Shown: positions 1-32,836 of the stretch, piece after piece | How positions within the stretch are numbered: position 1 is the first letter of the stretch | Layout: each line of letters opens with the position of its first letter | Source: Planctomycetales bacterium | GTDB lineage: Bacteria > Planctomycetota > Phycisphaerae > SM23-33 | Direction of reading: 5' to 3' | DNA: 32,836 bases | NCBI GenBank assembly: GCA_030612725.1 | Contig: JAUWNJ010000010.1 | Span: 1 to 32,836 of the forward strand | Translations under genes and position numbers: made by a program | The notes under the pieces: generated by a model | The model's database searches: none | Told to the model about the DNA's origin: nothing | Seen by the model: only the letters and a program-made list of their open reading frames with translations

Positions 1-21
1 GTTTGTCCAGATATGGAAGGT

Positions 22-933
22 TTATCGTGGCCGCAAACACCGCGGCCACGGCCCCCAACAAGCGGCGTATATCGGATAGGCCTTGAGATTAGCGGGGTTG
101 TATCGAATGGCCTTTCCGAGAAATTCCCTTCCCCGGCGACATCGACCCTGCTTGAGGAGGATTTTCCCCGCGCTGTAATGGACTCGCGAGAGCCGCCGAA
201 ACGCTTCTTTGCGGTCCAGCAGTTCCGCTCCGCCCCGCTCAAAATAAAACCGTTCGAGCATGGCCGCCTTGATTTGCCGCCCCCGGGCACGGTTCGAGCG
301 AGTCAGCGATTTTTCATGCCAACGCCGCTGCGCCAGGGGTTCGTCAATCAGGCCGAACTCGAATTCCGTCGATGCGCGAAGCCAGAACTCGTGCCCCACG
401 CAAACCGGAAGGGATTCGTCGAAACCGCCGCACTTATCGATTAACCGCTTGTGAAAAACAGCGGCAGGGTCGTGAACGAATATGCTCTTGAACAGTTTCC
501 GCGTCAATTGGCCTGCGAAGCACGGCTTGGAGTGGCCCTTCATCTCTTCGCCGTTCAGACGAATCGGCTGCATCGGCGTATAGACGATGCTGAGGTCGTT
601 GTTGGCGGCGAGGAAATCCATACAGCGGGCGAGTTTTTCCGGTATCCAGAGGTCGTCGGCGTCAAGCAGCGCGATCCACTCACCCTTCATCTCGGCGATA
701 GCGCGATTGCGAGCAGCGGCCAGGCCGTGATGCTCCGCCAGGATAGGTCTTATCTTCCGCCAGTCGGCAGCGAGTTCGCGGATAACCTCTGGCGTATCGT
801 CATCCGAACCGTCATCGACGATAATGACTTCCAGGTCCTGATACGTCTGCCGGCGTACCGAATCGACTGCCTCGCGCAGCATCTCGCCACAATTGTATGC
901 CGGAATGATAACGCTGACAGTAGGCCCAGCCAT
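22..933 (-). CDS. Family 2 glycosyltransferase (GT-A fold)
   Basis: Predicted cytoplasmic or membrane-peripheral enzyme that transfers a sugar from a nucleotide-sugar donor to a glycan or lipid acceptor. The 303-residue product opens with the GT2 signature VSVIIPAYN (about residues 6-14). It then has VDDGSDDD near residue 40 for nucleotide binding and a DxD-type metal site in LLDADDLW near residue 90. The C-terminal third (about 235-285) is helical and resembles a single TPR-like repeat (KQGRCRRGREFLGKAIRYNP). The ATG follows a weak GAAGGCG. It is the last gene of a long same-strand block, 15 bp after the second propeller gene. Its last eight or nine codons lie inside a hairpin repeat (26-50) that also occurs at 8825-8849, so the natural C-terminus was probably replaced. 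Substrate unknown. Confidence 0.9.
   Translation of the reverse strand: MAGPTVSVIIPAYNCGEMLREAVDSVRRQTYQDLEVIIVDDGSDDDTPEVIRELAADWRKIRPILAEHHGLAAARNRAIAEMKGEWIALLDADDLWIPEKLARCMDFLAANNDLSIVYTPMQPIRLNGEEMKGHSKPCFAGQLTRKLFKSIFVHDPAAVFHKRLIDKCGGFDESLPVCVGHEFWLRASTEFEFGLIDEPLAQRRWHEKSLTRSNRARGRQIKAAMLERFYFERGGAELLDRKEAFRRLSRVHYSAGKILLKQGRCRRGREFLGKAIRYNPANLKAYPIYAACWGPWPRCLRPR
26..50. repeat. 25-bp hairpin repeat, copy 1
   Basis: Perfect 9-bp arms (CGTGGCCGC and GCGGCCACG) enclose a 7-base loop. The same 25 bases recur exactly at 8825-8849. Here the repeat lies inside the 3' end of the glycosyltransferase gene and supplies its stop-proximal codons. Confidence 0.85.
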
Positions 934-948
934 AGGATACGCCTTCGA

Positions 949-2886
949 CTATTCCAGTGTAATTGCCCGGATTTCGTTCTGAACGACAAAATACAGTATT
1001 CCGTCGTGAATCTGAAGGAACTGTCCCTGCGCTTCGCCCGTCCGTACAATCGGCTCGAACGAAACTTCCGAGCCGTCCAGCGTAAGGGTGCAGATATGCT
1101 CGCCGACCGAGGCGTAGATTTTTCCGTCAGGCCCGACAGTCACATCGCCGAAGTCATCGGTAATCTCGTTCAGATATTCGATTGTCCCGTCGTCCGGGTT
1201 CCACACAAACAGAATCCCTGTCGTCAAATGCCAGGCGAAGTCAATCTTCCCGGCCAGGCCGAGGACCGCCCCGGACGGAAGCACCGCCAGCAGGCGAGCC
1301 GTCCTGGTTCCGTCGCGGACGCCTTGTTGTCGAGCGATGGTCAGGTTTTCGGTGTCGAACGCCACAAGTTGTGCGGTCCGTTCTGTAGCGGGGGTCGAAT
1401 CGCCGTCGGCATATACTTCGGTGGCGAAATATACCCTTTTTGCGTCGGGGTTAATCAGAAGTCTGTTGGGGGTCTGGTTTGGAACGATATTCCGCCAGAC
1501 GCGGACCTCGCCGGTTGTCGGGTCCAGGCGGGACAGTGCTCCGCCCAGGTTGCCGTACTCGGCGCTCGATGCCAGCCAGACGAACCGCCCGTCGTGGACC
1601 ATTGCCTTTGGCCTCATCTGTTCGTGCCCGACCTTCGCCAGGACGCGCGGGTTGTTGGGCCAATCCGGAGGGGAGTTCGGGTCAAAGGCGGTGATACTAC
1701 AGGTGGTATAACTGGCCATTATCAGTCTGGCGGTCGCCTCGTCCCAGACCATACCGCAGATTTGCCCGCCGCCGGGCGCTGCCTTACCGAGGTCTCGCCC
1801 TTCGCCGGTCGCCAGATCGGTTTCCCAGAACCGCTGGTTTATGTAAGGCCCGCCGAAAACGCGACCAATCTTCGGAACGACGCACATCGCGTGAGTATCC
1901 ATCGGGCCTGACGAGTCGAGTTGACAGTCGAATACCTCGCCGGTCTGCGTGTCGTAACGCAGGTATCGTCCGCCTGTGTCCAGCGCGCAGACATACCGGT
2001 CAGCAAGGGCGTGTAGTATTGCCGGCGAGTCGCCGACGAAGCGTTCCCGAGCGGGTTGCCACTGCGAGCCGTCGTCAGCAGGGTCAATGCGATACAGTCC
2101 GCCGCCAGGCCAGAACAGGCTGAAAATTTCACCGCCAATAAGACAACAGGCACGCCTCTGTAAATGATGACCTGATTCGGCGTCTCCCGGCGACCCGATA
2201 CGCCGGAGAAACTCGAACGACGGATACCGCAGGATGAGAATTTCATTTCCGGTTACGACTGCAAGACGCTCGGCATCCAGGAACGCCAGCCACTGCGTAT
2301 AACTCTGCCCCTCAAGTACTTCAGGCGTATGGGACTGCGCCTTCAGCGTCTCCGGGTCCAGCAGTATGAGCCTCGCCTGGGGAACGTTCAGGCCTAAGAG
2401 TATCTTACCGTCCGGGCATTCGAGGACATTGTGGGCATATCGGGAAGGAGGCTCTTCGGAGTCCAGCGGTTTGAGAACCTTCAGCACTTTCCGCTTCCGC
2501 CAGTCATAGACGCACGCATCGGAAGGTTCTGTTGACCAGATCACGAATGAATCGGTAACGCACCCGCCCCAGGTAATCCCATGCATCTGATCTCTGACGA
2601 GAACCTCTAATTTATCAACATGAGGGTCATAGGCGGCCAGTAAGCCTTTGGAGCATCCGAGGTAGAGCACCCCGTCCGGGCCGGGTTTAAGCATGTACGC
2701 ACCGCTTACCTCCGGCAGCCGGCGATAGAAACTCTCACCGGTTTCCGGGTCGAAGATGTATATCCGTCCGCCGTTTGAACCGCCGCCGACGCTTGAGACA
2801 AGCCGCGTCCGGCCGTCAATTTCAATCTCGGCGATTTCCGCGTTAACGAACGGGAGTCGCGTTTCGGGGATTTGATACTTCTGCAT
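949..2886 (-). CDS. Beta-propeller protein B (tandem paralogue)
   Basis: A 645-residue protein built from WD40/YVTN/SMP-30-like sheet repeats, seen as recurring blocks such as RIYIFDPETGE, PDGVLYLGCSKG and PDGKIYASVGEH. It should fold as a seven- or eight-bladed propeller, possibly two domains. There is no signal peptide or membrane segment, so it is predicted to be cytoplasmic. Function unknown; such proteins bind ligands or act as lactonase-like enzymes. The start ATG has GGAG six bases upstream. It is the downstream member of a tandem pair with 2982-4922; the two proteins begin with the same 22 residues and align without large gaps. The second half is far more conserved than the first, with two long tracts identical at the DNA level (1205-1263 and 1334-1416). 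The glycosyltransferase follows after 15 bp. Confidence 0.85.
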   Translation of the reverse strand: MQKYQIPETRLPFVNAEIAEIEIDGRTRLVSSVGGGSNGGRIYIFDPETGESFYRRLPEVSGAYMLKPGPDGVLYLGCSKGLLAAYDPHVDKLEVLVRDQMHGITWGGCVTDSFVIWSTEPSDACVYDWRKRKVLKVLKPLDSEEPPSRYAHNVLECPDGKILLGLNVPQARLILLDPETLKAQSHTPEVLEGQSYTQWLAFLDAERLAVVTGNEILILRYPSFEFLRRIGSPGDAESGHHLQRRACCLIGGEIFSLFWPGGGLYRIDPADDGSQWQPARERFVGDSPAILHALADRYVCALDTGGRYLRYDTQTGEVFDCQLDSSGPMDTHAMCVVPKIGRVFGGPYINQRFWETDLATGEGRDLGKAAPGGGQICGMVWDEATARLIMASYTTCSITAFDPNSPPDWPNNPRVLAKVGHEQMRPKAMVHDGRFVWLASSAEYGNLGGALSRLDPTTGEVRVWRNIVPNQTPNRLLINPDAKRVYFATEVYADGDSTPATERTAQLVAFDTENLTIARQQGVRDGTRTARLLAVLPSGAVLGLAGKIDFAWHLTTGILFVWNPDDGTIEYLNEITDDFGDVTVGPDGKIYASVGEHICTLTLDGSEVSFEPIVRTGEAQGQFLQIHDGILYFVVQNEIRAITLE

Positions 2887-2915
2887 TTGTTTCTCCGTTG
2901 AAGGGGTCGTTTTTG

Positions 2916-2960
2916 TTACGCCATTTCAGGGATGATAACGCTGACAGTAGGATTAGTCAT
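2916..2960 (-). pseudogene. Chimeric duplication scar: glycosyltransferase start joined to amidohydrolase end
   Basis: A 14-codon open frame reads MTNPTVSVIIPEMA and then stops. The first ten residues match the start of the glycosyltransferase at 933 (MAGPTVSVII). The last four match the end of the amidohydrolase at 5072 (LIPEMA-stop), including identity at the DNA level over about 19 bases (2916-2934 against 5073-5091). It is best read as what remains after a duplicated block lost everything between these two points. It is unlikely to be functional, although it sits 45 bases from the end of propeller A's trailing region and could be translated. Confidence 0.8.
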
Positions 2961-2981
2961 GGAATTCCGCTCTCCGTTTGG

Positions 2982-4922
2982 CTATTCCAGCGGAATCTCC
3001 CAAAGTTCGTTGTGGACGGCACCGTACAATTTACCGCCGCGAATCTGGAGATACCTCGCCGGCCAATCGCCCGTCGCAACGAGCGGCTCGAAGGACGCCT
3101 GCGAACCGTCCAGAGTAAGCGTGCAGATGTGCTCGTCGAAGGCGGCATAGATTTGCCCGTCGGGCGCAACGACCATGGCGCTGAGTTCGTCGGTAATCTC
3201 GTTCAGATATTCGATAGAGCCGTCGGCGGGGTTCCATACAAACAGAATCCCTGTCGTCAAATGCCAGGCGAAGTCAATCTTCCCGGCCAGGCCGAGCAGT
3301 GACCCGGACGGAAGCATCGCCAGCAGGCGAGCAGCCCTAGTTCCGTCGCGGACGCCCTGCTGTCGGGCGATGGTCAGGTTTTCGGTGTCGAACGCCACAA
3401 GTTGTGCGGTCCGTTCTGTAGCGGGGGTCGAATCGCCGTCGGCATATACCTCTGTGGCGAAGTATATCCTTTTTCCGGCGGGGTCAGACACAAGGCTATT
3501 GGGCGTCTGATTGGGGACGATATTTCGCCAGACTCGGATATCGCCCGTTTGCGGGTCCAGGCGGGACAGCGCTCCGCCCAGGTGAGCGTACTCCGCACCG
3601 GAAGCCATCCAGACGAACCGCCCGTCGTGCACCATCGCCTTTGGCCTCATCTGTTCGTGCCCGACCTTCGCCAGTATGCTGGGATTCTCAGGCCAGCAGG
3701 CAGGAGCCGCCGGATTGAAGGCGGTTACGGTGCAGGTGGTGTAACTGGCCATTATCAGCCTTTCGGTGTCCTGGTCCCAGACCATCCCGCAGATTTGCCC
3801 GCCGCCCGGCGACGCCTTACCGAGGTCTCGCCCGTTACCGCTTTCCAAGTCAATATCCCAGAACCGTTGGTTGATGTAAGGCCCGCCGAAAACGCGACCA
3901 ATCCCGGGAACGACACAGAAGGCGTGAGTACGCAGCAGACCGCATGAATCCAATTCGAAATCCAATAGCTCGTTCGTCTGCGTATCGTGCCGCAAAAACC
4001 GGCCGCTCGTCGTCAGGGCGCAAACATAGCGGTCAGAAAGGGCATACATTATCGCCGGCGAGTCCCCCGCGAAGCATTTGCGTACGAGTTGCCAGTCCGG
4101 TAGATCGGCAGCGGGGTCAATCCGCCACAGGTCGCCGTCGGCGCCGAACAGGCTGTAGATATTCCCACCAAGCAGGCAACAGGCCCGTCTCGGCTGGATA
4201 AAACTCGCAGCCGCCTCCTTCGGCGGGGCGATCCGCCCGCTAACCTCAAAGGACGGGTACTGCAGCACGAAGAACTCGTTGTCGCACTCGACCGCAAGGT
4301 GTTCGGCGTCAAGGAACGCCAGCCAATGAGTGGTGGTGTGTCCTTGCAGTATCGAGGGGGTATGAGACTTCGCCTCCAGCGTGTCGGGGTCCAGCAGCAC
4401 CAGCCTGGTCTGGGGGAAGTTGAGGCCCAGCAGTATCTTTCCGTCGGGACATTCGATGACGCTGTGTGCGTACATAGCCGGCGGGTCGGAAGAATCCACC
4501 CGCTTGAAGGTCTTCAGAAGTTTCCGCTCGCGCCAGTTATAGACGCACGCCTCGCCGGGGTTGGCCGACCAGACCACCAGCGAGTCGGTAACGCATCCGC
4601 CCCAGGTAAGCCCGTCCATCTCGCCGCGGACGAGGACCTCGAACTTGTCCGCCTCCGGATCATAGACAACCAGAGCGCCTTCGGAGCATCCGAGGTAAAG
4701 CAACCCGTCAGGCCCGGGCCGCAGCATGTACGCGCCGCCGAGTCCATCAGGCAGGTGTCGGCAGATATTCTCGCCCGTCGCCGGGTCGAAGATGTATATC
4801 CGCCCGCAATCGTCGCCGCCATAGGTGCTCGAGACCAGACGAACCTGTCCGCCGACTTCGATCTCGGCGATTTCCGCATTGACGAAAGGCAGGCGCGTTT
4901 CGGGAATTTGATACTTCTGCAT
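2982..4922 (-). CDS. Beta-propeller protein A (tandem paralogue)
   Basis: A 646-residue paralogue of the protein at 949-2886, with the same N-terminus (MQKYQIPETRLPFVNAEIAEIE) and the same recurring sheet blocks (GRIYIFDPATGE, PDGLLYLGCSEG, PDGQIYAAFDEH). It is predicted to be a cytoplasmic multi-bladed propeller of unknown ligand. The start ATG has CGGAGAAG just upstream, conserved with the paralogue. It is separated from the upstream amidohydrolase by 149 bp, most of which is an inserted hairpin element absent from the paralogous spacer. Its position between amidohydrolase and glycosyltransferase-derived sequence suggests the ancestral order was amidohydrolase, propeller, glycosyltransferase. 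Confidence 0.85.
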   Translation of the reverse strand: MQKYQIPETRLPFVNAEIAEIEVGGQVRLVSSTYGGDDCGRIYIFDPATGENICRHLPDGLGGAYMLRPGPDGLLYLGCSEGALVVYDPEADKFEVLVRGEMDGLTWGGCVTDSLVVWSANPGEACVYNWRERKLLKTFKRVDSSDPPAMYAHSVIECPDGKILLGLNFPQTRLVLLDPDTLEAKSHTPSILQGHTTTHWLAFLDAEHLAVECDNEFFVLQYPSFEVSGRIAPPKEAAASFIQPRRACCLLGGNIYSLFGADGDLWRIDPAADLPDWQLVRKCFAGDSPAIMYALSDRYVCALTTSGRFLRHDTQTNELLDFELDSCGLLRTHAFCVVPGIGRVFGGPYINQRFWDIDLESGNGRDLGKASPGGGQICGMVWDQDTERLIMASYTTCTVTAFNPAAPACWPENPSILAKVGHEQMRPKAMVHDGRFVWMASGAEYAHLGGALSRLDPQTGDIRVWRNIVPNQTPNSLVSDPAGKRIYFATEVYADGDSTPATERTAQLVAFDTENLTIARQQGVRDGTRAARLLAMLPSGSLLGLAGKIDFAWHLTTGILFVWNPADGSIEYLNEITDELSAMVVAPDGQIYAAFDEHICTLTLDGSQASFEPLVATGDWPARYLQIRGGKLYGAVHNELWEIPLE

Positions 4923-4947
4923 CGTGCTTCTCCGTTCCTTTGAAGAT

Positions 4948-5063
4948 GGGTGGCACGGTCAAGTTGAAGACTTGGCCGTGGCGAGTGCGTCTTGTGTCTC
5001 ACGACCAAGCTCCACTTCGTTCCACAACGTGGTCCTACGGACCGCTTGACCGTGCCGGCTCAA
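4948..5063. repeat. Long hairpin repeat element with GGGTGGCAC end
   Basis: Arms GGCACGGTCAAG (4952-4963) and CTTGACCGTGCC (5045-5056) are perfect inverted repeats bounding about 80 bases with more internal pairing. The paralogous spacer upstream of the other propeller (2887-2920) has matching flanks but lacks this block. A related element with the same GGGTGGCAC start lies at 19850-19953. Confidence 0.65.
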
Positions 5064-5071
5064 CGATTTTT

Positions 5072-5839
5072 CTACGCCATTTCAGGGATGAGGCGTTTGA
5101 GGTTTTTGTAGAGGATTTTTTCCTTTTGGGCCTTTGTGGCCTCGACGGTTTCAATCGCAATCAGGGCCGGTTTAGGGTATCGCAGAAGCATCGTCGAACC
5201 GAACATCAATCTCTCGGCTGTGCACGTCTTCAGTCCCTTTTCGACACCGACCCCGCACCCGCCGTGCATCATGGCGGTATCCTGAAATATCTTCGGCGCC
5301 TTTGCGCCTCGCGGCGGCTTGACCGGACCTGAATTGAGCAGCATGAACGATGCCCCGCGGAACTTTTTGAACATCGCCATGATTTCATCGGCCGGAACCT
5401 GGCGTGAGTGGTCCAGGTGGCTTCGCCCGCGAAGGTCCATAACCCGTCCATAGACAGCCACCCGCATTTTCAGTTCGTGAGCGGCTGCGACTATCTCGGT
5501 TGCCAGGTCGTCGGTGAGTTTGTACGGGTGATACTGCGGGATAAGTCGCAGCACCGGCATTGCGAATTCTTCGCGGCACTGCTTCAGGTCGTCGGCCCAT
5601 CCGAAGTAGGTCGGATTAATGATAGCGCAGGGGATCAGGCGGTCGCGGTGTCGGCGGACAGCCTCGGCGAGTTCACGGTTGGCTTCGTGGGAATCCTTGT
5701 AGAAGATACCCTGGAGCGAACCGACCAGCGCCTTGTCTATTCCCTGGGAATCCATCTGCTGAAGCAACTCTGCTGCGGTGGTGCGAGGCAGGCGGCGATA
5801 GGGCCAATGACCAATCCATGTGTCGGCGTCGTAAATCAT
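5072..5839 (-). CDS. Amidohydrolase-2-like protein, metal ligands missing
   Basis: A 255-residue TIM-barrel protein of the amidohydrolase-related superfamily (PF04909-like). The overall pattern fits: an N-terminal strand opening with an aspartate (IYDADTWIGHWPYR), a central NPTYFGW and a C-terminal RLMFGSTML. Compared with active members, the N-terminal HxH pair is replaced by WIGH and the usual Asp of FG(S/T)D is Thr. The protein may therefore bind metal differently, use none, or act as a non-catalytic partner. Its ATG overlaps the stop of the canonical amidohydrolase upstream (ATGA), and AGGAAG precedes it, so the two are translationally coupled and probably co-function. Substrate unknown. 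Confidence 0.75.
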   Translation of the reverse strand: MIYDADTWIGHWPYRRLPRTTAAELLQQMDSQGIDKALVGSLQGIFYKDSHEANRELAEAVRRHRDRLIPCAIINPTYFGWADDLKQCREEFAMPVLRLIPQYHPYKLTDDLATEIVAAAHELKMRVAVYGRVMDLRGRSHLDHSRQVPADEIMAMFKKFRGASFMLLNSGPVKPPRGAKAPKIFQDTAMMHGGCGVGVEKGLKTCTAERLMFGSTMLLRYPKPALIAIETVEATKAQKEKILYKNLKRLIPEMA

Positions 5840-6603
5840 ATCTTCCTCATCTTAAGTATTCTTTGCATGTTTCCGCCCCAGATCATTTCGCGCTGTCGCG
5901 GCGTGATGTCGGCGTCGAGTATTTTGCCTACCCCACGTTCTGTGGACATGTCGGTTGCGAACAGCAGTCGCTCTGCGCCGAGGTCGCGGACGGCCTTTTC
6001 GATCATTCCGGCGTCGATGACGCTTCCGCTGGTGTCCATATAGACGTTTTTGGGGGCATGGCTCATAGCCTTTATCTGCCACTCCCAGTCGCCGCCGCCG
6101 CCGATATGCCCGATGATGAAGATCGCTTCGGGGCACAACTTCGCCGGGGCGATGAAGTGGTCGGCCCCGCTTATTCTCGGCTGGGCGGCGAGGGTCTCCT
6201 CGTCGGTCGGATGACCGGCGTGCATGAGCATCGGAACGCCCAATTCGGCGCATCGCTCGATCACCGGGCTGAAGACCGGATCGTCCATCCGATACTGGTG
6301 GTAGAACTTCAGCCCGACCATCCCGCTATCCACGACGCAGCGGGTAATCTCGTCCTGGGCAAAACGGATGTGTCCGGGGTCGATGAAGCACAGGCCCAGG
6401 ATCACGTCGGGATACGTCCGCATCGCCGCCATTATGTCGTTATTGGCCCGGCGAATCTGCTTCGGATCGGTCGGCTTGGTGGCCAGCGGATGGGAACAGC
6501 AGACTTTATCTACGCCGAGTCGCCGCGCGTCGGCCACAACCTGATGATGGTTTGGCCACGGCCCCATCGAAACTGAACAGTGTGCATGACAGTCAATTCG
6601 CAT
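5836..6603 (-). CDS. Amidohydrolase (PF04909-type metal-dependent hydrolase)
   Basis: Predicted cytoplasmic metal-dependent hydrolase or decarboxylase of the ACMSD/amidohydrolase-2 group, about 255 residues. Visible features in order: RIDCHAHCS (HxH metal ligands, residues 3-7), VGLKFYHQY in the middle, LMHAGHPTD, IIGHIGGGGDWEW and FATDMS near the C-terminus. These are the ligand-bearing strand ends of the family. I chose ATG 6603 because GGAG lies five bases upstream; the in-frame TTG at 6618 would put that site inside the gene. Its stop overlaps the start of the next amidohydrolase by four bases. The 55-bp spacer upstream is a word-like repeat. Substrate cannot be read from sequence. Confidence 0.88.
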   Translation of the reverse strand: MRIDCHAHCSVSMGPWPNHHQVVADARRLGVDKVCCSHPLATKPTDPKQIRRANNDIMAAMRTYPDVILGLCFIDPGHIRFAQDEITRCVVDSGMVGLKFYHQYRMDDPVFSPVIERCAELGVPMLMHAGHPTDEETLAAQPRISGADHFIAPAKLCPEAIFIIGHIGGGGDWEWQIKAMSHAPKNVYMDTSGSVIDAGMIEKAVRDLGAERLLFATDMSTERGVGKILDADITPRQREMIWGGNMQRILKMRKI

Positions 6604-6620
6604 TGGTTCTCCATTCAATT

Positions 6621-6686
6621 GGTAGCCAGTAGTCGGGAGAAATAGCCCGCACTTACCGGATACCGACTATTGACTACCGGCTACTA
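6621..6686. repeat. Inverted word repeat (TAGCCAGTAGTC type)
   Basis: GGTAGCCAGTAGTCGGGA on the left is answered by ACTATTGACTACCGGCTACTA on the right, an imperfect inverted pair filling the whole spacer between two genes. The same word recurs at about 8855-8875 and 23091-23128. Confidence 0.6.
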
Positions 6687-7495
6687 TTTTTACAGGCGTT
6701 AATCATCGCGCCGAACAACACCTTACGATGATCGGCGTCTTTCATTCGTTCCGGATGCCACTGCACCAACAGACAAAACCTCTTACCGGTCATCTCCAGC
6801 GCCTCGATAACGCCGTCGGCGCTGCGGGCGACAACTTTCAGCCCCTTACCAACGTCTCCGACGGCCTGGTGATGAGAAGAGTTCACTATGACCCGTTCAG
6901 CGCCAAGGATTTTACACAGCCTACTTGCCGGGTCAATGGTAATCTCGTGCTCAGCACCCTTGCCTCGGTGGATGACCTTTGTGCCGACCTGTGTCGGGAT
7001 GTCCTGAATGAGCGTTCCACCGGTTACAACGTTGACGAATTGCGTTCCGAGACAAACGCCCAGCAGTGGTTTGTCGGTCTGAAGCCAGCGCGAAATAAGT
7101 TTGCTCTCGAACTCGTACCGTTCCGCCGGCATGGTTCTGGTCTGCGGGGCCGGCTCCTGTCCGTAGGCTGACGGCGGGACGTCCGCGCCGCCGATTACCA
7201 CCAGGCCATCGAGCGATTGAATATATCGCTCCAGTGCGGATTCGTTCCGTATTACCGGAAGTATTACCGGCGCGCCGCCGCCTTCGATAACGGCGTGAAC
7301 ATAATCAAGACCGATACGCACATGGGCCTTACCCTGTCCGCGCCCGGTTCGATAAACGCTGGTCAGACCTATCAGAGGCCTGACCGACGGAGCGGTTGAG
7401 GTGGGTTGACCCTTATCGGATTTGTCCTTGCATCCAACTATTAGAAGCAACACAACCAGCGGAAATACCCACGCAAGCCGTTTCGGGCGAGTCAT
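6674..7495 (-). CDS. Lipoprotein class-I glutamine amidotransferase-like hydrolase (peptidase C26)
   Basis: A 273-residue protein related to gamma-glutamyl-gamma-aminobutyrate hydrolase (PuuD-like), which cleaves gamma-glutamyl amides. The N-terminus is a lipoprotein signal peptide: MTRPKRLAWVF then a hydrophobic stretch ending IVGC, with Cys22 as the lipidated residue, followed by a Ser/Thr/Pro-rich linker. The fold core shows VVIGGADVPP (about 99-108), nucleophile Cys148 in GVCLGTQ, and the His247/Glu249 pair in QWHPE, so the triad is complete. Most family members are cytoplasmic; the lipobox implies periplasmic or membrane-anchored action. The start lies three bases after the stop of the amidohydrolase upstream, so the two are coupled. 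Confidence 0.85.
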   Translation of the reverse strand: MTRPKRLAWVFPLVVLLLIVGCKDKSDKGQPTSTAPSVRPLIGLTSVYRTGRGQGKAHVRIGLDYVHAVIEGGGAPVILPVIRNESALERYIQSLDGLVVIGGADVPPSAYGQEPAPQTRTMPAERYEFESKLISRWLQTDKPLLGVCLGTQFVNVVTGGTLIQDIPTQVGTKVIHRGKGAEHEITIDPASRLCKILGAERVIVNSSHHQAVGDVGKGLKVVARSADGVIEALEMTGKRFCLLVQWHPERMKDADHRKVLFGAMINACKNSSR

Positions 7496-7498
7496 GCG

Positions 7499-8296
7499 TC
7501 AATCCTTCCATTTGAAAAGCGCTTTGGCATTCTCGAAGCCGATAAGATCGACTTGCCTCTGTGACAGACCGCTGTGCGTGAGTTTGTAGGCGGCCATGTC
7601 CAGATCGCATATCGGGAAATCCGTTCCGAACAGTACTCTTGCGGCTCCGATTTTGTTAATCGTACTCTCGAAAGCGCCCGCGGTGAACAACACCCAGGCA
7701 GAGCAGTCCGTCCAGACATTCTCGCAGTCCTTAATCGCCTCGATTCCGTCCCTCCAGAACCGAAAACCGCCGAAGTGCGCCATGATAATCCTGGCAGCGG
7801 GATATTCTACCGCCAATTTGGCTATTGCCTGAAAATGCTCCGGCTCGGAGGAATGGAGATTCAACGGAACGTCCAGTTCGATCGCCTTTTCGATGATCGC
7901 GCGAATCTCCGGAGAATCCAGATCGAAATCCAGCACGTGCGGACATATCTCGCCGATACCGACGAAGCCCATCTCCCTAACGGTGCAGTCCATCTCTTCC
8001 AGCGACTCGTCAAGGTAGTGTGGGTTCACCGAGCAGTAACAGCCACAGAACTGGTCGGGGTAGTCTCGGGCCAGTTCCGCCATGTAGCGGTTACCGGCTC
8101 GCATTTCCCCAGCCGACGGTCCCATCTCGTTCCCGCCGCTGGAGATAATCATCTTATCGACGGGAGATTCCCGTACGACCCGTACTATGTCGGCGGCGGA
8201 GATTTCCCCTTCGCCCAGGCTGACCAGTTCCCAGTGGAATCCCGGAACGCCGGGTCCTTGCTTGATGGGTGGATGCGCGTGTACATCAATAATCAT
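7499..8296 (-). CDS. Amidohydrolase (PF04909-type metal-dependent hydrolase)
   Basis: Predicted cytoplasmic metal-dependent hydrolase of 265 residues. It carries IIDVHAHPP (HxH) at the very N-terminus, VPLNLHSSEPEH and IIMAHFGGFRFW in the middle and VLFGTDFPI near the C-terminus, so the canonical ligands are present. The open frame extends upstream to 8551, but that part lies inside the DUF1284 gene. I therefore start at ATG 8296, which has GGAAAGGAA five bases upstream and begins directly with the HxH strand. It overlaps the DUF1284 gene by 11 bp and is followed after three bases by the lipoprotein hydrolase. It is the third amidohydrolase in this block; substrate unknown. Confidence 0.88.
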   Translation of the reverse strand: MIIDVHAHPPIKQGPGVPGFHWELVSLGEGEISAADIVRVVRESPVDKMIISSGGNEMGPSAGEMRAGNRYMAELARDYPDQFCGCYCSVNPHYLDESLEEMDCTVREMGFVGIGEICPHVLDFDLDSPEIRAIIEKAIELDVPLNLHSSEPEHFQAIAKLAVEYPAARIIMAHFGGFRFWRDGIEAIKDCENVWTDCSAWVLFTAGAFESTINKIGAARVLFGTDFPICDLDMAAYKLTHSGLSQRQVDLIGFENAKALFKWKD

Positions 8297-8753
8297 CAGG
8301 TTTCCTTTCCGCCCAAAGTCCTTTTTCAATCGCTCGACGATACTCGGCGAATCCGCTGGGCGAAGCGCTGGTGCAGTTGGTACAAATCTCGCCGACGTCG
8401 GGTATCCGCTCACGAAGACGCTGCTCCAGATCGCGTGCGACAATCGTTTCACCGACCTGAAGTCCCAGACGTCCAAGAATAACGCGATCCCACTGGCGGA
8501 GTTTTTCGCTCTGGGCGGCAATTCCGCCTTCAGCGTCCTTGCCACGCCCACATCCTTCGGGCATCTTTATCGGGCAAATCTCACACACATCGTCGAAGTC
8601 CGCCATTATCGTAATTTCCAGATCAGGATTTCCCTGTAATTTCCGAAGAAGGTCCGGAATCGCGTTGTCGATACCGAAAAACTCCTTCGCTGTCTCCTTG
8701 CCGGAACCATAGAAGCAATATGAACAAATCAAATGATGTCCGCGAACCTTCAT
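8286..8753 (-). CDS. DUF1284 cysteine-containing protein
   Basis: A 155-residue protein opening with KVRGHHLICSYCFYG, which matches the KxRGHHLLC signature of DUF1284. A second cysteine cluster (DDVCEICP then EGCG) around residues 54-70 is also typical, and the family is suspected to bind metal or an iron-sulfur cluster. Function unknown. An additional C-terminal pair, GEICTNC, is present here. No membrane segment or signal peptide. It overlaps the downstream amidohydrolase by 11 bp and so is probably in the same transcript. It is separated from the fused dehydrogenase upstream by 114 bp of hairpin repeats. Only a weak AAAAGG abuts the start codon. Confidence 0.8.
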   Translation of the reverse strand: MKVRGHHLICSYCFYGSGKETAKEFFGIDNAIPDLLRKLQGNPDLEITIMADFDDVCEICPIKMPEGCGRGKDAEGGIAAQSEKLRQWDRVILGRLGLQVGETIVARDLEQRLRERIPDVGEICTNCTSASPSGFAEYRRAIEKGLWAERKPDDY

Positions 8754-8779
8754 CCTTTTGCTTTCACTGACCGTGGTAC

Positions 8780-8849
8780 CGTGGTCGCTGCGTTTGCGAC
8801 CACGTTCACGCCAAGTCGCTTTCGCGTGGCCGCAAACACCGCGGCCACG
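8780..8849. repeat. Two adjacent 9-bp-arm hairpins; second is hairpin-repeat copy 2
   Basis: CGTGGTCGC/GCGACCACG (8780-8788 with 8796-8804) and CGTGGCCGC/GCGGCCACG (8825-8833 with 8841-8849) both have 7-base loops. The second is identical to 26-50. They occupy the spacer between DUF1284 and the dehydrogenase and could act as transcript-processing or attenuating hairpins; no T-run follows. Confidence 0.8.
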
Positions 8850-8867
8850 GCACCCGACTACCGGCTA

Positions 8868-11531
8868 CTACTTGACGATGTTTTCCTCGCCCGTCTGTAT
8901 CATTTCGATATTATTGTTCGGGCAGCGCCATATGCACATTCCGCAGGCGACGCAGGCATCTTCGTCAAGGACGGCTTTGCCGTTGGCGTCCATGCTCCAG
9001 GCGAAGACTTTGCAGATGTCCATGCAGATTTCGCATCCCGCCCCGCAACCACAGGACAGACATCGCCCTGCTTCGGCGACGGCCTGGGCCTGCGTCAGCG
9101 TCGCGGCGTATTCGTCAAAGTTGGTTACTCGCCTGGCCGGGGCGACATTCTCCAGAACGGGACGCCATCGGCGAGTCCGGTCTTCGGTTCTTTGCAGAAC
9201 CGTGTCCTTATCGACGACAGTTTGCTCGGCATCATACGCCAGGGAAGCCTCGTCGCCGGCCAGGGAAATATCAATAGATGCGGCTGCACGTTTACCGTCG
9301 GCGATGGCGGTTATCACGTTTTGCGGGCCGCGAGCACAATCGCCCCCGGCATAGACGCCGGCGACGTTCGTCGCGCCGGTTTTCTCGTCGGTCTTAATCG
9401 TATTCCATCGCGTCAATTCAAGGTCTCTTCCGGCATCGACCGTTACGCCCTGACTGACGGCGGGGATTACCGTATCGACGTCAAGAGTGAATTCCGTACC
9501 GGGCACCTCGACCGGTCTGCGCCTTTCGGAGGCGTCCTGTTCGCCGAGGACGTAATTCAACATGCGAATTTTATCGACCTTCCCGTCGCCGATAACTTCC
9601 TGCGGCGAAACGAGGTACATGATTTTTACGCCTTCTTCTTCGGCTTCGGCTATCTCCTCGGTCGATGCGGGCATTTCGTCTTTGGTCCTTCGGTAGAGGA
9701 CAAAGACCTCCTCGGCCCCCAGTCGCAGCGCTGTCCGCGCCGAATCGACGGCAGTGAAACCGCCGCCGATTACCGCCACGCGCTTTCCAACGTCGGGCTT
9801 CTCGCCAAGCGAGACGGACTTGAGAAAATCGACAGCGCCGACACAGCCGGTGAGTTCCTCGCCGGCGATTCCCAACTTCATTCCTTCCTGAGCGCCGATA
9901 CCGAGGAAGGTCGCATCGTAACCGTCGTCCTTCAAAGACTTGATGGTTATGTCTTTCCCGAATGCGGTATCGGTTTTGAATTCAACGCCGAGTTCTTTAA
10001 TTACGTCGATTTCCTTATTTACGTCCTTTTCATTCAGCCGGAACGTCGGTATGCACGAAGTGAGCATCCCTCCGAGTTTCGATGCCGACTCGAAAACCGT
10101 TACACCATAGCCAGTCCGACCCAGGTCGTACGCACACGCAAGCCCGGCAGGACCAGAACCGATAACGGCCACCTTTTTGTCTTTCTTGCCGGCCTTATCG
10201 TCGAGCAGGCGGGGCTTCCAGCCTTCCTTTTCCGCCATTTCGAGTACGAACCGTTTAATCTCGCGGATCATAATCGGTTCGTCCATCAGGCCTCGGGTGC
10301 ATTCGTCCTCGCAGGGATGATCACAGACCTTCCCGCAGATAGACTGAAGCGGGCTACGAGACATTATCAATTGATACGCCTCCTCGAACTCTTCCTCTGC
10401 CACTTTGCGAACGTATCCCTGTGCCGGAATCGAGTTCGGACAGGCGTAGGTGCAGGGTGCGACGAGGTTGTCGTCGATTTTGCGCGCGTTTCCGGCGTAG
10501 ATCGTCAGGTCGGGCGCTGAAGTAATGGCCGGTACGAGTATGTCGCGCATATCTCGCGGGGCTTTGTATCCTTTTTCTTTCAGGAATTGCTTAAAACCGT
10601 GGATGAATTCGGGCATGAATCCGAAGCCATAGACCAGCGTCGCGGTGCAGATTCCGATAAGGTCCGCCCCGCACATCATCATCTCTACGGCGTCCTCCCA
10701 GGTCGTTATCCCGCCGGTACCGGTGAGGTTCGCGTCAGGCCCGCACATTTTTCTCATTTCATAGACGTCCCGCAGCGCGAGCGGCTTGAGCCATTCGCCG
10801 TTCATGCAGGCCATTCCGATTTCTTTCTGGAGGAGGTACATCGAGGCGGTCGGGTCGTCGAGGTTAATCGGCGGTATCGCCAGGCGGTTCGCGTTTCCGC
10901 CGACGGCGTCTGCGCCGGCGTCGAGCGCGACTTTGGCTATCGGCGCCTGGCGGCTTCCTTCGGGGGTAATCTTGACAAAAAGCGGGATGGACGTCTCTCG
11001 CTTGATTTCCTTGACGATCTCGGCGATTGCCTGTTCGTTCTGTCCGAGGCTCGCGCCGGTCTTCGGCCCGCCGGTATCGTGACCGCTGACTTCCACGTTG
11101 AAGGACATGTTCGGGCAGCACATATTCAACTCGTTTATGTGCACGCCGGCTTCTTCGCATTTTTTGGCCATATTGACCCATCCGGCGCCGCCCTCGTCGC
11201 CGGCATAGGTGATATTGGAGAAGAGCACGAGATTGGGCGCTCGCTTCCGTCCCTGCTCGATGAGTTTGAGCAGGTCGGCAAGCACCAGCCTGCGCTCGGC
11301 AGTGAAGGACAGGAACGTCCTGTCGGGATAGTACCCGTATCGTGGATAGCGATTGATGTACGGTTCGGGGTCGATCGTCAGTTTCAGCGACGCGCCGCCC
11401 CATCCGCACTCGTCCATCCTCTCAAGTTGCTCGACCGTCATCGTCGTAGGCCCGGACGAAACGTAAAAAGGATTGCGAAACTTTACACCCGCTATCGTTA
11501 CGGGAACGTCAAAATCTGTGTACTTGGACAT
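8868..11531 (-). CDS. PreA-PreT-type fused dihydropyrimidine dehydrogenase-like flavoprotein
   Basis: An 887-residue redox enzyme combining both halves of the NAD(P)-dependent dihydropyrimidine dehydrogenase system. Residues 1-340 form the FMN-binding dihydroorotate-dehydrogenase-like barrel (GVKFRNPFYVSSGP; LNMCCPNMSF near 136-144). Residues 355-430 carry the GltD-type iron-sulfur domain (Cys360, 364, 399, 403, 407, 411). Then comes an FAD/NAD(P) oxidoreductase pair (GSGPAG at about 458; GGGFTAVDSA) and a C-terminal cysteine-rich segment from residue 824 including CVACGMC-IWRCP. The order is permuted relative to mammalian DPYD, where the barrel follows the GltD-like half. At the loop corresponding to GLACGQ of DPYD, this protein reads GASLGQ (160-164), so the usual catalytic Cys is absent. 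The substrate may not be a pyrimidine. Start ATG with AAGGAATAAGG upstream. Confidence 0.85.
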   Translation of the reverse strand: MSKYTDFDVPVTIAGVKFRNPFYVSSGPTTMTVEQLERMDECGWGGASLKLTIDPEPYINRYPRYGYYPDRTFLSFTAERRLVLADLLKLIEQGRKRAPNLVLFSNITYAGDEGGAGWVNMAKKCEEAGVHINELNMCCPNMSFNVEVSGHDTGGPKTGASLGQNEQAIAEIVKEIKRETSIPLFVKITPEGSRQAPIAKVALDAGADAVGGNANRLAIPPINLDDPTASMYLLQKEIGMACMNGEWLKPLALRDVYEMRKMCGPDANLTGTGGITTWEDAVEMMMCGADLIGICTATLVYGFGFMPEFIHGFKQFLKEKGYKAPRDMRDILVPAITSAPDLTIYAGNARKIDDNLVAPCTYACPNSIPAQGYVRKVAEEEFEEAYQLIMSRSPLQSICGKVCDHPCEDECTRGLMDEPIMIREIKRFVLEMAEKEGWKPRLLDDKAGKKDKKVAVIGSGPAGLACAYDLGRTGYGVTVFESASKLGGMLTSCIPTFRLNEKDVNKEIDVIKELGVEFKTDTAFGKDITIKSLKDDGYDATFLGIGAQEGMKLGIAGEELTGCVGAVDFLKSVSLGEKPDVGKRVAVIGGGFTAVDSARTALRLGAEEVFVLYRRTKDEMPASTEEIAEAEEEGVKIMYLVSPQEVIGDGKVDKIRMLNYVLGEQDASERRRPVEVPGTEFTLDVDTVIPAVSQGVTVDAGRDLELTRWNTIKTDEKTGATNVAGVYAGGDCARGPQNVITAIADGKRAAASIDISLAGDEASLAYDAEQTVVDKDTVLQRTEDRTRRWRPVLENVAPARRVTNFDEYAATLTQAQAVAEAGRCLSCGCGAGCEICMDICKVFAWSMDANGKAVLDEDACVACGMCIWRCPNNNIEMIQTGEENIVK

Positions 11532-11551
11532 AACTGAACCTTATTCCTTAA

Positions 11552-11703
11552 AAATGCCTAATGTCCAATGTCCAATGACCAATCAATGTCTAATGTCCAA
11601 TGTCTAATGCCGGATACCGAAAAACACTACTGGCTTCTGTGGTTGTTTCCGGTCATTAGACATTTGTCATTGATTAGACATTATGAATTAGGCATTGGTC
11701 ATT
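11552..11703. repeat. Word-like inverted repeat (TAATGTCCAATG type)
   Basis: Left block 11552-11609 is built of repeated TAATGTCCAATG/TCTAATG units. Right block 11651-11703 holds the complementary words (ATTAGACATT, GATTAGACATT, AATTAGGCATTGG). The pair fills almost the whole spacer between the dehydrogenase and carbamoyltransferase genes. There is no coding capacity and no T-run. Confidence 0.75.
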
Positions 11704-11709
11704 TATCTT

Positions 11710-12693
11710 CTACTTCACCATCAACGCCAGAAGCGCCTTCTTCGAAAAAATCGCGTTCAGCGCCTCTGCCTGAATCTGCGACTTCGGGCCGTCCATAACC
11801 TCGTCCGTCGCGCAGACGCCCCTGTGGGCGGGGCCTGAATGCGTGTAAAGGACATCCGGCTTCGCGCAGGCGAGGACTTCGTTCGTTACCGTCCACTTGG
11901 GAACCTCGACCCGCTTTTCCTCCGGCGACTGCTCGCCGGCGAGCATACTGCGCATCAAGGTGCTGGCCTGAATGTAATCGGCGTCCTTCACGGCCTCTTT
12001 CAGGTCCGTGCATATCTCAAGGCGCGTACCGGAGGCTTCGGCCTTGGCCTTACCCTCGGCGAGGATGTCCTGATTGACTGTCTCGGCGTAGGATTCGGGG
12101 ATTGCCAGCGTCAGGTTGACGCCGAGCACCGGGCAGACGCGAATAAACGAGTGCAGAATCCCGCGCGCCATCCCGGTATAGACGAGGTTCAAACCCTCGA
12201 GCCGACCCTTTGTCTGTTCAATCGTCATCAGTTCGCCGATTACATGCGTGGCGTGATCGACGGGCGTGCATCCATTGAGCACCGGAACGTCCATGTTCTC
12301 GCAGGCAAGGTCCATCTCTTCCTGCTTCCAGAGCCTCGCCGAGAGTACGTCGATATACTGATTCAACGCCCGTGCGGTATCGACAATAGACTCGCCTCTT
12401 CCCATCTGGGTGTCCTTGGCCGCCAGGTATGCGCTCGACCCGCCCAGTTGCGCCATCGCCGAAGTGAATCCCATTCGCGTTCGCGTGGATTCATATACGA
12501 ACAGCAAACCCTGTACCCTGGTTTTCAGCAGGTCGGCGTAAGTCATGTCGTAACGGTTTTCTCGAAACCACGCCCCCAAGGCCATAACTTCGTGTAGTTC
12601 CTCACGCGAAAGGACGCCGATGTGCGGCAACTGCCTGCCGCGAAGATTGTCGCTCAATTTCGGGGCCGGGGACCCCGCCAATGCCTCTACCAT
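11710..12693 (-). CDS. Carbamoyltransferase-family protein with altered active site
   Basis: A 327-residue member of the aspartate/ornithine carbamoyltransferase superfamily, which moves a carbamoyl group between carbamoyl phosphate and an amine or amide. The carbamoyl-phosphate loop is intact (ESTRTRMGF, about residues 78-86), followed by MGRGESIVDTARAL. The usual HPxQ motif is replaced by HATH (PVDHATHVIGE), and the late substrate loop reads HSGPAHRG, closer to aspartate carbamoyltransferase than to ornithine carbamoyltransferase. It is therefore probably neither PyrB nor ArgF; YgeW-like proteins are a better comparison. The open frame reaches 12789, but AGGAG lies seven bases before ATG 12693, and the longer version would run into the upstream gene. 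It lies between a TIM-barrel isomerase and the fused dehydrogenase. Confidence 0.85.
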   Translation of the reverse strand: MVEALAGSPAPKLSDNLRGRQLPHIGVLSREELHEVMALGAWFRENRYDMTYADLLKTRVQGLLFVYESTRTRMGFTSAMAQLGGSSAYLAAKDTQMGRGESIVDTARALNQYIDVLSARLWKQEEMDLACENMDVPVLNGCTPVDHATHVIGELMTIEQTKGRLEGLNLVYTGMARGILHSFIRVCPVLGVNLTLAIPESYAETVNQDILAEGKAKAEASGTRLEICTDLKEAVKDADYIQASTLMRSMLAGEQSPEEKRVEVPKWTVTNEVLACAKPDVLYTHSGPAHRGVCATDEVMDGPKSQIQAEALNAIFSKKALLALMVK

Positions 12694-12752
12694 GATCTGC
12701 TCCTGAAAAAATCCAAACTCCACAATTAACAAAACGCCAATAACCGTCTCCG

Positions 12753-13541
12753 CTAATCCTTCGATGTCATTTTCTTCAAGTTCCGGCACATGTATTCGGC
12801 CAGGTCGAGATTGTTCATCACGTCCGAGATCGGTTCGATTACAGTAACATATCCGTCGAAATTAATCATCTTCAGCGCGTCAAAGACGCCCTGGAAATCC
12901 ATCCCGCCCGGCTCGCCGATAAGGTGCCGCTTGAAGTGCAGTCCCTCGAATTCGCCGGCCTCGTCGTCGTCCGCATCGACCAGGGCCAGGGACTGGACCG
13001 ACACGACGAACAGGTGATCCTTCAACTGCTCGACTCCGCGCACGTAATCTATCCGCTTGAGCTGGAGATTGGCCGGGTCGTACATCAGACCGAAATTGTC
13101 CCTGTCGATTTTCTTTAGCGTCGCCATCGCCACCTCCGGCGTCTCGAACGGCCCGCCGGTGTGCACCTGCACCACGATACCGAGTCCGCGTTCCTTGAGG
13201 TAATCGGAAGCCTTCTGTATCCAGGGGATTTTCTCAAATCCTACCGCCAGGTAAGGGCATCCGAGTTCCTTGGCCATATCCGCAAATTTACCTAATGCCT
13301 TGAGTGATTCGTTGTCCTTGACGGCCCCGGCGGGAATGCGCGAAACGCCGATACCACTCTTATTGAGATCGACCCGTATTTGAGAGATCTCCTCCGGCGT
13401 CGTCTCGGCGTTGATCTGTGTCCGTCTCAATTCGACGGCGTCATAACCGGACTGCTTGGCAAGTTCGCCGAACTGACCGATGTCCATCTGGCAATACTTG
13501 TAATCAATCTCGATGATCCTGCCCGACAACGAAAATTTCAT
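12753..13541 (-). CDS. Sugar phosphate isomerase/epimerase-like TIM barrel
   Basis: A 262-residue cytoplasmic protein of the xylose-isomerase-like/AP-endonuclease-2 barrel group. Visible features are GYDAVELRR (strand 2), LGCPYLAVGFE, the conserved GLMYDPANLQL strand with the metal-ligating Asp, and the C-terminal GYVTVIEP with Glu. These enzymes isomerise or epimerise ketoses and related compounds using a divalent metal; the substrate here is unknown. The ATG has AAGGAG eight bases upstream. The gap to the carbamoyltransferase is 59 bp without a repeat, so the two may share a transcript. It is followed in transcription by carbamoyltransferase and dehydrogenase, which suggests a catabolic role. 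Confidence 0.82.
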   Translation of the reverse strand: MKFSLSGRIIEIDYKYCQMDIGQFGELAKQSGYDAVELRRTQINAETTPEEISQIRVDLNKSGIGVSRIPAGAVKDNESLKALGKFADMAKELGCPYLAVGFEKIPWIQKASDYLKERGLGIVVQVHTGGPFETPEVAMATLKKIDRDNFGLMYDPANLQLKRIDYVRGVEQLKDHLFVVSVQSLALVDADDDEAGEFEGLHFKRHLIGEPGGMDFQGVFDALKMINFDGYVTVIEPISDVMNNLDLAEYMCRNLKKMTSKD

Positions 13542-13600
13542 TATGAGTCTCCTTGTACAAACATTTCAATGCCCAGATATTATAATCGCTGATTCAACGA

Positions 13601-14257
13601 TTAGATGTCTCCGGATTCTTCGGATTCGTCCTCATCGACGTCCTGGTCTTCGGCGTTTTGCTCGGCAGGCTTTGAGGCTTGTACCTGCGGGATGCGGAGT
13701 TGCTCGATTTTGGGGAGTTCCTTTAGGTCCGCCAATCCGAAAATTTCGAGGAAATATTTCGTCGTGCCGTACAGTATAGGTCTTCCGATTTCGTCGGCCC
13801 GTCCGGCAATGCGAATGATGTTCTTCTCCATCAGCCCGCGAAGCACCTCTCCGCAGGCGACGCCTCGAATGGCCTCGATGTCCGCCCGCAGCACGGGCTG
13901 GCGATATGCAACAACCGCCAACGTCTCCATCGCCGCCTGCGAAAGACGAGATTCCTTCCTGCTGGCAGAAAGGCGGGAAATCACCTCGTTATACTCCGGC
14001 TGGGTCTGCATCTGGTATCCGCCGGCAATCTCAACGATGCGGAACGCCCTGCCGGTCTGCTCGTAGTGTTCGTTCAGCGTATCGACGGCCTTGCGGACGG
14101 CGCGAACGCCGCCCAATCCGCAAATTTCCGAGACCTTCGCCGGAGGAAGAGGCTTGTCGGAAGCGAACAGTATCGCCTCGACAGTTACAACGGCCCCGTC
14201 CTCGGCTGCATCAACCTGATCTACCTGCGTTTCTTCACCGGCGCTGCTGTCGCTCAT
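13601..14257 (-). CDS. scpB: Segregation and condensation protein B
   Basis: ScpB is the small winged-helix kleisin-interacting subunit that works with ScpA and SMC in chromosome condensation. The 218-residue product shows the family core: VEAILFASDKPLPPAKVSEI (start of the first winged helix), RAFRIVEIAGGYQMQT, LSQAAMETLAVVAYRQPVLRADIEAIRGV (second winged helix) and RPILYGTTKYFLEIFGL. The ends are acidic and low-complexity, as is common. The open frame extends upstream to 14371, but ATG 14257 follows AAGGAAAGG and starts a typical acidic leader. scpA is not in the window. Confidence 0.95.
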   Translation of the reverse strand: MSDSSAGEETQVDQVDAAEDGAVVTVEAILFASDKPLPPAKVSEICGLGGVRAVRKAVDTLNEHYEQTGRAFRIVEIAGGYQMQTQPEYNEVISRLSASRKESRLSQAAMETLAVVAYRQPVLRADIEAIRGVACGEVLRGLMEKNIIRIAGRADEIGRPILYGTTKYFLEIFGLADLKELPKIEQLRIPQVQASKPAEQNAEDQDVDEDESEESGDI

Positions 14258-14321
14258 AAAAAGCCTTTCCTTCTTACTAACTGATGGTATGGATCGACAT
14301 GATAGAATATACATTAAATGA

Positions 14322-14362
14322 CGAAACGGCAAGCCGACATTAATCGCCGACTTGCCGTTTCG
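14322..14362. repeat. 12-bp-arm inverted repeat downstream of the radical SAM gene
   Basis: CGAAACGGCAAG (14322-14333) and CTTGCCGTTTCG (14351-14362) are perfectly complementary around a 17-base loop. It sits between the radical SAM gene and scpB, both on the minus strand. A terminator role is possible, but no T-run follows on either strand. Confidence 0.6.
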
Positions 14363-14490
14363 CGGGAACATCGCCTACGGCAGGCGGACGGGCGGGACTA
14401 CAAAATCGGTCTGTTGGAGTAAAAGTCGGGGCTTTGCTTCGCCTGGCCCGGCCTGCTAATCTGACCTATCCTGCCTTTTTGATGATTTTC

Positions 14491-16035
14491 TCAAAGACGC
14501 TGCCTTGGTTTATCCGCATCTGTCGGTTCCCGGCCTTCGTAGTGGTCCAGGTTGAAATGCGGATTGGTATGGTGTCCTGCGGTTTTGGCGACATCGGAAG
14601 CAGCGAATGTGAAAGTGTTGCGAAGAGTCAGTCGCTCCGGATGCTCGGCGTAGCGATTCCTGCCCGATGCCGACCATCGGCTGAAACCGCCTAGGATCGA
14701 CTCCAGCAACGGCAGCATTCGCGCCACCCTGCCGGAGCGGATAATCCAGTTCCACAACGGTTCGGCCTTCTTCCACCCGCCGACATAGGCAAGGTGTCGC
14801 ACCCGGTCGGTGAAAGTGCGTTTTACCGCCGCTGACCGAAGGATCGAACGCCACTGGTAAAACTTTCGGTAAGATCGCCAGTAGCCTTTCTCCAGCGCCT
14901 GCGGCGTCATTCCTGTCGGCTGGAAAACCGCGTGCCGCGTGTCGTATAGGTTCCAGTCGTGACGCAGGATTCGCCTCTGGAGGGTGAGACGCTCGTAAAG
15001 TCTCGTGCCCGGATAAGGCGTAAGAATGTGGAAAGTGGCCGTCTCGATACCCGCTTCAATCGCCCAGTCAACCGTGCGGTCGAAGACTGACTCGTCGTCG
15101 GAGTCCAGACCGAAGACAAAACTGGCGTTAATCATCACGCCCAGATCGCGCAGGCGTCTGACAGCCAGATTGTAATCCTGCTTAAGGTTGTGATATTTTC
15201 CCACGCTGGCCAGACCGGTGTGGTCAAGCGTCTCGAAGCCGATGAACAGGCTCCGCAGACCACATGCGACGGCCTTTTCCATCAGGCCGGGCCTCAACAC
15301 CGTCCGGACGGTCCCTGCCGCCTGCCACAACCGACCCATCCCAGCCATCCCGTCAAACAACGCCTCGGCAAAACGCTCGTTTCCGAATAAATGATCATCC
15401 ATGAAAAACAGGTGCCTTCCCGGCAATCGGTCGATCTCGCTCAATGCCTCGTCCACCGGCTGGGTATAGAAGGATTTCCCGCCTTTGAAGAACGAGTCCT
15501 TATAGCAGAAGTCACAGTGATGCGGGCATCCACGTGAGACCACAATGGCGTTGGGCACAAGATACAGATGCCGCTTGATAAGGTCTCTTCTAACCGGCGG
15601 TGCACCGGCGAGGGATCGTCTGCGAGAACGATACACTCGTTCGGGTCGGCCCCTGCGAAAATCGGACAGAAACACCGGCCAGGTGTCTTCGCCCGGACCC
15701 AGGAAAATGCTGTCGGCGTGAGCGGCGGCTTCGTCCGGCAGCGACGTAACGTGCAGCCCGCCCAGACACACGTGCGCGCCCCTGGCGCGGTAATGATCCG
15801 CCAGTTCATAAGCTCGATGGGCAGATGTAATATAAATCTCGATGACTACCACGTCCGGTTCGTCGTCGAGGTTGAGCCTTTCGACGTGCTCATCCTGAAG
15901 ATCGATCTGGTCGTCCTTGTCCAGATATGCCGCAAGCGTCGCCAGACCCAGCGGTGGAAACAGTGAGTACTTAATCGACCGCCAGTATGGGCTGATCGCT
16001 TCAGTCAACGCAGGTAAAATGAACTTTACTTTCAC
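14491..16035 (-). CDS. B12-binding-domain radical SAM protein
   Basis: A 514-residue cytoplasmic protein. The N-terminal part (to about 150) has the cobalamin-binding-domain pattern (SLFPPLGLATLAAYL, VVVIEIYITSAHRAYELADHYRARG, CLGGLHVTSLPDEA, ADSIFLGPGEDTWP). The radical SAM core begins at VVSRGCPHHCDFCY, where the CxxxCxxC cysteines bind the 4Fe-4S cluster, and continues through LFFMDDHLFGN, LFIGFETLD and FHILTPYPGTRLYERL. Such enzymes methylate or rearrange unactivated carbons, often on lipids, cofactors or natural products. The annotated start could be GTG 16053, but GGGAG seven bases before GTG 16035 and the immediate start of the first strand (MKVKFILPALTEA) favour the shorter form. Its partner and substrate are not evident from the neighbours. 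Confidence 0.88.
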   Translation of the reverse strand: MKVKFILPALTEAISPYWRSIKYSLFPPLGLATLAAYLDKDDQIDLQDEHVERLNLDDEPDVVVIEIYITSAHRAYELADHYRARGAHVCLGGLHVTSLPDEAAAHADSIFLGPGEDTWPVFLSDFRRGRPERVYRSRRRSLAGAPPVRRDLIKRHLYLVPNAIVVSRGCPHHCDFCYKDSFFKGGKSFYTQPVDEALSEIDRLPGRHLFFMDDHLFGNERFAEALFDGMAGMGRLWQAAGTVRTVLRPGLMEKAVACGLRSLFIGFETLDHTGLASVGKYHNLKQDYNLAVRRLRDLGVMINASFVFGLDSDDESVFDRTVDWAIEAGIETATFHILTPYPGTRLYERLTLQRRILRHDWNLYDTRHAVFQPTGMTPQALEKGYWRSYRKFYQWRSILRSAAVKRTFTDRVRHLAYVGGWKKAEPLWNWIIRSGRVARMLPLLESILGGFSRWSASGRNRYAEHPERLTLRNTFTFAASDVAKTAGHHTNPHFNLDHYEGREPTDADKPRQRL

Positions 16036-16073
16036 CGTTTTACTCCCATTCACGTAACGACCATTCGGTTTGA

Positions 16074-16382
16074 CTATCTTGCCTTTTCCAGAATTTCCTG
16101 AAGCCGGTTGACGTACCTTTCCAGCGCCTTTCGACCCTTGGCTGTAATCGCCAGCGTCGTCTGGGGCTTTTTGCCCTTGAAGGCCTTGCGAATCCTGACG
16201 TAACCTGCACGCTCAAGCGCAGCCAGATGTGTCGAGAGGTTCCCGTCGGTCAGACCCAGTTCGGCCTTGATTTCCTTGAACCCCAACGACTCGGCGCCCG
16301 CCAGCGTCGCCATAATCGCCAGGCGAGTCCGCTGGTGTATCACCTCGTCAATCAGATTGTGCGTTTTCTTTTCCGGCAACAC
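16074..16382 (-). CDS. Winged-helix transcriptional regulator (HTH_34/ArsR-MarR-like)
   Basis: A 102-residue DNA-binding protein. The winged helix-turn-helix is seen as HQRTRLAIMATLAGAESLGFKEIKAELGLTDGNLSTHLAALERAGYVRIRKAFKGKKPQTTLAITAKGRK, with the recognition helix at TDGNLSTHLAALE and the wing at FKGKKPQT. This matches the PF13601-type family. Such regulators are commonly encoded beside a small polytopic membrane protein, as here (16512-17123, same strand, upstream). The start is GTG with AGGAA upstream. A palindrome near 17167-17178, just before the membrane gene, is a plausible operator for autoregulation of the pair. Confidence 0.85.
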   Translation of the reverse strand: MLPEKKTHNLIDEVIHQRTRLAIMATLAGAESLGFKEIKAELGLTDGNLSTHLAALERAGYVRIRKAFKGKKPQTTLAITAKGRKALERYVNRLQEILEKAR

Positions 16383-16422
16383 TTCGATTCCTAATCCGTA
16401 ACATCTCTCCGCCTGAGGACCA

Positions 16423-16505
16423 GGTGAGAGGTTAGAGGTTAGAGGTTAAAAATCGCATCTGCTCTGGAAGGCTCTTTGTAACTCTCACCTCTAACCTCTA
16501 ACCTT
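16423..16505. repeat. Inverted heptamer repeat (TTAGAGG units)
   Basis: Tandem TTAGAGG units after GTGAGAGG on the left (16423-16448) are answered by CTCTCACCTCTAACCTCTAACC on the right (about 16482-16503). This makes a long imperfect hairpin in the spacer between the membrane protein and regulator genes. Confidence 0.75.
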
Positions 16506-16511
16506 CAAGGA

Positions 16512-17123
16512 CTACCCGCCGTGTCGTATCCAGACGACGGCGCCATAGACAATGTGGAATCCGCCGAAGGTTATTCCCAGGCTCCAATACGGATTCAATT
16601 GATAAGAGGCCCCTGCCACCAGTCCGGCAACGATGAATGCTGCACCCAGAAAGCGTACCTCGCCGGGGCTGAACTCGCCTAACTGCCACAGGGCTATACC
16701 GTAGAAGAGCATCCATATCGCCGGTATCAGCCCCCACTGGTTAGGCCCGATGCCGTCGTACCATCGGTACATAATCGCCAGCGTCAGCCCGACGCCGGCG
16801 ACGAACGGCGGGCCAATGGTCAGGGCGATGCGCTTCTTGATGTTGGACCAGAAGGGCATCGACTGCTTTCGTTCGCGGAGGCGGGTCAGGACAAGCACGC
16901 CCGTCAACGCCACAAGAAACACGCCCGCCCAGACGCCCATATTAATCCACATTGACGTTTCCGGGTCGTACCGGCACCAGAAATGCCAATCCGCCGCCAG
17001 ACCCGCCAAGGCGACGGCGCCGGCGAAAATGCCCGCAAGCCCGCTTTGGGTCGAATAGCGAATCGGCCGCTCCATCAGTTGGCGAATGACTTTCAGTTCT
17101 TCGGCTGCTCTGTCCGTGTCCAT
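16512..17123 (-). CDS. Polytopic inner-membrane protein paired with winged-helix regulator
   Basis: A 203-residue protein with about six predicted membrane segments after a charged N-terminus (residues 1-25). They fall at roughly 28-47 (GIFAGAVALAGLAAD), 58-78 (MGVWAGVFLVALTGVLVL), 101-118 (ALTIGPPFVAGVGLTLAI), 130-147 (LIPAIWMLFYGIALW), 155-172 (FLGAAFIVAGLVAGA) and 178-197 (WSLGITFGGFHIVYGAVVW). Function unknown. The ATG has AGGAGAG upstream. It is the first gene of a two-gene unit with the regulator at 16074-16382; the pairing suggests the regulator controls membrane or envelope functions. Confidence 0.8.
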   Translation of the reverse strand: MDTDRAAEELKVIRQLMERPIRYSTQSGLAGIFAGAVALAGLAADWHFWCRYDPETSMWINMGVWAGVFLVALTGVLVLTRLRERKQSMPFWSNIKKRIALTIGPPFVAGVGLTLAIMYRWYDGIGPNQWGLIPAIWMLFYGIALWQLGEFSPGEVRFLGAAFIVAGLVAGASYQLNPYWSLGITFGGFHIVYGAVVWIRHGG

Positions 17124-17156
17124 TTTTTATCTCTCCTGCCGGCAGAAGGTATATCA

Positions 17157-17178
17157 CTTTGCTCTACAAAGTACTTTG
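17157..17178. promoter_or_regulatory. Palindromic operator candidate CAAAGTACTTTG with added half-site
   Basis: CAAAGTACTTTG (17167-17178) is a perfect 12-bp palindrome 44 to 55 bases upstream of the membrane gene start. A further CTTTG/CAAAG half-site follows at about 17158. Its position suggests a binding site for the winged-helix regulator encoded in the same unit; this is inference. Confidence 0.5.
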
Positions 17179-17300
17179 CCACAATAAAGGCGAAGGTTCA
17201 AGGATTTTCTGAAAAAAATTTTGTCGCAATTATCCCTTGGCGCAAGGCCGGAGAAAAAGATACTTTTCAGTGAAAGAGATTTACCAACTTGGCAAAACGG

Positions 17301-17393
17301 GCCACAGAGACGCAGAGAGCGCAGAGAATGAATAGAATTAAAAAAATTCCTGCTTTATTTTTCTCATCTCTGCGTCCTCTGCGTCTCTGCGGC
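17301..17393. repeat. Inverted word repeat (ACAGAGACGCAGAG type)
   Basis: Left arm 17301-17327 (GCCACAGAGACGCAGAGAGC and onward) pairs imperfectly with right arm 17366-17393 (TCTCTGCGTCCTCTGCGTCT and onward) around an AT-rich loop. It ends 38 bases before the nucleotidyltransferase start and so lies in that gene's leader if transcription starts upstream. Confidence 0.75.
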
Positions 17394-17431
17394 CTGATTC
17401 TGTCAGGAGTTCTGAAAGGAAAGGATTGATT

Positions 17432-18835
17432 ATGAACAGACCCGCAACAATCCGTCAGGCGGTGGTCCTTGCCGCGGGGCCAGGCGAGAGGCTGGAACCG
17501 TTCAGCCTCACCCGCCCCAAGTGCGCCCTTCCTCTGGCGAATCGGCCCCTGATCCGCCTGGCGGTCGAGTCGCTCGTCGCCGCAGGGGTCGAAGACATCC
17601 TCATCGTCGTCGGCGACAAGGCCGACTCGTTGAAGGAGGCGCTCGGCGACCGGCCGGAGGGCGTGAAGATTACGTATCTTCATCAAGCCAAAGCCGCAGG
17701 CCCGATCCACGCAGTTCTGGAGGCCCGCGACCGGTTGGCAGGGGAGTTCCTTATCCTCTGCGCCGATTGCTTCGTCCGGCCTGAGATGATAACAGCCACG
17801 GCTGAAATGCTAGGCGAAACAAAGTGCGTTTGCGCGGTGGCTACGGGCGTCTGCGACCTGCCGCTATACCACTACCAGGCCGAATGCGACGCTACCGACC
17901 GGTTGACGAAACTCAGCCAGGTGCAAATCGAAAGGCAGCGGACCGAAACGAACATCCTCACCGGTCTGGCCGCCGCACGCGCCGACGTCCTTAAACAGAT
18001 GGACGAATTCGTACGCGCCGACAGGCAGGACGACTGGGAGGCATTCTTCGAATACCTCATCGGCGCTGCGGACGTCAGAGTAACCAACAGCAATCTCAAA
18101 TTCGCCCACGTGGACTATCTCTGGGAGATATGGTACGGCGACCTCGCTGTGAAAGAATACCTCTTCGAGAAGACTCCCTCGCGTGTTTCTCCGACAGCCA
18201 AGATCGCCGACGGCGTCACAATCGAAGGCCACCATGTTATCGAAGACGACGTGGTCGTTGAATCGGGGGTCTTCATCAAGGACAGTTGGCTCGGCAGGGG
18301 TACGAAGGTCTTCGGCAATTCCCACATCAGTCAGTGCATCATCGGCCACGATTGCAAGATCGGCCCGTTGGCCACCGTCAAGTCCTCGACGTTTCCGGCG
18401 GATTCGTCGGTCGGGGGGTTTGTGAACTGCTGGGGCGTAACGGCGCTGGGGCGGGTCGGCTTCGGGCATCCCTGCCATGTCTCCGGCGTCTGGGACGCCG
18501 GGTCCGGGGCGACCGCCTGTTGCAGCACGTCGGAAAGGCGAGGCCTGACCGAGAGGATCATCGGGGCCGACGGCAAGGTTACGCACCGCTCCGACGTTAT
18601 CAAGATCCGCACCTGCGGGGAGTTGATAAGTTCCGGGCTGGATTCGGTCAGTTGCTTTGTGGACAGGGACGTAACAATTACAATCGGCGTGAAGATAATG
18701 CCCGGAAGGATCATCGGGCAGGGAAGTTTCATAGGACCGAACGTGGTGGTCAACCACGACGTCCCGGCCAATACGTACCTTGCCCTGAAACAGACCCTTG
18801 AGTCCCGGCCTGCCGACTTCATAAGAAGGGAATAA
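17432..18835 (+). CDS. Sugar-1-phosphate nucleotidyltransferase with left-handed beta-helix domain
   Basis: A 467-residue cytoplasmic protein. The N-terminal nucleotidyltransferase domain (to about 235) begins [33 protein letters not shown], a GxGxRL...PK signature of enzymes that make NDP-sugars. The Thr of the usual GTRL is Glu here. LCADCFV near residue 110 is the metal-binding Asp site. The C-terminal half (about 250-455) has hexapeptide repeats ([37 protein letters not shown]) forming a left-handed helix, as in GlmU-like acyltransferases. It may therefore be bifunctional; the sugar is unknown. I use ATG 17432, with AAAGGAAAGG seven bases upstream, rather than TTG 17426. DUF6485 follows after four bases. 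Confidence 0.88.
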
Positions 18836-18839
18836 TCTG

Positions 18840-19031
18840 ATGGAATGTAAGAAAGAGCAAAACCTCAAGCACTGCAACTGCACTTATCCCTGCGATAAGA
18901 AGGGCGTCTGCTGTGATTGCATTGCCTATCACCTGGCGATGCGGGAACTTCCTGCCTGCTGCTTCCCAGACAAGGTCGAAAAAACCTACGACCGGTCATT
19001 TAAAGCATTCGCAAAGGCGTGGAACCTTTGA
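18840..19031 (+). CDS. DUF6485 small cysteine-rich protein
   Basis: A 63-residue protein with nine cysteines, including CNCTYPC, CCDC and ACCFP. This arrangement and the ending [14 protein letters not shown] match DUF6485, a small family in anaerobes and Planctomycetota suspected to bind metal or an iron-sulfur cluster. No signal peptide, so cytoplasmic. It starts four bases after the nucleotidyltransferase stop and is probably co-transcribed and coupled with it. Function unknown. Confidence 0.8.
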
Positions 19032-19039
19032 TTGCCCAC

Positions 19040-19095
19040 GCAGGTCGGGACGGAGACGAATCGCCGGGACTGCGCTTCGCTTCGTCCCGGCCTAC
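19040..19095. repeat. REP-like palindromic element, degenerate copy A
   Basis: GGTCGGGACGGAGACGAA pairs with CTTCGTCCCGGCC around CGCCGGGACTGCG. It resembles the element at 21885-21963 but is shorter and degenerate. It follows DUF6485 and may stabilise or end that transcript. Confidence 0.6.
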
Positions 19096-19139
19096 AGGCT
19101 TACACACAATACTTGACGCTATCTAATTACAAGCATCTA

Positions 19140-19167
19140 TTGACAAAAACGGGATTCGTGGTATAAT
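19140..19167 (+). promoter_or_regulatory. Consensus sigma-70-type promoter for the PEP-CTERM gene
   Basis: TTGACA (19140-19145), a 16-base spacer and TATAAT (19162-19167) match both hexamers perfectly. The first downstream gene starts at 19301, giving a leader of roughly 125 nt that ends in AAAGGAG five bases before ATG. Confidence 0.75.
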
Positions 19168-19300
19168 TGTGGATTAATGCTCAATGCTTGAGTTTCCTGG
19201 AATTCGGAGTCTGGCAGCGCTCTTTTATCAGGCCTCATAAATACCACAAGGGCGCGTGTCCGGGAATCGACAGGTTCGGAACTTCAGGAAAGGAGCAGCG

Positions 19301-19819
19301 ATGAGAACACATCAGGTTTTACTGGTTGCGGTATTGGCAGTGGCAATTGTTCCGGCGGTGGCTTCCGGGGATGAGATAGTCTCTTACACCGTGGGCACCG
19401 GCATGGTCGGAGGGCTGACCGAAGGGGTGCCGGGGGCGCCGGTTTCACTCGACTTCACAGCCCATCCGCAAATCAATCCACCCGCCCAGCTCGTGCAAAT
19501 CACTTTTGCATTCCAAAGTTCCGGCATTGCGTTCGACCAGTTGAAGATCCAACTCGACGCCGGGCCGGATATCTACAGTTTTGATTCGCTCAACGGCCAG
19601 CAGGTCGCACATTTCTTCACAAATCCTGACCAACTTTGGAAAGATGAACTATCTGACGGCGTCCTGAACTGCCACGTCTGGGTGGAGGGCGTTACCCTCG
19701 GCGTTCCGGACGAGTTCATGTTTTCCGCCAGCGGCTCTTTTCTGGTACCCGAACCGGCCACGCTTGGCCTGTTAGGCATCGGCGGTCTGACGTTGCTGAT
19801 GCGAAGGCGAAAAAGATAA
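19301..19819 (+). CDS. PEP-CTERM sorted exported protein
   Basis: A 172-residue protein with a Sec signal peptide (MRTHQVLLVAVLAVAIVPAVASG, about 1-23). A beta-rich body follows, and then a canonical C-terminal sorting tail: VPEPATLGLLGIGGLTLL followed by MRRRKR. The tail is recognised by an exosortase, which processes and anchors the protein at the cell surface. The body has no recognised domain. I use ATG 19301 because AAAGGAG lies just upstream; the frame is open to 19256 but without a signal peptide. It is probably a single-gene transcript from the consensus promoter at 19140-19167. No exosortase gene is in the window. Confidence 0.92.
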   Translation: MRTHQVLLVAVLAVAIVPAVASGDEIVSYTVGTGMVGGLTEGVPGAPVSLDFTAHPQINPPAQLVQITFAFQSSGIAFDQLKIQLDAGPDIYSFDSLNGQQVAHFFTNPDQLWKDELSDGVLNCHVWVEGVTLGVPDEFMFSASGSFLVPEPATLGLLGIGGLTLLMRRRKR

Positions 19820-19849
19820 GACGCGTGGGGATTTGCCGATTGCGGCGGC

Positions 19850-19953
19850 GGGTGGCACCTTCAAGCGTAGTGAAACGGAGCTTGTGGGTGCTCTACCCAC
19901 TTGTCCATCCAGCACCCGCAACCTCCACTCCGTTCCGGTTGAAGGTGCCACCC
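19850..19953. repeat. Long hairpin element, GGGTGGCAC family copy 2
   Basis: Perfect 15-bp terminal inverted repeats GGGTGGCACCTTCAA (19850-19864) and TTGAAGGTGCCACCC (19939-19953) bound 74 bases with further internal pairing (GTGGGTGCTC against ACCCAC). It is related to the element at 4948-5063 by its ends and by a shared AAGCTCC-type core. It lies just after the PEP-CTERM gene. Confidence 0.8.
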
Positions 19954-19971
19954 AGCAGGCGTCAGCCTGAA

Positions 19972-20040
19972 AGTCGTAGGCTGGAACGGAGCGAAGTCCC
20001 ACCTTTTTCTTCAATTGCCGGGACTGCGTTTTACTTCGGG
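19972..20040. repeat. REP-like element, copy B
   Basis: The core AGTCGTAGGCTGGAACGGAG and following CCCACCTTTTTCTTC is shared with copies at 20994 and 21885, and TCAATTGCCGGGACT is also shared with the latter. Its end overlaps the last codons and stop of the isomerase gene ending at 20031. Confidence 0.75.
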
Positions 20041-20930
20041 TTTGGCACGAAGTCGCCACGGCAGCGTTTGAGGTAGTTCAGAGCGGCGACCTGACCGGTC
20101 ATTTCCAACTCGTCGCGATAGACCGGGTCGTGCCAACCCTCAATGTCTATACTGCCGACGAACCCGCCTCGGCGCAACTCGGAGATTATGTCCGTCCAGT
20201 TACTGTCGCCGAAGCCGGGCGTGCGGTGGAAGGCGAACTGTTCCGCCCCGGCAATGCCGTGCCGGCGAACCACGTCCCAATAAATCGTGGCGTCTTTGCC
20301 GTGGACGTGAAAAATTTTGCCGACCCATCGGCGCAGTTGCGGCATGGGGTCGATCAGTTCGACCATTTGGTGGCAGGGTTCCCATTCCAGCCCTATGTTA
20401 TCGACCGGCAGAGCGTCGAACATCCGTTCCCACGCGTCGGGGCCGTGAGCGATGTTGTACCCGCCGCGATTCCAGTCGCCGCCCATCTGACAGTTCTCAA
20501 AGGCGATCCGGACGCCCTTGTCGGCGGCTCGCTTGGCCAGAGGCCCGAAAAACCTCTTGTACGCCGGGAGCGAATCGGGGATCGGCTTGTCGGTGATCCG
20601 CCCGGTGAAGCCGCATACCAGGTCGCAGTCGAAAAGGCCCGCAGCGTCGATCATCTTTCGCCATGCCTTTCGCGTAAGTTCGTAATTCTCGGCGTTCCGG
20701 TCCAGCGGATTGCCGTAGATACCCAGGCTGCTGACGACCGCGCCGGAATCGGCGATGACATCCTTGACCTTGCGGGCAAGCGCCGCCAGATTCACGCCGT
20801 CCAGCGTCTGCCAAAAGTTAATCTGAAACGATTCAAACCCATGCGGAATGATCTGCCGGATGTATTCGGCGGTCGCCCCGCCCTTTCCGGCCATGGTGCC
20901 GATACGAATGTTGTCCTGGGACATTGTCAT
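20031..20930 (-). CDS. Sugar phosphate isomerase/epimerase-like TIM barrel
   Basis: A 299-residue (or 297 if ATG 20924 is used) cytoplasmic barrel protein of the xylose-isomerase-like group. Visible features: RIGTMAGKGG at the N-terminus, LDLVCGFTG-like strand LVCGFTGRI, GVRIAFENCQMGGDW with a metal-ligating Glu, NIGLEWEPCHQM, KIFHVHGKDATI with the conserved His pair, and GSIDIEGWHDP near the C-terminus. These are the metal-binding strand ends of the family. The substrate is unknown, possibly a sugar or inositol derivative. AAAAGGA precedes both starts. The extreme C-terminus (FVPNPK) is encoded at the edge of a REP-like repeat, so the original end may have differed. Confidence 0.85.
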   Translation of the reverse strand: MTMSQDNIRIGTMAGKGGATAEYIRQIIPHGFESFQINFWQTLDGVNLAALARKVKDVIADSGAVVSSLGIYGNPLDRNAENYELTRKAWRKMIDAAGLFDCDLVCGFTGRITDKPIPDSLPAYKRFFGPLAKRAADKGVRIAFENCQMGGDWNRGGYNIAHGPDAWERMFDALPVDNIGLEWEPCHQMVELIDPMPQLRRWVGKIFHVHGKDATIYWDVVRRHGIAGAEQFAFHRTPGFGDSNWTDIISELRRGGFVGSIDIEGWHDPVYRDELEMTGQVAALNYLKRCRGDFVPNPK

Positions 20931-20993
20931 ATTCCTTTTCTGATAGCGGTTACATTATGCATCTGTCTTTACTCAACGATTCGATCGCCGCGA

Positions 20994-21044
20994 AGTCGTA
21001 GGCTGGGACGGAGCGGAGCGGAGTCCCACCTTTTTCTTCTTCAG
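20994..21044. repeat. REP-like element, copy C
   Basis: AGTCGTAGGCTGGGACGGAG followed by an extra GGAGC unit and the CCCACCTTTTTCTTC core; the second arm is missing. It lies between the hypothetical membrane gene and the isomerase gene. Confidence 0.7.
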
Positions 21045-21053
21045 TCTTCGTTA

Positions 21054-21818
21054 TTACTCGCTTCGCTGCGTGGATGGTTCGCCCTGCTCGATTCGCGATT
21101 TGATCTCATCCAGACTGAGCGCGACCTTATAGCCACCCACTTCTTTTCCGCGCCGCTCAAAAAGCGTTACGCCTATGCGAGATATCGCCATGTTCCCCTT
21201 CCCAAGTTTCGAAATCCTCATACGCTTGTAGAACCCCTTTTCATAAGCATGTTTCATGAGCGGAAATACTATCTCCAGGGCACGCTCATCGTTCATTTCC
21301 ACTATGGGAACCTTGACCTTCCAGGGATATTCAATGGTGTATTGAAGCCCCTCCGGCAGGCGCAGTAAGTAGGTTGATTCGATGTGATACTCTTTCCCGT
21401 CTATCTGCCATTGCTCCTGCCCGGATTGAGCCATTGGCTGATTGCCGCCTGTCCCCACGGCCTGGGGAACACCGTAAGAAAGCGGCATCGCAACCGCGAT
21501 AACTGAATGGGTTATCAGGCCGATTCCGCCTATCAGACCCAAGACTTTCTTTGCTGTCGTCAGTTCCAGAATGGTTATAAGTCGAATCGGAATAAAAAAT
21601 AAAGCGTAAAGACCGAGGGCAATTCCAATGCAACTGATCATGTTGTAATTGACGCCGCCGCCCCCATCGCTCGTTATGCGATTCACAGGTGATTTCCCAA
21701 AAGCAAACAGGACAATCACAAACACCACAAAAAGCACGATGCAATTCTCCCCTGCCCTTTTGATAACGCGGGCCTGTTTCTTGTCTTCGACCTCGTTACT
21801 GATTTGGGTTTCTTCCAT
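21054..21818 (-). CDS. Membrane protein of unknown function
   Basis: A 254-residue protein that I do not recognise. After a charged N-terminus (residues 1-24) it has three or four predicted membrane segments: CIVLFVVFVIVLFAFG (about 26-42), MISCIGIALGLYALFFIPI (60-78), KVLGLIGGIGLITHSVIAVAM (90-110). A soluble C-terminal domain (about 130-254) is rich in charged and beta-forming stretches such as YTIEYPWKVKVPIVEM and KGNMAISRIGVTLFERRGKEVGGYKVALSLDEI. The ATG follows AAAGG at seven bases. It stands alone between REP-like repeats, and its lower GC content than its neighbours is notable. No catalytic motif visible. Confidence 0.7.
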   Translation of the reverse strand: MEETQISNEVEDKKQARVIKRAGENCIVLFVVFVIVLFAFGKSPVNRITSDGGGGVNYNMISCIGIALGLYALFFIPIRLITILELTTAKKVLGLIGGIGLITHSVIAVAMPLSYGVPQAVGTGGNQPMAQSGQEQWQIDGKEYHIESTYLLRLPEGLQYTIEYPWKVKVPIVEMNDERALEIVFPLMKHAYEKGFYKRMRISKLGKGNMAISRIGVTLFERRGKEVGGYKVALSLDEIKSRIEQGEPSTQRSE

Positions 21819-21884
21819 GTTTCAACCTTTCGCTTTTCTCAAATCGCTGTAGTTTTCAATCCGAAATCCGCATTCCGCAATATC

Positions 21885-21963
21885 AGTCGTAGGCTGGGAC
21901 GGAGCGGAGTCCCACCTTTTTCTTCAATTGCCGGGACTACGCTCCGCTTCGTCCCAGCCTACT
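21885..21963. repeat. REP-like element, copy D (most complete)
   Basis: GTAGGCTGGGACGGAGCGGA pairs with the downstream complement TCCGCTTCGTCCCAGCCTAC around the CCCACCTTTTTCTTCAATTG loop, giving a long near-perfect hairpin. It is surrounded by AATCCGCAATCCGC word repeats (21858-21880, 21980-22048). It lies between ruvB and the membrane gene. Confidence 0.8.
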
Positions 21964-22044
21964 TGCTACAGTTTCTTTTTCCAATCCGCAATCCGCTCGT
22001 CAGGGCGAAGCCTGCCGTAGCCCGGCAATCCGCAATCCGCAATC

Positions 22045-23085
22045 TCAGGCGTCCGCCTCGAACAGTTTTCCGTTTTCTTCGCGGGGCGCGTATTTGACGC
22101 CGAGGTGTTCGTAGGCCTTGATTGTGGCGAGTCGTCCTCTGCGGGTGCGGGCGAGCATACCGGTCTGGAGGAGGAATGGTTCGACGACATCGACGAGCGT
22201 ATCGGTCTCTTCACCGAGCGTAGCGGCGACGGCCTCGATCCCCACAGGCCCGCCGCTGTATGTCTCAATGATGATGCGGAGGAATTGACGGTCCAGTTCG
22301 TCCAGGCCCAGAACGTCTATGCCTTCGAGTTTCAATGCGGCATCGACGGTATCGACCGTCAGTCGGCCGTCGCCTTTGACCTGTGCGTAATCCCGGCAGC
22401 GGCGGAGCAGGCGGTTTGCGATCCGCGGCGTGCCTCGCGCCCGTCGGCTCATCGCCGTCAGCGCGTCTGCGTCGCAGGATAACTGGAGCATCGCCGCCGA
22501 CATCTCAATCCGCTTCAGCAGGTCGGCGTCAGACCAGAACTCCAGGTGATGAGCGATGCCGAACCGCGTCCGCAGCGGCGGGGACAGCAGACCCGCGCGG
22601 GTCGTCGCGCCGATGAGTGTGAAGGGTTTTAATGGTAAGTTAATCGTCCGGCTGTGCATCCCGGAATCGACCACAAAATCGACCTTGAACTCCTCCATCG
22701 CCGGGTAGATGTACTCCTCGACCGCAGGGCTGAGACGGTGGATCTCGTCGATGAACAGCACGTCGGACGCTTCGAGGTTTGTGAGGATTCCTATCAGGTC
22801 GCCGGGGCGCGTCAAGGCCGGGCCTGATGTAACCTTTATCGTCGCAGCCATTTCGTGCGCGATGACATAGGCGAGGGTGGTTTTTCCCAATCCCGGCGGC
22901 CCGTGGAGGAGGACGTGCTCCATCGGTTCGGACCGCTCGCGTGCAGCGGTGACGGCGATGCGAATCTTCTCCATCAGTTCGGGCGAGCCGATACACTCAT
23001 CAAGCCGCCGCGGACGCAAGGCGATATTGAACTGCTCATCGTCAGCGCCGGCGGATTCGCTGGTAATTATCTTTTGTCGTGCCAT
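22045..23085 (-). CDS. ruvB: Holliday junction branch-migration ATPase RuvB
   Basis: A 346-residue AAA+ motor that, with RuvA, drives Holliday-junction branch migration. Full-length and canonical: LRPRRLDECIG near the start, Walker A GPPGLGKTTLA, Walker B VLFIDEIHRL, sensor/arginine region MHSRTINLPLKPFTLIGATTRAGLLSPPLRTRFG, and the C-terminal winged helix with GGPVGIEAVAATLGEE and QTGMLARTRRGR. The start ATG lacks a Shine-Dalgarno sequence because a word-like repeat abuts it. It is the third gene of ruvC-ruvA-ruvB, 39 bp after ruvA. Confidence 0.98.
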   Translation of the reverse strand: MARQKIITSESAGADDEQFNIALRPRRLDECIGSPELMEKIRIAVTAARERSEPMEHVLLHGPPGLGKTTLAYVIAHEMAATIKVTSGPALTRPGDLIGILTNLEASDVLFIDEIHRLSPAVEEYIYPAMEEFKVDFVVDSGMHSRTINLPLKPFTLIGATTRAGLLSPPLRTRFGIAHHLEFWSDADLLKRIEMSAAMLQLSCDADALTAMSRRARGTPRIANRLLRRCRDYAQVKGDGRLTVDTVDAALKLEGIDVLGLDELDRQFLRIIIETYSGGPVGIEAVAATLGEETDTLVDVVEPFLLQTGMLARTRRGRLATIKAYEHLGVKYAPREENGKLFEADA

Positions 23086-23090
23086 TTTTT

Positions 23091-23128
23091 TAGTAGCTGG
23101 TAGTCAGTAGCCAGTGGCCGGTTACTAC
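23091..23128. repeat. Word repeat (TAGTAGC-TAGTCAGTAGCC type) between ruvA and ruvB
   Basis: TAGTAGCTGGTAGTCAGTAG followed by CCAGTGGCCGGTTACTACC carries the same words as 6621-6686 and 8855-8875. It fills the entire ruvA-ruvB spacer, reaches into the 3' end of ruvA, and displaces any ribosome-binding site of ruvB. Confidence 0.6.
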
Positions 23129-23748
23129 CGTCCCCCAGTCTTCAATTTATACACCTTCTGAATAATCTCTTCGGGCGATTGCAGTTCGGGCGCGACGGCG
23201 ATTACCCGCTCGACCAGCGCGATCGCGTCTGCGCGTCGTTCGCCGAGTTGCACCAGTACGGCGACGGCTTCTGCGGCGGATTCGGGGATCTCTGCCTCAT
23301 CCGAAGGCGTCAGTTCGCCGGCGAATTCGTCGGCTTTGCCCGAAAGTTCGGCGATAATCTGCTCTGCGGTGCGCTTACCGATTTCCGGCAAGGCGACGAG
23401 GAATTTCGCGTCCTTGTTGGCGATGGCGGCGGCGACTTCCGTCGGCGGGCGAACCAGGGCGCGCAGGGCCTTGCGGATGCCGATGCCCTTGACCGTCGTG
23501 AACAGGCTGAAGAAATCTCGGTCAGCCTCATTCATGAAACCGATAAGCCTCGGCGTCTGAACGCCGTGAGACGGATTACCCTCGAAATAGTGAATCGTGT
23601 GAAGAATGACGTCCTGGCCCGCGCGCCGGCTAAGCCGCTCGACGTCGCATGCCGGTACCAGCACCTCGTACCACATCCCGCCGCCGACGTCGATCAAAGC
23701 CGACGAACCGGCAATCTCCTCCAACCGTCCTGTAATACGGGCTATCAT
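23125..23748 (-). CDS. ruvA: Holliday junction binding protein RuvA
   Basis: A 207-residue protein that binds four-way junctions and loads RuvB. The N-terminal OB domain begins MIARITGRLEEIAGSSALIDVGGGMWYEVLVP. Paired helix-hairpin-helix motifs appear as FFSLFTTVKGIGIRKALRAL and FLVALPEIGKRTAEQIIAELSGK, and the C-terminal RuvB-contacting domain as EAVAVLVQLGERRADAIALVERV. Length is normal. No clear ribosome-binding site precedes the ATG. It lies 32 bp after ruvC in the same direction; that gap holds TTTTAG/CTAAAA arms around GCGCCGTTCGCGG words. Confidence 0.97.
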   Translation of the reverse strand: MIARITGRLEEIAGSSALIDVGGGMWYEVLVPACDVERLSRRAGQDVILHTIHYFEGNPSHGVQTPRLIGFMNEADRDFFSLFTTVKGIGIRKALRALVRPPTEVAAAIANKDAKFLVALPEIGKRTAEQIIAELSGKADEFAGELTPSDEAEIPESAAEAVAVLVQLGERRADAIALVERVIAVAPELQSPEEIIQKVYKLKTGGR

Positions 23749-23780
23749 CTGTGAACTGTTTTAGCCGCGAACGGCGCGAA

Positions 23781-24287
23781 CTAAAACACCTTTTTCAAAA
23801 ATGCCTGCTTCCCTGCGCATAGCGCGATGGCCAAAGCGTCGGCTACGTCGGGTGGTTGCGGTAATTCCTTCAATTTGCAGACGGCCTGGATTGACCGCTG
23901 GACCTGCTGCTTGGACGCATGGCCGTTGCCGGTCAGTGAGCGTTTTATCGTTGTGGCGGGAAGGTCATGGACAGCCACGCCCGCTACCGAGCATGCCAGA
24001 AGAATTACACCCCGCGCGTGCCCCATCAATATAGACGTGTGCGGATGACGGTAATGGGCGTAGAGTTTTTCGACGGCTGCGAGATCGGGCTTCAGTTCGG
24101 CGATGATTTCCGTCAGGTCGGCGTGGATTTGCGCGATACGCCCAGCCATGTCGCTCTTGGCGTCGGTCTGGATGGTTCCCGCCTCGATAATCACCGGCTC
24201 GCGCCGGCCGAAATCAACGGCGGCGTATCCGGTAATGTTCAAGCCCGGATCAATTCCCAGGATGCGATATGTCTGACCGGTGCTCAA
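23781..24287 (-). CDS. ruvC: Holliday junction resolvase RuvC
   Basis: A 168-residue endonuclease that cuts Holliday junctions after RuvAB migration. Catalytic acids are visible: Asp in GIDPGLNITGYA near the start, Glu in AAVEKLYAHYRH, and the Asp pair in DVADALAIALCAGK near the C-terminus. The conserved GNGHASKQQVQ loop is present. The frame is open upstream to 24407, but that part overlaps the nucleotidyltransferase relic and has no RuvC homology. I therefore take TTG 24287, which overlaps the relic's stop (TTGA) and gives the usual length. It has no strong Shine-Dalgarno sequence. Confidence 0.93.
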   Translation of the reverse strand: MSTGQTYRILGIDPGLNITGYAAVDFGRREPVIIEAGTIQTDAKSDMAGRIAQIHADLTEIIAELKPDLAAVEKLYAHYRHPHTSILMGHARGVILLACSVAGVAVHDLPATTIKRSLTGNGHASKQQVQRSIQAVCKLKELPQPPDVADALAIALCAGKQAFLKKVF

Positions 24288-24503
24288 TCGGAACTTTCGT
24301 CTTCTCCGAGTGCTTCCAGATCGGCCAGGTCCTGTTGCCGACCGACGGCTCTCTTGTTTCTGATGAGATCGCGGCGCCCGATGAAAAAGACGGAGACTTC
24401 GGCGCACTTACCGGACGCCTTCTCCGCCCACGATAACAAATTCGATACCGTTAGCGACGAATAACTCTAACAACTCTTTGAAGTCTTTTGGTATGTCGTC
24501 CAT
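24284..24503 (-). pseudogene. Internally deleted nucleotidyltransferase (AbiEii/DUF6036-like) relic
   Basis: From ATG 24503 the frame reads MDDIPKDFKELLELFVANG, then IEFVIVGG, the N-terminus typical of AbiEii-type and related nucleotidyltransferases, and stops at EGVR. In another frame the C-terminal signature resumes as FFIGRRDLIRNKRAVGRQ, then QDLADLEALGEDESSD, ending at 24284. The central part holding the catalytic acids (about 100 residues) is gone. The remaining 220 bp are not a multiple of three, so nothing full-length can be made. The relic overlaps its small partner gene upstream and touches the ruvC start downstream. Intact relatives act as type IV toxins or antiphage factors. Confidence 0.78.
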
Positions 24504-24651
24504 ATCGCTGTGCCCGTAAAAAATCTACCGCGTTGACGCGTTCTTCAGGCGTCCGGCTGAGCCAGTATTGCAAATCGTCGCCAGCGCCGGACCTGTCGTG
24601 AAGGTGTCTTTTTGTAACGACCTTTTCGATCACTTTCACCAGTATCCGCAA
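24451..24651 (-). CDS. Small partner protein of the nucleotidyltransferase module
   Basis: A protein of up to 66 residues with the recognisable pattern DDLQYWLSRTPEERVNAVDFLR and RLQRVVRVIRR. In other genomes this small family precedes a nucleotidyltransferase of the type found as a relic just downstream. It is presumed to be the antitoxin or regulator of that pair. Start codons are all non-ATG (TTG 24651, GTG 24639 or 24633) and no clear ribosome-binding site is visible, so the start is uncertain. The last 53 bases overlap the nucleotidyltransferase frame, with RLQRV in one frame and DFKEL in the other. It may be an orphan now that the partner is broken. Confidence 0.65.
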   Translation of the reverse strand: MRILVKVIEKVVTKRHLHDRSGAGDDLQYWLSRTPEERVNAVDFLRAQRYGRHTKRLQRVVRVIRR

Positions 24652-24703
24652 TAGCCCCAGTCAAGTAAAGCGATAAGATACTCAAAGCGGCGGGGAACGC
24701 GGG

Positions 24704-24732
24704 TTGCTTGCAGGCGGTATTCGTGCCATAAT
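24704..24732 (+). promoter_or_regulatory. Promoter candidate for the membrane-anchored gene at 24774
   Basis: TTGCTT (24704-24709), 17 bases, CATAAT (24727-24732). The -10 matches five of six consensus positions and the -35 three of six. Transcription would begin about 35 bases before the start codon. Confidence 0.35.
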
Positions 24733-24773
24733 TTCCGCATAAGAATGGTTTTGGTTGAAAAGAGGTTTGCGTG

Positions 24774-25448
24774 ATGAGTCCCGGATTAATCGTCATTATC
24801 GCCATAGTGGTAATCGCGGCTATTATCTATTCCTACTATGTAACCGCCCAGCGACGCAAGGAACTCTGCGCGTGGGCGCACAGTCACGGGATGAGTTTCA
24901 CCCCGGCCAAGGATCACAGTTTCGACGACTACTTCAGCAATTTCAAATGCCTCCGCCAAGGCCACAGCCGATACGCATACAACATTATGGAAGGCCAATG
25001 GAATAATCTGGCGATAAAGGCCTTCGATTACCATTACGCGACCGGGTCGGGCAAAAACCGCTCCGACCACTACTTCTCTGCTGTCATTCTCGCCGGCGGT
25101 ATTCCGCTCAAACCTCTATATATCCGACGCGAGAATTTCTTCGATAAACTGACGGAATTTGTCGGGTTCGACGACATCGACTTTGAGTCCGCAGAATTCA
25201 GCCGGAAGTTTTACGTCAAGAGCTCCGACAAGCGATGGGCCTACGACGTAATCCACGCCCGGATGATGGAATATCTCATGGCCGCCCCCGATTTCGGTAT
25301 CCAGTTTGACTTGATGCACATAATCGCCTGGCGAAGCCAGCGGTTCAAACCGGCGGATTTCCAGGCAGCCGCCGAATTAATCAGCGGAATCCTCGACCGC
25401 CTGCCGGAATACGTCGTCCGGCAACAGAAAGGAGAAGTGTTATCGTAG
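24774..25448 (+). CDS. Membrane-anchored protein of unknown function linked to LemA
   Basis: A 224-residue protein with one N-terminal membrane segment (LIVIIAIVVIAAIIYSYYV, about 4-22) and a soluble domain containing ELCAWAHSHGMSFTPAKDHSFDDYF, GSGKNRSDHYFSAVILAGGIPL, FDDIDFESAEFSRKFYVKS and HARMMEYLMAAP. I do not recognise the family with certainty; its place before lemA recalls the DUF3137-type neighbours of lemA. GTG 24771 immediately precedes ATG 24774; AGAGG lies upstream of both. Its last 30 bases are repeated exactly at 26212-26241, just before lemA. The original gene probably ended TGA overlapping the lemA ATG before a cassette inserted there. Confidence 0.8.
   Translation: MSPGLIVIIAIVVIAAIIYSYYVTAQRRKELCAWAHSHGMSFTPAKDHSFDDYFSNFKCLRQGHSRYAYNIMEGQWNNLAIKAFDYHYATGSGKNRSDHYFSAVILAGGIPLKPLYIRRENFFDKLTEFVGFDDIDFESAEFSRKFYVKSSDKRWAYDVIHARMMEYLMAAPDFGIQFDLMHIIAWRSQRFKPADFQAAAELISGILDRLPEYVVRQQKGEVLS
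25417..25446. repeat. 30-bp direct repeat, left copy
   Basis: Identical over 30 bases to 26212-26241, beginning TCCGGCAACAGAAAGGAGAA. The left copy forms the last codons of the membrane-anchored gene; its stop is completed by insert sequence (TAG). Together they bound the toxin-antitoxin insert. Confidence 0.92.
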
Positions 25449-25466
25449 TACCTCTACGCAAAGCAA

Positions 25467-25643
25467 TCACCTTGAGGTTGTGTGTGCGGCGGATGCTTTG
25501 GATGAGTTGATTCGCTGCTGCAATTTTCCTCCTGCCCGGCGAAAAAAGGCGACCTCTTCAGATGGCGTCATTCCCTTGATCTGCCGACGAATCTCTTCCT
25601 GACAGGTTTGTTTCATTTCAACGCAATCAAACGTCTTCTTCAT
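25467..25643 (-). CDS. Small antitoxin-like protein of PIN module
   Basis: A 58-residue protein beginning MKKTFDCVEMKQTCQEEIRR, then QIKGMTPSEEVAFFRR. This pattern resembles short proteins found next to PIN-domain genes of the type at 25627-26101, in which a KTFDCVEMK start and an R-x-I-x-GMT-x-EE segment recur. It is presumed to be the antitoxin partner. It has an excellent ribosome-binding site (GGAGGTGA, seven bases before ATG) and overlaps the 3' end of the PIN gene by 17 bp. The order is therefore toxin first, antitoxin second, in one transcript. The C-terminus is Ser/Ala-rich and basic. It appears intact. Confidence 0.75.
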   Translation of the reverse strand: MKKTFDCVEMKQTCQEEIRRQIKGMTPSEEVAFFRRAGGKLQQRINSSKASAAHTTSR

Positions 25644-26101
25644 AATCTATCACCTCCAAAGGTGAACGGATATCCACAGCGTGGTAGCCGAACATAGTGT
25701 TTACCGCGTTATAGAGGCGTATTTTCTCAAAATGGACAATATGTTTGAAATTCCAACTTACAATCAGGTCCGCTCCGGCCACTGTCGCAGCGGCTACATG
25801 GGTAGCGTCGCCAATCGATTTTTCGCCAACTATCTTTTCGGCAATGTAGGCATTGCGAAGGGTGAGAATCTCTTCATCCACTGCAACCATCTGCATGTAG
25901 GTATTCATATCCCCAAAGTGTTTTTGCACACGCGCCGGAGCCAGATCGATTTCACTGGCAGATACATCCGACACCAACAGTATAAAACGTAAAACGCCCC
26001 AAACCGACCAAATGGAAGAATGCTTTACTGGACTCGCTGAACTCCTCATCAAAAACTCCACCGAATACAGAGGTGTCCGTATAGGCCCGAAGAATTTTCA
26101 T
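25627..26101 (-). pseudogene. PIN-domain toxin gene disrupted by a one-base frameshift
   Basis: From ATG 26101 the product reads MKILRAYTDTSVFGGVFDEEF and on to GLGRFTFYTV. The first acidic residue of the PIN nuclease site is the Asp of YTDTSV. After 25984-25987 the frame shifts and continues FILLVSDVSASEIDL, then DEEILTLRNAYIAE, SIGDATHVAAATVAGADLIVSWNFKHIV, ending at VIDYEEDV. The second half carries the other PIN acids (GDATH, GADLIVSWN). Removing one base of a TTTT run would give a normal protein of about 158 residues. The family cleaves RNA. As it stands only truncated product is made. It is followed by the small antitoxin with a 17-bp overlap. Confidence 0.82.
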
Positions 26102-26132
26102 GTTTTCCGCTTTCAAAGCAAGCCCGCACGCC

Positions 26133-26155
26133 GAAGGACATTGCACTTGTCCTTC
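26133..26155. promoter_or_regulatory. Operator candidate in the PIN module leader
   Basis: GAAGGACA (26133-26140) and TGTCCTTC (26148-26155) are perfect 8-bp inverted arms around seven bases. They lie between a minus-strand TATAAT (26167-26172) and the PIN start at 26101, the usual place for toxin-antitoxin autoregulation. Confidence 0.45.
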
Positions 26156-26211
26156 CATACAAAATCATTATAACGCATACATTGGAACAGCGTAAGAAAA
26201 AGTCTTTGGCA

Positions 26212-26241
26212 TCCGGCAACAGAAAGGAGAAGTGTTATCGT
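26212..26241. repeat. 30-bp direct repeat, right copy
   Basis: Identical to 25417-25446. This copy holds AAAGGAGAAG, the ribosome-binding site for lemA. Its sequence would read in frame as the last codons of the upstream gene followed by TGA overlapping the lemA ATG. Confidence 0.92.
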
Positions 26242-26242
26242 G

Positions 26243-26824
26243 ATGATATTGGCCCGAGCGGAAATGGTTCCACTGTATATCGTCCTTGGTTTGGTCTTTC
26301 TGGTCGTTATATGGGTGGTGGCTACGTACAACGTGCTGGTGCGGCTTCGTCAGCACGTCAAGGAATCGTGGTCGGGGATAGATACCGAACTCCGTCGCCG
26401 GTACGACCTGATTCCCAACCTCGTTGAGGCCGTCAAGGGCTACGCCGCACACGAGCAGCAGGTGCTGGTGGCAGTTACCGAGGCCCGTAACCGTGCTGCC
26501 GACTCGTCCGGCTCGCCGGAATCGCAGGCAAAGGACGAAAACGCCTTCGTCGGTTCGCTCAAGCAACTGTTCGCTCTTGCGGAAAATTACCCCGACCTCA
26601 AGGCCAACGAGAATTTCCTCCAACTCCAGAAGGAATTGGCCAACACCGAGGACCGCATCCAGGCTGCCCGGCGGTTCTACAACGCCAACGTCCGCGACAT
26701 CAACACCCGCGTCGAGGTTTTTCCATCAAATCTTATCGCCGGGATGTTCAAGTTCACAAAGGAAGAGTTCTTCGAGATAGAAGACGCCGGCGTCCGCCTC
26801 CCGCCGCAGGTGAAACTACAATAA
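26243..26824 (+). CDS. lemA: LemA family membrane protein
   Basis: A 193-residue protein with one N-terminal membrane segment (VPLYIVLGLVFLVVIWVVATYN, about 8-29) followed by the LemA helical bundle. The signature is clear: NVLVRLRQHVKESWSGIDTELRRRYDLIPNLVEAVKGYAAHE, then LFALAENYPDLKANENFLQLQKELANTEDRIQAARRFYN and a C-terminal GMFKFTKEEFFEIEDAGVRLPPQVKLQ. LemA proteins are inner-membrane proteins of poorly defined role, linked to envelope stress. ATG 26243 is preferred, with AAAGGAGAAG upstream; GTG 26240 is also possible. It was probably once directly coupled to the gene at 24774; the PIN cassette now separates them. Confidence 0.93.
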   Translation: MILARAEMVPLYIVLGLVFLVVIWVVATYNVLVRLRQHVKESWSGIDTELRRRYDLIPNLVEAVKGYAAHEQQVLVAVTEARNRAADSSGSPESQAKDENAFVGSLKQLFALAENYPDLKANENFLQLQKELANTEDRIQAARRFYNANVRDINTRVEVFPSNLIAGMFKFTKEEFFEIEDAGVRLPPQVKLQ

Positions 26825-26854
26825 GTTGCTCGGTGATTTTTCGGGTTCGTTGCA

Positions 26855-26870
26855 TATAATGCGGTATAAT
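26855..26870 (+). promoter_or_regulatory. Two TATAAT boxes upstream of the first MNT gene
   Basis: TATAAT occurs at 26855-26860 and 26865-26870. The second is 30 bases from the MNT start, the same distance as TACAAT (30941-30946) in the paralogous module, and the sequence between is conserved. No strong -35 is visible. Confidence 0.5.
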
Positions 26871-26894
26871 GGCATCAAGCGAGAGGTTAAGATT

Positions 26895-27176
26895 ATGAGT
26901 TGCGATATTACAGAGTCAATCCGCAAGGCCGCCGAGGTCTTGAAGGCGGCTGGGGCCAAAGAGGTGTACGTCTTCGGTTCGGCGGCGACGGGCGAGATGG
27001 ACGAATACTCCGACGTTGACATGGCCGTCGCGGGCCTGCCGGCGGAGGTGTTCTTTCGGGCAATGGGAGAGGCCGGAGATGTCCTTCATCGCCAGTTGGA
27101 CCTTATAAGTCTGGATCATGACAGCCCATTTACCAGATACCTCAAAGGAGAAGGGGAACTCAGGCGTGTGGGATAA
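26895..27176 (+). CDS. MNT-domain nucleotidyltransferase antitoxin, copy 1
   Basis: A 93-residue minimal nucleotidyltransferase with the GSx10DxD active site (GSAATGEMDEYSDVDMAV). It belongs to the MntA-type antitoxins, which in characterised cases AMPylate and silence a HEPN RNase partner. About two thirds identical by eye to the copy at 30971-31252. The ATG follows GAGAGG. The stop overlaps the GTG start of a HEPN partner exactly as in the other copy, but that partner breaks off after about five recognisable codons at an AT-rich repeat. The antitoxin is therefore an orphan here. It may act on the partner of the paralogous module. Confidence 0.85.
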   Translation: MSCDITESIRKAAEVLKAAGAKEVYVFGSAATGEMDEYSDVDMAVAGLPAEVFFRAMGEAGDVLHRQLDLISLDHDSPFTRYLKGEGELRRVG

Positions 27177-27231
27177 ACTCCGCAAGCAAATCACAGTAAA
27201 TAGAGGAATTAAGGGAATTGAATTAAGGTGA
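27166..27231 (+). pseudogene. Truncated HEPN toxin remnant
   Basis: GTG 27166 overlaps the MNT stop as in the intact module. VWDKL matches VWDEL of the HEPN gene at 31242, after which the sequence becomes low-complexity AATTAAGG repeats and stops after 21 codons. The rest of the gene is not found nearby. Confidence 0.75.
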
Positions 27232-27412
27232 ATTAAGGGAATTAAGGGGACGTAATTATAATTATAATTAAGGGGACGGAGCACTTAATTATTACCACAT
27301 AGCCGAAACTACCACAGAAAACAATCTGCGGCAAAATAATTAAGTGCTCCGTCCCCTTAATTCCAGAAAACAATCTGCGGCAAAATAATTAAGTGCTCCG
27401 TCCCCTTAATTC
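27203..27412. repeat. AT-rich repeat element with 28-bp inverted repeats and a 49-bp tandem duplication
   Basis: GAATTAAGG words (27203-27250) lead into a 28-base arm (27266-27293, core GGGGACGGAGCACTTAATTA). The arm's exact reverse complement occurs twice (27335-27362 and 27384-27411) because a 49-bp unit is tandemly duplicated (27315-27363, 27364-27412). Words of the CTCCGTCCCCTTAATT kind commonly flank REP-associated Y1-type transposases; none is encoded here. Confidence 0.85.
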
Positions 27413-27467
27413 CTCTAATTCCCGCTCATGTCGTCAAGAAGCAGGCAAAAGCCGCAGGATAGTTGTC

Positions 27468-27500
27468 GTCCGCCTCTCGCCACAGGTGAATCTGCGTTAA
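27468..27500 (+). pseudogene. 3' fragment of a second lemA-like gene
   Basis: Reads VRLSPQVNLR and stop, matching the lemA ending VRLPPQVKLQ and stop (26792-26824) at roughly 27 of 33 bases. Upstream sequence is not LemA-like. It suggests that a lemA-containing segment was duplicated and then lost apart from its end. Confidence 0.55.
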
Positions 27501-27521
27501 GCCCCCCGTCGGCCCTAATCC

Positions 27522-28466
27522 TCACAGGATAATGGGGTTCGTCCAGGCCTGTCGCCCTGATGAATCGGTAACAGTGGCGCGGATGTAGGGCCAGAGACTG
27601 GTCTCGTCGGTTACGTCAATGGCGAAGGAGGTGATAGTCTCGCCTTCGTCGGCCCGGCGGCGGCGACCCAGACCGGAAGGTCCTGCCGAAAAGCATATCT
27701 TTGCCGCCGGCGAGCAGCGCACCTGTATCTTACCGTCGGCGATGCGGAAGTCGTGTATCTCAGGCCCGTTCGAGACATAGCATGCCCCGGTGCGAACAGC
27801 GCCGGCGACGTTCTCGGCGGTCGGGGCGGGCATCTTCAGCCACGTCCAGCATCCGAACACCTCTTCGGTATCAACGCGGTGTGCGTCGTCGTTGCCGACG
27901 GCCGGCAAGACCCACCCGCGGTCCAGCGCGATGGACCATTCGTTCTCGCTGGAGGGTCGGCCGTTAAGGTCGCATCCGGCATTGTAAATCTCTATGGCGA
28001 CCAGGCCCTCCAGGTTCCTGAAGTCCTCGTATCCGAACCCGCCCCAAGACGGATGGGCTATGAAGGTTTCGCCTCCGGCGGCGCGGACCTGCGCGATGCA
28101 ACGATTGGCGTCGTCGGGGTCGTCGAATTTGAATCCGTGGGGAATGTTCAGCGCGATCAGGTGATAGAGGTCGAAATTCCCCGAAGTGGCGGGATCGTAT
28201 CTCTTTTTTATGTGTTCGAATTCGCATGTCGGGCAGACGGGATGATACTCCATCCCGCCGACCACGAGCATCCGCTCATCGGTGAGGCTTCGCACGTCAT
28301 TGGTGGCGACGTGGTCGGTCAGGGCCAGGACGTCGTAGCCGGCCCGACGGTACTGCTCGACGCGATCGGCGGGGGAAAGTTGCCCGTCCGAGACCGTCGT
28401 GTGTGCGTGCAGGTCGGCCTTGTACCACTTACCGGGCAATTCGAATGGGTTAACAAGATGTTGCAT
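27522..28466 (-). CDS. PHP-domain metallohydrolase (CehA/McbA-like)
   Basis: A 314-residue cytoplasmic protein of the PHP superfamily, which performs metal-dependent phosphoester or ester hydrolysis. Ligand motifs in order: KADLHAHTTVSDG (HxH), LALTDHVA, VGGMEYHP, IAHPSWGG and VGNDDAHRV. This arrangement, with a carboxy-terminal beta domain (YVSNGPEIHDFRI to the end), fits the CehA/McbA subfamily. Substrate unknown. ATG 28466 and GTG 28469 are both possible after AAGGAG. It follows the TIGR03790 gene by about 40 bp in the same direction and may share its transcript. Confidence 0.85.
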   Translation of the reverse strand: MQHLVNPFELPGKWYKADLHAHTTVSDGQLSPADRVEQYRRAGYDVLALTDHVATNDVRSLTDERMLVVGGMEYHPVCPTCEFEHIKKRYDPATSGNFDLYHLIALNIPHGFKFDDPDDANRCIAQVRAAGGETFIAHPSWGGFGYEDFRNLEGLVAIEIYNAGCDLNGRPSSENEWSIALDRGWVLPAVGNDDAHRVDTEEVFGCWTWLKMPAPTAENVAGAVRTGACYVSNGPEIHDFRIADGKIQVRCSPAAKICFSAGPSGLGRRRRADEGETITSFAIDVTDETSLWPYIRATVTDSSGRQAWTNPIIL

Positions 28467-28505
28467 CACAGGTGTCTCCTTGAGTCTGGTTTTTCTCGCG
28501 CTGTT

Positions 28506-30797
28506 CTAACGTTTGTCTTCTGGTTGCGAGGTAGTCGCCGGGGTCTTTCCGACGTGGCGGAATGCGAAGCGTTTTTCGCTGATACTGAACGCGCCCGGGC
28601 CGCCGAAGCGTATGTCTATCCGCAGGCTGTTGGCTTTGCCTCTGGCGACGAATCGGTGCGTGCCGCGAGCCAGCGAAACCGGAAGGTATTTCCACTGCCT
28701 GCCGGCGGGGACGTCAAAAACCTTCCCGTCCACCTCAATCGCCAAGCCACCGCTGAATTTCACCTGGAACTGATACATGTCGTCTTTGGGCACGTCGAAA
28801 TACCCCTCAAGCCGAAATGCCTGGCCCTTCTTGACACCGGCGGCGATCATCGCTTTCATGTTACGCATATCCTTGACGAGAAAGGACTTGCCGCCTTCGG
28901 TAGTGAGTTTCAGCCCTTTGGTTATCGGCTTCCCCTTCGGCGGCGCGACGCCTTTGAGTCTGGCGGGATGCACGATACTCAGTTTCATCGGAGCCGATGA
29001 TATGGAGACCGTCTTGCCGTCTGTTTCGATAGTTCCTACTGCTCGCAGATTGACCGTTCCCAGCCCCAGTCGGTTTGAATCAATCTTCGCTATTCCGGTG
29101 GGTCCTTTGATGGTTGCCAGTTCGCGCGAATTGTGAAAGATGGTGATTTTCTTCGCCCCGGGCAGTTTTACCGAAACCGGAACCTTCGCTCCCAGCCGAG
29201 CGGCCAAGACACACCTGGCATCAAGTTTCCGCCCGTGATTGTTGATTGTGATTCCAACGATGAGGTTGCCCTGTGTGGCTATCGCGTCGGCGGTAACAGC
29301 CACGATGCGGATTTCGTGCCAACCGTCGGAAAGTTTCGCCGTGTCGAGTTTTAACGACACGGCGGGCGGGCCGACCACCCGTCGCAGACCGTCGATGAAA
29401 AGTTCGTATCGCCCGATTTTGATATCCTTTTCTTTTACGCCAGGCGTGAGAGTTATCTCGCCCTTGACGACCTGGCCCGGCTTGATGCCTGTCAGCGTAA
29501 CGGTCGGAATCTTCGCCCAGGGTTTGCATAGCGGGTCGCCGATTATCAGCAGTTGGTAAGGTCCGGCGACAGACTGGTAGAACGCTTCGGCGAGCGAGCA
29601 TCCGGCGGCGTAGAAATAGTGCATAAACGACGTGGGGAACTTTGCCTGGATAGCGTAAGGCTCGGTAACGGTCCCGCAGGTCCCCGCCGCTCCGGCGCGA
29701 ATGAACTCCGTGCAGGACGTCTGGCCTGAAGATTGGCTCATCGCCCCGCCCCAACTGGTCAGGTGCTCGCAGATAGCGCCGGGCAGAATTGAACTTCCGG
29801 TCTTTGACCAGTTGAATTTGGCTGAACCGGCGGCAAGTCCCATCACGTCTTTGCGGTTTTTGGGCATGCTTCCCTTGACGGTTTCGCCCTTGACGCCGAG
29901 GGTCTTCAGGCCGGCGATGGCCGAATCAAAACCCCATTGCCTGGTGCGGGAGCGAACGTCTTTATTGACCATGTAATAGATTGTTCCTTTCGGGTGCGTT
30001 CCGTCGGCGGCGGCGCTTCGCCGGAGGCATTGAATCGCTTCATCGACCGATGTACCGCGCCCGCTGGTAACTGCAAGAACCGTTGAGAGGACATAACCCT
30101 GTCGCGGGCCGGTCGCGCCGGCGGTTGCAATTTGCCCGGACGGGGTCCACCCGTATCGACCTGAAAAGCCTATCGGCGGCTGAACGACGACTTTCGGCGG
30201 ACGGACTTTCTCGCTCAGCGCTTTGAGGTCGTCGTCCTGTCGGCGGGGCGTTCGCCTCCGCATCTGCCGGCGGGCGTACCAGTTGTTATGAAGCGAAAGG
30301 TATCCGATAGTGCGCTTCGATTGATCGCCGGGCTGTTTGGGTAGCACCCAGCGATACATGTACGTCATGCTGTTGATAGACGCGCTGGAAGTCAGCGGCT
30401 TGCGGGCTTTGCCGTCGGGGAGGTCTTTTCCCAATTGGATGCGGTAGGGCACGTCGGCTGAATAAACGATGCAATCGACCTGCCGCTCCAGGTTTCGCTT
30501 TTTGACCTCGTCCAGCACCGGCTTGAGGATGTGCTTGCGGAAGTTTTCGATGCTGATTGAGTCGAACGCCCAGTTGGTTCCGCCGGACAGGTATATCACG
30601 TTGTTCGGCGGGATTTTGCGAAGATGGACAAACTCGTTTGCCACCGCCAGCGACGCCCAGCTGTCCTCGTTGACGACAACGATCACGCTCTCAGGTCCGC
30701 CGCCGGCCTGTGCGGGCACGCCGACCGAAAGTATCATCCCCGCCGCAATCAACAATCCGATACGCGAAACTTTCCGCTGAAAATCGTTGCTTTTCAT
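28506..30797 (-). CDS. TIGR03790-family exported protein with C-terminal PA14-like domain
   Basis: A 763-residue exported protein with signal peptide MKSNDFQRKVSRIGLLIAAG... ending near PAQA-GG (about residue 31). The main domain (about 35-440) has the TIGR03790 pattern: VIVVVNEDSWASLAVANEFVHLRKIPPNNVIYL, VDCIVYSADVPYRI, KGTIYYMVNKDVRSRTRQWGFDSA, GAICEHLTSWGGAM, AGAAGTCGTVTEPYAI and LIIGDPLCKPWA. Beta-sandwich-like segments follow, then a PA14-like region (GYFDVPKDDMYQFQVKFSGG) and a basic C-terminus. The family is known to occur in genomes with PEP-CTERM/exosortase systems; function unknown. ATG with AAGGAA upstream. There is no PEP-CTERM tail on this protein itself. Confidence 0.85.
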   Translation of the reverse strand: MKSNDFQRKVSRIGLLIAAGMILSVGVPAQAGGGPESVIVVVNEDSWASLAVANEFVHLRKIPPNNVIYLSGGTNWAFDSISIENFRKHILKPVLDEVKKRNLERQVDCIVYSADVPYRIQLGKDLPDGKARKPLTSSASINSMTYMYRWVLPKQPGDQSKRTIGYLSLHNNWYARRQMRRRTPRRQDDDLKALSEKVRPPKVVVQPPIGFSGRYGWTPSGQIATAGATGPRQGYVLSTVLAVTSGRGTSVDEAIQCLRRSAAADGTHPKGTIYYMVNKDVRSRTRQWGFDSAIAGLKTLGVKGETVKGSMPKNRKDVMGLAAGSAKFNWSKTGSSILPGAICEHLTSWGGAMSQSSGQTSCTEFIRAGAAGTCGTVTEPYAIQAKFPTSFMHYFYAAGCSLAEAFYQSVAGPYQLLIIGDPLCKPWAKIPTVTLTGIKPGQVVKGEITLTPGVKEKDIKIGRYELFIDGLRRVVGPPAVSLKLDTAKLSDGWHEIRIVAVTADAIATQGNLIVGITINNHGRKLDARCVLAARLGAKVPVSVKLPGAKKITIFHNSRELATIKGPTGIAKIDSNRLGLGTVNLRAVGTIETDGKTVSISSAPMKLSIVHPARLKGVAPPKGKPITKGLKLTTEGGKSFLVKDMRNMKAMIAAGVKKGQAFRLEGYFDVPKDDMYQFQVKFSGGLAIEVDGKVFDVPAGRQWKYLPVSLARGTHRFVARGKANSLRIDIRFGGPGAFSISEKRFAFRHVGKTPATTSQPEDKR

Positions 30798-30940
30798 ACA
30801 CTATTCCTTGATAAAATCACAAAGAGTCATTCTTTTAGCAGATCGAAATCGTAATGATACTAAATAGAACCCGCAGGCGACAGCAAGGCATCGGAGCAAA
30901 TGCGGATTCATAATAATTCCCATCTTCAGCGGATTTTCGG

Positions 30941-30946
30941 TACAAT
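30941..30946 (+). promoter_or_regulatory. Promoter -10 candidate for the MNT-HEPN module
   Basis: TACAAT lies 30 bases upstream of the MNT start, matching the placement of TATAAT in the paralogous module (26865), with shared flanking bases (TTTTCGG before, GCGAGAGGT after). This suggests a conserved promoter with a short leader. Confidence 0.45.
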
Positions 30947-30970
30947 CACCGAAGGCGAGAGGTCAGAACC

Positions 30971-31252
30971 ATGAGCGACGAAATTACCGAGTCAATCCGA
31001 AAGGCTGCCGAGGTGCTCAAGTCCTTCGGCGCCAGAGAAGTCTATGTCTTCGGTTCGGCGGCAGCTGGCACGATGGATGAGTATTCCGACGTCGATATGG
31101 CCGTCGCAGGCCTGCCGCCGGGAGTGTTCTACAAGGCCTACGCGAGGGCTGTACGTTCCTTCGACTGCGAAATGGACTTAATCAGCCTGGACAAAGACAG
31201 CCCGTTCGCGGAGTACTTAAAACGAAAAGGAAAACTTCGCCGTGTGGGATGA
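30971..31252 (+). CDS. MNT-domain nucleotidyltransferase antitoxin, copy 2
   Basis: A 93-residue MntA-type minimal nucleotidyltransferase with GSAAAGTMDEYSDVDMAV (GSx10DxD). In characterised MNT-HEPN systems this protein transfers AMP to its HEPN partner to silence it. The ATG follows GAGAGG, as in copy 1. It overlaps the HEPN gene by 11 bp, so the two are coupled. N- and C-terminal thirds are strongly conserved with copy 1 (ITESIRKAAEVLK and RRVG ends), while residues 55-70 differ, which could set partner specificity. Confidence 0.88.
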   Translation: MSDEITESIRKAAEVLKSFGAREVYVFGSAAAGTMDEYSDVDMAVAGLPPGVFYKAYARAVRSFDCEMDLISLDKDSPFAEYLKRKGKLRRVG

Positions 31253-31691
31253 ACTGGCTGAAGAGGTCGAATTTGAATTGTCTCAGATTCGTCGGCTGCT
31301 TGACGAATATGAAGGCCTCCTCCAGTCTGCTTCCGAGAAAAATCCCGGCGGGAAGGACACGTTGGCCTTGGCTGGCGCCCTTCACTGTTTCTACAACGGC
31401 ATCGAAAACATCTTCAAACGCATAGCCGGCAAAATTGACGGTGGCCTGCCGCGCAACGGAGCGTGGCATCGTAAACTTCTGGATTCGATGACTACTGAGA
31501 CTCCAAACCGACCTGCGGTGATCAACCCCTCCATATACGCTCGAATCGAGGAGTATCTTCGTTTCAGGCACCGCTTTCGGTATTCATATTCCTTTGATCT
31601 GGACTGGGAGGAAATGTCTCCGCTGGCTCTCGGCTGTAAGGAAACGTTGCAGCTGCTGGAGGCTGAACTGAACGAATTTCTAAAACACTGA
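31242..31691 (+). CDS. HepT-like HEPN toxin with altered RNase motif
   Basis: A 149-residue helical protein of the HepT-like HEPN family, RNase partners of MNT antitoxins. Family marks are ALHCFYNGIENIFKRIA (about 46-62), GAWHRKLLDSM (73-83) and YLRFRHRFRYSYSFDLDWEEM (105-125). Relatives usually read RHxFRHxY at this point, giving the R-x4-H catalytic motif. Here the sequence is R109-HRFR-Tyr114, so the expected His is Tyr. The protein may be RNase-dead or use a shifted His. Start is GTG 31242, which overlaps the MNT gene; the same GTG-TGG-GAT start is preserved in the truncated copy at 27166. Confidence 0.8.
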   Translation: MWDELAEEVEFELSQIRRLLDEYEGLLQSASEKNPGGKDTLALAGALHCFYNGIENIFKRIAGKIDGGLPRNGAWHRKLLDSMTTETPNRPAVINPSIYARIEEYLRFRHRFRYSYSFDLDWEEMSPLALGCKETLQLLEAELNEFLKH

Positions 31692-31730
31692 TCCGGTATG
31701 ACCGGTAGAATCAGCAAAAGGGGAAGCATC

Positions 31731-32078
31731 ATGGGCGAACCTGTTGTGCATTGGGAAATCGGGGCGAAGGACATCGAGAAGATGCAGGAGTTTTACGGGA
31801 GCCTGTTCGACTGGGGGATTCAGAACGTTTTTCCGGGCTATGCGCAGGTCAGCACCGGATCCGAAGGAATCGGCGGCGGGATCATGCAGACAAAAGACGA
31901 CATCCCGCCGTATGTTACTTTCTACGTGGCGGTGGACGACCTCCAGGCGTATCTGGACAAGGCAGAAGGCCTCGGCGGAAAGACCGTCGTGCCGCCCACG
32001 CCGGTCCCGATGATCGGGGCGTTCGCAGTATTTACCGACCCGGAAGGACACGGGATAGGACTGTTCCAGAAGGAATAG
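31731..32078 (+). CDS. VOC-family (glyoxalase-like) protein
   Basis: A 115-residue member of the vicinal oxygen chelate superfamily, which forms metal-binding paired beta-alpha-beta modules used by glyoxalases, dioxygenases and antibiotic-resistance proteins. Marks: VVHWEIGAKDIEKMQEFYGSLFDWGI at the N-terminus (His, metal ligand), VTFYVAVDDLQAYLDKAEGLGGKTVVPPTPVPMIG, then AVFTDPEGHGIGLFQKE with the C-terminal acid. Substrate unknown. ATG 31731 follows AAAAGGGGAAG. The next gene starts five bases after its stop, so they are probably co-transcribed. Confidence 0.9.
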   Translation: MGEPVVHWEIGAKDIEKMQEFYGSLFDWGIQNVFPGYAQVSTGSEGIGGGIMQTKDDIPPYVTFYVAVDDLQAYLDKAEGLGGKTVVPPTPVPMIGAFAVFTDPEGHGIGLFQKE

Positions 32079-32083
32079 ACTCT

Positions 32084-32836
32084 TTGACCGGTAGAGAGAG
32101 AATCGAGGCTGCGTTCTCGCCCGACGGCGCCGAGGATATCCCGGCGGTGATCTGCTACGAGGGCATCTGCATTCGCGACCATTGGGATCAACTGACCTCC
32201 CTGCCCTGGTGGCATCAGTTCTCAAGCGACCTTGAAGAGCAGTTGGCCTGGCGGCGGGAGGTCATCGCAGGCCTCCGGCATGACTGGTTTCGCCTTCCGG
32301 ACTGCTCCGCTCGCGCCGAACGGGCAGAGACGTTTATCGAAGAGCGCGGCGAAGGCGTTTTTCGAATCAACAGGCGGACCGGCAACGAAGAAAAACTCAC
32401 CCCGCCTGTCGTCGGCGGTCAGGGGCGGCGCCCTATCGCCTCGGCACGCCTGCCTGAAACGGTCGAGCAGGTCGATGCCTCGATTAACTCGTCCCGTCAC
32501 TGGGACGTCCGGCAATTTGCCGGGGGATTCGACCCCGACCGGTTCGTCGCCGAAGGCCGGGGGGACCTGGCTAAGAGGATGCTGAAGGAATTCGGACGGG
32601 GCCTTTACCCTTATACCTACGTCAGTTCACCGTTGTGGATGTGCTATTACCTGTGGGGTTTCGAGGGAATGATGATCCTGATTGCCGAGAAGCCCGACCT
32701 TGTCCGCCGCGCCTGCCGGCACCACCTCGCCATCGCCACCGACGCCGTCCGTCAGGCATCGGCCCTGGGCGCCGAGGCCGTGTGGATCGAAGAGGCTTTC
32801 ATGGACATGATCAGCCCGGCTGCCTACGAGTCGCTG
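32084..32836 (+). CDS. Uroporphyrinogen decarboxylase-like protein (3' end outside the window)
   Basis: The first 251 residues of a protein whose end lies past the window. It starts at TTG 32084 (LTGRERIEAAF), with AAGGAA eight bases upstream within the VOC gene. The barrel pattern matches the uroporphyrinogen decarboxylase/MtaA-type corrinoid methyltransferase superfamily: TGRERIEAAF at the start, YVSSPLWMCYYLWGFEGMMILIAEKPDLVRRACRHHLAIA, and GAEAVWIEEAFMDMISPAAYES. In Planctomycetota and anaerobes most such proteins are not haem enzymes but methyltransferase-like proteins of unknown substrate. No corrinoid protein is seen beside it. Confidence 0.85.
   Translation, partial: MTGRERIEAAFSPDGAEDIPAVICYEGICIRDHWDQLTSLPWWHQFSSDLEEQLAWRREVIAGLRHDWFRLPDCSARAERAETFIEERGEGVFRINRRTGNEEKLTPPVVGGQGRRPIASARLPETVEQVDASINSSRHWDVRQFAGGFDPDRFVAEGRGDLAKRMLKEFGRGLYPYTYVSSPLWMCYYLWGFEGMMILIAEKPDLVRRACRHHLAIATDAVRQASALGAEAVWIEEAFMDMISPAAYESL

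Follow-up and report, generated by a model that had tools for sequence, protein, structure and literature searches.

The analysed window, a stretch of 32,836 nucleotides from an uncultured planctomycete, carries between two propeller genes a mini-frame of 45 bases and 14 codons (2916 to 2960, minus strand) which, judged by its base-level matches, is a real scar of DNA breakage and joining that unites the ends of two neighbouring genes, a glycosyltransferase and an amidohydrolase-like gene. By the substitutions that it carries, the scar is also younger than the propeller pair that it separates, and it is therefore not the joint that founded the pair. With moderate confidence, we regard it as an inert recombination scar in an often-rearranging tandem locus, in which the start of an inner glycosyltransferase copy and an amidohydrolase end were joined by short-homology recombination after the split from the lineage of a related genome, G003.

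On the minus strand, the genes follow each other in the order amidohydrolase (5836–6618), amidohydrolase-like gene, propeller A, mini-frame, propeller B and GT2 glycosyltransferase (GT). The amidohydrolase-like gene (5072–5839, minus strand), with a weak PF04909 match, is the source of the scar's right half (2917–2935), and the GT (22–933, minus strand; PF00535) is the source of its left half (2929–2951). Propeller A (2982–4922, minus strand) groups in its core with propeller X of G003 and has part of its 3′ half homogenised with propeller B; the latter (949–2886, minus strand) is beta-propeller-like with weak SGL and PQQ_2 matches and is the orthologue of propeller Y of G003. Positions 2952 to 2984, ahead of the scar, hold the stop codon of propeller A, a leader, and the ATG with the two codons that follow it, and the gap from the scar's stop to propeller B (2887–2915) contains the ribosome-binding site AACGGAGAAACAA. 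The window begins at the end of contig C9 in a 65-contig, 3.16-Mb genome, and the region beyond the GT lies outside the view. Ahead of the propellers (window 5072–11531) lie three amidohydrolase-family genes and a C26 glutamine-amidotransferase-like gene, adjoined by a dihydropyrimidine-dehydrogenase-like fusion (8868–11531), and all of these possibly form one catabolic operon. Additionally, the gap between amidohydrolase and propeller A holds a dispersed inverted-repeat element (about 4948–5060) with the ends GGGTGGCACGGTCAAG and CTTGACCGTGCC. Its ACTTGACCGTGCCACCC occurs in 8 copies in the window genome and 79 in G025, the reversed control pattern giving 0, and a similar sequence lies in the same amidohydrolase–propeller gap of G003.

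Read on the minus strand from 2960 to 2916, the mini-frame is ATGACTAATCCTACTGTCAGCGTTATCATCCCTGAAATGGCGTAA, translated as MTNPTVSVIIPEMA followed by a stop codon. Its part CCTACTGTCAGCGTTATCATCCC agrees with the GT start at 902–924 in 22 of 23 bases, with an exact run of 20, and keeps the reading frame of the GT as well as the same distance of three codons from the ATG. Its part TCATCCCTGAAATGGCGTA agrees with the amidohydrolase end at 5073–5091 in all 19 bases, or in 25 of 28 when the first bases past the stop codon are included. The junction of these two gene ends, which a sequence-only reading had claimed, thus holds at DNA level, and the formal comparison of the spacer with both ends that it had proposed does detect similarity: a repeat finder returned both matches unprompted, as D7 (902–938 with 2929–2965, 81%) and D9 (2908–2935 with 5064–5091, 89%). 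In a pattern search over the whole genome and five relatives, the left half, at up to three mismatches, was found only at 902–924 and 2929–2951, and the right half, with the exact bases of the window, only at 5073–5091 and 2917–2935, the amidohydrolase end of the close relatives differing from that of the window by at least 2 bases. These unique sources, the repeat finder and a chance expectation of about 5e-9 for 20-base matches between spacer and GT start rule out a chance match as the origin of the scar. On this evidence, the similarity is real and the two neighbouring genes are its sources, each half matching uniquely a distinct parental site, as is looked for in a short-homology joint.

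The two halves overlap at TCATCCC (2929–2935), the short match at which the same reading had placed the breakpoint. A short match is indeed present there, but exact identity at the breakpoint extends over TCAT alone, 4 bases, since TCATCCC is exact on the amidohydrolase side only and the present GT has TCATTCC, one base different. A match such as TCAT has a chance of about 1.6% at a random joint, and over TCATYCC the match is 6/7, with one mismatch.

Past the coding block, the identity on the GT side falls abruptly, from 22/23 bases inside to 14/33 outside (Fisher P = 4e-5), and a weaker fall is seen past the stop codon on the amidohydrolase side, from 19/19 to 6/9 (P = 0.026). The scar leader (2952–2984) is unalignable with the present GT leader (permutation P = 0.77), which is itself conserved in G003. 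This mismatch, taken together with the conservation in G003, implies that the GT start in the scar derives from another copy or allele, and the leader suggests that a distinct GT copy once stood behind propeller A. No second copy of the scar leader was found elsewhere in the genome at up to three mismatches, so that its copying from another place in the genome is ruled out, as is its derivation from the X–Y spacer of G003, with which similarity is absent (P = 0.98). A weak resemblance to the GT start of G029 (P = 0.02) is one of several comparisons and is not relied on.

The propeller pair itself is mosaic. Over the core of the codon alignment (columns 420–1002), A groups with X of G003, and B groups with Y, with the propeller of G002 and with Y′ of G025; the grouping of A with B is rejected over this region (AU p = 0.00035). 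In four-way site counts over columns 480–960, 49 sites favour A with X and B with Y, 13 favour A with B and 5 the third pairing. A and B are about 67% identical in the core and about 70% outside converted tracts. By contrast with this divergence, they reach 91% over columns 1440–1722, with identical runs of 83 and 59 bases (permutation 95% limit 34), which we read as recent gene conversion; columns 1002–1440 also favour A with B. Over the first 420 columns the grouping of A with B is not rejected, and the last 290 columns favour neither grouping. B itself departs to an unusual degree from all relatives over its first 420 bases. Since the core of A groups with X of G003 and not with B, the core of the pair predates, on this phylogenetic evidence, the split between the window lineage and G003, and the pair has been partly homogenised since. 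The 83- and 59-base identical runs further indicate recombination among the copies of this locus.

The age of the scar can be read from the amidohydrolase end, which is CCG-GAA-ATG-GGG/GGA in G002, G003 and G025, whereas the window has CCT-GAA-ATG-GCG. Both substitutions of the window lineage (CCT and GCG) recur in the scar's right half, which was therefore copied from, or homogenised with, the gene of this lineage after the split. Both halves together are identical to their sources in 42 of 43 bases, against about 70% between A and B outside converted tracts (P = 4e-6) and 87% between the amidohydrolases of the window and G003 (P = 0.02), both values being indicative, as the blocks were chosen for matching. 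Consequently, the scar was rejected as the founding joint of the propeller duplication: the pair is present in G003 without this joint, lineage-specific substitutions are found in the scar, and the AU test (p = 0.00035) separates A from B. The sequence-only reading had treated the junction as a trace of the origin of the pair, which does not agree with a pair whose core predates the G003 split and a scar that is younger. Conversion of the right half within a long tract from propeller A was also rejected, given that A and B diverge in the gap and across their initial 99 coding bases (80% identity).

The closest relatives come from assemblies of uncultured ‘Planctomycetales’, the locus being read from metagenome-type assemblies, and the genomes compared did not include one close to the window species in which the spacer is covered. 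G029 (L025) has the order amidohydrolase–amidohydrolase–propeller–GT with one propeller, which is the unduplicated order that the sequence-only reading had proposed to look for, and it thus represents a relative that keeps the unrearranged parental order, as is looked for beside a short-homology joint. In G002 (L023), the amidohydrolases are accompanied by a single propeller, and a GT of this kind was not found anywhere in the genome. Two propellers separated by another sequence, which the reading had named as evidence against its history, are found in both G003 (L022), with X followed by Y and a short spacer without GT or amidohydrolase sequence, and G025 (L024), with the reverse order Y′ then X′, a few bases apart, X′ running off the contig; neither spacer contains the scar. 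The full six-gene tandem, with GT and amidohydrolase between two propellers, which it had also proposed to look for, was found in none of 35 family genomes and 397 class genomes nor in a contig scan, four genomes of the genus being covered. In G001, the GT tail is 90% identical and other parts of the locus were not found, the propellers being absent from this 77%-complete assembly. In G127 and G388, a propeller of about 40% identity is present, with neither a neighbouring GT of this kind nor a closely adjoining amidohydrolase, and no relative was found in viral contigs. The X-type propeller of G025 (L024, G025:C338, 1–1130) has an N-terminal lipoprotein-like signal stretch, MRASIKAGVVVTIVLIVAGLAVQQGCH, and a Spirochaetota assembly (L019) has a 55% identical propeller without these amidohydrolases or the GT.

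In G003, the GT behind propeller Y has been deleted between AAGGCGTATCC and AAGGCCTATCC, 11-base near-matches (L022, G003:C140, about 9437–9480). The leader behind Y is that found behind B (TAGTCGAAGGCG, followed by TATCC, which is common to both deletion ends), and this B-type leader runs directly into the C-terminal bases of the GT, whose tail remains. By these matches, the loss of the GT in G003 left another short-match scar in this locus, with a different joint and independent of that in the window.

In the origin that we favour for the window scar, propeller A would once have had its own diverged GT copy behind it, with an amidohydrolase end ahead of propeller B. Illegitimate recombination at TCAT(C)CC would then have removed the intervening DNA, either by intrachromosomal deletion or by unequal exchange between two chromosomes, in the window lineage and after its split from G003, and the 14-codon frame would have remained open owing to the in-frame union of its two pieces. 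The near-identical coding ends with diverged flanks would suit intact gene copies that, after homogenisation of the kind seen in the propellers, were lost at a short-match joint. Unequal exchange between two one-propeller chromosomes would fit this pattern of coding ends and flanks equally well as intrachromosomal loss. An intact inner amidohydrolase as old as A and B would need gene conversion before its loss in order to look young. Against this proposal stand the exact match at the breakpoint, of only 4 bases, and the result that none of the 35 family genomes carries a second GT or a second such amidohydrolase between two propellers.

A possible but somewhat doubtful variant within this proposal is the literal history put forward by the sequence-only reading, namely an old duplication of the three-gene block, a persisting six-gene array and a late deletion in the window lineage. 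It would account for an old leader beside a near-identical coding start, and for near-identical coding ends beside diverged non-coding flanks (the Fisher P of 4e-5 on the left and 0.026 on the right). However, the array is present in no genome searched, the inner genes would have to have been removed independently and without trace in both G003 and G025, and G025 carries the propeller types in the opposite order. The deletion of an inner GT copy, which this history includes, fits the GT half of the scar, as this half resembles a GT copy distinct from the present one and with a leader of its own; the array from which the inner copies would have been lost was not found. Moreover, it can no longer be called the simplest history, since one tandem duplication with its ends at the two TCAT(C)CC sites would arrive at this gene order and joint in one step and without a six-gene stage, though the leader speaks against it.

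Such a one-step duplication, running from amidohydrolase end through propeller to GT start with its ends at TCAT(C)CC, and with parts of propeller A and the leader later overwritten by another allele, is in our judgement unlikely. It requires the fewest events for the gene order itself, its starting order is present in G029, and A and B do group together in columns 1002–1440 and 1440–1722. However, if the duplication were old, the right half should lack the lineage-specific substitutions, and if it were young, the leader should resemble that of the present GT, which it does not, and A and B ought to be nearly the same along their whole length, whereas their core is about 67% identical and their grouping is rejected there (AU p = 0.00035). 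It is rather improbable that an exchange at the 4- to 7-base match reunited single-propeller chromosomes, one of the A-plus-GT lineage and one of the B lineage, and thereby rebuilt the tandem pair; if true, such a reunion of chromosomes would offer bacteria a way to restore paralogue pairs that had been lost.

We give little credence to a short templated insertion, in which template switching would have brought about 60 bases from the two neighbouring gene ends into an existing short A–B spacer like that of G003. The pair does occur with a short spacer in G003, and AACGGAGA flanks the inserted stretch on both sides; against this, two switches about 4 kb apart would be needed, with start codon and frame ending correctly placed, and the spacer of G003 is without similarity to the left flank of the scar (P = 0.98). 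Finally, a selected short leader peptide coupling the translation of propeller B to that of propeller A is hardly credible: there is an open frame with an ATG and a Shine–Dalgarno-like GGAG about 11 nt upstream, but this is poorly spaced, the frame is absent from G002, G003, G025 and G029, its second half is fully accounted for by the amidohydrolase end, and propeller B is served by a ribosome-binding site of its own with better spacing, AACGGAGAAACAAATG. The poorly spaced Shine–Dalgarno-like sequence, the absence from relatives and the origin from two gene ends are the grounds on which the mini-frame is taken as inert, and it is probably without a product of importance.

In terms of known systems, a study of verified spontaneous deletions and duplications with microhomologies at their junctions deduced cut-offs of at least 8 bp for deletions and at least 11 bp for duplications (PMC3411829). 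In another, 9-bp borders were used for precise illegitimate recombination, microhomology was not necessary, and tandem duplication with and without microhomology was discussed (PMC11111574). The window scar resembles these short-homology joints in that distant sequences are joined locally at a short match, with a mobile element absent from the joint, and differs from them in being fixed between diverged paralogues, in having an exact match of 4 bases (6/7 over TCATYCC) and in joining two different gene ends in frame. The propellers, in turn, resemble tandem paralogues undergoing gene conversion (concerted evolution), since recent tracts (identical runs of 83 and 59 bases) are common to A and B within genes that have otherwise diverged; this process accounts for the propeller mosaic but not for the scar itself.

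The scar is therefore an ordinary event, with nothing that falls outside the known class of bacterial short-match joints, and it leaves the knowledge of recombination mechanisms unchanged; its value lies in dating and in a corrected history. It represents a clean fossil joint that is datable against its flanking genes, and it carries the warning that a joint found between two paralogues is not necessarily the one that made them. The locus as a whole shows a small gene cluster of an uncultured planctomycete gaining, losing and homogenising tandem copies.
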